From Muricea muricata (Eukaryota > Cnidaria > Anthozoa > Malacalcyonacea > Plexauridae), in NCBI GenBank assembly GCA_963855995.1, contig OY979717.1, forward strand, positions 64,350,243-64,414,242: a stretch of 64,000 nt of DNA, in the 5' to 3' direction. Shown here piece after piece: positions 1 through 64,000 of the stretch (positions are counted from its first letter, which is position 1; the number at the start of each line of letters is the position of its first letter). The translations under genes and the position numbers were made by a program. The notes under the pieces are model-generated. The model made no database searches, was not told the origin of the DNA, and worked only from the letters and a program-made list of their open reading frames with translations.

Positions 1-13
1 TCTCGCGAGTATT

Positions 14-728
14 CCTGGGTGACCTATGATATTAACCAGTGATATTAACACAAAGGTTGGCAAGTAAATACAAATTTGAACACTCGTACAAAATTTAAAC
101 CACAAAAAAATCTGCAAAAAGACTTTTTTGTCAATTCAACATTTTTTACCCGATGAAATTCGCCAAAAATCATCAAATTTTTAGTTGATTTTCGCTAAAA
201 CTATGCGCGATGCCGGCTGCCTGCCTTACGTCACAGGAAAAAGCTCCCTGATTGGCCTGGTGAAAACTCAATTTTTTTACCGTGAAAGCAAAACCGGGGG
301 GAGAAATATTAAAATTTTCAAAGAGCTACATTCCTTTGATTGTCTATGTGTTAATTTTAATTAGTAGAATCATACTAGTATACTATTGCAAATGCTGTAA
401 TTTGATTGGTTACTATACTCGTTATCTATTCCTCGATAGATAGCGAGTAGTGAAATAATCATCTTCCTATAGAGATTTCTTTTTAAAAAAATTGCTTAAA
501 AATCAAATTTTTTGTTGAATATTCCATGTTTGACCTCTGATTCTACTAGATTGACCTAGATTACTCGCTCTCGATTTCTATCGCTTCGCCCTCATCAACT
601 ATCACCGCATAGAAATCTCGAGCTCGTAATCTAATTGTTAATTAACACATAGCATATATACATTATGTAATAGTGCTGTCCCACTGAACGCTATATTAGA
701 ACTGTACGCATTCCGGGTGACCTGGGAT
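14..728. mobile_element. Foldback (MULE-like) element copy, disrupted
   Basis: Positions about 27-330 match the left arm of the complete foldback element at 24255-25226 (the stretch with 'acaaaggttggcaagtaaat', the 'gatgccggctgcctgcctta' block and the 'gaaagcaaaaccgggg' block). Positions about 655-727 match the outer end of its right arm (ending 'ccgggtgacctg'). The middle is replaced by a second inverted-repeat element at 331-660. No clear target duplication is seen here, so the outer limits are approximate. Confidence 0.7.
331..660. mobile_element. MITE nested in the foldback copy
   Basis: The ends are inverted: 'tatgtgttaattttaatt' near 345 against 'aattgttaattaacacata' near 633-652. A diverged, reverse-oriented relative lies at about 9660-9890 inside a transposase intron, sharing the 'agtagaatcatac', 'ctatctatc..gatagatagc' and 'caaattttttgttgaatatt' segments. 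The family is not recognised. Its limits are approximate. Confidence 0.5.
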
Positions 729-729
729 T

Positions 730-1198
730 TATATTGATTTTTGAGACTGGTTTTTCGAAACATAGTTCGAATATGACACGTGATTTGGTTTAACACTGTC
801 TGTCATTAAATATATGTATTTCTAATATTTGTATTATAGGTAGGCAGTCGCGTGCGTGCGTGCCACTGCACGCGAGCATAGTTAGGCGACCTATGGAATA
901 ACGTACATTAAATATTATGGCAAGTCGCTCGGCAGTTACTCGACGCTTATTTATTTTCACTGCATCTTCTTTCGAAGCGTTGTAATACACATATATTTCG
1001 TCGTCTTGCTGATTCAAAATGCTATCCATCGCAATAAATATTACGAGTCGAAAGTCAATAAACCAACAAAACAAGAATGACAATACATATATTTAATGAC
1101 AGACGACAGTGTTAAACCAAATCACGTGTCATATTCGAACTAGGTTTCGAACGATGTTGATTTCAGTACGTAAACCAGTCTCAAAAATCAATATAAAT
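730..1198. mobile_element. Inverted-repeat MITE
   Basis: The left end 'tatattgatttttgagactg' (731-750) is mirrored at the right end (about 1178-1197). A second pair of arms, 'tcgaatatgacacgtgattt' near 768-787 and its complement near 1118-1137, continues to about 813 and 1085. The 97-codon open frame in the middle has no recognisable domain and I do not call it a gene. Confidence 0.6.
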
Positions 1199-1199
1199 T

Positions 1200-2450
1200 A
1201 GCTTTCATCGAAATTTCACGCAAGACGGTTATAAAATCCGTTTTCCATTTTCACCGAAAACGGTTGTCCAAAATGACCCACGGATTGAAATCGGGGACCG
1301 ATTTTCGTTTTTCTACAGGCGGGAAAACGAATGACCCTTTGCTACACGCATTCTGGTTAATTTAATTTCTTCTACATCTCACAGCAGCTTCAAAAGTAAA
1401 TTTGAAATTATCAAGTTTATTATTATATTTGTTGCAAATGCATCCTTGTGTCTCTTGTCAAAGAGAAAAATATGAGTGACACAAATTATCCTGGTAAGAC
1501 TATCCCGTCTCATGTAAACACCCCCCCCCCCCTAAATTATTGCATGCTTTTCCAAACAGAATTGGTGTGTCAGAATTAGCATCTTTTTTCCTCTTCAGGC
1601 TTTAACACTTTATTATGAATAGTCAGTGAAGCATGTGAATCCCTTTTATACCTTGAAAGTAAACTTTGGAAATATATAAAAGGGGGGTGTATTTTAACGC
1701 CTGTGGAGGAGGCAGTTTCAAAACAGCCAAACCAAGAATGAACTTTGGACTTGGAGCTTCGCGGTTAACGCATGCGCAGTTCACCCATTCTGTTTTAATA
1801 ATAATATAACAGTAATTAAATCAATAAACAATGAACTCAGAGGGTTACAAACGAGTTCATTGCAGAGGTCATCACTCGTGCATTGACAAACACAAAGTCA
1901 CGTGTTGAATATGATCAACTTTTTTGGCCACGTGACTTCTACGAATTTTGAAAACGATTGATCAAACTGCTTTGTGCGTTTCGAATCCCAAATCGCGCTG
2001 TTAACACTTTACTGATTTCGGTAATAATCTATTAAAAACTGAGGTAGTTGCATAGACATGTATACCTCGTCTTTCAACTAATGTTGGCCAGTTCAGGTAT
2101 TCGAGAGCAACGTCACTACGGGTAGATTTATGCTACAACCTAACTTAACATACCAAGTCTTTGATTTTCTTTGGAAATTATGTAGTTAAGATGGGATTTC
2201 AAGTTCACAGCCTTATCTAGCATAATGCTAAGGTACTTGAAACACGTTTGATTGAATATTTTTTCATATTGTCACTAGTGAAAATATGGAAAATACGAGT
2301 GTTTAATTCACCCATAACTAAGGTTACACTTTCTATTTTACTTTTGTGGAATTAGTGTAGTTTTTCTGTAAACATTGTACATGTGATCAAACTACATGAT
2401 TTTTAAAAACCAAATTTCGTTAATGATGGCAACGTCACAAAATAAATACA
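1200..2450. other. Non-genic stretch downstream of the pterin gene
   Basis: I see no convincing exon here. It holds a 14-base C run near 1520-1533, a short inverted stretch near 1210-1330 built on 'gaaaacgg' and 'ccgattttcg', and AT-rich sequence. Confidence 0.5.
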
Positions 2451-2453
2451 GCT

Positions 2454-2520
2454 TCACACACACACACACGCACACACGCACACACGCACACACGCACACA
2501 CGCACACACGTACATACATA
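2454..2520. repeat. CA-rich microsatellite, mostly (CACACACG)n
   Basis: Uninterrupted dinucleotide CA becomes a regular 8-base unit cacacacg, repeated about six times, ending in tacatacata. Confidence 0.95.
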
Positions 2521-2863
2521 TACCGACTATGATACAAGAGCGTACCATTCCTTGCTTCACCTCCCCCTTTAATATCTGAGCGAATTTGAATTTTTTACAA
2601 GTACAGTTTTGAAGATAATTAGATAATCAGTTGGGGGAGTCCTTGGGTTTGCCCTTGTACATAAATGAAATTCGTGATGCCCCATCGTTTCATCCGCGTA
2701 CACATGAGCCTGTCATCCATAGCTGAATGACACCATTCACACAAGCGTGATTCCACGTACATATCATCATACTATTGCAAAAGCGGGAGGGGGAGGGAAA
2801 TATACCAAAATAGCTAAAATGTTTACAAATTAAGCTTTGCTGCTAAGTTTCGTGTCAATTATG

Positions 2864-5830
2864 TTATTGGTTGAGAGTCCTACCACCATCCACACGTATA
2901 ATCTGCCCAGTGATGTACTTTGCACTCAATACCAGGTACTCTACTGCAGACATAATATCACTAAGATCACCTATTTCATTCAATGGAATCTTCGATATGA
3001 GATCCTCCATCAAGTGATTGCTGAATCATGTGTCTGAGGCATGAGTATAGCACCAGGTGAGATTCCATTCACTCGAATATAAGGCGCAAATTCTTTAGCT
3101 AGAGACATCGTACACATGTAAAGACCAGCTTTCGATATACAGTAAACAGAATGATCAGCTAAAGGACGATCTGCATGAATATCTACCATGTTTATAATAC
3201 AACCATTTGATCTTTTCAAACTTGAGAATGCAGCCTAGAAATGCAGCATTTTTAAATCAGTCTAGTTTAGTTTAGTCTAGTTTAGGATTTTTCCAACAGG
3301 CTATTACCCAGTAATTGGAGACCGAGGTATCTAATCAAGTCTTACCACTTGCAGATGTCAATGTAGAAATGCATGAAGTCTGCCTCTTAAATTTAGGGTG
3401 GCCGGGCGAGCGAAAAAGTAGGAAGCCAAAATATATAATTAGATTCATTACGTTGAAAGGAAACAAGTCTGCCTCTCTGCTTCCTATTTTTTCGCACGCC
3501 CTCTCGGCCACCCCAAATTCAAGAGGCAGACTTCGTGCAAGTCTAATGTCAATGTAAAGTTAGCTAAATTATTTTCGGACCTTTAATTGGGTCTGAAAGC
3601 TTGAAGCTTGGCCTCTCACTGCTTCCAGCTTCGACGACAAGAGTGGTGGCCACAACACCACACACGCTGAAAGACACGCTTGTTCATATTCTACCCCTTA
3701 CACTTAGAACATATTACATGATCTCATGGGGGCACTCTAAAAGTGATTACCTTTAATGATACAACCTGTTTAAGAATGGTAATTTCATAAAAAATTTCCT
3801 CCTACCTGTGACAAGAAGAATGGTGCGGACATGTTTGTTTGAATAAAATTGTTCCAGATATCTTCAGAAACCTTTCCAATTTCTGTTGGATAAAACTGAG
3901 AAGCATTGTTGACCACGACATCTAACCTTCCCCACAATTCCAAACATTCATTGACGATTCTTTCTGCCGTCTCCTTTGTATTTACAGTTAGATCTCCTTG
4001 GACAACTCTGGCAGAATCCGCACGAACACTGTGCCATGTTGAAATAAATATTAAGAGAAAGTACTTTCATTTGATTCCACATTTCTTTTATTCAGATAGA
4101 ATCAACAGATTTGCTCAAATAGTAAAGAAATTAATAATCGAAAAGCGTTAATTGAATATGAAGGAAATGTCAGTTTCAGTAAATTCCAGCGGAAAAATGC
4201 AACTGAGGCCGGTTTTATACGTCGAATTTAATTCAGATGAATTTAGTTCGTTATTAAATCCGTGAACTGGTCGAGCTTTGTCGATTTCGTTTCGAACGAC
4301 GGATTTAATTTGGACGAATTAAATTCGGTGCATTCAACTCGGACGAATTAAACTGTGGGCTTAAAAATGTTATGCATTAAACTCGTCACGACTTTTCATA
4401 CGGTGTTGTATCCGTCACGGTTGGACGAATTTTTAAATTCGTTTCATACGACGCACTACTGTCGCATTCTATTCGTTCAATTAAATTCGTCTGAATAGAA
4501 TTCTGCGATAGCGTGGCGTATGAAAAAGGCCAAACAATTCAATTAACGTAACACAATTATCGTACCTGTTTAGTTTTCGCGACAACAAGATGGCTTCATC
4601 CTGAGATGTGTTGTAATGGATCATAACATTATAACCCAAATTGTGAAGTTTTGTTGTGATACAAGCGCCGAGACGTTTGGCCGCACCAGTGACTAAAGCA
4701 ACATGGTGGTCACATTTTGAAGGTATTAATCCATTTTCCACTTTCATGATGTCAACTGTTCCATTTGTTGACTCAGATAAGTGACCACTTGCAATAGGTA
4801 ATGGCAATTTGTTGTCGTTTGCGTTAAGTATATCAACTACAGGAAAATACGACATAAAATTTTCGCCACAAAGCTCTAGTGCTACCGTGCGCAAAGATTT
4901 CTTCTTCACTGGATGGATAAATTCTGGTGTAAGATCAGCAAGAGGTATGATCACGTGTGGTCGTTTGAGCACATCAGGATCTGGAATAACGCAAAGGGTA
5001 TCTTCGCTTTCTGACTTCACCTTGAATTGCATTATTTTCTCTTCCCACAATGCAATGTCAACATCCATCGTTCTGGGAGCACTTTTATTTCCTGGAACTC
5101 GAGTTCGTCCCAGTTGCAATTCAATCTCACGAAGAATCTTTTTTAAGCTTTAATAAAAATTATGATAAAACTTGTAGAATAAAAAATAATGATAAAACTT
5201 GCACAACAAAAATTTGTAAAATAAATAAGGAAAGAATGTATGCTTTAACTATTTTAATCAATATAATACTCACGTAACTGGATCATGTTTAGTTTTCACA
5301 ACAACGGCCATATTGATGAACTTATCTTGCTGTTCGTATCCAACTGGGGGTGTTTGGAAAGCTCTTGATATTTTGACCAAATCAAACTTTTCTTTTAATA
5401 ATGCAATAACCTTGATCATATTTTCTATAGGAAAGATGTTAGAACCAAGAACAAGATGTACATTTTCCCATTTGTAATCTTTTGAACATCTTTCAACGAT
5501 CACTGCAGAATAGTCTGAGAATCTTAAAGCGTTTGGCTTCGCTACCTTAACTTTCACCCATGGAGCGCCATGTTTTTCTACACAAACACCAGCGATATCT
5601 TCTGCTATTGTTTCAATAAGATTGTATTGTCTATTTTCAACACGAGTAATAATATCTTTGGTTAAAGTTCTATTGTTAATGCTGTCCTCGACGTTGTCAG
5701 ACTTCCCGGCTATTCTTGAAATCTGGAATTGAATGGTAACAACAATTTCTTGAAGTTTTCCAACCTCATGCCTACTCAAACCAACCTCCGTACGCAATCG
5801 TAGTCCACTGATTTCCAATAAATCCGTCAT
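2864..5830 (-). CDS. Trifunctional pterin enzyme: FolB/FolX + HPPK (FolK) + PTR1/FolM-type reductase
   Basis: There are four coding exons on the minus strand: 5830-5274, 5147-4566, 4028-3806 and 3234-2864, with GT-AG junctions and matching phases, about 577 residues in all. Residues 1-115 are a dihydroneopterin aldolase/epimerase fold (LIETIAE and AKPNAL carry the family Glu and Lys). The 'RTLTKDIITRVEN' segment looks more like FolX than classic FolB. Residues about 120-285 are HPPK: LGSN start, PPVGYEQQDKFINM, PRTMDVDIALW with the two metal-binding Asp, then HVIIPLADLTPEFIHP. The rest is a short-chain reductase: nucleotide-binding ALVTGAAKRLG, NNAS, NMVD, the YxxxK pair (YCISK), and a C-terminal YITGQ..VDGG. 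TGAAKRLG and NMVD resemble pteridine reductase 1 and FolM. The reading frame breaks once near 3014-3018 (AIT, stop, then LMEDLISKIPL in another frame), so this copy may be damaged or the base call wrong. Eight bases before the ATG is a strong splice acceptor (ttttttcttctttag), so at least one upstream exon is missing from this call. Dihydropterin synthase (FolP) is absent. Confidence 0.85.
3375..3534. mobile_element. Palindromic MITE in last intron of the pterin gene
   Basis: Arms of about 50 bp begin 'gaagtctgcctcttaaattt' (3375-3394) and end with the near-complement (3515-3534). The middle is AT-rich. It lies wholly inside the intron between exons 3 and 4. Confidence 0.7.
4207..4531. mobile_element. 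GGCC-ended MITE in intron 2 of the pterin gene
   Basis: The ends are 'ggccggttttatacg' and 'cgtatgaaaaaggcc'. The body repeats forms of aattcgtcngaattaaattcg in both orientations. It fills most of the 4029-4565 intron. Confidence 0.65.
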
Positions 5831-5962
5831 TTGAAGCTAAAGAAGAAAAAATATACGGTTATAAGTATATTAATGTTGACTTGGGATCTTTTAATCATCT
5901 CAAGATAAAAGGTTCATATCTTTGAGTTCCATTAATTAAACTAATCTATAAGTTATATTTAA

Positions 5963-6065
5963 AGGGCCCATGGAGCCATTTTCTTTTATTTCATCACCTT
6001 ATAGATCGCAGCACGGTGAGTTTGGTGCTGCAAAAATTTTGTCGATACGATTATTCCTTGCGAAG
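5963..6065 (+). repeat. Left terminal inverted repeat of the Kolobok element
   Basis: Begins AGGGCCCATGG and ends ATTCCTTGCGAAG. Pairs with 12731-12833. Confidence 0.93.
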
Positions 6066-6264
6066 GTATGCAGGGTTGAAGTAATGAAAATTAGGCATTT
6101 TGCGATGCCATGTTTGCCCATTGTCTGAGACTGGGGCGAGAGGTACTGTGACGTAAAAACCGGAACGGAAGTAAACACAACAAGAAAGCGCATTATCTTT
6201 CATTATGTAAATTATAGGGCACACACAGCAGTTTCGAATTACTCTCACATTTTGTTCGACAAAG

Positions 6265-9200
6265 ATGCCTGAAAGATGTGTTGTGACAGGCTGCAGCAAC
6301 ACGAGAAATTTAGACGAAGGTATTTCGCTTCACACAATACCTTTTTATGGTGACGAACGGCCAGAAGCGAAGAAAAGGAGGAAAAAGTGGGTTAGTTTTG
6401 TGAAACAAAAACGTGCAAAATGGGAACCAACACGACACTCGGTAATATGTTCGAAGCATTTTAAAGATACCGACTTTTCGGAAAGATTCAGCGAAGTCGA
6501 GGGGGTAAGAATGCAAGGAAAAAGATGGTTAAACTCTGATGAACTTGGAGTTTCAGTATTTCCCAGTGTTTACATTGAAGTTACAGGAAATCCCCTGACC
6601 GGCAGAGCCAAACGACAGGTAAACTATGAAATATATATTTGTGAGGTAGTTCTTTTGCCTATTTTGGGTGCGTCAGAGTAAACTTATTGTATTTTTAGTT
6701 GATTAGAAGCGCGAAAAGCGGAGACGTGTTAGCTACAGGATCGCTGGAAACTGTTGCAAATCAAGCTACTACACGCACTGACGCTATTATACTACCTGAA
6801 GAGAAGGGTGAATGCTCTGGTGTTATATTGCCCCAACCGGATTCGCCAACAAAATGTGTCGAATGTTCGTCGCTGTCTGCAAAGAATCACGAACTGAACA
6901 ACACAATAAAGAAATTACAACGGTTACTGCAAGTGCGAGACAACAAGTTAAGAAAGTACAAAAGAAAAGGTAGGAATTCCCAATTCAAATTATTACAAAT
7001 ACTGTTAAAGTATTTTGTTTGCAATTATGATGTATTAAATCGGTATATAAGCGCCAGTTATCTGAAAATTTATATTGTGCGCCTTATAGCTCTAAAGCTG
7101 GAAAACGCATTAAAACAAGTTGGCCATATACCACAGAAAAGAGTGCGGGTGAAGTCATTTGGTGCTTCAGACAAAATGATTGAAGATTGCGAGGAAAGTG
7201 ACTTTGAGATGGGAGGGGAATTTGATGTTGAAGAATTGGATGTTGAAGAAGAATTGGATGTTGAGCGAAGCCAAGCATCAACTTCTAGCTCACAGTATAC
7301 AACAGGGTCAACAGAATCAACAGAAGAAGATCACAGCTCTGATGATAATGACAGTCGGTAAATACAAATAATGTTTTATCCCTTTTAGTGGCAATGTGGT
7401 CAGTGCACACGTATATTTACTAGATGTATGCATTAGTCTATATTTCAAATCCTCTTATTTTGTTTGTGTGCCAGTACCATATGCATGTTGTTAATCAGAA
7501 CCCTCAAAAAATTCAAGATTCGGCCGGAATTGAGTTGCGGTGCACCCCTAAATTTTCCTCGGTATGACCAATCATGGACGTAAGAATGATAAATCATTGG
7601 TATGATCAATGGTTCTGGTATGTCATATCTGCAGTCCTTGTAATTGCTAATAATTTTTAAAAATTTGCCTTGAATTCACATAGGTTAGTTCTTGCTGGGA
7701 AAACTCTGAGAACAGAACCGAAGAATGTTGTCTTCCTTTCACAGTTAATGCATCTGTTTAAATTTTGTCATACTTGTAAAGCAGACAATCCAGAAGTACA
7801 GAAATATGAGATTGGCAGCATGGTTGTTATTAAAACTATTTGTCATGCCTGCAAGCAAGAAATGAAATGGCAAAGTCAACCATTTTTGCCAGGAGGGAGT
7901 ACCCCAGCTGGGAACCTCTTAATTGGCTTTTCTATACTGATGACTGGTGGTTCGCCTTCACGGGTCATAAGAATGTTCGAGCACATTGGTATTGGCTGCA
8001 TATCTCTTCGTACTTACTTTGAGTACCAGAGGGTGAGTAAGTTTAATGGGATATATTTTTTCATGAGGCAAATATATTGACTTAGTTGCATGTGATCTAT
8101 TCATTATATCCTAGGTAGCCCACTAATTGATGGTATATTTTTGGTTCAAAAAATGTGTATTTATTCTTGTGTTACTCTGTCTACAACTTTATTCATGCGC
8201 ACGGTCCAGTTCAATGAGCGGTCAGCTTGTGATCCAAAAACAACCATCAATTGAACCAAAAACATACCATCAATTAGTGGGCCCCTAGGATTATATGGCA
8301 TTGAATACTGTTGCCTATTTTTATGTTAAAATACAATTTATTCAAATTTCCTTTTGTAGAACAAATTGTTCCCATCCATTTACATATACTGGGAGAGATA
8401 TAAGAACCAACTAGTTGCAAAGGTGAAAGCCGACGAAGATCCTGTGGTACTTGCCGGGGATGGACGGCATGATAGTATGGGCCACAGTGCCAAATACTCT
8501 GCTTATACAGTCTTCTCTTGCTCCCTTCCTGGAGTTATCCATTTTGAGCTAGTCCAGGTTTGCAAGCATATTATAATCCCAGTATTGTACCATGAGTATC
8601 TAATATGTAGCAGACTCAGCCCTTATTAGTCACAATCTTTCCCTCACATTTCTTGATTATATTTTAATATATTTAGAGAAACCAAGCAGGAAGCAGTCCA
8701 GCTATGGAATTCATGGCTTTCAAATTGTGTATGGACTATTTGTTTGGGAATGATATAAATATGGGAACGTTTATATCTGACAGACACAAGACCATTGCCA
8801 TGTTACATGAAGAAGAATCTAAAAAAAGTCATTCACTACTATGATCTCTGGCATTTAAAGAAAAGTAAGTGACTAAAAATGAAAGTGTACTTTATATTCT
8901 GTTTATAAAGCGGAAGTTTACCTTTGATTAACACTTATAGAAATCCACAAGGTCCTTTCAAAGATTGCAAAAGAGAAAGGATGTGAAGATCTTGTAGACT
9001 GGGTAAAACCATGTGAAACTCATCTTTATTGGAGTGCGACATCCACATATAGTGGTGATGGTGATATCATCTGGGCTAAATTCAGAAGCTTTTTGGGCCA
9101 TGTTGTCAACAAACACAAAAATTTGGATGACCCTTTGTTTGATAAATGTGCTCATAGAGAAATTGAACCCAGAAGATGGTTAAAATCCGGTGAGTCTAAA

Positions 9201-10717
9201 ATAGTAAAGAACTGAGAAACATCAAGGTGCAGTGCATAATGGGTTAATTATGTACCTGTAAAATATCTGTTTTGACAAGGTACTGTTGTTCATGACCGGT
9301 TATGTGCTGAGCTCAACAAGAAAAGTTTGGTTTCTGGCATAAAGAAGATATCACCCCTAGCCCAAACAAGTTGCTTAGAAGCCTTCCACTCAGTGTTGAA
9401 CCACTTCTGCCCAAAGATGCTGGCTTTTTCATTTGCTGGGATGTATTGCAGGTAGATATGTATAATGTAGCCCAATTCTTATTGTTGTTTCAGTAATAAC
9501 TAGAGATCAGCGCATGTATTATCTGTATTACATAATACCATTGCATAATACAGATAATATATGCACTGATTCCTGTATGTTTATTGAAACCACTTGGGCT
9601 ACTAGGGGCTGATATGTCATTTTTTAAAAGTTACATACCTGCCTCAAAGCCCGAATCAACTATCTCATGGAAATTGAGAGAGAGTAATCTAATTGTCTGA
9701 GCAAAATTAGAGATCAAACGTAAACATTCAACAAAAAATTGATTTTTTGTGACATTTTGCTGGAAAAGTAATATCAAGAATGATGATTGTTTTGCTACTC
9801 ACTATCTATCAAGAAACAGATAGCAAGTAGCTAGCCAATCAAATTACAGCATTTCCAATAGTATGATTCTACTGAAATTGAAAAGCGTAATTATGGACTA
9901 ATATGACAATAGGATATGTGAGAAAACAAAATATGTTATAAGTAACACATTTTCGATTTCTTTTAATTTAGGCATGCTATTGCTGCAATCCACTTCAATT
10001 CCAACCTTCAACGTGAAGTAAAAACTAGAAAAAGTGACAACAGGGAAATGGTTAAGGTGTCGTACCCAAAGTTCAAGAATGGAGAGGCAACTGTTAAGTC
10101 TGTTAGAATAAAGCCAAATTTTGGTATGTGACAAGTTTTGTGTGACATAAAGAAGTTGGCTAAAATGCATTCATGCTTATTTTATATTGAAATTACAAAA
10201 GGTTATGTAGAGGAAGTATTTAACATAATCATGGAAGCGAGCAAGGAGGATACCAAAACAGCAAGAGATGAACTGAAGAAAAAGACTCCACCACCCATGC
10301 ATGAAATGCTGGTTAAGCAATCAAAAAAGGAGGCGATTGCAAAAAGGGAAGAAAGGAAAAAAATGGTCACTCAAAATGTTCCACCAACTGCACCAGGTAA
10401 GCAAAACTGTATGAGCATCAATGTTACCCAGTGTGCTCCAAACTTTACAAATGCAAAAATTTTGAACTTTATAAGGGCAGAGCTTATTATTAAATCCATG
10501 GGCTAATGAAAACATTGTAAACTATTTGAAATACAATCTAAGTTATGCTAAAGGTAATGCCATTAGAATGGTCTAATTTTTTTTCTTTTTAGTGTCACAT
10601 GTAGCAAACATTGGCAAAAGTAGCAAGACTCCAAGAGCTGCACCAAAATGTAGAGTCTGTAACAATCCTATGAAGGGTCACAAAAATGTTGCATCATGTC
10701 CCAAAAACCAGAAATAA
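6265..10717 (+). CDS. THAP-domain Kolobok-type transposase, 11 exons, one frameshift
   Basis: Exons: 6265-6618, 6699-6969, 7090-7357, 7684-8032, 8360-8557, 8677-8864, 8941-9189, 9280-9451, 9972-10123, 10202-10396 and 10593-10717. All junctions are GT-AG with compatible phases. Exon 1 is a THAP DNA-binding zinc finger (CVVTGC, later CSKH, with WVSFV and KWEPTRHS between). Exon 2 holds a likely coiled coil and CVEC; exon 3 is acidic and Ser-rich. Exon 4 has two CxxC pairs (CHTC, CHAC). The catalytic core follows: GDGRHDS (exon 5), SDRHKT (exon 6) and a candidate Glu in CLEAFHS (exon 8). The last exon has a CRVCNN..H...C knuckle. The summed exons are 2,521 nt, one more than a multiple of three. 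The extra base is in the A7 run near 8820-8827, just before the conserved HYYDLWHLKK segment. Repairing that base would give about 839 residues. The protein would cut and rejoin the element's ends in the nucleus. Confidence 0.88.
8107..8291. mobile_element. MITE in intron 4 of the transposase
   Basis: Inverted ends around 'cccactaattgatggtat' (8119-8136) and 'ataccatcaattagtggg' (8264-8281), with flanking atcctagg/cctaggat symmetry. About 180 bp. Confidence 0.75.
9507..9572. repeat. Hairpin palindrome in transposase intron 8
   Basis: 'cagcgcatgtattatctgta' is followed after a short loop by 'tacagataatatatgcactg'. A relic of a small foldback element is possible. Confidence 0.7.
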
Positions 10718-10867
10718 TAATTATAAATACAGTTATATAACTGTATATCACTCCACAGCTTGGTAACATCTGTACCTAACTTTTTCACGCTTGAACTGAA
10801 GCCATTATTACTTGTAATATGATGGTGGATGTGTAATTGCGGTAATAAAGACAACATTTTTAATTCA

Positions 10868-11095
10868 TCATTGTTATCAATAAAGAGGATGAAAGAGCAT
10901 GAAAGAGTAAAAGACCTTACTGACAACCATATTATCAAATTTTATGTTAGATATGTTGATGACGCATTAGTCGTAGCCAAATCGTCTTGGTATTAACATT
11001 ATTTCATACAAGTTGAACAGCTACCATCCATATCTCAAATTTATGCATGAAGAGTTTATTGATAACAATGAATAAAAAATTTGTCTTTATTTAGA
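10868..11095 (+). pseudogene. Penelope-like reverse transcriptase fragment inside the Kolobok element
   Basis: The plus strand reads IIKFYVRYVDDALVVAK around 10929-10980, carrying the YVDD catalytic box of a reverse transcriptase. In a shifted frame a segment like LNSYHPYLKF follows, which matches the Penelope-like region after that box. No ends are visible. It lies between the two transposon genes and is a later insertion or a relic. Confidence 0.6.
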
Positions 11096-11193
11096 GTTAT
11101 TGCTGTTGTATATTTTGAAGAGCCTAGCTTGTGACATTACTCAATAGTTAAGGATTGTAAATTTAACATGTTAATAGTCTTCAACAGAATTAT

Positions 11194-12512
11194 TTAGTCT
11201 TCATCTAGTTCAAATCCTGTGTAGCTTTCATCTTTCTCTGCAGGGAACTTCTTCCTAATGAGGATATATGCGCATGATGGCAAAGGTTTTCTGACTTTTC
11301 CCATTATTCCATAAACAAGCCTACAGAACTCTCTGTATGAAACACTTCGTAAGAACCTAAAATGAATAATAATTATGGTCACTAAAATAGCAATGCAACA
11401 AATTAAAATGAGGAAATATAAATTAGAAAAGATATCTACATAAACCAGATTATCTTAAATCTGGAAAATGTTGCCAACCATGGTGGTATCTTGTGGCCAT
11501 GGTGGTATCTTGTGGCCATACACACACCTAACTAGAATTTGGTTATAGCACAGGGGCAGGTTTTATCAAACTTGTTTTATATTTTCAACTTTCCCAAAAT
11601 TAAAGCTGAATGCTTTTGGTACAACCAGCTTCAATACAGGGAATGGGAGATAGGGCCAATGAGTTGAAATTTCCATGTCCATGCATGTCACATTACAAAT
11701 CTCATTAATACCATTATCCCAATCACACAGGGAGTCAATTGGTTTTCCGGTCAATAAGAAAGCAGGTGCAGAATGTTGCACTGCTGAGGGCCCTACTTTC
11801 TATTTGCAATACAGCAGTTATAGTATACCTTTCTTCTGATTCCATTTGAGTATATTTTCCCTTTGTTGTGGTCTTGTAGTGTGAAGATGCCATTCTTAGA
11901 CTCCACTTTTCAAGACAAATAGAGGCAAATCCTGGATGATCTGTAATGCATTGGAGTTTTGTTTCTTCTCCAATATCTTTCTTAACTAGAACACTATTTA
12001 ACTCCTCCACACAGACTTCTTGTTCTTGGCAACAGTAACACTCGTTAGGATTTTGAAGAAGGCTTGTGTTACAATTTCCACATGTACACCTACAAGTTAG
12101 GGTGTAAAAAGATTAGGTATCAACTACACATGCTAAACAATGCCACATGGCAGGTGTGTATCGGCTTCTGCATTATGCTGATTTATGCTGTCATGTTTGT
12201 ATTACAGTATATTAAAAAGCATTACCATTCACTGACTGGTATTGATCCATTTAAACAACGCGTAAGCATTTCATCTAAATTTCGCTCCTCTGCCATTTCA
12301 GCTTCGTACCTAGCAGTCCATTCTTCGTCTGCAGTCGGATCATTTCGGTAGGCATATTCTTCTTCGCTACTAGACAAATACTCGCTTGAATATTTGCCGA
12401 CTTTACTTTGGTCCGTGTTTTCCATGAGTTCCTCCTCCATTTCTTGCTCAAAATCAGAACATCCTGAATTCTCAGACTCGGAAATTACTTCGGAGCTTGA
12501 CGAAGAACTCAT
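11194..12512 (-). CDS. P2X7 C-terminal ballast-like zinc domain protein carried by the transposon
   Basis: Three exons on the minus strand: 12512-12226, 12089-11829 and 11356-11194. They total 711 nt and encode 236 residues with no stop or frameshift. The N-terminus is Ser- and Glu-rich (MSSSSSSEVISESE), predicted disordered. Exon 2 opens with a cysteine cluster, CTCGNC, then ECYCCQEQEVC, then CITDHPGFASICL. This pattern is characteristic of the cytoplasmic zinc-binding ballast domain at the C-terminus of vertebrate P2X7 receptors. Exon 3 ends YREFCRLVYGIMGK...LPSCAYILIRKKFP, also typical of that domain. No membrane segment is visible, so this is not a receptor. The gene starts about 220 bp inside the right terminal repeat and converges on the transposase. 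Its role is unknown; an intact frame beside a slightly damaged transposase suggests selection or recent transfer. The domain call is from motif memory, not a search. Confidence 0.85.
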
Positions 12513-12730
12513 TTTATTGAATTATAACGTTTTAAGGCAAACGTTTCCTCCGTCAAATAAACGTAAGTGAGCTTGTATCCGCAGTTGTAAAAAATTGTAA
12601 CATAAAACCAAAAATAAAACATATGTGTTTATAGTGTGCTGATCAACATGGGTTCCGGTTTTGACGTCACAAGCCAAAGTGTCATGGCGGCAAAATTGAA
12701 CACGCGCGGCCAAAACTCAAATGATAATAA

Positions 12731-12833
12731 CTTCGCAAGGAATAATCGTATCAAAAAAATTTTTGCTGCTCTAAACTCACCGTGTTGCGATCTATAAGGT
12801 AATAAAATAAACAAAGATGGCTGCGTTGGCCCT
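12731..12833 (-). repeat. Right terminal inverted repeat of the Kolobok element
   Basis: Inverted partner of 5963-6065, ending GGCCCT just before TTAA. Confidence 0.93.
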
Positions 12834-12837
12834 TTAA

Positions 12838-13146
12838 AAATGAGTCTATTCACAAAGGTATTTTTAAATCTATTTGTGTTAATCATAGGATGAATACTAC
12901 TCTGTTTTCTAAGATGATAATAAATGGGGTTTTCTTTGGTAGAATCTTATTTAAAGGATGTCCAGTATCTGAAATGCATTCATTATAAAGTTTTTTGTCT
13001 CTAACTTCTAAAAGTTCACGTATATTAGTATAATGGGAGATATAATGTCTCTTAAAACATCTATCTAAGAACGTTTGTGCTACGGTCAAGTCCGAATCAG
13101 ACGCACCATATACGGACAAACCATAGGTAAGAATGGGTAAAACCAA
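12838..13146 (-). pseudogene. LINE reverse-transcriptase C-terminus, 5'-truncated
   Basis: The minus strand reads ILTYGLSVYGASDSDL..AQTFLDRCFKRH, then NIRELLEVRDKKLY, then NTFVNRLIFK in another frame. This is the familiar C-terminal tail of a CR1/jockey-like LINE ORF2. The Kolobok element inserted at its very end: after the TTAA at 5959-5962 the same frame resumes for a few codons and stops. The catalytic region is missing. Confidence 0.75.
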
Positions 13147-13221
13147 GCTGTTACACTATGAATGTACGACTATATAAAAATACTACCACTAAAGTACTAC
13201 AATAATACTACAATCTATTTC

Positions 13222-13249
13222 AGAACCATCCTCAGGGATATGAAAAACT
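13222..13249 (-). repeat. Isolated SINE-tail fragment
   Basis: 'cagaaccatcctcagggata' followed by tgaaaaac matches the 3' segment of the SINEs at 13522-13690 and 52318-52435. Confidence 0.5.
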
Positions 13250-13521
13250 AGAGGTGTTGGCAAATCATTGACAATAATGGGTTTTACGTTATGTAGTCTT
13301 GGAATGTTTAAAGAGTGAAAAAATAAGGTATCGAGGTCTATCACAGGAAGCATTAATAAGTTGCACTTTTCAAAGGGTGTTCAGTTTTACCATTTTAACG
13401 TAATGCAAATTAATGGACCATTTTTCCTCTCACCTAAAATGCAACCTTGAGTTTAAATGTTTATATCTCGAACCGCGAACATCTTACTAAAATGTTTAAG
13501 CCCTGTATCAAGGCTTTTTTT

Positions 13522-13690
13522 CATTTCAGAACCATAATTAGAGATATGAAAAACTAGATTCATATTAATCTGACACTACAGAGAACAACGAAAAATTTGT
13601 TGTCTCGAGCGGAATCCGAACTCGCATTTTTGGGTTTCTAGACCGCCGCGGCTCTACCAATTGAGCTATCGAGTCAACTGGCATTAGTAG
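13522..13690 (-). mobile_element. tRNA-derived SINE
   Basis: On the minus strand the 5' part is tRNA-like: TAGCTCAATTGGTAGAGC (polymerase III A box) and GAGTTCGGATTCC (B box), with GACTCGA at the start and CGCTCGAG at the end. A fixed body follows (gacaac..tttttcgttgt, tgtcagattaatatgaatct, agtttttcatatctc, gttctgaaa). The body recurs at 13880-13950 and 52340-52430, showing a dispersed family. A true tRNA is unlikely because the acceptor and T stems are imperfect. Confidence 0.8.
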
Positions 13691-13731
13691 CGAATCTTAT
13701 CCAATTTAAGTGCACGAAATGTTTGCGTCAC

Positions 13732-13828
13732 GACTTAACGCTTGTCTTTGAGGACGCGCAGTGTTTCAATTCTATTTCAGAACAAAAATTCTTAAACACT
13801 GCGCGTCCTCAAAGACAAGCGTTAAGTC
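13732..13828. repeat. Perfect 35-bp inverted repeat joining two SINE copies
   Basis: 13732-13766 (gacttaacgcttgtctttga...) is exactly complementary to 13794-13828, with a 27-base spacer. Weaker symmetry extends outward on both sides (tagcgaatcttatcc against gataagactcgcta) into the two SINE bodies. Confidence 0.9.
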
Positions 13829-13864
13829 TTCTTCGTGCACCTAAAATGGATAAGACTCGCTACC

Positions 13865-13955
13865 AGTCCCAGTTAAACCCGACAATGCGAGTTCGGATCC
13901 CGCTCGAGACAACGAATTTTTCGTTGTTCTCTGCAGTGTCAGATTAATATGTATC
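13865..13955 (+). mobile_element. SINE copy lacking its A box, head-to-head with the previous one
   Basis: The plus strand has 'gcgagttcggatcccgctcg' then agacaacgaatttttcgttgt and tgtcagattaatat, matching 13522-13690 in reverse. The first half of the tRNA region is replaced by the palindrome at 13732-13828. Confidence 0.75.
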
Positions 13956-14674
13956 AAGGCTTACTGCGTAAAACTTATTTTATTGCATTTAGATAGCAGC
14001 TTTCGTTTTTTAATCACAACAACACAGCGAGAGACCATTTTTTGCGCCATCTTGTAGTGCAATGAGGTTCCGACGAAAACGAACTAAGACGTTCTGAATT
14101 GTGAGGAAGACCCGGGTGAATGACGTTGTTGAGAGTTGACGTTTGTAGTAACCCTTCTGAGTGTATTCTAATGGTGGTCGGATATTTTTTCGCTACAAAT
14201 TCGTTTTGTAATGATTTCTTCTCTACTATGAAGTGGTGAGGTTGCCAAAGGGCGGTTATTGGGAGGTTTAGGTATATCGTCTTTCCATGGAGCGGCTATC
14301 TGGTGGCTTCCATTCTAGTTCAGCAGTAAAAGATACAACATATATAAAGACAGCAAGATATAATAAGCTCGAAGATCTTTGATAAAAAATTCTGAGAATG
14401 ATCCTAAGTCGCTTCCCAAACGATTCGCTTCTTTTGACTAATTCCTGTAATTTACGCTTGACACTTTTGATATAATACCAGCTACCAAATTTAAAAATAG
14501 AGATTAAAAATAACAAAAAAAAAATAAAGCCAAATAATCAGAAGAGTAGCATTTTTGTACCAAATTTGGGTAGGTTTAAATGGGAAGAAGTTAAAAATAG
14601 ACGCATTTTTGTGCCTTGTTTAATTCATTAACTCAAACATTGCATGGGTGTAAATATGGTGATATTTGAAGTTT

Positions 14675-14885
14675 GTAGGTAGGTAGGTAGGTAGGTAGGT
14701 AGGTAGGTAGGTAGGTAGGTAGGTAGGTAGGTAGGTAGGTAGGTAGGTAGGTAGGTAGGTAGGTAGGTAGGTAGGTAGGTAGGTAGGTAGGTAGGTAGGT
14801 AGGTAGGTAGGTAGGTAGGTAGGTAGGTAGGTAGGTAGGTAGGTAGGTAGGTAGGTAGGTAGGTAGGTAGGTAGGTAGGTAGGTA
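14675..14885. repeat. Long (GTAG)n microsatellite at a LINE 3' end
   Basis: About 52 near-perfect tandem copies of a tetranucleotide (tagg/gtag) abut the 3' end of the minus-strand LINE. On that strand the tail is (CTAC)n, so the array probably grew from the element's short simple tail. The 106-codon YLPT open frame through it is an artefact. Confidence 0.97.
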
Positions 14886-17830
14886 AAACTTTATTCAAAA
14901 GATCACACGCTGGCCCTGTCAAGTATACGCTGATTTTCACGAGGGGCGCGTGGATTACATGATATTATATGACAAAATATTACACACACTAAACTACAAA
15001 TAACTACAATTATGTACAAAATTAATAACATAATTAATATTAGAAATTATAAGCATCAATTGCATTTATGAATGTTGGTAATGTATCTGAATCACGCATA
15101 TCTGCAGGTACTGAGTTCCACAATTTAGCTCCATCGTAACAGAAGCTTTTCTTAAGGTTTTCAGTTTTTGGGAAAGGTAGTTGTAGTGAGGTAGAGGAGC
15201 CCCTAAGATCATATTCTGTTATGTTTCTTTTGCGTACGAAGAGAGTAGCGAGTGAACTTGGAGCCAAATCATTTAGAGCTTTGTACATTTGTTTGACTTT
15301 AGATTTGGCTTGTCCAGTTTCAAGAGGCTCCCACCCTAGAGCGTTTATTGTTTCTATACCAGGTGTATTGTAGTTTTTGAAGTCTGTTGGAGAGCCCCAC
15401 ACCAAGTGTATCCCATACCTCACTACAATAGTCAAAATGAGGACGTACTAAAGCATTATAAATAGAAGACAGAGTTTCTCCGTCAATAAAATCACGTATT
15501 CTTCGCATAGCTCCAATTCCAGACGTAACCTTTTTAACTAAATTTTCAACGTGTTTATTCCAGGATAGATTTTCGTCAATTTCAACGCCAAGAACTCTAC
15601 TATGTTGGACTTGTTTAACACTGTATTGACCGATGTTAACACATGGTTGAGAATCAAGGTCGTTCAATTTATGATGCGAGCCAATTAAAAAAAATTCCGT
15701 TTTAGCAACATTAATACTTAGTTTGTCAGCCAAAAGCCATTCTTTTATTCGTAAGAGATCATCATTCATGGCCAACTCAACCTCTTCTATAGTTTCTCCA
15801 GCTGCAGTAAGATTCGTATCATCGGAAAACAGCCGAGGAATAACTTGTCTAAGACAGTCTGGTAGGTCATTTATGTGTAAGAGAAACAAGAGTGGGCCAA
15901 GAATGGAGCCTTGTGGGATACCGCATGTAACACGACTCTCAGAAATTATCACGTCACCAAGTTGACATTTCTGTTTACGGTCGATTAAATAAGATTTAAT
16001 CATAGACAACGCATTTCCAGTGATACCGTACAACTCCAATTTACGCACTAGTATATCATGGTTGACGTTGTCAAATGCCTTCTTTAAATCAAGAAACACT
16101 ACTAAATTAAACATTTCCGGTCCATGTTCATATACCAACTATTTGTACAATCTAGAAGAGCCGAAGCGGTCGAATGAAATTTACGAAAACCAAACTGGTG
16201 GTCAGATAGTAACGAATTCTTGTTAAGATATTCATATAACTGGTCGTACATAATTCTTTCCATTAATTTACTTATTGATGGCAAATTGAAATTGATCTAT
16301 AATTTTCAGCAAAATTTCGTGGGCCCTTTTTGAAAAGAAGTAGCAGCCTTGCCACTTTCCATTCAGATGGCAATAGAGGAGGAAGATTGAATACTTTGCT
16401 GTATGGCACCAACTTAAAACGTAACATTTTAGATTGAGTAGGTTTTACAAATTGCTCAAAAGAAACACTGGAATCTGCCATGGAGTTTGCCAAAATAGGG
16501 CCAACATTTGAAAAGCATGTGTTAAATGCTTCGGCTATTTCACCGGGTGAGGTAAGGTTGGCATCATTTAGCTACTTTTAATTCATTCACGAATGTCTCA
16601 CTAAAAGAACGACCTAGTAAGCTATTAATTGTTTTCCAGGCCTCTTTGGGATTGTTATTTTGAGTAGTTATTTATTACGGTAGTAATCAGCTTTGGCCTG
16701 TCGTAAGGCAATATTGACCTTGTTTCTAGATGCCTTATATTCATCCCAATCCGTATTTAGCTTAGTTATCATCGCTCTGCGCTTTTTCTACTCTATCAAA
16801 AAGTAACATTTTTATTTCACTAGTCAACCACGGATACTAGACGATTTCTTTCTAATATGCTGAATTAGAGCATGCTTGTCTGGGACCTCAAGAAATAATT
16901 CTTTCCAAAGATTCCACATAGAGTCTGTGTCTGATTGTAGGACAATTTGTTCCCACGGCTGAGCAAGAAGGTCCTTATTAAAATGATGTTGATTAAACCG
17001 TTTCATATTTCATACTTCAATTTTTTAGCCTTCTTGTGTGAGCTTATGATAGGGTTTATTTTCCTTATTCCATAAATCAAACTGTGATCACTAATTCCGG
17101 TATGTATTACACCTGACAAATTGATTTTCTCTGGCATAGACGTTACGTAGTGATCAATAAGACTGAGTACAAGACCTATTAGTTATTCGTGTGCCCTCAG
17201 TGATTAATTGAGATAATTGATATGCTTCATAAATAGTTTTCAGTGTTTTTGTTGGTTGGTCAGAGACACTCTTTAACATATCACAATTCAAATCCCCTAA
17301 GATATGGAGTTCATTGTTTTCATCATCAATCAAGCCAATCATTTTTTCAAAAGCATAAAAAATTCGGATGAGTTGATTGTCGGGTGGTCGGTAAACAGAT
17401 GCAACAATAAAATTACGGCTATTTGGTTTACAGATTTCTAAACAAACAGCTTCGAGACCATCAGGAACAAGATCATTTCTGGTTTTATAGTTAATTGAAC
17501 TACGGAGATAGACACACACACCTCCACCTCTACGTGATCTATCTTTCCTGATAATATCGTTGCCAGAATTAAATATTTACCAAACCATCTGAAATCGAAG
17601 AATCCAGTCTAGTTTCGTTTAAGGCAAAAAGGTCGAAATACATAAACAATTTCGATATGCGTAATTCATCAACATGTTTCGGCAAACTGACTATATTAAG
17701 TAGAGCCATTTTAAATCCCTTTGCATTGGGACCATCAGAAATTAAATTAGGTGCAAACTGATACGAATCGACGCTCGTGTTTACTAATGGTCAACGTGCA
17801 ATACCCAATTTAAAATTACTTTGTAAAAGC
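14886..17830 (-). mobile_element. CR1/L2-like LINE, frameshifted
   Basis: Read on the minus strand from 17830 down. The endonuclease region is near 17540-17160 (RRGGGVCVYLRSS, VASVYRPPD, LGDLNCDM). The connector and reverse transcriptase follow at 16490-15320 (FKKGPRNFAENYRSIS, DLKKAFDNVNHDIL, GIPQGSILGPLLF, FSDDTNL in place of YADD). The thumb/C-terminal region (LVRPHFDYCSEVWD) reaches about 15040, with 3' UTR to 14886. Several frameshifts break it, so it is dead. It carries endonuclease and RT only, as CR1/L2 ORF2 does. The 5' limit is uncertain. Confidence 0.85.
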
Positions 17831-18640
17831 TGACTTCCCGAAAGATTAAGGTGCAATTCTCTAGAATTCAAATGTGCAGCTTCTATATTAGAGTTAGTTA
17901 CAAAGTTCCAGTTATTCTGGTTGCATAAAGATTTAATTAATCTATTTGTTTCGCTTACCCTATCTGATAAGGCTTTGACATCGGTTCTTGTTAAAATCCC
18001 AGTTGTATACGTAAATTTGGGGAGAATTTAAAAAAATATATTTATGAAATAAAATATATTTTTAAATGTATTTACGTGCTACCAGGTGCCTTTAATTAAA
18101 TGTCATACATTTATATGAGGGGAAAGAATGCAAATTTTCAATGTTACAATATATTACGTACAGGAAACGTTTTGACTGTTAAGCGTACCAACATTTGCAA
18201 GACTATTCTCTCTACCTCGCTTTCGAATCTAACTTTCCTGTACAACTTTCTTAACAACGTGCTTAGCTTAATAAAGAATAATCTTGAGTGATTTTATATC
18301 ATGTTTCAGAGCTGTAAACCAAATTGTCGTAGAAAGTGCATATGTTCCGCTTTCAAATGCGGCAAAAGACCGTGTGGTACGAACGCCATTTGTGGAATGA
18401 AGTAAGGTTGCTTTCTTCGAATGCAACTTTCCTGCGCGTGAAAGTAAACATTTTTTTGTGATTCGCGAGGCGCTGGTCGACAATCATCCCAACAAATTGC
18501 TGTGCATAAACGCAACTACCTTTACCGAACATATCGCTACAAAATCTGCCAATTAAATGTGAGTTAATTGCCTTTTGTTTGTGCATGTTTAGTTACATCA
18601 AAAAGAATGACGCAAAAGTTTATATTGTTCTGCATTAATT
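17831..18640. other. No gene recognised
   Basis: AT-rich sequence, with overlapping minus-strand open frames at 18268-18586 that show no domain I recognise. The first 180 bases may be the remaining 5' part of the LINE. Confidence 0.4.
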
Positions 18641-18649
18641 TTATCCCCC

Positions 18650-18895
18650 ATTCCACGTTTTATACCCATTCGGTTCCGTTCTGCGTTTTATCCCCATTCT
18701 GTTCCGCGTTTTATCCCCATTCCGTTCCGCGTTTTATCCCCATTCCGTTCCGCGTTTTATCCCCATTCCGATCCGCGTTTTATCCCCATTCCGTTCCGCG
18801 TTTTATCCCCATTCCGATCCGCGTTTTATCCCCATTCCGTTCCGCCTTTCCGTTCCGTTCCGCCATTCCGTCATTCCGGTTCCGCGTTTTATCCC
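18650..18895. repeat. 23-bp minisatellite
   Basis: About nine to ten units of gttccgcgttttatccccat plus tcc, with C/A and T/A variants (ttccgttccg or ttccgatccg). The last units are shortened. Because 23 is not a multiple of three the overlapping frame cycles through three peptides and is not a gene. Confidence 0.95.
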
Positions 18896-19206
18896 AACCA
18901 CTTCATTGCTGAGGGGCAAGTCCACTACAGCTAATCTGATATCATAATCACTTCATTCATAGAGTTGTTAACACCCAGATCATTTTTATCTCCGCTTTCG
19001 TTGATTTCAATCGATTTCACCAGTTCGGCTTCGGCAGGATTTGCCTTCACTCGTTACTTGTCTATTTTAGTTTGTTCCTTTTTAAACAGAAATAATCGGA
19101 CCAGGTACTAAATGCAGTTGTTGGATCCATTGAATAGAACGATTAAATATACGTCCGCACTCGCCAAAATCTCCCAGGATCTCACTTATATCAGATCAAA
19201 ATACTA

Positions 19207-19280
19207 ACCGTGAAGCACTCAGCATTAACTATTTTTAATTTTACACTATGTTACCCTCATTTAAAAGTAAACCAGATCTT
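19207..19280. repeat. Fragment of a dispersed repeat, split from 21600-21960
   Basis: 'aagcactcagcattaactat' and the following 'cagatcttat' match 36445-36512. The rest of that repeat reappears here only at 21620, so this stretch was either split by later insertions or deposited separately. Confidence 0.6.
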
Positions 19281-19578
19281 ATTGCTGCGGAGCGAGCGAG
19301 CCTGAAGCGAGCGAGCGAAGCAACAGACCTAATTTGTGTATGTAGGGGACAGCGTTGCCAGCTGTAATTTTGCACAAATCCCAAGTAAGCTCCCTAAATA
19401 TCCCGAGATTTCTTTGAAAATCCCGAAATTCTTACTTTCATTCTCATTCATTTCATTCTCCCAGTCTCTGCGCAATTTAGGCCTCAGGCCACCTATTGTG
19501 TGTTCTTTGCCTCTTTATTTTGCTTTTGAGAGCCTTCCAAAACAAAATTTTGTTAAATACGCAGGTCAATAGAGCTTA

Positions 19579-20304
19579 CAGCCGTGGCAATTAAAGTGTT
19601 CCTAAAATATTGGAAGGCACTAGATAGGATCGAGTAAAACCACGGCGGGCCGAGTCCTTACTCGCCCTTCGGGCTCGCGCTTTAGCTAAATTTGGTGAAG
19701 TAGATACAGTCCCAGTGAGTGAGAATAGTGAGTGAGAATAGTTTTAATAAGAAAAAATATAAGAATATAAGAAAAAAAAGTATTCAAAAAATTAAGAAAA
19801 AAAAGTATAAAACAAAAGCGTGTAACTGGGCTCGAACCCGGAACAAACAGGTCAAAAACGCGCGACCTAGACCACTGAGCTAATGCGGCCAATCGAAAGT
19901 TACCTGTTAAAAACTTTATTTATACTGCTTATGTAACCGTGCTTGTAGACACCGCTGTCAAATGTATCAAATATTAACTTATTGCAGGCTCGCCGTGGTT
20001 TTACTCGATCCTATCTAGTGCCTTCCTAAAATATTGTATCAATTCATTTGACAACATGAACGAATTCATTTGATAAAACATTTGAAGATTTTACAATTTC
20101 CTAAATAATTGATCAACTTCCTGTTGAATGCTCCAATCACCATTGGCTTTGGCACAAGCGGCCAATCCCAACAGAGCAGGAAGTGACCAGAGATGGTCAG
20201 ATTTGTGAAGTTTGTAAACAGTTCCACCAACTGTCAAATCAATTTGTTCTAGTGAGCAGATGAATTGATGCAATATTTTAGGAACACTTCAATTCCCACG
20301 GCTG
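19579..20304. mobile_element. TA-flanked inverted-repeat element with a coding fragment
   Basis: The ends are CAGCCGTGG...AAGTGTTCCTAAAATATTG at the left and the complement at the right, flanked by TA on both sides as in Tc1/mariner-type insertions. A second element (19613-20022) sits inside its left repeat. Without it this element is about 300 bp. The minus strand at 20273-20091 reads an uninterrupted segment, 'DLTVGGTVYKLHKSDHLWSL' then LLGLAACAKANGDWSIQQEVDQLF, which looks like a piece of an ordinary protein. I do not know its source. Confidence 0.6.
19613..20022. mobile_element. Inverted-repeat element with 14-bp target duplication and tRNA-like core
   Basis: The terminal repeats are about 32 bp (ggcactagataggatcgagt... 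and its complement). They are flanked by an identical 14-base duplication, TTCCTAAAATATTG, at 19599-19612 and 20023-20036. The minus strand at 19893-19820 is tRNA-like (GGCCGCATTAGCTCAGTGG, then GGGTTCGAGCCC), but its acceptor ends do not pair. Confidence 0.7.
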
Positions 20305-20310
20305 TAAATA

Positions 20311-21600
20311 TGACAGCATAAATTGTCTATTTAACAAAATAGTTTGTTAACTAGCTAATTTCACCAAAAACTTGATTACTAAATTTAGAACTCGAATTCT
20401 GAAAAATCCCAAAAAAATCCCGAGTTTGAATTTTTAAAATAAGAATCCCAAAAACATCCCAACTGGTGTAAAAAATCCCGAGATCTCGGGATAAAATCCC
20501 GGACTTGGCAACACTGGTAGGGGAGAATTTATCTCAAACCATGTTTACCGCAGTGCATTGTGGTCATGCGCGTTCGGAAATGCGCAGAACACCTTTCCTC
20601 ACCTGTGTTTCGTCACCAATTATGTGTTGTGTTCCGAAGGTATTATGTTTCAGGCTGGCTGTTTAAAAAATCGTAGTTAGTCAAAAGCATAAAGCTCGAT
20701 AGCACATCTATAGTTGGGTTTTGAAACCAGAAATACGTCAAATTTTTAGACTTGCGGCCATGTTGGATGGCCCCCTTACGTTTTGAAACAAAAGTTTTAC
20801 GTTTTAAGGCAAAAGCTTCCTAAAAATTAGTTTTCTAAAAGAAACTACGTTGATTTAATTCTTAAGTGGGGCTTCAATTTTATTTGTATTTTGTATTACG
20901 ATGCACTATCCAGTGGTCAAAACTCAAAAGCAAATGCCTTATCAAGGTTAAATTATATATGCGAGAGGAAGACAGCTTGTTTTTCTTAATATATTCATTT
21001 TTGAAGTCTGCTGTTTGCATTAATAGTCAAGTACTACAATTTAAAACGAGTTTGTTATTCGCACGACAATGTTAAATCTCGTATTAAATTGCAGTGGAAT
21101 TTTAATATACATTCTATTTGATAGTATCGCGTCTGTGAAATTCTATTAAAGCGCGTTTGTTTTGTCGATAATAATTTTCCAACATTACCATTTGAGCTAA
21201 TAGTCAACTATAATCAAAGTTAACAAACCACAGTTACCAAACAAAGACGCTGCATAATATATTCATGTTATGTTCTAAAACGCATCTGCTGTTCACGCGA
21301 CATTATTTGCCGTGGAATTATGAGAGTTTTAAATTTCGTGTGTTTGTGTTCTAGCAAATATTTCCAACAAACATAATTATACAACAACTAAGAATTTCAG
21401 AGTTCACTGTAGCTGTAAAAAATTATTCCTTATCGATAAAGCATTTGCTTTTCGACTTCGTTCAACGTTGACCCCTTTTGACCCCTTATGCTTAAGCCAG
21501 TGTGAAACATGATATCTTCTGGCAGACAAACTGAGTCAAGCTGAGTAATGTACTGGCAGGCTAGTAATGCACACTATCCCACTGAATATATTTTGGGTTG
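20311..21600. other. No gene recognised
   Basis: AT-rich DNA. I see only short open frames and no domain or clear repeat boundary. The stretch 20395-20520 repeats 'aatccc' motifs related to 19380-19430 in opposite orientation (cccgagatt / aatctcggg). Confidence 0.5.
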
Positions 21601-21619
21601 CATAAATGTCATTTTCCAA

Positions 21620-21960
21620 TAATAATAAGCCCAAATTATTTAACACATAAATTGCCCAGCTGGGTGTATAAGTGTGCGTCATTTGTCTTTAGTTCGGTCC
21701 AGATCCAGACTCATCACTACAAATAGCCTAGAACAACTCGACCATGGCTTCGAGATAAATATTTAATGAACGTTGACCAAACCTTACCTGACTTAATTTC
21801 AAAATCTTGTGCAGGGCGTGCAATTTCTCCGTCTTCAATTTAGTATTCCTGAAACCAGTTGACAAGCTGTTTTAGCGTCCTTGTTTTTGGCTCTTGACCG
21901 CTAGAAGTACCATTAACCACTTCAGAATAAAGACGTTTCGATATATTCGTCCGATTGGCA
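21620..21960 (-). pseudogene. Repeat-borne exon copy A, with an in-frame stop
   Basis: The minus strand reads NISKRLYSEVVNGTSSGQEP, then KTRTLKQLVNWFQEY, a stop, then IEDGEIARPAQDFEIKSG before a GT. The same peptide with small changes occurs at 36890-36660. The flanking non-coding part (aataagcccaaattatttaa, gttcggtccagatccagact) also matches. The protein family is not recognised; it could be the first exon of a transposon gene. Confidence 0.6.
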
Positions 21961-22360
21961 CCGACCAAACTGGTTTTGGTTTGTCTTTAATTTATCTGTG
22001 GATATACATTTTTTGAAATACACATTTTAGGTATCATAGTTTATTTAATATTTCTTTCAACCAAGAATTCCTTCCAACAATGATTAGACGCGTGACAAAA
22101 AGCCCATATGTTGTTATTTTGTATGAACCATAATGCTGTTGATATATATTTTATATATTTAAGCTTTTGAAATCTTGGCACAAAAAATATGTAATTGACA
22201 CAAAACTTGTTTTCAAACACAAGCACAAGCTATACTGTAGTGCTATACCATAAAATGAAAGAAAGAAAGGAAGTAGGCAGAACAAAAGCAAATTCAAAAG
22301 AAAATATTCTCTGCTTTGTCCTCATAAACCTCTGAGAGGTTCATTTGTTTTGATGCTCTA

Positions 22361-22737
22361 CAGGGTGTCCCAAAAACTATTGAAAATGATCTATTGTTAG
22401 AATTTCAATGCCTAGCACTAAATTTCAATGCCTAGCACTAAATTGAACCCGCGAGTGGATAAAGTATTGACATAAAAGTCGTAATTAATAGTAATACTCA
22501 GTGTTAACCATTTTTGTGCCAGACAAAAAAACTAAACCTACGAGTGCATATTAAAAATGCAATCAAATTTTATGCATGGCTATTTGATTTAGAGAAAACA
22601 ATTTACAAATATAAATTCCCATGAGCAAAACAAACGTACTTTTACAAAGATATTTTAATTTTTTAACAAGTGCTAGGGCATTCAAATGTTAACAATAGAT
22701 CATTTTCAATAGTTTTTGGGTTTTTTGGGACACCCTG
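22361..22737. mobile_element. Tc1/mariner-type MITE
   Basis: Inverted ends of about 40 bp start CAGGGTGTCCCAAAAACTAT and are flanked by TA on both sides. CAGGGTGTCCCAAAA is a typical mariner end. Internally a 21-bp unit (aatttcaatgcctagcacta) is tandemly duplicated at 22402-22442. It has no coding capacity. Confidence 0.9.
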
Positions 22738-23198
22738 TAAATGCTTCTGTCCTAACGAGGACTAGCCTTCGAATCGGATTTGTTAGGTCGCACAATTGAT
22801 TTGATTTCTTTATGTTTTCCTTTGTTTTCTACTTACACTTAAAGCTTTACTGAAACTCGCCGCGTAGTCAGGACGTGGCTTTACTCGTTACATTTCATAA
22901 GTTTATCCTACCATTGCATGTGTCTCCGCAGACATATACCATTCTGAGAAACGATGGCGTCTTAAACAGGTTTTCATATTAGGCCTATGGAATTAAGGTT
23001 ACTGTTTACCGTCACTTTAACTTTGGAACGTTGACGCGGAAAATTTTCATTATTCATTATTCATTATTGCAAATGTAGAAAATGTGATGGCATCTAGATT
23101 CAATGACGTCACACATTGAATGTTTTCGCGATTGGATCCTCGCTGTTTTAATTTAAGGTGGCTCCCTATGGTTTTGTTCAGTTATAACCGGATTTATA

Positions 23199-23637
23199 CA
23201 CACGTAAAAATCTCACAACTTGTAACAAGTCTGCAGACAAGCCGTCAACAACATGTGTTCGCACTGCTTGTGTCAAGTTGTCAACAAGTTGCTCCAAGCT
23301 TGTTGACAACTTGTAACAAGCTTGACGAAAATATCAGACTTGCTACAAGGTTGTTCTAACAACTCTGATACAATCCTGTTGTAGCAAGTTTGTTACAAGA
23401 TTGACAACACAAGGCTGTAACAATATTGTTATATCATGCTGTATCAGTCTTGTTGGAACAATCTTGTAACAGGTCTGATAGTCCCATCAAGCTTGTTACA
23501 ATTTGTCAACAGCTTGTTCCAAACTTGTTTCAACAAATTTGGAACAAGCAGTGCGAATACATCTTGTTAACAACTTGTGAACCGACTTGTTACAACTTGT
23601 TTGCAGGTCTGTAGCAACTTGTGCGTTTTTACGTGTG
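23199..23637. mobile_element. TA-flanked MITE filled with ACAAG/CTTGT repeats
   Basis: Ends CACACGTAAAAA and TTTTTACGTGTG with TA on both sides. The interior is built almost entirely from short, alternating forms of 'caagcttgttacaacttgt' in both orientations, giving many overlapping hairpins. Confidence 0.8.
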
Positions 23638-24254
23638 TAGAGATCAGACCACAGATCAGACGCTGTCCGCACGAATCACGCGCGTGGAATGTTCGTGACC
23701 AGCTATAATAAAATTTTTCACATTCAAAGTTGAAAACATTGTTTTTGCCGATATTTTTGTGTTTCTACACACAAAAAAGACGACAGTTCTTCCGTACAAT
23801 CGTTTGTGTTTCCAAGTTCAAATATTAGGTGCTTTAAATCAGTTTTAAAACAATTTTTAGGCGCTTTTTTATGTCCGGTAATGTAATTTTTGTTGCTCGA
23901 AATTTTACGAAAGTGTATGGACTCCGACTGAACCATTTTGTATTGTCTTTATCGACTTCATGGCTTTTCTGAAATGTTACCGAAGCTTATGTAAGTTTTC
24001 TTGTTTAATTAAGCTCGGATGTCTGTCGTGTTTTAATAAGATAGTCTTATAACTATCGTGCATACAGTCATGAGTTTTGAAAATATTTTCGTACATCGGT
24101 TTTTAATGACAAGAATAAATTTAAGAAGCAATGGTTTGATTTGATGCCTTATTATGTCTTGTTTTTACTTTTTGGCAATATGAATGTCTCTTAATCTCTT
24201 CTTAAATAAGGTTAAACCAAAAATTTCAAACGAAAAAATTCTACGGCTATTATC

Positions 24255-25226
24255 ACAGGTCACCCGGAATGCTACAGTGCTAATATAGCGTTCAGTGGGA
24301 CAGCTTCTGTTACATAATGTATATATTAACACAAAGGTTGGCAAGTAAATACAAATTTGAACACTCGTACAAAGTTTAAACCACAAAAAAATCTGCAAAA
24401 AGACTTCGATATTCATTTAAAAACATACACATATTGAGAAGGCATACCTGAAAAGCATATACGTTGTATTTTTGTGTCAATTCAACATTTTTTACCCAAC
24501 GAAATTCGCGAAAAATCATCAAACTTTTAGTTGATTTTCGCTAAAACTGTGCGCGATGCCGGCTGCCTGCCTTACGTCACAGGAAAAAGCTCCCTGATTG
24601 GCCAGGTGAAAACTCAATTTTTTTACCGCGAAAGCAAAACCGGGGAGCTACGTAATTCTCAATGAATATACAATGCTTCTTCTTTTGAACCTCTTCACAT
24701 CTTTAGCACTTCAGTTTAAAATTTTTCGCAGTTGTTTGCACTTGTTACTGAGTTGTTGTTTTTAAAAAAGCTTTCACTTCAAATTTCCCTCCGCAGCGTT
24801 GGCGTAGCTCTTTGAAAATTTTAACATTTCTCCCCCCGGTTTTGCTTTCGCGGTAAAAAAATTGAGTTTTCATTTGGCCAATCAGGGAGCTTTTTCCTGT
24901 GACGTAAGGCAGGCAGCCGGCATCGCGCATAGTTTTCAACTAAAAATTTGATGACTTTTCGCGAATTTCGTTGGGTAAAAAATGTCGAATTGACACAAAA
25001 ATACAACGTATATGCTTTTCAGGTATGCCTTCTCAATATGTGTATGTTTTTAAATGAATATCGAAGTCTTTTTGCAGACTTTTTTGTGGTTTAAATTTTG
25101 TACGAGTGTTCAAATTTGTATTTACTTGCCAACCTTTGTGTTAATATATACATTATGTAACCACCACTAACAGATGCTGTCCCACTGAACGCTATATTAG
25201 AACTGTACGCATTCCGGGTGACCTGT
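24255..25226. mobile_element. MULE-type foldback element, innermost level of the nest
   Basis: Two arms of about 390 bp (24255-24650 and 24832-25226) are near-perfect inverted copies starting ACAGGTCACCCGGAATG. They are flanked by an exact 9-base duplication, GCTATTATC (24246-24254 and 25227-25235). Long inverted repeats with 9-bp duplications are typical of Mutator-like elements. Only about 180 bp lie between the arms, so it is non-autonomous. A decayed copy lies at 14-728. Confidence 0.9.
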
Positions 25227-26093
25227 GCTATTATCAAAAACACGCATTTCTCGCTGTTCTGGTTGTTGTCCACGAAATGTGCCGGACTCCACGCGTGAAA
25301 AACTGGTTTCAAAAATTTTATGACGTCAAAGCAAAAAAATATAATGAAATTAAACTGTAAATTTTGCCGGTTTCCTTCGGTGAATTTTTTTAAAATTTTG
25401 CTCATCAATTACCTTCGCTCAAGTGCTTGAAATGTCATTTTTTCGAAAAATTTTTCTTTAAAGATTTTTCTTTATATTGATTTTTGACATTTTGTAGGAT
25501 AATAAAAAAAACCTATTGATAGAATTTTTTTAAAGTGTGTAAGTGAAACCTTTACGTTAGTACCATACAACATGTTCAATTAAAAAATAATTCACCGAAG
25601 GAAATCTCAAAAATTGCGGAAAGAAGACGAAACGCAAGTCATGTTCTTATCCATTTGTTGCCATGGCAACAATCTTCTAGCGCAAAATCACCACTTTAAA
25701 ATCTTCAGCAAGACTTCAATAACACTTGTACTGAATTTCATAGTTTTGTAATGAAAGATGTGGAAATGAGACGGTCTTAACGGCTACAATGCACTTTTTA
25801 ACTAAAACCCTATGGGGCCACCTTAAACAAATAAAACGTTGGTAATCCGCAACAAGAAAGTATCTTGGCGCGTCTTGTTTTGAATAATTGTATCCGAACA
25901 TTCCGAAAATATATCTTTGTTTGATATTGAGTAAGTTATGTTGTGTTTACCTGAAATATTATACCTAAAATATTTAGCTTTAGCTAAGAAAATAAATAAT
26001 GAAAAAATTTCAAATAATGAAAATTTCACGCGGGTATCAAAAACACATGCGGGCGGGTGACGGTAAACAGTAACCTTAATTCCATAGGCCTTA

Positions 26094-26463
26094 CGCCAGC
26101 ATCGGCGACATTAATTCATTGTCGGTGATTACTCACGAGTAAAACTTTCTTTTTGAATAATAAAATGAGTCGCCAACCATGAGATTTGAGATTTTATATA
26201 AACACGCATCGTGACTATGAAAATTATGGCTAATCATTAACTATGAAGTAGAGACGCAGAGTAGACCTACCTTCAAAACACAGAATGATATTGGAACGTT
26301 AACTGTCTCTGCAACGTAACTGGAGTGAACCAATACGACCAAAAGCTCACAGTAACTGTCTTATGTTCATTTGGCCTGAAAACCAAGAGTCTTGGTAATT
26401 TTGTAAATGCCCAAGGAAAACGAAGTTCAACCGGACGCCATTAAATTCTGGAACCAATTGGAC
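26094..26463. other. No gene recognised
   Basis: No domain or repeat boundary is visible in this AT-rich stretch. Confidence 0.4.
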
Positions 26464-26471
26464 GCTGAGAT

Positions 26472-26613
26472 CATTGATCTGAATAATACTGGATCACGCA
26501 TACATAATAAAATTTTGAAGTCATCGCCGCCATCTTGGTACTCCAAATTCGTCATTTCTGCTGGCTTCACTTGAGGCATATGTATGCGTGATCCAGTATT
26601 ATTCAGATCAATG
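26472..26613. mobile_element. Short MITE with 8-bp target duplication
   Basis: Inverted ends CATTGATCTGAATAATACTG (34 bp each, perfect) with flanks GCTGAGAT at 26464-26471 and 26614-26621. An 8-bp duplication suggests hAT or Merlin type. The element is 142 bp. Confidence 0.8.
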
Positions 26614-26948
26614 GCTGAGATCGACGAAGTAGACATTGCAGCCGTGACAAAATTTCTTACTTAAAGAAACTTGTGGACCCTAGAACAACGTGAACAGCTA
26701 CGGCATTTGGATAATGGACACACGGTGTACAGCCCCAGTACAATTAAAACACAACCGTCTCTCACTGATGCATTTCTTACGATCTACTGACGTAACTACT
26801 TTAGGAAAATCGATTGACGCGTGGCTAATCTCGTTACAATCGAGACACACCGTCTCTGTTTTGCTTCTGGTTAGCGCGCTTGGATTGCCTTGGAATAGTT
26901 AACTCGCTTAAACAAAGTTATTCTCAATGAATGATTGTCGCGCTTTAA

Positions 26949-27417
26949 AGGGTAACGGCAACAAAAATTTTTAAACTTTTATATCTGCCTTATTTGGTGA
27001 GATATTTTGACTTGAAATCTTTAGTTGTCCGCCATCTTGGGTACTTATAGATATGCATGATACGTCACAACTGGGGTCACGCAATTTTTTTTCTTACGAC
27101 ACAATGATTAATCTTCTTCGTTAACCCACACACATGGTAAGTGTTTAGGATTTCAGCATGGACTGAAAAGGTTTTAGACAATATTTGATTGTTGGTAGGT
27201 ATTTAGGAGAAGCTTTGAATGGCTTATCCCTGTTGTGACGTCACCAAAACATTGTTAATAAGGTTAAAAATTATTCCAAGATGGCGGACAGTTCGATTAT
27301 TCAGGTGACAATATCTCCCAAAGTAAAACAGATATAAAAAATTTGTAAAGACTTCTATATATTACTTTTAGAGTTTCTTTCAAACGAGGCAATAAAAATT
27401 TTTGTTGCCATTTCCCT
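26949..27417. mobile_element. TTAA/AGGG MITE, possible Kolobok derivative
   Basis: The ends are AGGGTAACGGCAACAAAAAT and the complement, flanked by TTAA at 26945-26948 and 27418-27421. Sub-terminal inverted segments include 'atctgccttatttggtgaga' and 'gtccgccatcttgg'. The AGGG start and TTAA duplication match the autonomous element at 5963-12833, although the sequences differ further in. Confidence 0.85.
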
Positions 27418-27529
27418 TTAATATCTAGTACGTTCACCATTAATATTGTCATCATATATCATAATTATTATTATGATAACAAGTATTACCAATCGCGCTT
27501 TTCAAATACTTTTTTACAAAAAAATATAG

Positions 27530-27910
27530 ATAGAGAAAGTTATAGAACCTAAAATAGAAAGTTATAGAAGCTAAAATCTAATTTAATAGAAAGCCATAGA
27601 ATCTAAAATCTCATTATAATCATTATAAATCTAAAATCTTATTATAAAACTAAACGTTGCTACAATTTATTATAAAAAGTCCCAGTATGAAGTTTTAATT
27701 TTGCTAGCATTCTATCTCTTAATTTGATCTTGAATGTTTCAAAAGGTAGATTCTTTAAGCTGTAACAAAAGCTCCTTTGACCAACTGACCAGATGCTGTT
27801 TTGTACTGTGGGACATGAAGCATATCTCTGTTCCTGGTATTCAAGTCGTGAACATCACTTCGGGTTAAAAATAGATTGCATAGGTATGGTGGTGCCCATT
27901 CATACATTTC
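27530..27910 (-). pseudogene. LINE reverse-transcriptase C-terminal fragment and tail
   Basis: The minus strand from about 27905 reads APPYLCNLFLTRSDVHDLNT, then RNRDMLHVPQYKTASGQ. This is the C-terminal region of a CR1/jockey-type ORF2. Downstream come direct repeats of 'aaatctaattta'/'agaaagttatagaa' units, probably the element's 3' tail. Confidence 0.65.
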
Positions 27911-28117
27911 TAAAATTCATTAATAATTCATGACATAATTAACCAATGAAATGCTTGAAACAGCGTCCCTTGAGGACCTTTATACCCTGTCCCTGATATA
28001 GACTTTCCCATACTCATTAAATATTCATATATAGATCACATGTACCTGTATGATAAAGCTACATGTAGCTTTATTTTTTGAAGCTGAAATTAACAGTACA
28101 ATTATTAAACACAGGTG

Positions 28118-30220
28118 TCATAACGCAGTTAACGTTTCCGTCAGACACACGGCATTCTTTGTTAACAAAAACACTCTCGTCAATACTAGCCAAAACCTCA
28201 TCGGAAACATCACACTCAAATCACACACTGGATTTGTTGTCTCCACCATGGTTGCCCCAACGCTACTTTCTGCATCAAAATTGTCCTTTGACGAATTCAT
28301 TTTATTCGGAACTCCAAGACATTCTCCCACTTTAAATACTTGTTCTTCGCATGATCTCTCGTACCTCTGCAAAGCATTTGACTTCACTTGTGACCAGTGC
28401 GCTCACGAATTTGCTTCTCATCAATTGAATTTTGATGCGGACGAGTTGCACATGACTCTCAAACAATGCGCTGTCTTCCTTTCCAGAACATCTATTGCAC
28501 ACAGCTTATCAGGAAGAATTCTATTCAATGTTAAATTAACCCGACAACAGAATTTTCATAATGAAACTGTGTTTTATCTCGGCAGGGTCTGAAGTAAAAG
28601 GCATCTTTTGGTTCAGCTAATTTCTCGACCATCGAGACGAAAAGTACAGTTTATATAACGACACGAGACAACGTTCATGCTTGGCTCCCGCCTTATGGCA
28701 GACATGCTCTACATTACGAGGCGTTTATATTTAGTCAGGGAGGCAGAAGTAATTGTACCTACCTTCTCGGGGGAAAATCTATTTTGCTTTTAAATTGTCC
28801 GTTAGATGCCTAATATAACAATTCTGAATGTTGTTTGGCCCGATTTATCTTGCGGGCTTCGATCAACACAGTTTTCTTCAGTTTTATTAAGAAACTATTA
28901 TGTAGTCAAAAATAGCAAACTTTCAAGTTTGCTTATTTAAAAAATAACTTGTATCATCAGAAAGCTTATAAAAAACAACAAATAAGACATCATTACGGGC
29001 AACCTGATTTTCAAGCAGTTTTTGAGTTATCGCTGCTTCAAAATAGGAAAACGTCCTAAAATGACGATAATTTCCTGGGCACAAGTCTAAAAATAAGTTT
29101 TCAAATCATAACTCAATAAAAACGTGAAAAATAAAAATAACCACAATAATGTGTTATATGTAGTTTTTTATTACCTTTTTGATAACGTAAGTGGTTTTTC
29201 CTAAAAATAAATCTGGAATTTTGGCTTTTTTGACAATAATATAGTTTTATAGAGAATTTAGGGAAAAACGCGTTGGCTGGAGCCCACAAGAAATTTTATC
29301 GCGTTCAACATTCAAAATTATTAGACCTAAAGGTACAATATAAACTTAAAATGAAATTGCCCCTCGATATGGTAAGTAAATATGTATTTTACACCTCTGC
29401 CTCCCGGACTAATTTGAGGTCAGTCAGACCACCGTGAAATGTTTTTGACATGCTTTCATTGAATACTATACAATTTTCAGACAATGAAAAGTTCTTCGAC
29501 CTCAACAGGCGGTGCTCGCCTGCCCGTATATCGAAAAGTTTTCCGTTGTAAAAATACATTGTATACATGAGTAACTCCGATGTGTGCCTTCCCAATAGCT
29601 TCTTTTGCCAAAGAACAATTTCCTCTTCCTCTATGATTTCACTTCGTAGTTTCTTCTTGCTTGCCACCTGAATCCCATTGGCCGTAGCGTCCTTCATTTC
29701 GGCATCTAACAACTTTTGAAACCCTCTAAACCAACGGAAAATACGATACATGCAAATGTTGTGAGCTAAACCTAAAAATTAAACACTATTACGTTTGTCT
29801 AAATTCTCACAACCATAACATACCTTCGGTCATCTTTGTCCAAGATATTTACTACCTGTCTCTAATCCTCTAACATCCGAAAGTGATGTCTGTTTAAACC
29901 ACACATAATACAACAAAAAAGTACGGGATGGATACCGCTCTCCCATAGAATTCGCTGCTTCTCCGACAATCTTACTTAACCAAAAGACTAGAGAAGTTAT
30001 ACATGCATCTCTGCAAGCCATGTTGTTAATGGCTGAATTGGGCGAGCATCGTCGAGTCGAGACCATCCTCCGCGGAGTTCACTTCTTTTATCTGTTTTGA
30101 AGCCCTCCATGCATTCATTAAAAATTTTAAAGCCAACTTTGTTGCATACTTCGTGCTTCTAGGTGTCGCCCTTTCAAGCAAACATTGCTCGTCTTTAGCA
30201 CTTCGAAACTGAGACATCAA
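28118..30220 (-). pseudogene. Crypton/DUF3504-type tyrosine recombinase, degenerate
   Basis: Minus-strand pieces in order: STKYATKLALKFLMNAWRAS (near 30160-30100), FWLSKIVGEAANSMGERYPS (29990-29930), FRGFQKLLDAEMKDATANG with EEEEIVLWQKKLLG and GGLTDLK (29730-29400), then across frames HCLRVMC (near 28475), DEKQIRERTGHK (28430-28397) and SNALQRYERSCEEQ (28385-28340). This is the order of the DUF3504 family: an H-x-x-R box, a GHK box and a C-terminal Tyr. The first frame break of the C-terminal block sits between GHK and SNAL. The gap 28600-29385 holds no exon I can assign. It is a broken transposon gene or retired host paralogue, not an active recombinase. Confidence 0.7.
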
Positions 30221-30443
30221 CTTCTGACGCCCGACTGAATTCTACAAATCTCAATATTTTAGCCCAATTTAAATTAACCGTCATGGTCATACCTGTATTC
30301 TAATTCATTAGAATTTTCATCCTGCTATTGTCCTACTTACGTGCAGTGAAGGAGAACAACAATACACTTGATAAAAACCAAATCACTTATTCTTTCATTG
30401 GCAGGGTAAACGAAAGGTGAAGACATTTACAAAACTCGTAATC

Positions 30444-30770
30444 GGGCTTTATCGGTGCCTAAAGTCTTTAAGTTACAGTTAAATGCCGAGAAGGAGGGAT
30501 GTATGTCATATACAACCCCCGAGGACGCGCAGCGTCTGAGGGCTGTATATGACATACATCCTGACTTTCGAGGTATTTAACTAACTTAATTTATTTTTGA
30601 AGAGGTTTTCTAAAACAGAGTCTTTTGACGTTAAACAATTTAAGTCGAGATTCGTCGAGATTTTTCCATAACTTTAATCTAATTATTTATTCAAGGTAAA
30701 TAACCTATATACAACCCGCGGTACATCAAAGAAAACCGACTCAAAAATAGATTAAGCACCGATAAAGCCC
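30444..30770. mobile_element. Inverted-repeat element with central palindrome
   Basis: 'gggctttatcggtgcctaa' (30444-30462) is mirrored at 30752-30770. Inside, 30492-30565 is a strong palindrome (ggatgtatgtcatatacaac...gttgtat-like mirror). Confidence 0.7.
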
Positions 30771-30790
30771 TCTTGCTTGGTTTGTAAATA

Positions 30791-33511
30791 TTACTTGTAT
30801 GTCATTAAGGAGTCTCTATATTCTAGGTGGTCTTTAACTGGGAGCCAACGAATCGAATTAAGTGCTGGTGTTATGTGGTCGTATTTTCTTGTGTTGGTTA
30901 TAATCCTAACGGCAAAATTTTGTACCACCTGTAGTTTATTAATGCTGGTCGTAGATGTATTCGACCACACAGTGGAGCAATAATAATGTTTGCTCATGAC
31001 TAAGGCTGCAACAATTGTACGAAGCATATTACTGTCAAAGTTGTACCTTACTCTGTTTATTTGGCACAACTTTGACATCGATGATGACACGAGGTCGCAA
31101 ATATGATGATCGTACGTTACAATCCTGGACAAAAACTATGTGGACAGTAATTATTTTACCAAGTTTTCATATCTAAATCAAAACGTACTATCATTTCTTT
31201 CATCCCCCGCACCCCCTGTACAATGTTGTGTCCTACTATGTTGAATAAACACCAAGAGATATGAATCATAGCACCAACATTGTTTGGGGGGAGAGGGGGA
31301 GCTATTTCTTCACGAAAAGGCGCTGCGTGCGTATATTTGCGCAGGTGTCCACTTAATTTTGGCCAGGATTGTAGGTTGTTATCTAAAGACATTCTTACGA
31401 ACTGTTTCCTATCAGATAAATAGCTTCTAAACCAGCGCAATGCTTGACCAGATACACCATGCGGCCCAATTTTCGTAACAATATAATATGGTCGATACTA
31501 TCGAAAGCTTTCGACCGATCTAAAAGCACTAGAGCGGAGATTTTTTGTTATCCATTGCATTCAACAACAAATCACTGTTCATAATATTGAGCGTTTCAGT
31601 GGAATGGTGCTTTTTGTTTCCACTTTGATGGCTGGAAAGACGACCGGTGCGATTTAAGAAGTCGTTGAATTGCTTGAGTGCTAATTTTTCACAAATTTTC
31701 GACAGAACATTAACTGGTATCTCATGATCTTCTTCTTTTAATAATGGAAGAATTCTGAAAATTAGTCCACGATTCTGGGAAAGTCGAAGTATAAAATGCA
31801 CTGTTTATAATGTCTGTCAGTGGTCCTAGGATGACGGGCGGGCTATCCTTGATAATGCGTATACTAATTTTATCGGGTCCAATAGATTTGTTTGAAGGCA
31901 TAGACATTATATTTTCTTTGACATCTTTCGGGTTTACAAGAGTAAAGCTATCTTCAACCGATCTGTTTGTTCTTTCAGATTGGTGCTCAAATTCAGTTGA
32001 CATATTGATATTATTGTGTAGGGCTAGCTTTATGGCTTTTTCGGCAGTTGTTTTCCCAACTGATTAAAAGAACTGGTTAAACTCATTGGCAACCATTTCA
32101 TGATTATTGTTGTAAGACAGCTTTGCATGGTCTTTGGGCGGAATACACTTGTTAATTAACTTCCGTAACGATCTAGGATTGTCCTTGTGCGTGCTAACTT
32201 CAGTGGAAACATATTCTCGATCAGCAGTTGTCAAGATTGATTTAATCGATCTTTGAGCGTCTTTAAATTTGTTCCAATCGTCGATATTTCGCGTACGTTG
32301 ATAACGGCGATGGAGTTGGTGTCTGGTTTTCATCTGTTTCTTAATTTCAGGAGTTAAGAATGGACAGGTACACTCACGGATCTTTATTAACTTGACTGGA
32401 GCATAAGCATCCAAGGTAGACTGAAAAGCACTGTTGAATTTTTCGAGTTTGAAATTTGCATTAGGAATAGCAAGTTCTTCTGGGTATGCGAGGAATAGTG
32501 AGGTAATAGTGAGGAATAGCGAGGTAAGTTCTTCTGCTCTTGACGCAAGGTGGATTATAAACTTTGAGGCATCATAATTTTTATCACTTCGTGTTCAAAC
32601 GAATTTTGGAGATAGTTTTGGAAGTTTCAACCTTAACACCGTAAAAATCGGTAGGTGATCACTTATAAGTATGTCTAGTACTCCACTTTTGAGAACCAGA
32701 TTGGGGGTTGAAGTCAAAATCACATCAATCAACGATTCACAGATGTCTGTAATCCTAGTTGGTGTTGTAATCATTTGCTTTGGGTTCACTTCAAACATAA
32801 AGTTTTCTAAAGCTATGCTCTCCGGGCCAGTCTTTAGGACGTTACAGTTGAGGTCACCCAGAATAAAAAGGCTTGTCCAACAAGAGGACATCGGTGTAGT
32901 TTGGCTTCAAGTTCATTTTCAAAACAGAACAAGGGGCAATTGGGAGGTCTATAAGATACGCAGATGGCGATGGATCTTGATTTTTTATACTGCGGGAGTT
33001 TCAGCCAAAGTTGGTGGAAGTGGTCAGTAGAAACTGACGTAATCTCTTTAAGTACGGTCGCTTTAATATCCTTCCGAACGTAATCAGCAACCCCACCTCC
33101 GCGTTTATGAAGACGATCCCGTCTATAAAGAGTATAACCTTCAATATTCATTTCGATATGGTAGTGTTCAGCCAGATCTCAGATAGTGCAATTACTTCCA
33201 TTTGCGTCTCCATTGCGAATTCCTGTAGTTGAGTCAAGTGTGCAGAGTTGCATTGAGGATCTAATGTTCAAATGAACTAGTCGAAAATTCAATGATGTCT
33301 TCAAAGGGGTATAGATATCGGGAAGAAATTGTCGTACATTTGGCGCCATGTGCTTAGGTACAATTTTTGAAATTGGTTGACCAACTTTGGAATGACCATA
33401 CTTACCAATTTGGAAGGTTAGGTGCAAGCTGTTGACCGAGGTGGCCTGGAACCCAGCGCCCAGCGGTGGTACTTGGATTAAGGAAAGATCCATGCAATGG
33501 GCAGCTTGCAC
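30791..33511 (-). mobile_element. CR1/L2-like LINE with internal deletion and a MITE insertion
   Basis: The minus strand carries the endonuclease start near 33290 (FRLVHLNIRS), RGGGVADYVRKDI, CVSYRPPNCP and LGDLNCNVL (33100-32840), then a connector (LTPEIKKQMKTRHQLHRRYQ), RT entry (MPSNKSIGPDKISIRIIKDS, then HSTETLNIMNSDLL), and RWFRSYLSDRKQFV (31440-31390). The catalytic YADD region is missing. A MITE (31120-31371) lies at the break, then the C-terminal region IVAALVMSKHYYCSTVW and INKLQVVQNFAVRI (to 30791). Frameshifts are present throughout; inactive. Confidence 0.82.
31120..31371. mobile_element. Tc1/mariner-type MITE inside the LINE
   Basis: Ends CAATCCTGGACAAAAACTAT and the near-complement of GTCCACTTAATTTTGGCCAG, flanked by TA at both ends (31118-31119 and 31372-31373). 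It contains a G-rich stretch near 31287-31300. Confidence 0.8.
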
Positions 33512-34200
33512 CCATCACACCATTCGAAATGGTGGGAGGAAAAAATGAAATAAGAATAAAAGAAATGTCGAAATCATATCTATATATATAATCATCCAGC
33601 CTCTTTTCCCGAGGGTGGGACGGTGGGAGCTATTTATCTCGAGACGCTTTGCGTACTGAACAGTTAATGACCAACATCATGCGCGGTCAGCGCAAGTACA
33701 GGCACACCCAGCATTGACACCTAACTTCCGGATCATTGACGCATGGCTTCCTACCTATTAACCTTGGTTATTATATAACCTCATATTAGTTGAAAAAAAA
33801 ATGGAGAACTTTGCGCTTTAGAAGCCAGATTGAAGAAAGTTATTCACATTGAATGATTGTCGCACAATAGTTGGGAAAAATACAGAACTTTGCACTTTAG
33901 GGGGCCAAAATTAAACAAAATTATTTGCAATAAGTGGAAAAAATTGCACCCCTGACTTAAACCCTTGGCTTTGCTGTGTTTATCATTAAGAAATCTAAAA
34001 CATTTTCCAATTAAAATTATTTGATTGTTTTTTTATTTAATTTTTTCAGTTGTTACAATTATTTTACATTGGCTTTTACATTACGGGTTTTACAGATTCC
34101 GAAATCCCGAGTTTTACAGATTCCGGGTTTTCGTATTCCTCATTCTATTCCTGATTCCTCATTCTGGGTTTTACAGATAGTCAAATATCACCAGCATTTT
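33512..34200. other. No gene recognised
   Basis: AT-rich with a short 'ggtttt acagattcc' direct repeat around 34085-34165 (several copies of tttacagattcc/gattcctcattc). No coding signal. Confidence 0.45.
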
Positions 34201-35749
34201 TGTGTCTTGTTTACTTCATGAACTCAAATATTGCAGGGGTGTAACTATGATGATATTTGGAGTTTGTTTCGTCTTATATCTGATCAAAATAATAGTAATA
34301 ATAATTAATACTTATATAGCCCTATTTACAATAACAGATCAGTAGCGCTTAACACAAAATATATCCTATTTACAATTCTATAAGTTACAAATCTAAAATA
34401 GGAGTTTACTATTATGTTAAAAATTGTTGAATAAAAAGATAGGTTTTTAGTGATTTCTTAAACTTCTCAATTTCGACTATGGTTCGAATGCCAACTGGAA
34501 GGCTATTCCATAACTGAGGTGCAGCAGCATAAAACGATCTCTGCCACCCAATGTTAGCAACAAGCATTTTCCCACTCGGAGGTAGTAGCAGAATACAGTC
34601 GTTGGATCAAAGACCATAGAATAACTTGGATTTGACTTTAATCAAGTCTTGAATATAAGAAGGTGCTAGCCTGTGGATGGCCTTAAAAGTTAAGAGTAGC
34701 ACTTTAAAGTGAATTCTTGCTTTGACAGGAAGTCAGTGTAATTGGCGTAGAACAGGAGGAATGTGGGAACGCTTTCGAATATCCACGACTAGTCTGGCGG
34801 CAGCATTTTGAACACGTTGGAGTTTAGAAATCTGTTTCTTGGGAAGTCCATAAAGTAAGCTGTTGCAGTAGTCTAATTTGCTGGTAATAAATGCATGTAT
34901 TAGGATCAACAGACTGTCTTTAGACAAGAACTTCTTAATACGCCTGATCATTATGAAGATGGAAAAAACATGCTTTACACACATTCGTTACATGAGTAGA
35001 CATCTTTAAATGTGAATCAAGCCAGCTGCCCAGATTTTTAACAATGGGCCTAGGATAGATTGTGGAGTTATTTACTAAGACACTCATAGGTTCTAATTTA
35101 CTCAGTTGCTGACGAGTACCAATAATCATAAACTCAGTCTTATCGTCATTCATCAGCAGTCTATCATGGATCATCCACCTCCTAATCTTCTCTATGCAAT
35201 TTTCCATAGCTAGCAGAGCATCTTGTTGTGATGAACCAGAAGTGGGCTTAAATAAAGTTGCGTATCATCGGCATAGCCATGTGCATCAGGAAGTTGGTCT
35301 TCAATTACTTTGAACAGCTTTGATGCATATATGATAAAAAGGAGGGGTCCTAAACATGATCCCTGTAGTACACCAGAATCTAACTTAAATTGCTTTGAGA
35401 TTGTTCCATTGAGAAATACTTGTTGACTTCTGTTTGTCAAATAGGACTTAAACCAGTCAAGGGCTTTTCCTTGAATTCCAACATCCTTATTGAGACGATC
35501 AATTAAGATGTCGTGATTGACAGTTTCAAAGGCAGCACTTAGATCAAGTGTTACCAACAAAATAACTTCTTGCGAATTAATCTTCAAAAGAATATCATTT
35601 GTAACTTTCAAGAGTGCTGTTCCAGTACTATGAAACTGTCTATAAGATTATTGTAACGGAGGATAAACCGAGTTAACCATCATGTGCGTATGGGTCTGGT
35701 TGAACACTGCCTTTTCTGCTAATTTTGAAACGTGTTGTAGATTACTTAT

Positions 35750-35886
35750 CACGACACTTTATGTATAAAAAAGGGGCGTGTGAATTCAAATAGTCATATT
35801 ATTATAGCACTGGTGAAGATCCGAGCTTACGGATCGAAAGCTCTGCAATAATAAATTTACGTGGTGTTTCCACAAAGCTTAACAAC
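35750..35886 (+). mobile_element. 137-bp retroposon with hammerhead-ribozyme-like core
   Basis: The insert is bounded by an exact 12-base duplication, TAGATTACTTAT (35738-35749 and 35887-35898), inside the LINE. It has no open frame. Its centre holds the hammerhead motif described in the next entry. Size, target duplication and ribozyme fit a small non-autonomous retroelement related to Penelope-like elements, many of which carry such ribozymes. Confidence 0.75.
35799..35854 (+). ncRNA. Candidate type I hammerhead ribozyme
   Basis: Stem I would pair TTATTATAGCA (35799-35809) with TGCAATAATAA (35844-35854), one A-A mismatch. The core is CTGGTGA (35810-35816; consensus CUGAUGA, one change), then a perfect six-pair stem II GATCCG/CGGATC (35818-35823 and 35830-35835), then GAAA (35836-35839) and GCTC (35840-35843). 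The self-complementary AGCT would form a short stem III, as in the minimal hammerheads of Penelope-like elements, with cleavage after the C at 35843. The one departure at a conserved core base (A to G) may reduce activity. Confidence 0.65.
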
Positions 35887-36436
35887 TAGATTACTTATTG
35901 GTCTAGAATTCTTGAAAAGAAGGTCAAGACCAACCTTCTTAAGTAAAGAATGGACAAGAGCATTCTTCCAGGCATCAGGGAACATTCCTGACTCCAAAGA
36001 AAAGTTGATGATTTTTGTGATGATCGGCAACAGTACATCAATACAGTCAATTACTAAAGGCGTTGGCATGGGATCAAGATTACAGCTCTTTTATGAGGAG
36101 CCTTTAACAAGTTGCAAGACTTCTTCTTCAGTGAGAACCGTAAAATTATCTAAGTGAGTAATTGTTATAGATGAATTGTCAACAGAATCGTTTGGCAAAC
36201 TGTGTGCACTAATATCGAACTTCGTGTGTATGTCTTGGATTTTTGAGACAAAATAACTTCCCATTTGATCTTCAAATTTCTGTTTGTCAATAAATTGAGG
36301 GAAAACTGATCTTTCATTATTCTGATTAAGCAATTTATTTACAGCAGTGAAGAGATTCTTTTGATTGGTATTATTCTCCTCGATGAAGTGGTGATAAAAC
36401 TGAGTTCGAGCTTCATTCATAAGTCGATTAGTCGAT

Positions 36437-36900
36437 TAGTCAGTAAGCACTCAGCATTAACTATTTTTTACACTATGTTACCCTTCATTTAAACGTAGAC
36501 CAGATCTTATATCTAGGCTAATAAGCCCAAATTATTTAACACATAAATTGGCCTGGGTGTATAAGTGTGCGTCATTTATCTTTAGTTCGGTCCAGATCCA
36601 GACTCGTTGCTACAAATAACATAGAACAACTCGACCGTGGCTGCGAGTTAGATATTTACCTTACCTGACTTAATTTCAAAACCTTGTGCAGGGCGTGCAA
36701 TTTCTTCGTCTTTAATTTGGTATTCCTGAAACCAGTTGACAAACTGTTTTAGTAAGCGTCCTTGTTTTTGGCTCTTGACCGCTAGAAGTACCACTAACCA
36801 CTTCAGAATAAAGACGTTTCGATATATTGTGCAACAAAAAACGATCAAGCACAAGAATAGCGAAAGCAGCGTGAACTCTGAGTCTTGACATCAAGAATGA
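36437..36900 (-). pseudogene. Repeat-borne exon copy B
   Basis: Second copy of the sequence at 19207-19280 plus 21620-21960, here contiguous. The minus strand reads SKRLYSEVVSGTSSGQEPKT, then KQFVNWFQEYQIKDEEIARP, then AQGFEIKSGK, without the stop seen in copy A but with a one-base frame change after RTL. A GT follows, so this is probably the donor end of an exon. Confidence 0.6.
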
Positions 36901-37216
36901 TACTACACCCTGTTAATAATTATGATGCAACTGCAAAATGCAAATATCTGCGATATCTCAAAAAGCATTGAAACTATGAGAGTGAGTCTACAACAAGATA
37001 GAATTTATCGAATTTTCGAAATTTTCAGCAATTTGGAGGTTAAATGACCAGATAATTTTAATTTTATTGATTATTTTCCCCAACCTGTGGGTGATTAAAT
37101 ATATAGCATGCATTCCTTTCTTTGTTTAGGTTGTTTACCTGAAATGTATTTTTGTGTTGGCAGGCCGAAACTATTTCCGATCTTTTATCAAGCAAGCTTT
37201 CAATTGTTTTTTTCTT

Positions 37217-37925
37217 TCATAAAACTAATTTTTTCGTCCAAACATAAATTACATCTTTTGGATCTTCCCTGTAAGCAATAGACTTTTTTATGGACCATTC
37301 TATGGTGAAATCTGTTTTGCTTTCCTTTAAGTGCCAAACGAGTTTCGAAAGTTCCGTTTCGTTTAAATATTTTTTGTGTGTGAAATATTTAATGATTCCT
37401 GTATCGCTCTTTTGTTGCTTTGTATACAATGTCCTTGTTCTGCAGTGGGCATGCGTGCTTGTTCCTACAGTTACAGTTCTCTGCACTGATGTCTTGTGGT
37501 TGGCTTTTCCTAATTATGCGTGTGTCGTGGCTTGATAATTGAGTTAACGTTACTCATGCAACTGTAAATGACCTCAACCGTGTTCCTATCGAAAATTTTG
37601 TGTAACTTGTTGCCTATTGGAAAGTGCGTGTCTACAAGCTTGAGGAAACTGCGTGCAATTGGCATTTTCGCTGAATGGAGGGTTAAACCAAATGAGTGTT
37701 GCGTTGTCTGTTCTTGTGTGGTTGCTGTGTTACATGTGGCATGTATTCTAGCTTGTGGCTGAAGTTGCTATGTTCTAGTGCGTTTTGATATGTTTGTACT
37801 GCATCGTCGAATACTTGTTTGTCAGATGACAGCGTTGAAATGCGCTTGTTGATAGATGCTGGAAGTTGCCTTAAAATGCTAGGTGGGTGATTAGAGTGTT
37901 TGTGTACGTATAACGGATCGTCATT
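37217..37925 (-). pseudogene. Penelope-like element, C-terminal part
   Basis: The minus strand reads KRNDDPLYVHKHSNHPPSIL, then QLPASINKRISTLSSDKQVF (37925-37800), then in another frame FLKLVDTHFPIGNKLHKIFD, RNTVEVIYSCMSN (37660-37540), then TGIIKYFTHKKYLNETELSK and VWHLKESKTDFTIEWSI (37420-37290). These are the ordered segments of a Penelope-like ORF from the thumb to the C-terminal region. Several frame breaks; inactive. Confidence 0.75.
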
Positions 37926-38400
37926 GCGCTTCCTATAAGGTTTATATTTAACAATTATTCGCCGAAGGCGAAGTGATTATTGGTGAATATTCACCGAGAC
38001 GAAGTCGAGATGAATACTTACCATAATCACTGTATAATTTCTTTAGTAAAATTTACGTGTATAAAATGTACAGCTGTCGTCCTTTATGAATACAGTTTAC
38101 TTCTGAAAATTCCTAAGTGAGGACTAAAGTTTACTTGCAATTTTTAAATAGTCAAAAAGTATTTAATAAGGTATTTGCAGACGATCTATTACCTTAAGAT
38201 AGTTTAACATCAAAGTTTGTTTGTATTCTTTGAGTTCATATTGATGCATTGTTTCTCTATTTGCTAATTTTGGCGAAAGTATAATAGGCTACATCAAAAC
38301 GACTCTCATTGGCGGCCATTTTGAAAAAATGCCAACTAGTAAATGATGCCTAATATTTACTGGTCAGGCAACCAATCAAAATGCTTGAAAACCATTATTT
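37926..38400. other. No gene recognised; short palindromic repeat
   Basis: The stretch 37945-38035 is a compact repeat (ttcgccgaaggcgaagtgat, then ttcaccgagacgaag). Its mirrored forms suggest a partial foldback element. The remainder is AT-rich. Confidence 0.4.
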
Positions 38401-38622
38401 AAGGCTGTTTTCCAGTTACGTGTTTTTCACACGTACGTACACGCACGTAAAAGACTAAATCAATTAAATAAATGAATAAATGTTTTGATGGAGAAAATTC
38501 AGCATTTGCTACGAGTTAGCATACTTTAGTGATTCTATTTGTTAAATACAAACTATTTAGAAGAGTTTAAGTTTTTACGTGTGTGCACGCGCGTGCAAAA
38601 ACGGATAGCTGGAAAGCAGCCT
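38401..38622. mobile_element. MITE with AGGCTG ends
   Basis: Left 'aaggctgttttccagttacg' and right 'cggatagctggaaagcagcc' are inverted, then both arms run into acgtgtttttcacacgtacg / ttttacgtgtgtgcacgcgc. The flanking bases TTA are repeated. It separates two minus-strand Penelope-like blocks. Confidence 0.7.
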
Positions 38623-38699
38623 TTACTAAAGGAATTATACTAATTTCCGGTAGCAAGGTCAAAAGTTACGTTCAGAAAGTTTACCACGTGTAAATTTGC

Positions 38700-38870
38700 T
38701 TCTGCTGTTATTTTGAGCCTCTTGATGCGACAATAGAGCGGAGTGGAACATTAGGTTTATGTATCTTTGGTAAACCGTAGAATTTTGGACAAGTGGAAGC
38801 TGGTGAATGGAGTCGTCGATAAAGATTCATCGATAAAGATTTCCTTCTTGCGTAAATCGAGTAGAAGTTT
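38700..38870 (-). pseudogene. Penelope-like RT entry fragment
   Basis: The minus strand reads YRRLHSPASTCPKFYGLPKI, then HKPNVPLRSIVASRGS. This is the start of the Penelope-like reverse transcriptase domain. It stops after RGS. It is head-to-head with the plus-strand copy that begins at about 38890 with the same PLRPIVASRGS motif. Confidence 0.8.
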
Positions 38871-38889
38871 AATAATGTTTCTTTCTGTT

Positions 38890-39893
38890 GAGGTAGCTGT
38901 ATCTTTCCACTCCGCCCTATTGTTGCATCAAGAGGCTCAGCTACCTACAATCTTGCACAACATTTGACCAAAATACCTGAGCCATTAGTTGGTAACACGC
39001 TACATCACGTTATCAGCTCTTCGTTCTTCATCCAAGAAATTAAAAATCTCCATCTTGGACCAAATGATGTTTTGATCAGCTTTGATGTGGTGAGTCTGTT
39101 TACTAACCTTCTGTGAATGTCATGAGACATGTGATACTGACAAGCCTGCATAAACGTAGTCAGTTATCTGTGGATGAAATCTTAGACCTACTAAAACTTC
39201 GCCTTTCAAGCACGTGTTTTCAATGGAGAGACACCTTTTACGAACAAACTAGTGGAGCAGCAATGGGTTCGCCTCTTTCCTCTGTATTGGCCAATATTTT
39301 CATGGAACATTTTGAACAGAAGCCCGTGGCAATAGTGTATTTTATTCCTAAACCCTGGAAACGATGAATAATATTCATCCATCCATACAATTTACCATTC
39401 AACATGAAGATGACCAACACTCCCTTTCGTTCCTCGATGTTGCTTTGACCAGACAACCAGATGGCACATCACAGCACTTCGTCTATCGCAAACCTACCCA
39501 CACTGATCGTTACCTCAACTACAGATCCTTTTATCACCCTGCAGTTAAATCCTCCGTTTGTAAAACCCTGGTAAGCCGTGCATACAAAGTCTGTGACAAA
39601 GATAGCATCACTAAAGAATTAGACCATCTAAACGTAGTGCGACAACAAAACGTTTTTCCAGCGGAAAATATTTCCTGAACACCACCTAGTACCACTAACA
39701 ATGAAATTAAACAAGAATTCTCTACATCGATATGTCTCCCGTACCTCGGCACTACTTCACATCTACTTGTATTTATCAAGTAGTAATTTTTATTTCTGAC
39801 TGATTTTATACTTTTTTCTCTATATAGAACTATAAATAAGTTGGCTTTTGCCTAATTTAACTGCGAGATTCAATCAACATATCATTGTCCATT
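38890..39893 (+). pseudogene. Penelope-like element, plus copy, internal deletion
   Basis: The plus strand reads PLRPIVASRGSATYNLAQHL, VLISFDVVSLFTN, LRLSSTCFQWRDTFYEQTSG, AAMGSPLSSVLANIFMEHFE (39240-39330), then KPWKR, then directly NNIHPSIQFTIQHEDDQHSL and FLDVALTRQPDGT, VYRKPTHTDRYLNYRSFYHP. The YVDD catalytic box that should lie between KPWKR and NNIHPS is deleted near 39365. The 3' untranslated tail continues to 39893 and again after the Gypsy insertion, at 43771 onward. Confidence 0.82.
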
Positions 39894-40134
39894 TGTAACG
39901 GACCGAGATTCCCAATAACACATAAACTCTTTCAGTTAGAATCTACTTTATTCGTCATGATCTCTCTATATTTATACACTGGTAAAATAGGGCGTTTACT
40001 ATGACTCTACATTATTTACATAAACTACGCACAGGAAGAACGCATATAGGAAAGGAGTGCTCACCACAATTTACATCGTCATGACCACGCGCAAATAATG
40101 CTAAGTCATTTAATCTATTTACACAATCGCTACA
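39894..40134 (-). repeat. Gypsy 3' LTR
   Basis: 241 bp, starts TGTAACGGACCGAG and ends CAATCGCTACA on the plus strand. Differs from the other LTR at only a handful of positions. Confidence 0.95.
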
Positions 40135-40182
40135 CCATCCTCCTCCTTTAATGTTCTCGTCCCGAGAACAGTCTTCAGCTTG

Positions 40183-41454
40183 TTAGTCATAACCATAACG
40201 GTTGGGAGGTCGTATATTTTGCCTAAGTCTGGCAGGCCTTGCTCTGGGGTTTCCCACCTGCTGAGGTGCAACGTCAACTACCTGAAACTCACCTATTTCT
40301 TGAGATGGGCAAACAAGTTCACCCGATTGAAAAGGGACATAACTTAAATTAAGTTGATCATGATGAACAACTTTTCCCTCACCACCCTGAGATACTATTT
40401 TGTAATTAACCCCCATCCGTTTTTGAATGCGGTAAGGCCCAACACATTTACTGCCTAATTTCCAGCCTTTAGGTTGCCTTAGCATTACCGTTTGACCTTC
40501 ACAAAATGGCCGCCAAGTGTTTGTCGTTTGTTTGTGCCCTGCACGTTTTTCGGATACTTTGGTAAGCTGCTGCTTTGCGATTTGTCTAACGTCACGGAAT
40601 ACTGACCTAAGTGTGTGTATATATTCGTTGCGAGTGGATGGATTTGAAAGTGGCCTGCCTAACTCCAATTCTAAAGGCAATCTCGGAGCACGCCCAAAAA
40701 CTACTTCATAAGAAGAGACCCCAAGTACATCATGCTTACTCGTGTTGTATGCAAATGTGACACTATCTAGCCATAAATCTCAATCATCTCTTCGACTTGA
40801 AGCAAAAGATGACAACATGTTCTGAAGTGTTCTGTTTTGTCGTTCTGTTTGACCGTCACACTGAGGATGATAAGCTGTTGTTCTGGTCTTGGTTATTCCC
40901 ACTGAATCGCATATCTCATGCATTAAAACGCTTTCAAAATTACGACCTTGATCGGAGTGTAAAACTGCAGGGGGACCAAATCTAGAAAATATTCTACTTA
41001 TCAAAAGTGGGGCTACTGTGCTTGCTTTTTGGTCAGGGGTAGCAAACGCCACACACCATTTAGTGAAGTGATCGACAACGACAAGTATATGCTTATTGCC
41101 TTGAGTAGTTTCTGGCAATGGTCCCATGTAATCCATTGCCCAAAATGTAAAGGGCTCCCCTACAGCTATATTACCCATTGGAGCTCGATTTAAATTAACT
41201 GGTGAGGTGCGATGTGCACAAACCGTACATTTCTTAACGTAAATTTCGACATCTGTTCTGATACCCGGCCAATAAAAACGCTTTCTCAACCTCTCCTCGG
41301 TGCGGGATATTCCTAAATGACCGGCAAACGGATTATCATGGACTGCTTTCAAAATTGTTTCTTGCAGAGCGGTGGGGACGACAATGACATAATTTGGATA
41401 ACTGAATTTAGTTTGCGATAATCGACACAAAACCGGAGTTCGCCGCTCTTTTTT
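40183..41454 (-). pseudogene. Gypsy integrase region, one stop codon
   Basis: The minus strand carries the zinc-binding segment (HLGISRTEERLRKRFYWPGI, then CTVCAHR), the catalytic core with the three acidic residues (WAMDYMGP, HSDQGRNFES, then CDGQTERQNR), and the C-terminal part with QTVMLRQPKGWKLGSKCVGP, which resembles the GPY/F module. A stop at 40779-40781 separates the core from the C-terminal frame. Upstream, the sequence joins directly to the beginning of the RT domain (GELRFCVDYRKLN in a shifted frame), so most of RT and all of RNase H are missing. Confidence 0.88.
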
Positions 41455-42744
41455 TTAACTAACGGGACTAGACCAGGCACTTGTACTAGAACGAATGACA
41501 CCTTGTTTTAGCATGTCGTTGATTTGGCGTTGTGCTTCATCCCTATGTGCATACGGTAAGGGCCTTGGCGCTTGTTTGATTGGGGGGGAAGTACCTGTGT
41601 TGATCTTATGTGTAGTTAGTGTTGTGCGGCTAAGTATTTCGTCGAATACATCTGAATATTTATATAACAACTGTTGTACACGTTTCCTGTCATCGGGTGT
41701 AAGAGAAGTGTCAATTACTGCATCAACCTTATCCATGAATGTTTTAGACAAATCGCTTTGCACGGCCCCGCAAACATCCGCGTCCGGCAAGTGTGACGTT
41801 GTAGAGCATGACTCAACCAAAGGACAAAAATCAGCTATGTTTTCACCGGCTACCAATTCGATTGGGTTTTGGGACATGTTAATAACACGTAAAGGCATTA
41901 CTCGGTGTTGGTCTGGTTTGACCACAACACGTGCTAAACTAAACCCCTGTCTGGCATCAATAGTGGTACCAGAACGTGGCTCTATCATACCGATTTTGCT
42001 GTTAGCACTTTTAGCTAACATCCCCTCCAAAATCATTTCAGTTCTAGGTGGTATTATTGCACTCTCGAGCAAAGCAACAACCGCATTGCTTTGAAACGTG
42101 GACTGACACAACAAACGATCAGTCGAAGAACGAGGCACCCGACTGTGAGTGACCCCAGCAAGGTCTGCCGTCATAGACTCTTTATCCCGTACAGAGGCTT
42201 TCCCATGGCGCCCAACTAAAATATAATCTTTCCCGGGGCCCTTAGTAATGGATAACTTATGGCGATTAATAAAATCCCATCCTAAGACACACTCGTATTG
42301 AATGTTGTCACTAACTAGAAAATCACTAGCATATGTAACTTTAGAATTACTAAATTTAACTACAGTGTTGAGTTGCCCAAGTATGTTCAAATTGGCTCCC
42401 GTAATGGAGACACATTGCTGAGCGCTAGTTTTATCTACCAAACTGTCATTAAAGTCAAGGATAGCTTGGACATTGTGACTGATGAACGATTTCATGGATC
42501 CAGTGTCCAGTAAAGCACGTACAAGAACACCATCGAGAAAGCAATCAACAAACGGGTGGACAATATCAATATTACATAAATCAGTGGTACTTACAATGGG
42601 ATGGTCGCTACTTCCACCAGAGTTTGGACCATCCCTTAGGAGTTTAAAGGAAACGGACAAGCACGAGCAAAGTGTCCCTGTTGACCACATGATGAGCAAG
42701 TTGGAGGGCGCGGAGCTCCATTGGTTTGACGGCGTTGGTAGCAA
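41455..42744 (-). CDS. Gypsy aspartic protease and start of reverse transcriptase
   Basis: The minus-strand frame includes the retropepsin motif LLDTGSMKSFIS near 42515-42480 and a following ECVLGWDFINRH. The C-terminal end (KYSDVFDEIL, then HKINTGTSPPIKQAPRPLPY, then SSTSAWSSPVS) is the entry into the RT domain. It overlaps the end of gag by about 110 bases in another frame, consistent with a gag-pol frameshift. The frame is broken by the deletion just after. Confidence 0.88.
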   Translation of the reverse strand: MLPTPSNQWSSAPSNLLIMWSTGTLCSCLSVSFKLLRDGPNSGGSSDHPIVSTTDLCNIDIVHPFVDCFLDGVLVRALLDTGSMKSFISHNVQAILDFNDSLVDKTSAQQCVSITGANLNILGQLNTVVKFSNSKVTYASDFLVSDNIQYECVLGWDFINRHKLSITKGPGKDYILVGRHGKASVRDKESMTADLAGVTHSRVPRSSTDRLLCQSTFQSNAVVALLESAIIPPRTEMILEGMLAKSANSKIGMIEPRSGTTIDARQGFSLARVVVKPDQHRVMPLRVINMSQNPIELVAGENIADFCPLVESCSTTSHLPDADVCGAVQSDLSKTFMDKVDAVIDTSLTPDDRKRVQQLLYKYSDVFDEILSRTTLTTHKINTGTSPPIKQAPRPLPYAHRDEAQRQINDMLKQGVIRSSTSAWSSPVS

Positions 42745-43493
42745 TTACGAGCAAAATGGCCAATTTTGCCACAGTTGTAACAAGCGTTTGAATTCGTTTG
42801 GCGCCCACGACGACGAGAGGTCGGCTGCGATGACTCGGCGTTGATTAACCTGTCTTCCAAAGTTTTCTGTTTTTCAGCAATCCCAGATACCATGGAGATT
42901 AATTCCGACAATTTTGCGTTGTCTGGAGCAGGTGTGAAGCTAGAACTAGCAACGGAGAAGTCGTTGCCAGGAGCGGGTGAAGCAAATCCCTCAACAGCAC
43001 GGTATCGTCGTACAAAAGCAAGCATTTCCTCCAGGATAGGAGTTGGATTGTGTTCCAGCAGCTTCAATTTGAGGAGATTTGGCAGTCCTTTCATGAACTG
43101 ACGTTGAATCAGTGTCGTCTTCCCACCATCTGCCAGTTCGGGGTCGGCCTTAGCGAGAAGATTCTCAAGCTCCCATTTATATACCGCAGGATCCTCTCCG
43201 GGACGAAGAACACGACTTTCAAACAATGCATGGAAAGTTTCGCGTTGAACAGCCGGGCAAAGGGACTTTCGAAGCTCCGCGACAGCATCGACGAACTGGG
43301 TACGCTTTTCTGCGGGAATAGCGTAAAAATGGCTTGCAGCTTTACCGCGAAGAAATGCGGGCAGTTTTAAAATTTTGTCATCGCGTTCCTCGGTAACTTT
43401 CCAACCATTGGCGTCACAGCAAGCGTTGAATTCACGCAACCAGCATTCAAAATCACCATTATCAAATCGCCCAGGCAAGATACTTGAAGACAT
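42636..43493 (-). CDS. Gypsy Gag with two CCHC zinc knuckles
   Basis: An intact 285-codon frame starts 33 bases inside the 5' LTR. The N-terminal part has the retrotransposon capsid pattern (FECWLREFNACCDANGW, AASHFYAIP, RRYRAVEG). The C-terminal part has two nucleic-acid-binding knuckles, CYNCGKIGHFARNC and CSSCGQQGHFARAC. It forms the particle shell and packages RNA in active relatives. Confidence 0.93.
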   Translation of the reverse strand: MSSSILPGRFDNGDFECWLREFNACCDANGWKVTEERDDKILKLPAFLRGKAASHFYAIPAEKRTQFVDAVAELRKSLCPAVQRETFHALFESRVLRPGEDPAVYKWELENLLAKADPELADGGKTTLIQRQFMKGLPNLLKLKLLEHNPTPILEEMLAFVRRYRAVEGFASPAPGNDFSVASSSFTPAPDNAKLSELISMVSGIAEKQKTLEDRLINAESSQPTSRRRGRQTNSNACYNCGKIGHFARNCYQRRQTNGAPRPPTCSSCGQQGHFARACPFPLNS

Positions 43494-43525
43494 AATAACA
43501 CCAGTTTAACCGCTGCCACCAGATT

Positions 43526-43766
43526 TGTAACGGACCGAGATTCCCAATAACACATAAACTCTTTCAGTTAGAATCTACTTTATTCGTCATGATCTTTCTA
43601 TATTTACACACTGGTAAAATAGGGTGTTTACTATGACTCTACATTATTTACATAAACTACGCACAGAAAGAACGCATATAGGAAAGGAGTGCTCACCACA
43701 ATTTACATCGTCATGACAACGCGCAAATAATGCTAAGTCATTTAATCTATTTACACAATCGCTACA
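43526..43766 (-). repeat. Gypsy 5' LTR
   Basis: 241 bp, partner of 39894-40134. It carries the promoter in this family. On the minus strand it precedes gag. Confidence 0.95.
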
Positions 43767-43770
43767 CATT

Positions 43771-43990
43771 TGTAATTTGACTACATTCTGTTCTCTATTA
43801 CTTTTTGCTTTCAATAACAGTGTGGACTGTATGGTCATTGTTTAAATATGCATCTTATATCTAAGAGAGTGCTCCAAAGAGTGGAGTTTTTGATAACGTA
43901 GCAAACACATTGTTAGCGAGATTATTAGTGTAATATGGTAGACAATTGTATGAACTTGATTGAAGTCGTGCGTCGTGCTGTACTGTATAT
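43771..43990 (+). other. Continuation of the Penelope-like 3' tail, no gene
   Basis: The sequence after the right CATT continues the tail interrupted by the Gypsy insertion. There is no coding signal. Confidence 0.5.
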
Positions 43991-43991
43991 A

Positions 43992-44449
43992 AGGCCAAGT
44001 AAAAAAAAAACATATGTTTCTCGTCCCCGCCCGCTTCCTTTTTCTTGGCCGCTTCCCCCTTTTTTTTTCTTAATTTCCTCTAAAAATTTCGCTTCATGAT
44101 TTTTCAAGTATATATTTGAGAACATCAAGTATTCAGAGCTTAAAACTACTGCGGGCTCATCCAAGTAGCTATCCGCTGACCGAAACACGAAACACAGATC
44201 ACTTTTTAAAATCATATAAAATGTACATGTTTTGTTTCGCTTTGCAATAAAAAATATATGCAAATTTTATGGTATCATGTACTTCATATTATTAGACTTT
44301 CGTTAAAATTCACGTTTTATTGCATGTTTTTCTCGCCTAACTACTTGAAAGCTTCTTACTTTGCCTAACAAAAAAAAACAACAAAAACCCCCCGCTTCCC
44401 TGCTTTTTAGCCAACGTCCGGACGAGAAACATTTTTTTTTACTTGGCCT
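43992..44449. mobile_element. MITE with AGGCCAAGT ends and poly-A/T arms
   Basis: Left 'aggccaagtaaaaaaaaaac' then tttctcgtcc; right ggacgagaaac then 'ttttttacttggcct' in inverted order. Each arm then enters a 'gcttcccc/ctttttcttggcc' stretch. About 458 bp. Confidence 0.75.
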
Positions 44450-45134
44450 AAGGGAGTGGACATGACAATTTGAAGACACTGAAGCAAACGTGTATATACT
44501 GTATTAAGGACTTCTGTGGGTGCAACGCGTTTGCTCAAGTAAGAAGTGCTGAACAAACAATTTTAGCAAAACGCACAGAGTCTGGTTTGATGCAATTATT
44601 TAATGAACTGTCAACAGTGTTTAATTGCAAACGTAATGTTTTTAAAAACTGGAAGCATATCTTTCTATATATGCTATTTAGGCTTCAAACTTCGTTCTTA
44701 CTGACGCGTACGTACTATTTTGACAAAGCATTTTATTAGAAGTACATACAGTGTTATCATTATGGTCCATTTCTCCCACGCAAAAATAAAAATAACAAAA
44801 TTGTTATTCTAATAACAGTTTTTTTGGGAGCGGGGTTCGCACTTCTAAACATATTTTAAGAACCTTCACTTTATTCTCGACCCTTGACAGGTTCTCTCGA
44901 CCCTCGACTTTTGTATACACTCCATGTCTCCATGTGATACACTGATAATAGCGTTTTATCCACGACAGCATAGAAGACATATTCACGATCAGTATTATAT
45001 ACAAATTGACAGTCAAAATCATAGTTGGAAAAATTCATAGCATGACATGCGAAATCAAAAAATTTCAAAATAGATTTGCAGCTGCAAAGTAATCGAACAG
45101 ATTTCCCAGAAATCCTACAGGTATTCATTTTATT
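44450..45134. other. Spacer downstream of citrate synthase
   Basis: No exon is recognised. A short direct repeat (ctcgacccttgacaggttct, then ctcgaccctcgac) lies near 44877-44910. Confidence 0.45.
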
Positions 45135-45299
45135 TTATTTCTTTTTCAGCAGTTCTTTTAAAGCGTCTGTGGTAATACTCTTGGGTCTCTCAATGGGATA
45201 ACCAAATGCTCTGTCCCAAATCAAAGATGCCAGCACACCAATAGCACGAGAAATTCCGACCAAAACGGTGTAGTACTTCGTTTCCTTCATGCCGTAGTG
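45135..45299 (-). CDS. Citrate synthase alternative last exon (11b)
   Basis: Reads [15 protein letters not shown], then [39 protein letters not shown] and a stop. It has the same length (165 nt), phase and boundaries as exon 11a at 47553-47717, and differs at about ten of 54 residues. An acceptor (acttatgtag) precedes it, and AATAAA overlaps the stop codon. It looks like a tandem exon duplication kept open, so the gene could produce two C-termini. Use in transcripts cannot be seen from DNA. Confidence 0.85.
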
Positions 45300-48200
45300 C
45301 TACATAAGTATGCAAAATAATTTATAGAACGGAATAGTCGGTTGACATGGATCGCAAATCTCAAAGTTACTCACCTTCGCGTGTACTCGCTTTGTTATTC
45401 AAATTGTTTAACTGAAACTGACCAACCAGAATCAAGATTTCGAAAAATACACGCGGGAATTACCATAAATCGTACACGAAGTGAGTAAACTCTTTTGTTT
45501 ATTTTGAGATTCGCGATCCGTATATAATCTATAATATCTTGTGATCGCGGTACATGCGCAGATGTGTACAATTGCACAGTAAAAACCATATAAATAAATT
45601 TTACCATAATCCGAGACAACATGATCCATTACTCAAGCTAAGGCTATGCCTTATTTGTTCAACAGGTTCAAATTAAGATATAGCATCTGACAAATACTAT
45701 AAACGAAGCTTGTGCGCTTTGGGGACTGGGCGCCATTTCCCTTTCGGAAACCGGCGAAGTCTTCAGTTACCAGATCAGTGTCACTTTTTCACCGTGCGTC
45801 ATATTAGGTTAATCTGAATACGATTAATCTATTTATCCTTAACCACCTAATACCTTTTTTACAACACATTGAGAGGGGTTAGGATAAAAGGCGGATATGG
45901 ACGGACGGATGAGTAGCGGACGGACGGATGTCATAAGTTCTTTTAAAACGTATTTTTAAGTCATATCCGCGTTTTATCCAAAAGGATATCCAAAAGAATA
46001 AAACGCGGATATGGTATATAAAACGCCTTTCGAGCCATTCCAAGTCATACCCTTTTATTCAAATGCGGGTACGGCCGATAAAAAATTTCGAGCCTGTCCG
46101 AGCTATTCTCTTTTTACTTCCATAATTATGTCAATTATGTCATCAGGAGAAGTGACCAATGCCGCTGAACAGGAACCACCGAACCATTGTGTTCAAATAC
46201 CGCTTCAGCTTTCTGAGATTTAATTTATGCATGAACAAGAAATCTTTCAAGTATTCACAGACCTTAATCACTCCGATTTAGGTCTGTGCACAGGCTATAG
46301 CCTAACGCACTTTGTACAAATAACCAAAACAAGACATACGATTCAGAGTAATTCTTTTCTTTATGTCAAAGCATGTCTGTAGCTATACTAAAGATGCATT
46401 CACAGTTCAGTGAAATGCAACGTCCAAGCTTGAAACATTCAAGTTTCAGAGAATTGATTTTTGCAACATTATGATATTACAGATCAATCGATATGTTTAA
46501 ATTATGTGTAATTTAAATCGATATATATGTGTAAAATCGATATGTTTAAATTTTTGGAGAATTGATTTGTGCAACATTATGATACTACACATCAATCGAT
46601 ATGTTTAATTTTCAATTTGCTTTAAAAGATGTATATAAATTATTGCACTAGAAGCAAATATTTGCAATGTTTACCTACAATACCAAACATATTTAACTTA
46701 ATTTTGTTCTCATTCTTCTTTTGGCCAGGACAATCCTTCAAGTCTTTTAAAGCTGAGTCTGTTGCCCCTCCCCCCCTCCCGCTGAAGAAGGGTGGTGGGG
46801 GGGGGGGAGCATACTTATTTACTGTGACACCGGTAATCCTGCAACAATTTTTCCTTGTGTCAAAGCATGTCTTCGGCTATACTAAAGATGCATTCGCCGT
46901 TCATTGAAATGTAACAACTGAGCTTCAAACATTTAGAAGGCTAAAGCGGCATTTGAGCACTAATGATTCGGTGCCTCCTGTTCAGTTGCATTGGTCACTT
47001 CGCCTGACATGATTGTGTAGTTGAAATTTTAGAAGTGAAAGGGGAATAACTCAGCATGACTCGAAAAACGTTATATATACCATATCCGCGCGCGTTTTAA
47101 CCTTTTGGATAAAAAGGCGGATATAACATGAATGGCTCGAAAGGCGTTTTACATATAATATCCGCGTTGTATACAAAAGGATAAAACGCGGAAATGATTT
47201 GGAAACCACGTTTCAGCAGAACTTATGACATTGTCCGTCCGTCCGTATCCGCATTTTTTTCTACGAATCCGACTAAAGAAACGTAAACTGAATGACAGAA
47301 ACAAAACGTATTAAACAAAACACCTTTAAGTTACAATATTTAGACAAAGCTTTTGCTTCTATTTGCACTGGATGAATTCACGCGATAATTCTGCTCAACG
47401 TCTTGTACAGTTTATTGAAGTATAGTCAGTTGCGCATTTACTTTGTTATAGAAATACCATATTACTTCTTGTCAGTATATTACGTCTGTTGTCAAAGCAA
47501 TAATTTAGCTTGGCTTAAAAGGTTCCTTCAGATCTGTTAAAGTTCATTTTCTTTATTTCTTGCTCAATGATTCTTTTAAAGCTTCTGTGGTGATACTCTT
47601 GGGTCTTTCAATTGGATAGCCGAATGCTCTGTCCCACACCAAAGATGCCAGCACGCCGATAGAACGAGAAACGCCAAATAAAACGGTGTAGTAATTCATT
47701 TCTGTCATGCCGTAATGCTATAGACAATCAACACCCAAAATTAGTGGTTAGTTGTGGTGCATGGATAGAAAGTTTTTCTGTTTTGCAAATTAGCTTCAGT
47801 AATATTAGTGAGATTAGTTTTATGTGATGAAATAATGCCCGTAGAAATTATCACAAAGTGTTACTAGACCAGAATAAAGTTTTTAAAATTTGTGATCATG
47901 GTTGATGAAAAATGCGAGAACACCGCGTAAATTGATGAAAGCATTCCACTTAATGGAAACAATGTTGAGGTGCGCTAAAAACCAGCGCCACGAATGTTCT
48001 TGTTGATGTTCTGAATTTAAGCCAATTTGGAGCTACATGTGGAACGCAATTTCGTTTTTAACGACATGCAAAAAATGCGCAAATTCGCTAGAGTAAAAGT
48101 CTCCGCACTCATTGTTGAACTTGCAGTCATAATAATTCGTCACACGTTTTTAAGAATTGTTTGCAATATTCGATAGGAGGAAGGGAACATATCATAAATG

Positions 48201-51200
48201 TAATCAACTTTTCAACGAACATAATAATAATTCGGAATTTCAAGACTTTAGATTTAAGGAAAAGCTTGAATTTCATTAACTGTACGAAACGACAGTCTGT
48301 ACGGTTGTCAGCTTCTCACTTAAGGGCTTCTCAGTTAAACTCTGATCCATTTATACTACAAGCTATGCATTTTCTTATCACTAAATCAAACGTACCGTTA
48401 AAAGAACTCCACTATGTGCATCAACATTGGGCCAAGGATTCTTTGCCTTTCCTTGCTCCAACAACACGTCGGGAACGATGTCGTAGAGTTTGCTGACCAC
48501 TTTGAATAAAGAATCATCTGGCATGTGCTTTAAGCAGAACTCTCGCTGACAAGTGTATCTTGGATCTGTTTTACGAAGAACAGCATGTCCGAATCCTGGG
48601 ATGACCTGCAATGAAGACAGCATGACGGCGGTCAAAATATATCATGACATATCATCAAAAATATTCTTATTCTCAGGATGACGATTAGTTCAAAACTTGG
48701 TTTTTATCTTTAATAATATTCAGCAAGCTGAACGTTTATAAATTAATAATATCAGACTACTACAATATGTTTAGAACCCAAAACATTCTTTTCATTTACA
48801 CTTGTTCGCGTCAATTTCATTTCAACCCCAATTTTGAGCATTGCATATATACACCGTCATTACAAGACTTTAAGACTTACTAACTCTGGTTGACAAGACT
48901 AAGAAGCGGTTTTAATCCAATTAAAGTTGGTTGTCTGCGGTACCAGCTATGCACGGTTGAATGAAATGAATTTGGGGCTTCGTTCATGTAATTCTTAGAA
49001 AACCTCCCACAGGGAGATGTTGACACTTTTGTTGGGATGGTAAAATTTTTCCAAACCCGCATGACCACAGTAATTGGCTACGGCTATTGTGGTTACCCAG
49101 CCTCAAGGGGAGACCTAATAAAAATACTTCTGAGATAGACGAGATTTCTAGACAACTTAGGGCAACTCTAAGAATGCATCAAACTACTTACAGCCGACTT
49201 GAGGCTCTCCACGCAATAATTTCTCACTTCTTCTGTAGTTGGATCTGGACCCAGATTTTCTACCAACTTCGTCAGCCAAATCAAAACTTCCTGTGGGAGA
49301 AAACAACATTAAGGAGCAATTACGAGTGCAAAAAAAAACACTTACTATTTGTTGTTAACCACACTCAATCTTCTCACCACACCAGCATACTCCACGCTAA
49401 AGTCCAGTGAGTATTTCACGGTAAAAACTCTTTCATACCTGATTAGCAAGACCATGTAATGGACCAGCCAGACCATTCATCCCGGCAGCAAAGCAGAGAT
49501 ATGGATCAGATAAAGCACTGCCGACCAAATGTGTACAATGAGCGCTCACATTGCCTCCTTCATGATCAACATGAATGGCCAGGTACATGCGCAACATTTC
49601 TGCAAACTGTGGACTGTCAAATCCAAGCATGGTCGCAAGATTTCCAGACCAATCTTTTTGTGGATCTATCGGGGCAACTTTGCCATCTCGATAAATATTG
49701 CGGTATATCACAGCAGCCACTGTTGGCAGCTTTGCAATCAAATCCATCGCGTCTTCGAACGCATACTACATTGAAAATACGGCAACTAAATTATAACAGG
49801 ACCATGAAAAGTTTCTGGAAAAATAAATCATTAAAGGCTGACTTGGGTAGATTGTTTATATGTAATGTCGCGGCTACCATGTTGGCGTACCAGAACTAAA
49901 GAATTTCAAATACATTATTTTGTGAGATGCACCAATATCCCTTACCATCATGACAATGACTAATGATAATGACGCTTTTGAAGACATAAGACCGAATATT
50001 TGGATAAGGATTCCATATTTAGGCCGGAAATGGGAATTTTTAGTTAAAAATTTGGTCAAAAAACTCCAACGGAACTTAACAGAACCGGTAAAGTTTGTTG
50101 TCTTGTATCAAACCAAAAAGATTTCGTATTTTCTTCCCAAGAAAGACAAGGTTCCGGATCTTCAGCGGAGTAATTTGGTTTACGAATTCACTTGTCCGGG
50201 TTGTAATGAGTCTTACATAGGCAAAACAGAAAGAAATTTAAACACACGGCTTAAAGAACATTTGGGTCCGGCAAAGAGCGCAATTTCAAAACACTTGACC
50301 GACTGTGACAATGTTAACTATCTAATCAACATCAATAATCTTTATGACAACGTTTTCAACAGTGACTCACACACAGGTGACAACCCTCATTATTCCTTTA
50401 CTAACATCATACAAAATAACACAAGAATTCTTCACTCTTTGAAATTCTCGAATTCAAATCTGCTTCTGTTTCTTGAAGCCCTTCATATCAAATTTTAAAA
50501 ACCAGAACTTAAAAGTGGCTTAATTAAAAGCATCTAAAGAGTTAGTTGTCTTTCCGTAAAGCAATAAAAGCATCACACTTGTAAATATATATCTTGTAAC
50601 TTTATTCATTTCTCAGCTGTTTACGTCATCTTCCTGTTTTCGTGTGTATATAAGATCTGAGCACGCTTGTAAATAATTAGGTTTGACAATGACTTTGCAA
50701 TGAAGTCGAAATATCACCGTGATTTGTGTTATCTTGTTTCAATAGCTCATATATTGAGTTTACAAGATGTTACTATTCGGAGTATGTCTTGTGCTCTATT
50801 GCACCAATATGGTCACGAGCTTTTTTGTTGTTTAATCCCTTGAGTCTGGTTTCGTCCTAGCTAACTGTTATGAACATGCATGGTAGCCGATGTGATGAAG
50901 TATTTTCAACATACTCGGTTTAAGAAAGTTCAAGGGAAGTGAGAACATTGCAAACTTCAAAACTTGAATGCTGGATTACCGAAATACTTTATACAGGTTT
51001 ACTCAATTCAGTGAATACACACTACACATGAATCAAATTCTTTTCCTTACAGATGTAATGATGCATCTTTCTTGCCCCCCCCCCCCAACAATCCATAGAT
51101 GCTTTGCAGTTTTGAAGTGGGAAATGGCTAATTACAACAGAGCAACAAAGATTAAACTGTTACTACAAAGATTAAATGATTACTCCAAGTAGGTTTTCCT

Positions 51201-54200
51201 TTATTACCTCCCAAAATTCACTTTTTTTTATTCCATTGCTATATCCTTTCGCAAAATGACTCTCGCTGTTCATGGCCGTGACTGCAGCGCTCAACTGACT
51301 CATAGGATGAAGTTCACTGGGGAAGTCATTCAATAACTGAACAACATGAGGTGGAAGATCAGCACGAGCAGCCCATTCTTCAGATAATGATTTCGCCTAA
51401 TATGAAGAAATAATTCATTTATTCATTTAGCTCCGCTTCATACAAAAATGCAACAACATTACAAACTATTTATAATTACTGCATTATCTCCCCTTACAAT
51501 AATTGTAGGAAAATACGTAAAAGAATCAACAGGATTCAAATTACGAGGAAAAACAATGTCAATAAATTGTTCCCTATAAAAGATGACAGTGTTTGGATTA
51601 TCTTTGATGTAATGTCCAAATAATAAATTAGTTTTCATCTCACATTAGTCTCATGCATCAACTGCCAACGTTTTCAAATTGAAACTTCTGTGTATTGATA
51701 CTGCATTTTCAAATTTTATAATTATGTATAGGTATAACTATAACACATACAAACACAGTAAAATAAAGTTTCCTGTTACTACAAAGCATGTTTTGAAAGC
51801 TTCAATTCCTACAGTGTAGATCACTTTGAAGAAAGTCTGAGAAGGCTGGTAATACACATCTCTATGTTGTGAATATGTACTTTATTTATAGTTTTAACAA
51901 ATGTTTTAAATTGCAAATTCTTAAACATGTATTGAACATGAATTGAGATTAACCTGTTCAGCAGTTGGTATCTCTCCAGTGATCAACAACCAAAACATGG
52001 CCTCAGGTAGCATTTGTTCACCCCCTTCAATGGTAGGTAAAAGCTGAAACATTCAAACAAATCTAGTTTTAGGTTAATAGTACTGACAGTTACTTTTGAG
52101 CATATTTCTAAAAAAACACTTCTGCAAAAAAATGTACTAAACTCCAACTTTATGTATAAGTCTAAATTATTTGTAACATTATTTGTAACAACTAAAATGT
52201 TTGCCATGATCTACAAGCTTGAACGGAAGTAATTAATCTTGAAGCTAATTTCCAACACACCATTTTTAGTTGATCACATGCACTAAATAGGCAATGCTAA
52301 GTACACATTTTAACCGATTGTTCTTTGAGTTCGAATCTCGCTCGAGACAACGAATTTTTCGTTGTCCTTTGCAATGTCAGATTAATATGAATCTAGTTTT
52401 TCATATCTCTCAAGATGATTCTGAAAAAGAAACCCCTAATAAAGCAACAATAAAATGCAAATCAAACAATCCTTGAGAAGGGTGAAAAATCATAGTTTTA
52501 ACCAAGCCAAACACATAAACTTGTAGCAATAATCGGGAAAATTATTTTTCCTCCATAAATTTTATACCATTATTTTCTTTGTCAGATATCTGGCTACACA
52601 CAGCAAAAACTTGACAGAAATTGGATAGAAATTGGCCAAGTAATGGCAGATATGTGAAAACACACTTACTGTATTCTGTAACCTTAAAATACTATGCAAA
52701 TAAGGATATCTGAAAATGAATTAAAATAATGGTTTATGCAACAATCCATGAACATACCTTCTGGCACTCTGGAATTGAGTATCCTCTGAACCGAATACCC
52801 TGCCACATAATACACATAGTTTACTTAGTTAGTTCACATAATAATCAATAATACGAACTAGATAATCTTAGGTACTAATGCAGTATGTCTGATTATGTAC
52901 ATTTACTACAGAATGCCTGTATTGAAGCTATGACCTGTATTTTGTATGCTGTTTAATGCCAGCTATGTTTGAAATAATCATTAGTCAAATTAATGCACCT
53001 CTTCAGGATCCAATAATGATGTCTCTGTTACGAGTCCTGTTATTCCACGCATACCTCCATAAACCTACAGATAAAAAGCATTACTTTTATAATCAATAAA
53101 CGTTTTTCTTTTTGAAAATTCTGCTGAATTGAACAGTCTATCCCAACTGAAGTAATTTGAATATCGGACATTTTCCCAAAACAAGTACCGTAGCTGAGAC
53201 ATATATTTGCTAAAATTATTTCCAACTATGTGCACGCACCTGGTCAACTGTGTACTGTCCAATAACTTTATCTGCATATTGCTTCCTCAATTCTGCTACC
53301 TCTTTCTGTTTCTCTGGGACAATAGTTTTCATGACATCTTTCAGACTCTTAATTAAGTCAAACATACTTCATTTTGTACAAAACATTAAAACCCAACTAT
53401 TAGCCTTAAAATATTTTTTTAACTGACAAACATTTTGTCTGACACGTACCTTTCTCACTGTTCATAACTAATTTAGAATTTACTAATTTTGTTTCAGTTA
53501 TGAGCAACAATTTTCAAATTAGAATTAGATGCATGGCTTCAAATATTGTTCTTCATACTCAGCACTATTCCATACAAACCCTAGAACAGGAGCTTTTTTT
53601 CTTTACATAGTTTGTTGTTTACCCCCAGGGAACAGGGAAACTAAAACCTCTGAAATGTGATCAGATGCAATGGAAAGTCAATAATTAGGGAGGGGAGGGT
53701 GCATATTCATATGTGTGTATGTGTGTGTGGGTGGATGGGTGCGTATGTGCATGTGTTTGTTCAGATGGTGAAAACAATTGTTTTCAAAATGATTGGATTT
53801 CAAAAGAAATTAACTGGACAGAACACAAAAATTATTGATTGGTAAACACTATATACAGAAAAACAGAACAAGTTACAGTAAATCACAACACACTACAGAA
53901 TCAAAAGCAGAGCCCGAAATAATGGCCAGCAGTCAGCGGTTTTTCAACCAAAATCCAATTTTCCAACCAAATGCCAAATTGATTAGAAATTTTGCAAAGA
54001 CAATTTTCTATTACTTAGAAAATAAATTGTTATCCAAGGTGTTTCCAAAGTGTTTCATTGTCACCAGGCCAGTCTATCAGAAATTTTTGATTAAAGAAAA
54101 TAGTTAGGGGAGGGGGTTATCGTACCACCCTACCTCTGGAATGAGAGTAAAACTTTGTTTTTGTTTGATTATTTCTTATCAATAACTTCCCTAATCAAGG

Positions 54201-55003
54201 ATAAACTAGCTTATTAAAGCAAATTTTGAAATAAGTGAAAAACAAACATTTAATGCCATTTTCGAAAAGTGAGCAGAAAACAAGTGCAGCAAATATCTGG
54301 ATGAGTGAAAAATCATGAATTTTGGAAACAAACAATGCTGCATAACTTTTTTAACATTATCTAGCAGGCAGTGGCATAGGCAGTGGCATAGTCAGGGTCA
54401 TTGTCTTGGGGGAGGGGGCAAATAGCAAGCAGCAAAGGCATTCTAGGGGGTCTGCCCCCCAACTTCTACACGGATTTAGACTTTTCGAATGGTCTTGAAC
54501 ACAGTTGGGGGGCAGTTTCCCCCCTCCGCCCTCCTTTACTACGCCACTGCTAGCAGGTGTTATAATGAGACTCTAAAAATGACATTTAGCTATCACACAG
54601 TAAATATACTAAACATTCATTCTCAAATTACTGTAAAAAGCATGAAATTTCGAACACAAATAATCATATGCGTGCATACAAGCATGCATGCTGCAAGGGT
54701 TAATAAAATCATTTTAATTTAGCCCCAAATTCTTTGTAAACAAATGCTGTGCATGAAACATACATAGAAAGGAATGAAATCATTACTAATCTTACCGATG
54801 CAGCTGTAGATTGAGATCTTACAGACATCCAAGTTAAATGTTTGACAGAACTCTGTTTAATAATAAAATACAACATTTAAATGTACATATATTACATCCT
54901 TGTATTGTGTAATAAGACAGTTCGTCTTGTGGAAAGTACAGCTTGGAATATATACCTTTGTAGCTTGGCGACAGCCTCGAAACACAAAAGCTACACTGGC
55001 CAT
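45135..55003 (-). CDS. CS: Citrate synthase, mitochondrial
   Basis: Eleven coding exons on the minus strand: 55003-54956, 54852-54796, 53347-53240, 53064-52999, 52799-52758, 52043-51954, 51396-51208, 49765-49439, 49290-49192, 48605-48396 and 47717-47553 (or 45299-45135). All junctions are GT-AG, and the sum is 466 residues, the normal length for animal citrate synthase. It condenses acetyl-CoA and oxaloacetate in the mitochondrial matrix, the first TCA step. The N-terminus [16 protein letters not shown] is a basic amphipathic presequence. Visible landmarks: GGMRGITG and [12 protein letters not shown], catalytic His in [15 protein letters not shown], His in [24 protein letters not shown], and the catalytic Asp in NVDAHSG. 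Intron 7 holds a Penelope-like insertion, and a foldback element separates the two last exons. Confidence 0.96.
45884..47265. mobile_element. Foldback element between the two alternative last exons
   Basis: Left arm near 45890-46240 (ggataaaaggcggatatgga, acggacggatg, later catcaggagaagtgaccaat) is mirrored at 46950-47260 (ctgttcagttgcattggtca, then gtccgtccgtccgtatccgc). The arms contain repeated 'atatccgcgttttatccaaa' units in both orientations. The central part has near-direct duplicates (gcaacattatgatattacag / gcaacattatgatactacac) and a C/G-rich stretch at 46768-46808. Confidence 0.8.
47553..47717 (-). CDS. CS: Citrate synthase default last exon (11a)
   Basis: Reads [15 protein letters not shown], then [39 protein letters not shown] and a stop. 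It is the closer match to the usual animal sequence ([19 protein letters not shown]). An acceptor (gattgtctatag) precedes it and AATAAA overlaps the stop. Confidence 0.93.
49917..50760 (+). pseudogene. 5'-truncated Penelope-like element with GIY-YIG nuclease end, in CS intron 7
   Basis: An open frame from 49950 to 50498 reads [20 protein letters not shown], then [20 protein letters not shown] and LNTRLKEH, the GIY-YIG endonuclease signature with its zinc-binding CPGC, typical of the C-terminus of Penelope-like elements. The reverse transcriptase is absent. The 3' tail to about 50760 contains a decayed hammerhead-like motif. It lies antisense to citrate synthase and is spliced out with the intron. 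Confidence 0.82.
50677..50722 (+). ncRNA. Degenerate hammerhead-like motif in Penelope-like 3' tail
   Basis: TTGACAA then GACTT..AAGTC (five-pair stem), GAAA, then TATC before ACC, which can pair with the upstream GGT. The layout follows a hammerhead, but two or three core bases differ from CUGAUGA, so it is probably inactive. Confidence 0.35.
52318..52435 (+). mobile_element. tRNA-derived SINE, 5'-truncated, in CS intron 5
   Basis: 'gagttcgaatctcgctcgag' (B box) then acaacgaatttttcgttgt, tgtcagattaatatgaatct and agtttttcatatctc. Same family as 13522-13690, without the A box. Confidence 0.75.
53700..53765. repeat. TG-rich simple repeat
   Basis: Runs of tgtgtgtatgtgtgtgtggg grade into tgggtgcgtatgtgcatgtg, in the second citrate synthase intron. 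Confidence 0.7.
54370..54553. repeat. Weak inverted repeat in CS intron 2
   Basis: 'gcaggcagtggcatag' on the left and 'actacgccactgctagcagg' on the right, with G-rich and C-rich centres. Possibly a degraded MITE. Confidence 0.5.
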
Positions 55004-55185
55004 TATTTAAGAACTTTTTCAGAGTAAAACGAAGAAATTTCAGCAACTAATCCCTCGATATCTGTGATATCAGCGACACACGACTTGAGCTTGTACTTTG
55101 TGTTCGTCCCAGTCCTAAGGTGGCGCGAATAAAGAGCGATGATGCAACATAATTGTTCATTGGGATTGATTTGGTTTGATGACAT
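55003..55185 (-). other. Open frame immediately upstream of the citrate synthase start (possible uORF)
   Basis: A 60-codon frame ends in a TAA that overlaps the citrate synthase ATG by one base (TAATG). Its protein (MSSNQINPNEQLCCI...) has no family I know. If the transcript starts further upstream, the frame would be a uORF coupled to the main start; otherwise it is chance. Confidence 0.3.
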
Positions 55186-56150
55186 TGATTACATCTTACA
55201 TTGATTATGATGTCTATGATTGTAACTCAGGAACTGAACTGTAACAATAATAAACAGACGGCGGCGGTGACGATGATGTTAAAATTGTTTCGTTTCATTT
55301 AAAGTTCACAATTCATACACTTTAATTAATGATTTCGTAAGATGTCTCGACCAGCACTTCTCATCTACATTGTCATTGACAAGTTCGTAACTTATTCAGT
55401 GCTCATTCTATACAATCAAACTATGTAGGTTCACTTCATGTACTATAGCCCTCATTATTTTTTTGCTTTAAGCAGATCTCTAGACGTTTGTGTGAAATGC
55501 TATATTTCATCTGCCGTGAAATGTGATTTGTTCTTGAGACGTGATCAGTCTAAATAAAATTGCTCTGCAAATTAGTGTATACATACACATATTGTAGAGA
55601 TAAGATCTAGTCTATCTGAAGGAACGTGAATACGTGATACATATAGATCTGTTAACAAACTGTTCTTTTAAGACACGTGAAGCTGCTTTTGTAAAAAAAG
55701 TGAATTGTGAACCTGCATTTTTCCCGCTGTGAAACGTGATCACACCCTCCTTCATCCCCCTTTCCCCCCCCCCCCCTCTCTATATTGCTACCGCCAAGAG
55801 CATACCCGGCGACACCATTTTCCATCGGTGTTCCTCCACAGATTTTTCCATTTATTGACTATATTTGTTGATACATTTATTATCGATTCAATTGCTGCTT
55901 TGAATTAATTTACCGACCTTTACCATCAAGCCTTGGGTTTTTGCCGACAAAAACGCAGTTATACTGACGTGGTTTGTGACACACCCCACATCCCCTGCGT
56001 GGTTGTCGATATAGAGATAGAATTTTGAGCTGCCATTATTCTGGCCAGTCAACTGAATAAAAGTAAGGGACACGTTGCACTGCTGAGTGGCCCTGCTGTT
56101 TATTCCTTATACTGCGGTCATGCCTTTAACACTTGAAACATGTTATTAAT
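55186..56150. other. Promoter-side intergenic stretch of citrate synthase
   Basis: No TATA box or other core element is convincing. It contains a C12 run near 55767-55779. No exon is recognised. Confidence 0.4.
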
Positions 56151-56159
56151 TCTCGCTTA

Positions 56160-56990
56160 TCTAATATTGGTTGCCATTGAAAGGTTTGAAAGCATCTAAT
56201 ATAATCTGAACCAGTTATAGCACAAGCATCTCTCTTTAAATAAATTGTTATGAAAGTGGTTATTGTCATGCCAAATGGTTGAACAATTATTAAAATATGG
56301 TAAAACCAACGAGTTGTACATTGTAACTAGTACTTCTTGTGAAACAAAATTCCTGGCACTACGCAAAGCGCTATACCCTTGGAGGAGATTTTTTACATTG
56401 TTTGTCGTTATGCTTATTCCATTTAAGTTTGTCATCAACTGTAAGACCAAGAACATTTTTTCTGACGCGCTTTAGCTGGTGTTTACCATATAGTATTTTT
56501 GGAGATTCAGATATTGCATGTAGCCTATGTTTTGATCTGATAAGCTATACTCAGTTTTCTCAATGCCCAAAGTTATTTTTTTTATTTTCTTATCCATATT
56601 TCCGGATGTTATCCACATCTTTAATTTATGCTTAATTGATGTTTGTTCTGTACAAGACAAATTTGTATCGTCTGCGAACATGAAGGCTTTTGTGGTCTGT
56701 AAGCAGTTTAGGAGGTAAAGGTTTGACCCCTGCGGTACACCACAGCATATTTCTGTTTCAGTGGAACAGTATAATTTATTTAGCAGATTTGTTCGCGTGC
56801 AGCAACGTAGTCTCCGTAAAGCGATTAAGACGAAAGCCCGACTGATTCTTAGCAAGTACCTCATTTTCATTCATGAAAGCAAGGAGTTGGATAGATATAT
56901 TGCTACCTACTGCTTGTAAGAGTGGTGAACTTTACACTACCAGCCGATTTATTTGCTTTCATACCAGAAACAATACCACTTCGACGCTCT
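56160..56990 (-). pseudogene. LINE reverse-transcriptase fragment
   Basis: The minus strand reads ICCGVPQGSNLYLLNCL, then AFMFADDTNLSCTEQ (RT catalytic box with FADD), then KITLGIEKTEYSL, and further SALRSARNFVSQEVLVTMYN with LVLPYFNNCSTIW. The order fits a jockey/CR1-type ORF2. It is 5'-truncated and frameshifted. Confidence 0.75.
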
Positions 56991-58280
56991 CAGTCTTTTG
57001 TAGTTTTTCTAATGGTAAATGAATTTGACAGTGCCATTGTAGGGAGCGCCCCCCCCCCCTGGGTTTTTTTCCTATTTCCAAACAATATTTATTAAATCCG
57101 TTAGCAATGTTCTCATCACCGACTATTTTCTCCCCGTCAACGTTACTAATCCTAGCTAATGTACATGCATCGAATTATTCAGTTGGTAATCATAACTGGT
57201 AAAACAAAGGATTTCGAAGTGGCTATATCATTTAAATAACTGGGGAGAGAGTCATCCCCCCAGTCCCCTCCCTGGCGACGCCACTTACCTTTGCATCCAG
57301 AATTGCAACCTGCGAGAAATAGCTTTATGTTTCTTTTGCAGCAGATCTTCGACAAAACGATTCAACCGAACAATGAAGAGCTGCTAAGCTGCAGAAAGTC
57401 AACTGAATGCTGTCTCTTTGTTTGGGGTAGAATCGTGGTTCTATCTTGACAAGATATTAATGTACATGTGTTAATTATTAATATTACACGAATTATTAAT
57501 GTACATGTACAAGCTTGAAAATGTATTCTACATTGCTCAGACTCGTTTATCGTAAGTAAATACATAGTTCTTTTAAAAATGGTTTAAATTTGTACAGTGC
57601 GTTCACGTGTCGTTCCTCTGGGGGAGTGGTCATTATTTATGGAGGGGGAACATGTTCGTGAAGCTCTTCCACCCAGGGAAGTAGGCACATTCCACCCACA
57701 CATGCCCCCCTCCAGAAAATGGCACTCCCTTTGGGATAAAAGTAAATAAATAACACAGTACACAAAAGGTATAGTGCTTCCACCACCTGAAATCATAAAC
57801 GAGAAATTTCGATTTTCAATCTATCGCTGCAGGTAGTGAAAGAACCTCTACTTTTTCTGAACTATTAACTGGATGCATTACCTCCACTGACAACGTTAGT
57901 TCGAAATAAATTGTATATACTATGATACAAACTACATTTATTGCCGCACACGCAAAGCTCTGGTTTTGTCCCGTGTAAAGAGAACAGAAACACAGTAACA
58001 CACCTGCATCTTCAAAGCAACGCGGAAATAATTTGATCAGTCTTCCCATGGACAACAAAATCCACAATTGTTTGGCAGGTGCCTTCTGTTTTCAGACTTT
58101 TCGATAATCAAAATACTAGAAGCTATTATACAAATAATCCTAGTTCTACGCAGGTACATATAGTTTGTAATGTTTATACCTTTGTGTACCCAGAGCCTGT
58201 GTGTTCGGAAAAGTACAGCAGAAGCATTGATGTGGGGCTTAATTCGAATCAAACATTGTTTTGTCTTATATACTTAAATG
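56991..58280. other. No gene recognised
   Basis: Intergenic DNA between the two host genes. Short C runs near 57048-57061 and G/C-rich blocks near 57600-57720. No exon could be assigned. Confidence 0.4.
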
Positions 58281-58283
58281 AAG

Positions 58284-58646
58284 TAGGTACTCGCAATCTC
58301 GTTCTCCGAGCCCGCGATCCTTGTACGCGAAAGAATGAGAGGCTCTGGGATTATTCATAACCGGAAGCCCAGAATCTCGGCATTGCTTGTATTCATGCTT
58401 TTCATTCATGCGCAGTACAAGCAATGTTCAGATTCTGGGCTTCCGGTTATGGATTACCCCAGAGCCTCTCGTTGGTAAGTACTTCCCTTCCCCGGGCCGA
58501 GTGGATTTTTTATATAAGAACGAAGCAGTACACATTTATTGAGTTTCGTGCGCGGATCCACTTCAGCACGGGGAAACGAAGTAGTTACACTCTCATTCCT
58601 GCACGTAGAAGGATCGCAGGCTCGGAAAACGAGATTGAGGTACTCG
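58284..58646. mobile_element. Nested palindromic MITEs
   Basis: The outer arms are near 58287-58340 (gtactcgcaatctcgttctc, then gagcccgcgatcc) and 58588-58644. An inner pair (aggctctgggattattcata, then accggaagcccagaatct at 58340-58378) is mirrored at 58432-58470. A third pair lies between (gtacttcccttccccgg / ccccgtg..aagtagtt). Confidence 0.8.
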
Positions 58647-58745
58647 TTGCTATTTGTCCTTTGTGCACAATACATGATGCAGAAGATTGAGAGGGCCAGC
58701 GTTCATTAATCTGTTCTGGCAATCGCCGGCCTTGTGTGTACGTAT

Positions 58746-61700
58746 TCATATGCTGGAGCACAGGCCTGAGCTAGATATATGGACCTTATTTTCCACAGAT
58801 ATTTGACTTGAAAGTCTGTTAGAACCTTCGCTTTTTCGCTTTTGGTCCTGCAAAAAAGGTGGAGGAAGCATGACGTCAAACTTTGTAAATGAAAACGAGA
58901 AGAAGTAACAGCCATGTTGATTGACAGCTGTCGGATAGCTGTCGTAATGTATAATAGTTTTCATACCTTGTCTAGATCTCAAACGATCCCGCTATAGAGT
59001 AATAGAAGAAAAAAAGCATTACGTTGTTATGCCAAGAAGTACCATTCATATAAATTCACATCAACATCCTTCACATGCATGACAATCACCTATTTTGCTC
59101 GTATATATTGAGCTTTCTCTACGAATCGAAATGCAATCTGGGAAATGCATGTCGGTTAAAAAATGGCCCAGTTTGGAAATAACTGTGTGACGCAAGCACC
59201 TCTGATGTCCAAATACTGCGGCGTCATGGCTATAAGGGAGGGGTTGATATTCATATATTTGTTCTGTCCCACCATTTTTTTTTTAAATCAAATTGATTTC
59301 AAAGGACATTCGTCGGACAGAACACTAATAAATAAATATTTACACCTCCTTAACTTAAATTGTTAATTATGCCCCCTGAAACTTTAGTCATTTGTACATT
59401 TGCTTCTAAGCGGCTTAAATACACAGTGGATGATGAATTCACAGTGTACCTGATCTAGTTCCTCTAACGCTTCGCTAATCGCCTGCTCCAACCCTATCCT
59501 TGTCTTCTTGCCTCTGAGAAAAATAAAAGTACATAAGAAATATGAACGCACAATCTTGTATTTCCTTATTGGTCAGAATTCCACCAGAAATTTGGAAATA
59601 AAGTAAATTATAATATTTCATAAGGAGTTTTGCACTTCAGATAGAAAAATATATTTCCATTTGATAACTACAGTTACTGCTCATAAGTTTGAATACAAGT
59701 GTGAAATGTAGTTTCATGTATTGGTAAAGTGATACCTAAAGCTTTTTTTTGGTTAGTCATTCTTTCATTGTTAAAAGTTCTGACTTGTATCTTCTCAGGT
59801 TTTTACACACTTGCAATTAATATGCAAGAAGATGCATATAACCTCAAAATCAGGGAAATGGATTGGCATAGTCGACTAAACACATCACCAGGTGTATTCA
59901 AACTTTTGAGCAGTAACTGTAGTGCCACTACTTTTCTGTGTTTTCACGATAAGTTGGTTGTTATATTTTTAAATATACAATATATCACGGCAGTAGAATT
60001 ACGTGCATACCTATGTTTCCTTTTTCTGCCTTTGTCGTCCAACGTCTTCAACCCATCAGTTAACGTTTTCAGTTTTTCGACTTCCACTTGACTGAAAGTG
60101 TGATCTCCAAACCACATAACCCATTTCTATATTAGCATTGATTAAAAAGAAAAGGACGCTTAATAGTGATAGTTTCAAGGCTCAATTCAAGATGGAATTT
60201 TGTTGGGGTCAAATGGCCTTGTTGAAATGTCTGATATATGTCACTATTACACATATCATTTTACAATATGGTTTTGCGAAGCCTTCAAATATCTCTTTAC
60301 CTTGCCAAAATCAGCTGCAGCTTTTCCATGTCCAACATCTCGTTCATCAACGATTTTACCAGGCCACGATGGTAGGCCTCTGGCTTGCGCCCACACAATA
60401 TCACCAATAGTGAACTCCACTTCTTTGGAACTTTCAGTATCTTCAAATGTTACAAATAATGTTAATTTTTCTCATATAATTTGTTTCTTAGTTTTTGGAT
60501 TACTAACCACCTAAACATTCCACCTGAATAACTAAATATGCACATGATCATACACGTACCATAAATGCTGGTTTAGACTGGTAAATTTTAATAACATAAA
60601 CCACAATCGTACACAAAAGTTTGGTGAACAAGGTCATAATGCCCAAAACCCTACCATATGCTCTTTTCCCTGTAAGAGCATAATCCGGGGCGGGGGGAAT
60701 GGATGGGGGGACATGTCCCCCACTTTTTGGGTTAGGAGGGACGAACATCTGATTATCCCACACTTTTCACGAACATTTGGTCTTTTTGATGTTAAAATCT
60801 TAATTATCTTATTAAAATTTATCCACATTCAAACTCTATCTATTCTAATATCTTTACATCAGATAAAGTTTAAACGATTCAGTGCATTTATTAGGGAAGC
60901 ATACCCCCGGACTTTCTTACTTTTGAACGGATTGTCGCACGTGCTGCCCCTGTTCAATGTTGTCTGGTGTACTGTTCTAACAGTGGAAAAAATATTTTAC
61001 CCCTCAATATTATGTTGGCCTAATGGGGAGCACCTCAAATAAGTATATGATAACAGTATAATAAGCAAACACGGGAAGATGCTTATCGGAATACATTACA
61101 TATACACTAAACAGGTCTGATGTCAGATAACTAACCTATCTATAAAAATGCTCTTCCTATCGTCTCTATTGCTGTCTTCCAATTTGTTGAACGAGTAGAC
61201 GGCATATGCGTGCTACATATCTGTACCTACATAGTATATTGAACCTACATTACTGTATCTATTTAGCCAACATATATGTGTTAATATATGTGTATCTAAA
61301 ATACTGTGAATGATTACAAAACACTAACCATTTGACATACTTCCAGTTTTATCTTTCTGAACTTCATTCTCAACAGACAAAACATTTTCTTCCTTAACCT
61401 TCTTAACATCTTGGTCGCAGTTCAGTTTATTGGAGCGTCTTTTCGATGTTCCCTCTGTTTTTGTCGGTACTTGGGCAAGATCTTCCAACGAGTTACTTTT
61501 ATTCTTTTTTTCCGAAGACTCGGTTTTTATTTTAGTATCTTCAATTGAGTCTGTTTTAGCACAACTGTCATTATTTAAGTCTGTTTTAATCACAAAACCG
61601 ATTTTCCTTTTTTGCTCAAGGAACAGATTGTCATCCTCGTTATCATTATTTACATTATCATCCCTACCAGAATGGTTTTCCTCACATTTTGAGTCTGTTA

Positions 61701-64000
61701 TATTACATTTATTTTGAACATCCTTCACATCATTTGTAACACTCTTACAATCGTCGCGAAGTTTCTCTGAATCCGCCGTAACATTTAAGCATTCATTATT
61801 AATGTTCTCGGTTTTTTCCTTTTCACATTTCAATATCGTTGAATAAGGTTCTGACGTGATCGTATCATCTTTAGATGCGCACATAGAGACCTCTTGTTTG
61901 TATTCATTATCGTTCAATGAATCGGCATTGAATGGAACGCCAGACATATCAAAGTTTTCTGGATCTGACTTCGAACAATTCTCGATGATATCCGATGAAT
62001 CTGTGGTTATGTCGCCAGTATTGATCGCATTTTCTTTACACACTTCCGCACTGGAATCCATGTTGACGACATCAGTCATACCAAATTTCGTCTCTCCATA
62101 ATTGTTTGGTGAAGTATCTGTTGGGGTACCACAGTCAGGAATTTTTTCTTCCAGAAAGTCACTTGATGTAACATCTTTCTCGCTACAATCACTTTTCTTG
62201 ACTGTAATGTCACTTTCTCCACGAAGTGTCTCACTACTATCGCAGACACTTGTCTCCGTTGAATTTTCTTTCATTGAAGCAACTGCTTCATCACTAAAGG
62301 AAGTAACTTCTTCTTTAGAATTATCCCTTTTCGAAGCAAGTGTTTCGCTGTCATCGCATGTAACTTTCTGTTTTGAATTGTCGTTAGCTGAATCAGTGCA
62401 AAGACTTTTCTCAAATGAAACATCATTACTGGAAGCGACTCTCCCGACACTTGAAGACAAAGGATTTCCAGGAGAGTTGTCCACTGTTGAAACCACTGTT
62501 CTTATGCTACTGCAATCCATTTTCTCTTCAATATTGTCATTCGATTCAGTGACAGTCTCGTTGTTTGTTAAACAATTTCTGTCAAACGAATTACTGTCCT
62601 TGTTTGAAAGAACTCTCTCCGCATTTGTGCACACAAGTTTCGCTGTTGGAATGTCGCTCGTTAAAGCACTTGTCTCGCTCATAGCGCTCTTACGCTTCTC
62701 TTCTAAAAATTTAGTTGATGAGCAGTCGCCCCCGGCGCAATCACCAAACGTATTAGAAGGAGATGGTTTGCTTGTAGCTGCAATACAATCCAACAGCTTC
62801 ATTTCGTCTTCTTGACCACCTGCAGTTACAGTGGCATTGTTCGTAACACTTGATGTAGCTATAGTACATGGCGCAGTGACAGTACTAGACGTAACTACAG
62901 TAGCAGTAGCAGCTGGAACTGATAATGAATTCTTCGAAGCAGTCTTTGATTTACTCTCTTGTGAAGTGGACATGGAAGATCTCGAACTTGTCGTTGTCAC
63001 TTTGGTTGGGGTGTGAGATGAAGTCTTCCCGCCGGATAACTTAGCAGTTTGAGCTGACGAACCAGAACGTTGATTTGTATACTGACCAATTTGCATAAAT
63101 TGGTACGCCAGCGCGTTTGCACTTGCGCCTTGAGTCAGCAAATGCTGCCAGTAAGGGTTATTGTAATTGCTAACCAGGTTCACCAATTGTTGCGAGAAGC
63201 TAGAACTGGTGACTGAAGCTGGAGCTATAGAAACAAATGCACTGTATGCTGCAGCAATCGCGGACGTGCTCACTGGAGCTGTGCTAGATGTTGGCGAGGA
63301 TTCCTTTGTGGTACTGGTTGAAGTTGTTACCGGCACAACTGGTTTGGATACATTACCTGGTTGCGCGATTCCTAGAAAGTATGGTATAACAGTGTTGGGT
63401 GCCATACCTAAGACAGCTGGATTCGCAACATTACTACCATAAGGCAAGCCTTGTAATGTGTAAAGATTACCATATGGATTTTGTTGTTCTTGAGTGCTGC
63501 TTGCACCAACACTTGGTCGGGCTCCTGTGCCAGTCAGTTGGACCTGAGGTACTACACCAGGTTGTAATAATATACCACAATATTGAAGTGGTTGACTTAA
63601 CGGGTCTGTTTGTTTCGTCGCTGTTTTCGCGTTACTGTTTTTATCGGCGTTGTGCATCTTAGTAATTGAATGACCCGGTAGTGTTGTTTCAGATCTTCCA
63701 ACAATTGATGGCTTTACATTTTGCTGGTTCTGTACAACCTGCGTCAGATCTTGTGGTTTCATTTGCACTTTACAAGTCCCAGACGATACAGTGTTGGTGG
63801 ACATCGTTGATTTGACATTTGCTAGTGGAGACGGATAAGGGTACACCATTCTTGGCAAACTTTCTTTACCTCTCACTGTAAAAAATCCTTTAGATGGCTC
63901 CAGAGGTGTTTTATCCGTTTTTTCTTGAGGAAGCCTGGAGAGCGTTATACCAGACGTTCCTGGCCAATTGACTTTTGAATTAAGATTAGGCATTGGATGT
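58746..64000 (-). CDS. MBD5/6-like PWWP-domain chromatin protein, 3' part
   Basis: Minus strand; five exons seen: (64000)-61329, 60440-60301, 60126-60011, 59513-59450 and probably 58847-58746. Phases agree at each junction. The first is a single exon of at least 2.6 kb encoding a Pro-, then Ser/Thr-, then Asp/Ser/Glu-rich region without folded domains, ending in a Lys-rich nuclear-signal-like stretch (GTSKRRSNKL). The next three form a PWWP domain: IGDIVWAQARGLPSWPGKIV, KWVMWFGDHTFSQVEVEKLK, then LEQAISEALEELDQ. This combination, a C-terminal PWWP with WFGDHTFSQVEVEKLK after a long disordered region, recalls MBD5/6. The N-terminal methyl-CpG-binding domain would lie beyond the window. The frame is open to 64000, so the ATG at 63993 is not necessarily the start. 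It would act in the nucleus on chromatin. The last exon (DQKRKSEGSNRL..stop) is less certain. Confidence 0.8.
59671..59919. mobile_element. Tc1/mariner-type MITE in an MBD5/6-like intron
   Basis: Inverted ends CAGTTACTGCTCATAAGTTT and its near-complement, flanked by TA on both sides. 249 bp, no coding capacity. Confidence 0.82.

Follow-up and report, generated by a model that had tools for sequence, protein, structure and literature searches.

We identified in the cnidarian Muricea muricata a spliced gene that joins a FolX/FolB-type domain, an HPPK domain and a PTR1-type pteridine reductase, in that order. The reading that we prefer, with a probability of roughly 0.55, is that the gene is native to the animal, occurs in one copy and encodes a pterin enzyme of three domains, that it is a longer form of a folB-folK fusion with a reductase derived from gammaproteobacteria, and that its output would be something other than folate. 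Animals are taught to be incapable of folate synthesis, and to our knowledge folate synthesis is the sole textbook use of HPPK. An HPPK that has been retained and fused to a bacterial-type pteridine reductase therefore suggests that there may be an animal pterin pathway of its own. The evidence base is the DNA sequence of one animal genome.

Structure of the fusion gene

The stretch of DNA analyzed, hereafter the window, is 64,000 nucleotides long and covers positions 64,350,243-64,414,242 of contig OY979717.1 (C2); the assembly has 453,007,491 bases in 74 contigs. The gene occupies window positions 2864-5830 on the minus strand and consists of four exons, with all three introns bounded by GT-AG (Table 1). 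The joined protein, in which an X was placed at a frameshift in exon 4, is about 577 residues long and matches three Pfam families above their curated cut-offs, namely FolB (E 5e-21), HPPK (E 1.4e-24) and adh_short_C2 (E 4.2e-39, aa 340-574). It also scores 326.8 bits against the NCBIfam pteridine reductase model PRK09135 (NF006598), for which the cut-off is 288. The Pfam and NCBIfam matches are far beyond chance.

Table 1. Features of the fusion gene in window positions; intron phases are computed from exon lengths
Feature	Position	Strand	Description
Exon 1	5274..5830	-	Begins with start codon 5830-5828; encodes the FolX/FolB domain and the beginning of HPPK; donor GTGAGT
Intron 1	5148..5273	-	126 bp, phase 2, GC 0.18
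Exon 2	4566..5147	-	Remaining HPPK, linker, start of reductase with TGAAKRLG
Intron 2	4029..4565	-	537 bp, phase 2
Exon 3	3806..4028	-	Middle part of reductase (NNASQF)
Intron 3	3235..3805	-	571 bp, phase 0
Exon 4	2864..3234	-	End of reductase (YCISK, VDGGR); homologous stop codon 2866-2864
Frameshift	3010..3030	-	One base, somewhere in this interval; frame-zero TGA 3012-3010
FolX/FolB domain	5498..5815	-	aa 6-111; Asn53 replaces Tyr
HPPK domain	4925..5455	-	aa 126-260; spans intron 1; retains the catalytic Arg and Asp
PTR1-type pteridine reductase domain	2867..4711	-	aa 332-577; spans introns 2 and 3 and the frameshift

The original prediction, that the three domains lie in one frame set across four GT-AG exons, holds for the domains, exons and introns, but not for the reading frame of exon 4. 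Frame zero of that exon runs through ...PGAILMPQTHDSAIT into the TGA, whereas the homologous C-terminus (SNHLMEDLISKIPLNEIGD...VDGGRTLNQ, stop) lies in another frame, down to 2864; it is there, after the shift, that the C-terminus expected of the reductase, SNHLMEDLISKIPLNEIGDLSDIMSAVEYLVLSAKYITGQIIRVDGGRTLNQ, is found. The gene as assembled does not have the uninterrupted frame of the PRK09135 enzymes, possibly through an assembly error, and its reductase is without about the last fifth. Given that the part beyond the shift is open and similar to bacterial reductases, the break is either young or an assembly error. Its origin may be an assembly error, a polymorphism or a recent inactivation.

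Contamination, an objection that the prediction itself had raised against the contig, is unlikely because the gene has introns and lies 64.35 Mb inside a long contig of the 453 Mb assembly. Its coding sequence (GC 0.389, GC3 0.32) is also close in GC to the whole window (0.373).

Several other features were seen in and around the gene. Intron 3 contains a 49-nt inverted repeat pair (3364-3412 and 3497-3545). A THAP-domain reading frame (6211-6678, plus strand, E 1.1e-13) starts about 430 bp from the start of the fusion gene, head to head with it, and more frames up to about 9215 may join the THAP gene; the one tested gave no useful match. Together with spliced genes and the 453 Mb size, the THAP frame speaks for an animal genome. 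Nested, near-perfect inverted repeats with arms of 27, 47 and 23 nt at 727-1198 resemble a short non-autonomous mobile element, and a stretch at 40183-43505 on the minus strand is LTR-retrotransposon-like, its tested part (41458-43505) having CCHC zinc knuckles that pass the cut-off and aspartyl protease matches that are weak and fall short of it. The window also holds a GTAG microsatellite that is pure over its 53 copies (14675-14885), a tandem repeat with a 23-bp unit in 7.7 copies (18674-18849) and, on the minus strand, a Ser/Thr-rich frame (61324-63999) that stays open for at least 891 aa, runs past the window edge and, at E 0.01, matches nothing in Pfam. Scanning the 64-kb window for Rfam families and tRNAs returned nothing.

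The FolX-type and HPPK domains

The first domain has as its best solved-structure match E. coli FolX (1b9l), with which it is 36% identical over 105 residues, and it carries the LRLRT, RT.TK and ALRF signatures of FolX. In a tree built without L053, L004 and L083, which were short or odd, FolX and FolB sequences separate with 98/94, and the animal domain goes with FolX, on a very long branch (3.18) that lies outside the five bacterial FolX-like rows. Among the loci fetched the closest FolX is L064, which is supported as a folX because its neighbor is 51% identical to E. coli YfcH, a protein whose gene adjoins folX in E. coli.

At position 53 (codon 5674-5672) the animal domain has Asn, whereas Tyr stands in every one of the 41 bacterial rows that carry a residue there (5 FolX-like and 36 FolB-like). 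In Mycobacterium tuberculosis FolB, Tyr54 is reported to be essential for aldolase and/or epimerase activity, and Glu22, Tyr54, Glu74 and Lys99/100 are named as conserved active-site residues (PMC11328599). The animal domain keeps Glu22, Glu73 and Lys98. For FolX, the active site is predicted to lie between subunits (PMC3405516).

The second domain matches best an HPPK structure (8sk1). At R82, R84, R92, D95 and D97, by what we take to be E. coli numbering, which also applies to W89, the animal protein has the common residue, present in 39, 35, 40, 40 and 40 of 41 bacterial rows, respectively. The loop position W89 is Ser in the animal, a residue found there in 0 of the 41. In the HPPK tree, from which L058 was omitted because it is cut, the animal domain groups loosely with L040 and L060 (93/39). 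The best identities to the bacterial loci fetched are 35% for the FolX part and 37% for HPPK.

Probable bacterial descent of the reductase

The third domain matches best the pteridine reductase structure 2x9g (E 1.3e-43), presumably T. brucei PTR1. It keeps the Arg of TGxxxRxG, the Ser and Phe of NNASxF, the Asp, and the Tyr and Lys of YxxxK, residues that are common to between 65 and 69 of 69 bacterial rows, with seven loci counted twice. PMC1971073 gives a TGX3RXG motif and reports that folM-like genes cluster with pterin genes in bacteria, and PMC13259868, which cites Pribat et al. 2010 for FolX and FolM, has FolM and PruA making tetrahydropterins.

Over the whole domain, identity to gammaproteobacterial enzymes reaches 53%. 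An initial contig scan gave three loci, of which only L001, from a Shewanellaceae MAG, was of use. Within the order of that genome, PRK09135 matches above the cut-off occur in 36 of 295 genomes and in none of 14 control genomes; weaker short-chain reductase matches occur in 289 of the 295 and 13 of the 14. Across the Shewanella phylum, the animal domain finds a match at 1e-30 or better in 131 of 398 genomes. Among the matches listed for these 398 genomes, the best 33 rows are 41-53% identical to the animal reductase, and below them the score falls from 184.9 to 150.4 bits and identity is at most 40%. Relatives were also sought in viral contigs and none was found, two stretches fitting a pattern only.

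Bacterial donors were sampled from this one phylum, except for L002 and L003, which form the outgroup of one reductase tree. In that tree the animal domain stands beside L018, L025, L075, L031, L030 and L029 (93/85). Adding FolM, FabG and T. brucei PTR1 lowers the support for the nearest fork around the animal reductase to 81/37; without T. brucei, the corresponding seven-row fork has 95/32 and the starred eight-row set that includes L021 has 96/89. FolM and FabG are very long branches in these trees, which were built without the partial L048 and, where FolM and FabG were included, also without L002 and L003. In AU tests, uniting all bacterial reductases to the exclusion of the animal, T. brucei, FolM and FabG sequences gave p 0.024, and placing the animal, FolM and FabG sequences outside the bacterial reductases was not rejected (p 0.082). 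T. brucei PTR1 is likewise placed within the gammaproteobacterial reductases, where its neighbors are L017 and L020 rather than the animal domain. This placement hints at a separate transfer, with a sister relation of the animal and T. brucei reductases not rejected (p 0.186).

Bacterial descent of the reductase is most likely, being well supported by identity and moderately by the trees, and its acquisition by horizontal transfer is likely.

Gene neighborhoods in bacteria

The original prediction held that the three domains were a horizontally acquired bacterial module, and for the reductase this agrees with the identity of up to 53% to gammaproteobacteria and with its place among them in trees. 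We looked at 60 reductase loci, which are 53 distinct places, seven having been fetched twice. A FolB or HPPK match lies in the fetched flanks of 14 of the 60, a lower bound given flanks of roughly 1.5 kb and the weakness of the animal domains as probes. The neighbor is convergent with the reductase gene in 13 of these 14, and only at L083 are the two on the same strand. At the six loci nearest to the animal reductase no FolB or HPPK match was found in flanks of about 1.5 kb. Around 29 HPPK anchors, which were chosen as the best FolB-HPPK matches and are thus biased upwards in their FolB share, FolB is present at 27 and the reductase at 7, all convergent.

At L040 (1444-2199) bacterial folX and folK lie in tandem, in the same frame and with a 3-nt gap, possibly the forerunner type of a FolX-HPPK fusion; the reductase of this bacterium sits elsewhere (L086). 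A bacterial neighborhood with the right three genes therefore exists, but the fused order and direction were not seen among the loci fetched, nor was there, in the loci examined, an operon in the fused order that could have been transferred directly. The module claim thus extends poorly to a joint transfer, the genes being mostly convergent and the FolX and HPPK parts no closer to bacteria than the identities given above. One shared source of all three domains is possible.

Pterin genes elsewhere in the genome

The 453 Mb genome was searched exon by exon with the best candidates alone scored, an absence meaning "not found" and not proof. No further FolB match and no further HPPK match was found in it apart from the fusion gene, which is apparently single-copy, as searched. 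FolP was not found by the exon-by-exon Pfam search of the same 453 Mb, as the original prediction had claimed from the gene itself. The only Pterin_bind matches, three in number (C4:18018811-18020016), are followed about 6 kb downstream, with no change of strand, by Met_synt_B12 matches (C4:18025963 to 18028040). We read this layout as methionine synthase, so the search gave no DHPS.

GTP cyclohydrolase I exons are present at C4:15292690-15299726. A PTPS match at C5:4460544-4460936 extends, within a single open frame, over 119 of 121 positions, and the PTPS gene may therefore be intronless there. There are 11 matches to exons of Biopterin_H, the pterin-dependent hydroxylase, on C6, apparently from two genes. 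A candidate sepiapterin reductase is represented by three exon-sized matches (C11:12412032-12414038), with 0 of 29 matches in this search reaching the whole-protein cut-off.

Proposed function and alternatives

We propose that the reductase domain came by horizontal transfer from a gammaproteobacterial pteridine reductase of the PRK09135 type, and that the FolX-like and HPPK parts, bacterial in type, may perhaps have come from the same kind of source. GTP cyclohydrolase I would supply 7,8-dihydropterins, which the FolX-like domain would bind and hand on, its own epimerase/aldolase chemistry probably weakened or altered by the replacement of the catalytic Tyr with Asn. HPPK would pyrophosphorylate 6-hydroxymethyl-7,8-dihydropterin, and the reductase would use NADPH to take dihydropterins to the tetrahydro level. 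These activities, the channelling and the product are predictions. The reductase partner points to reduced pterins and, since no FolP was found, the output would be a reduced or phosphorylated pterin and not folate. Most likely, then, the fusion protein handles dihydropterins outside folate synthesis, and the earlier suggestion of pterin salvage or an unusual reduced pterin is, judged from sequence, a fair guess. A more specific version, in which the FolX part has changed its chemistry with the loss of Tyr and the protein makes a pterin undescribed in animals, such as 6-hydroxymethyl tetrahydropterin or its diphosphate, is unlikely.

The frameshift raises the alternative that a transferred fusion, once functional, is decaying and is a young pseudogene in this genome. 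With the frame broken as assembled the reductase may indeed be dead here, and both the early TGA and Asn53, set against Tyr in every bacterial row with a residue there, are what such decay might leave. Nevertheless, the rest of the approximately 577 codons is open, the splice sites are exact and the catalytic residues are intact in two of the domains; beyond the shift the frame stays open as far as the homologous stop, and a single-base assembly error would account for the shift. We therefore regard decay as rather unlikely.

E. coli FolX and FolM make tetrahydromonapterin, and in a comparable route the animal FolX domain would epimerize dihydroneopterin triphosphate and the reductase would make tetrahydromonapterin as a hydroxylase cofactor. 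This analogy, drawn in the original prediction, gains from the FolX signatures, the position on the FolX side of the tree and the pterin-dependent hydroxylase matches in the genome, but it meets an otherwise invariant Tyr, reported as essential in M. tuberculosis FolB (PMC11328599), that is Asn here. Mainly for this reason simple tetrahydromonapterin synthesis is disfavored, and the usual tetrahydrobiopterin route is also matched (GCH1, PTPS and the candidate sepiapterin reductase exons below cut-off), leaving the route quite doubtful. It is more improbable still that the gene serves real folate synthesis or recycling, with the HPPK product going to an unrecognized DHPS or a folP-bearing symbiont. 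The HPPK residues are intact and DHPS is the normal user of the HPPK product, but the sole Pterin_bind matches are placed as in methionine synthase, and in amphioxus no folP was reported either (PMC4224340).

Comparison with known systems

Our preferred reading, an animal gene for a three-domain pterin enzyme with non-folate output, can be set beside several known systems. E. coli FolX, the dihydroneopterin triphosphate 2'-epimerase, shares the signatures LRLRT, RT.TK and ALR[YF] with the animal domain but has the catalytic Tyr in place of Asn. The gammaproteobacterial PRK09135 reductases have the same catalytic residues as the animal reductase, yet in the loci fetched they are separate genes, whereas the animal version is fused and spliced. 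Trypanosomatid PTR1 shows clear sequence similarity and again the same catalytic residues, but groups with other gammaproteobacterial enzymes than the animal domain does. Fungal FOL1 is FolB-FolK-FolP and has the FolB-HPPK order in one gene, as here, but its third domain is DHPS, whereas Pfam gives a reductase and no DHPS in the animal gene; a FOL1-type fusion is thereby ruled out, in keeping with the original prediction.

The closest counterpart is the metazoan folB-folK fusion published in 2014 (PMC4224340). That paper describes it in Branchiostoma floridae, where animal genes share its 180 kb contig, reports a transcribed B. belcheri orthologue, infers a prokaryote-to-animal transfer and found no folP; the amphioxus folK was found with Planctomyces, and the ancestry of a putative Nematostella folB-folK was called questionable. 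A FolB-FolK fusion in animals without folP was thus already known. The main text of PMC4224340 contains neither "PTR1" nor "short-chain", and "reductase" appears in it three times, for DHFR. No report of the three-domain form was found among the titles and beginnings of abstracts listed, a search with subscription journals mostly outside its scope. The M. muricata gene is most likely a three-domain form of this published two-enzyme fusion: both have a FolB-type domain followed by HPPK in one animal gene, with no folP and a prokaryotic source attributed, but here a PTR1-type third domain is added, and the 2014 puzzle of a folB-folK kept without folP becomes testable.
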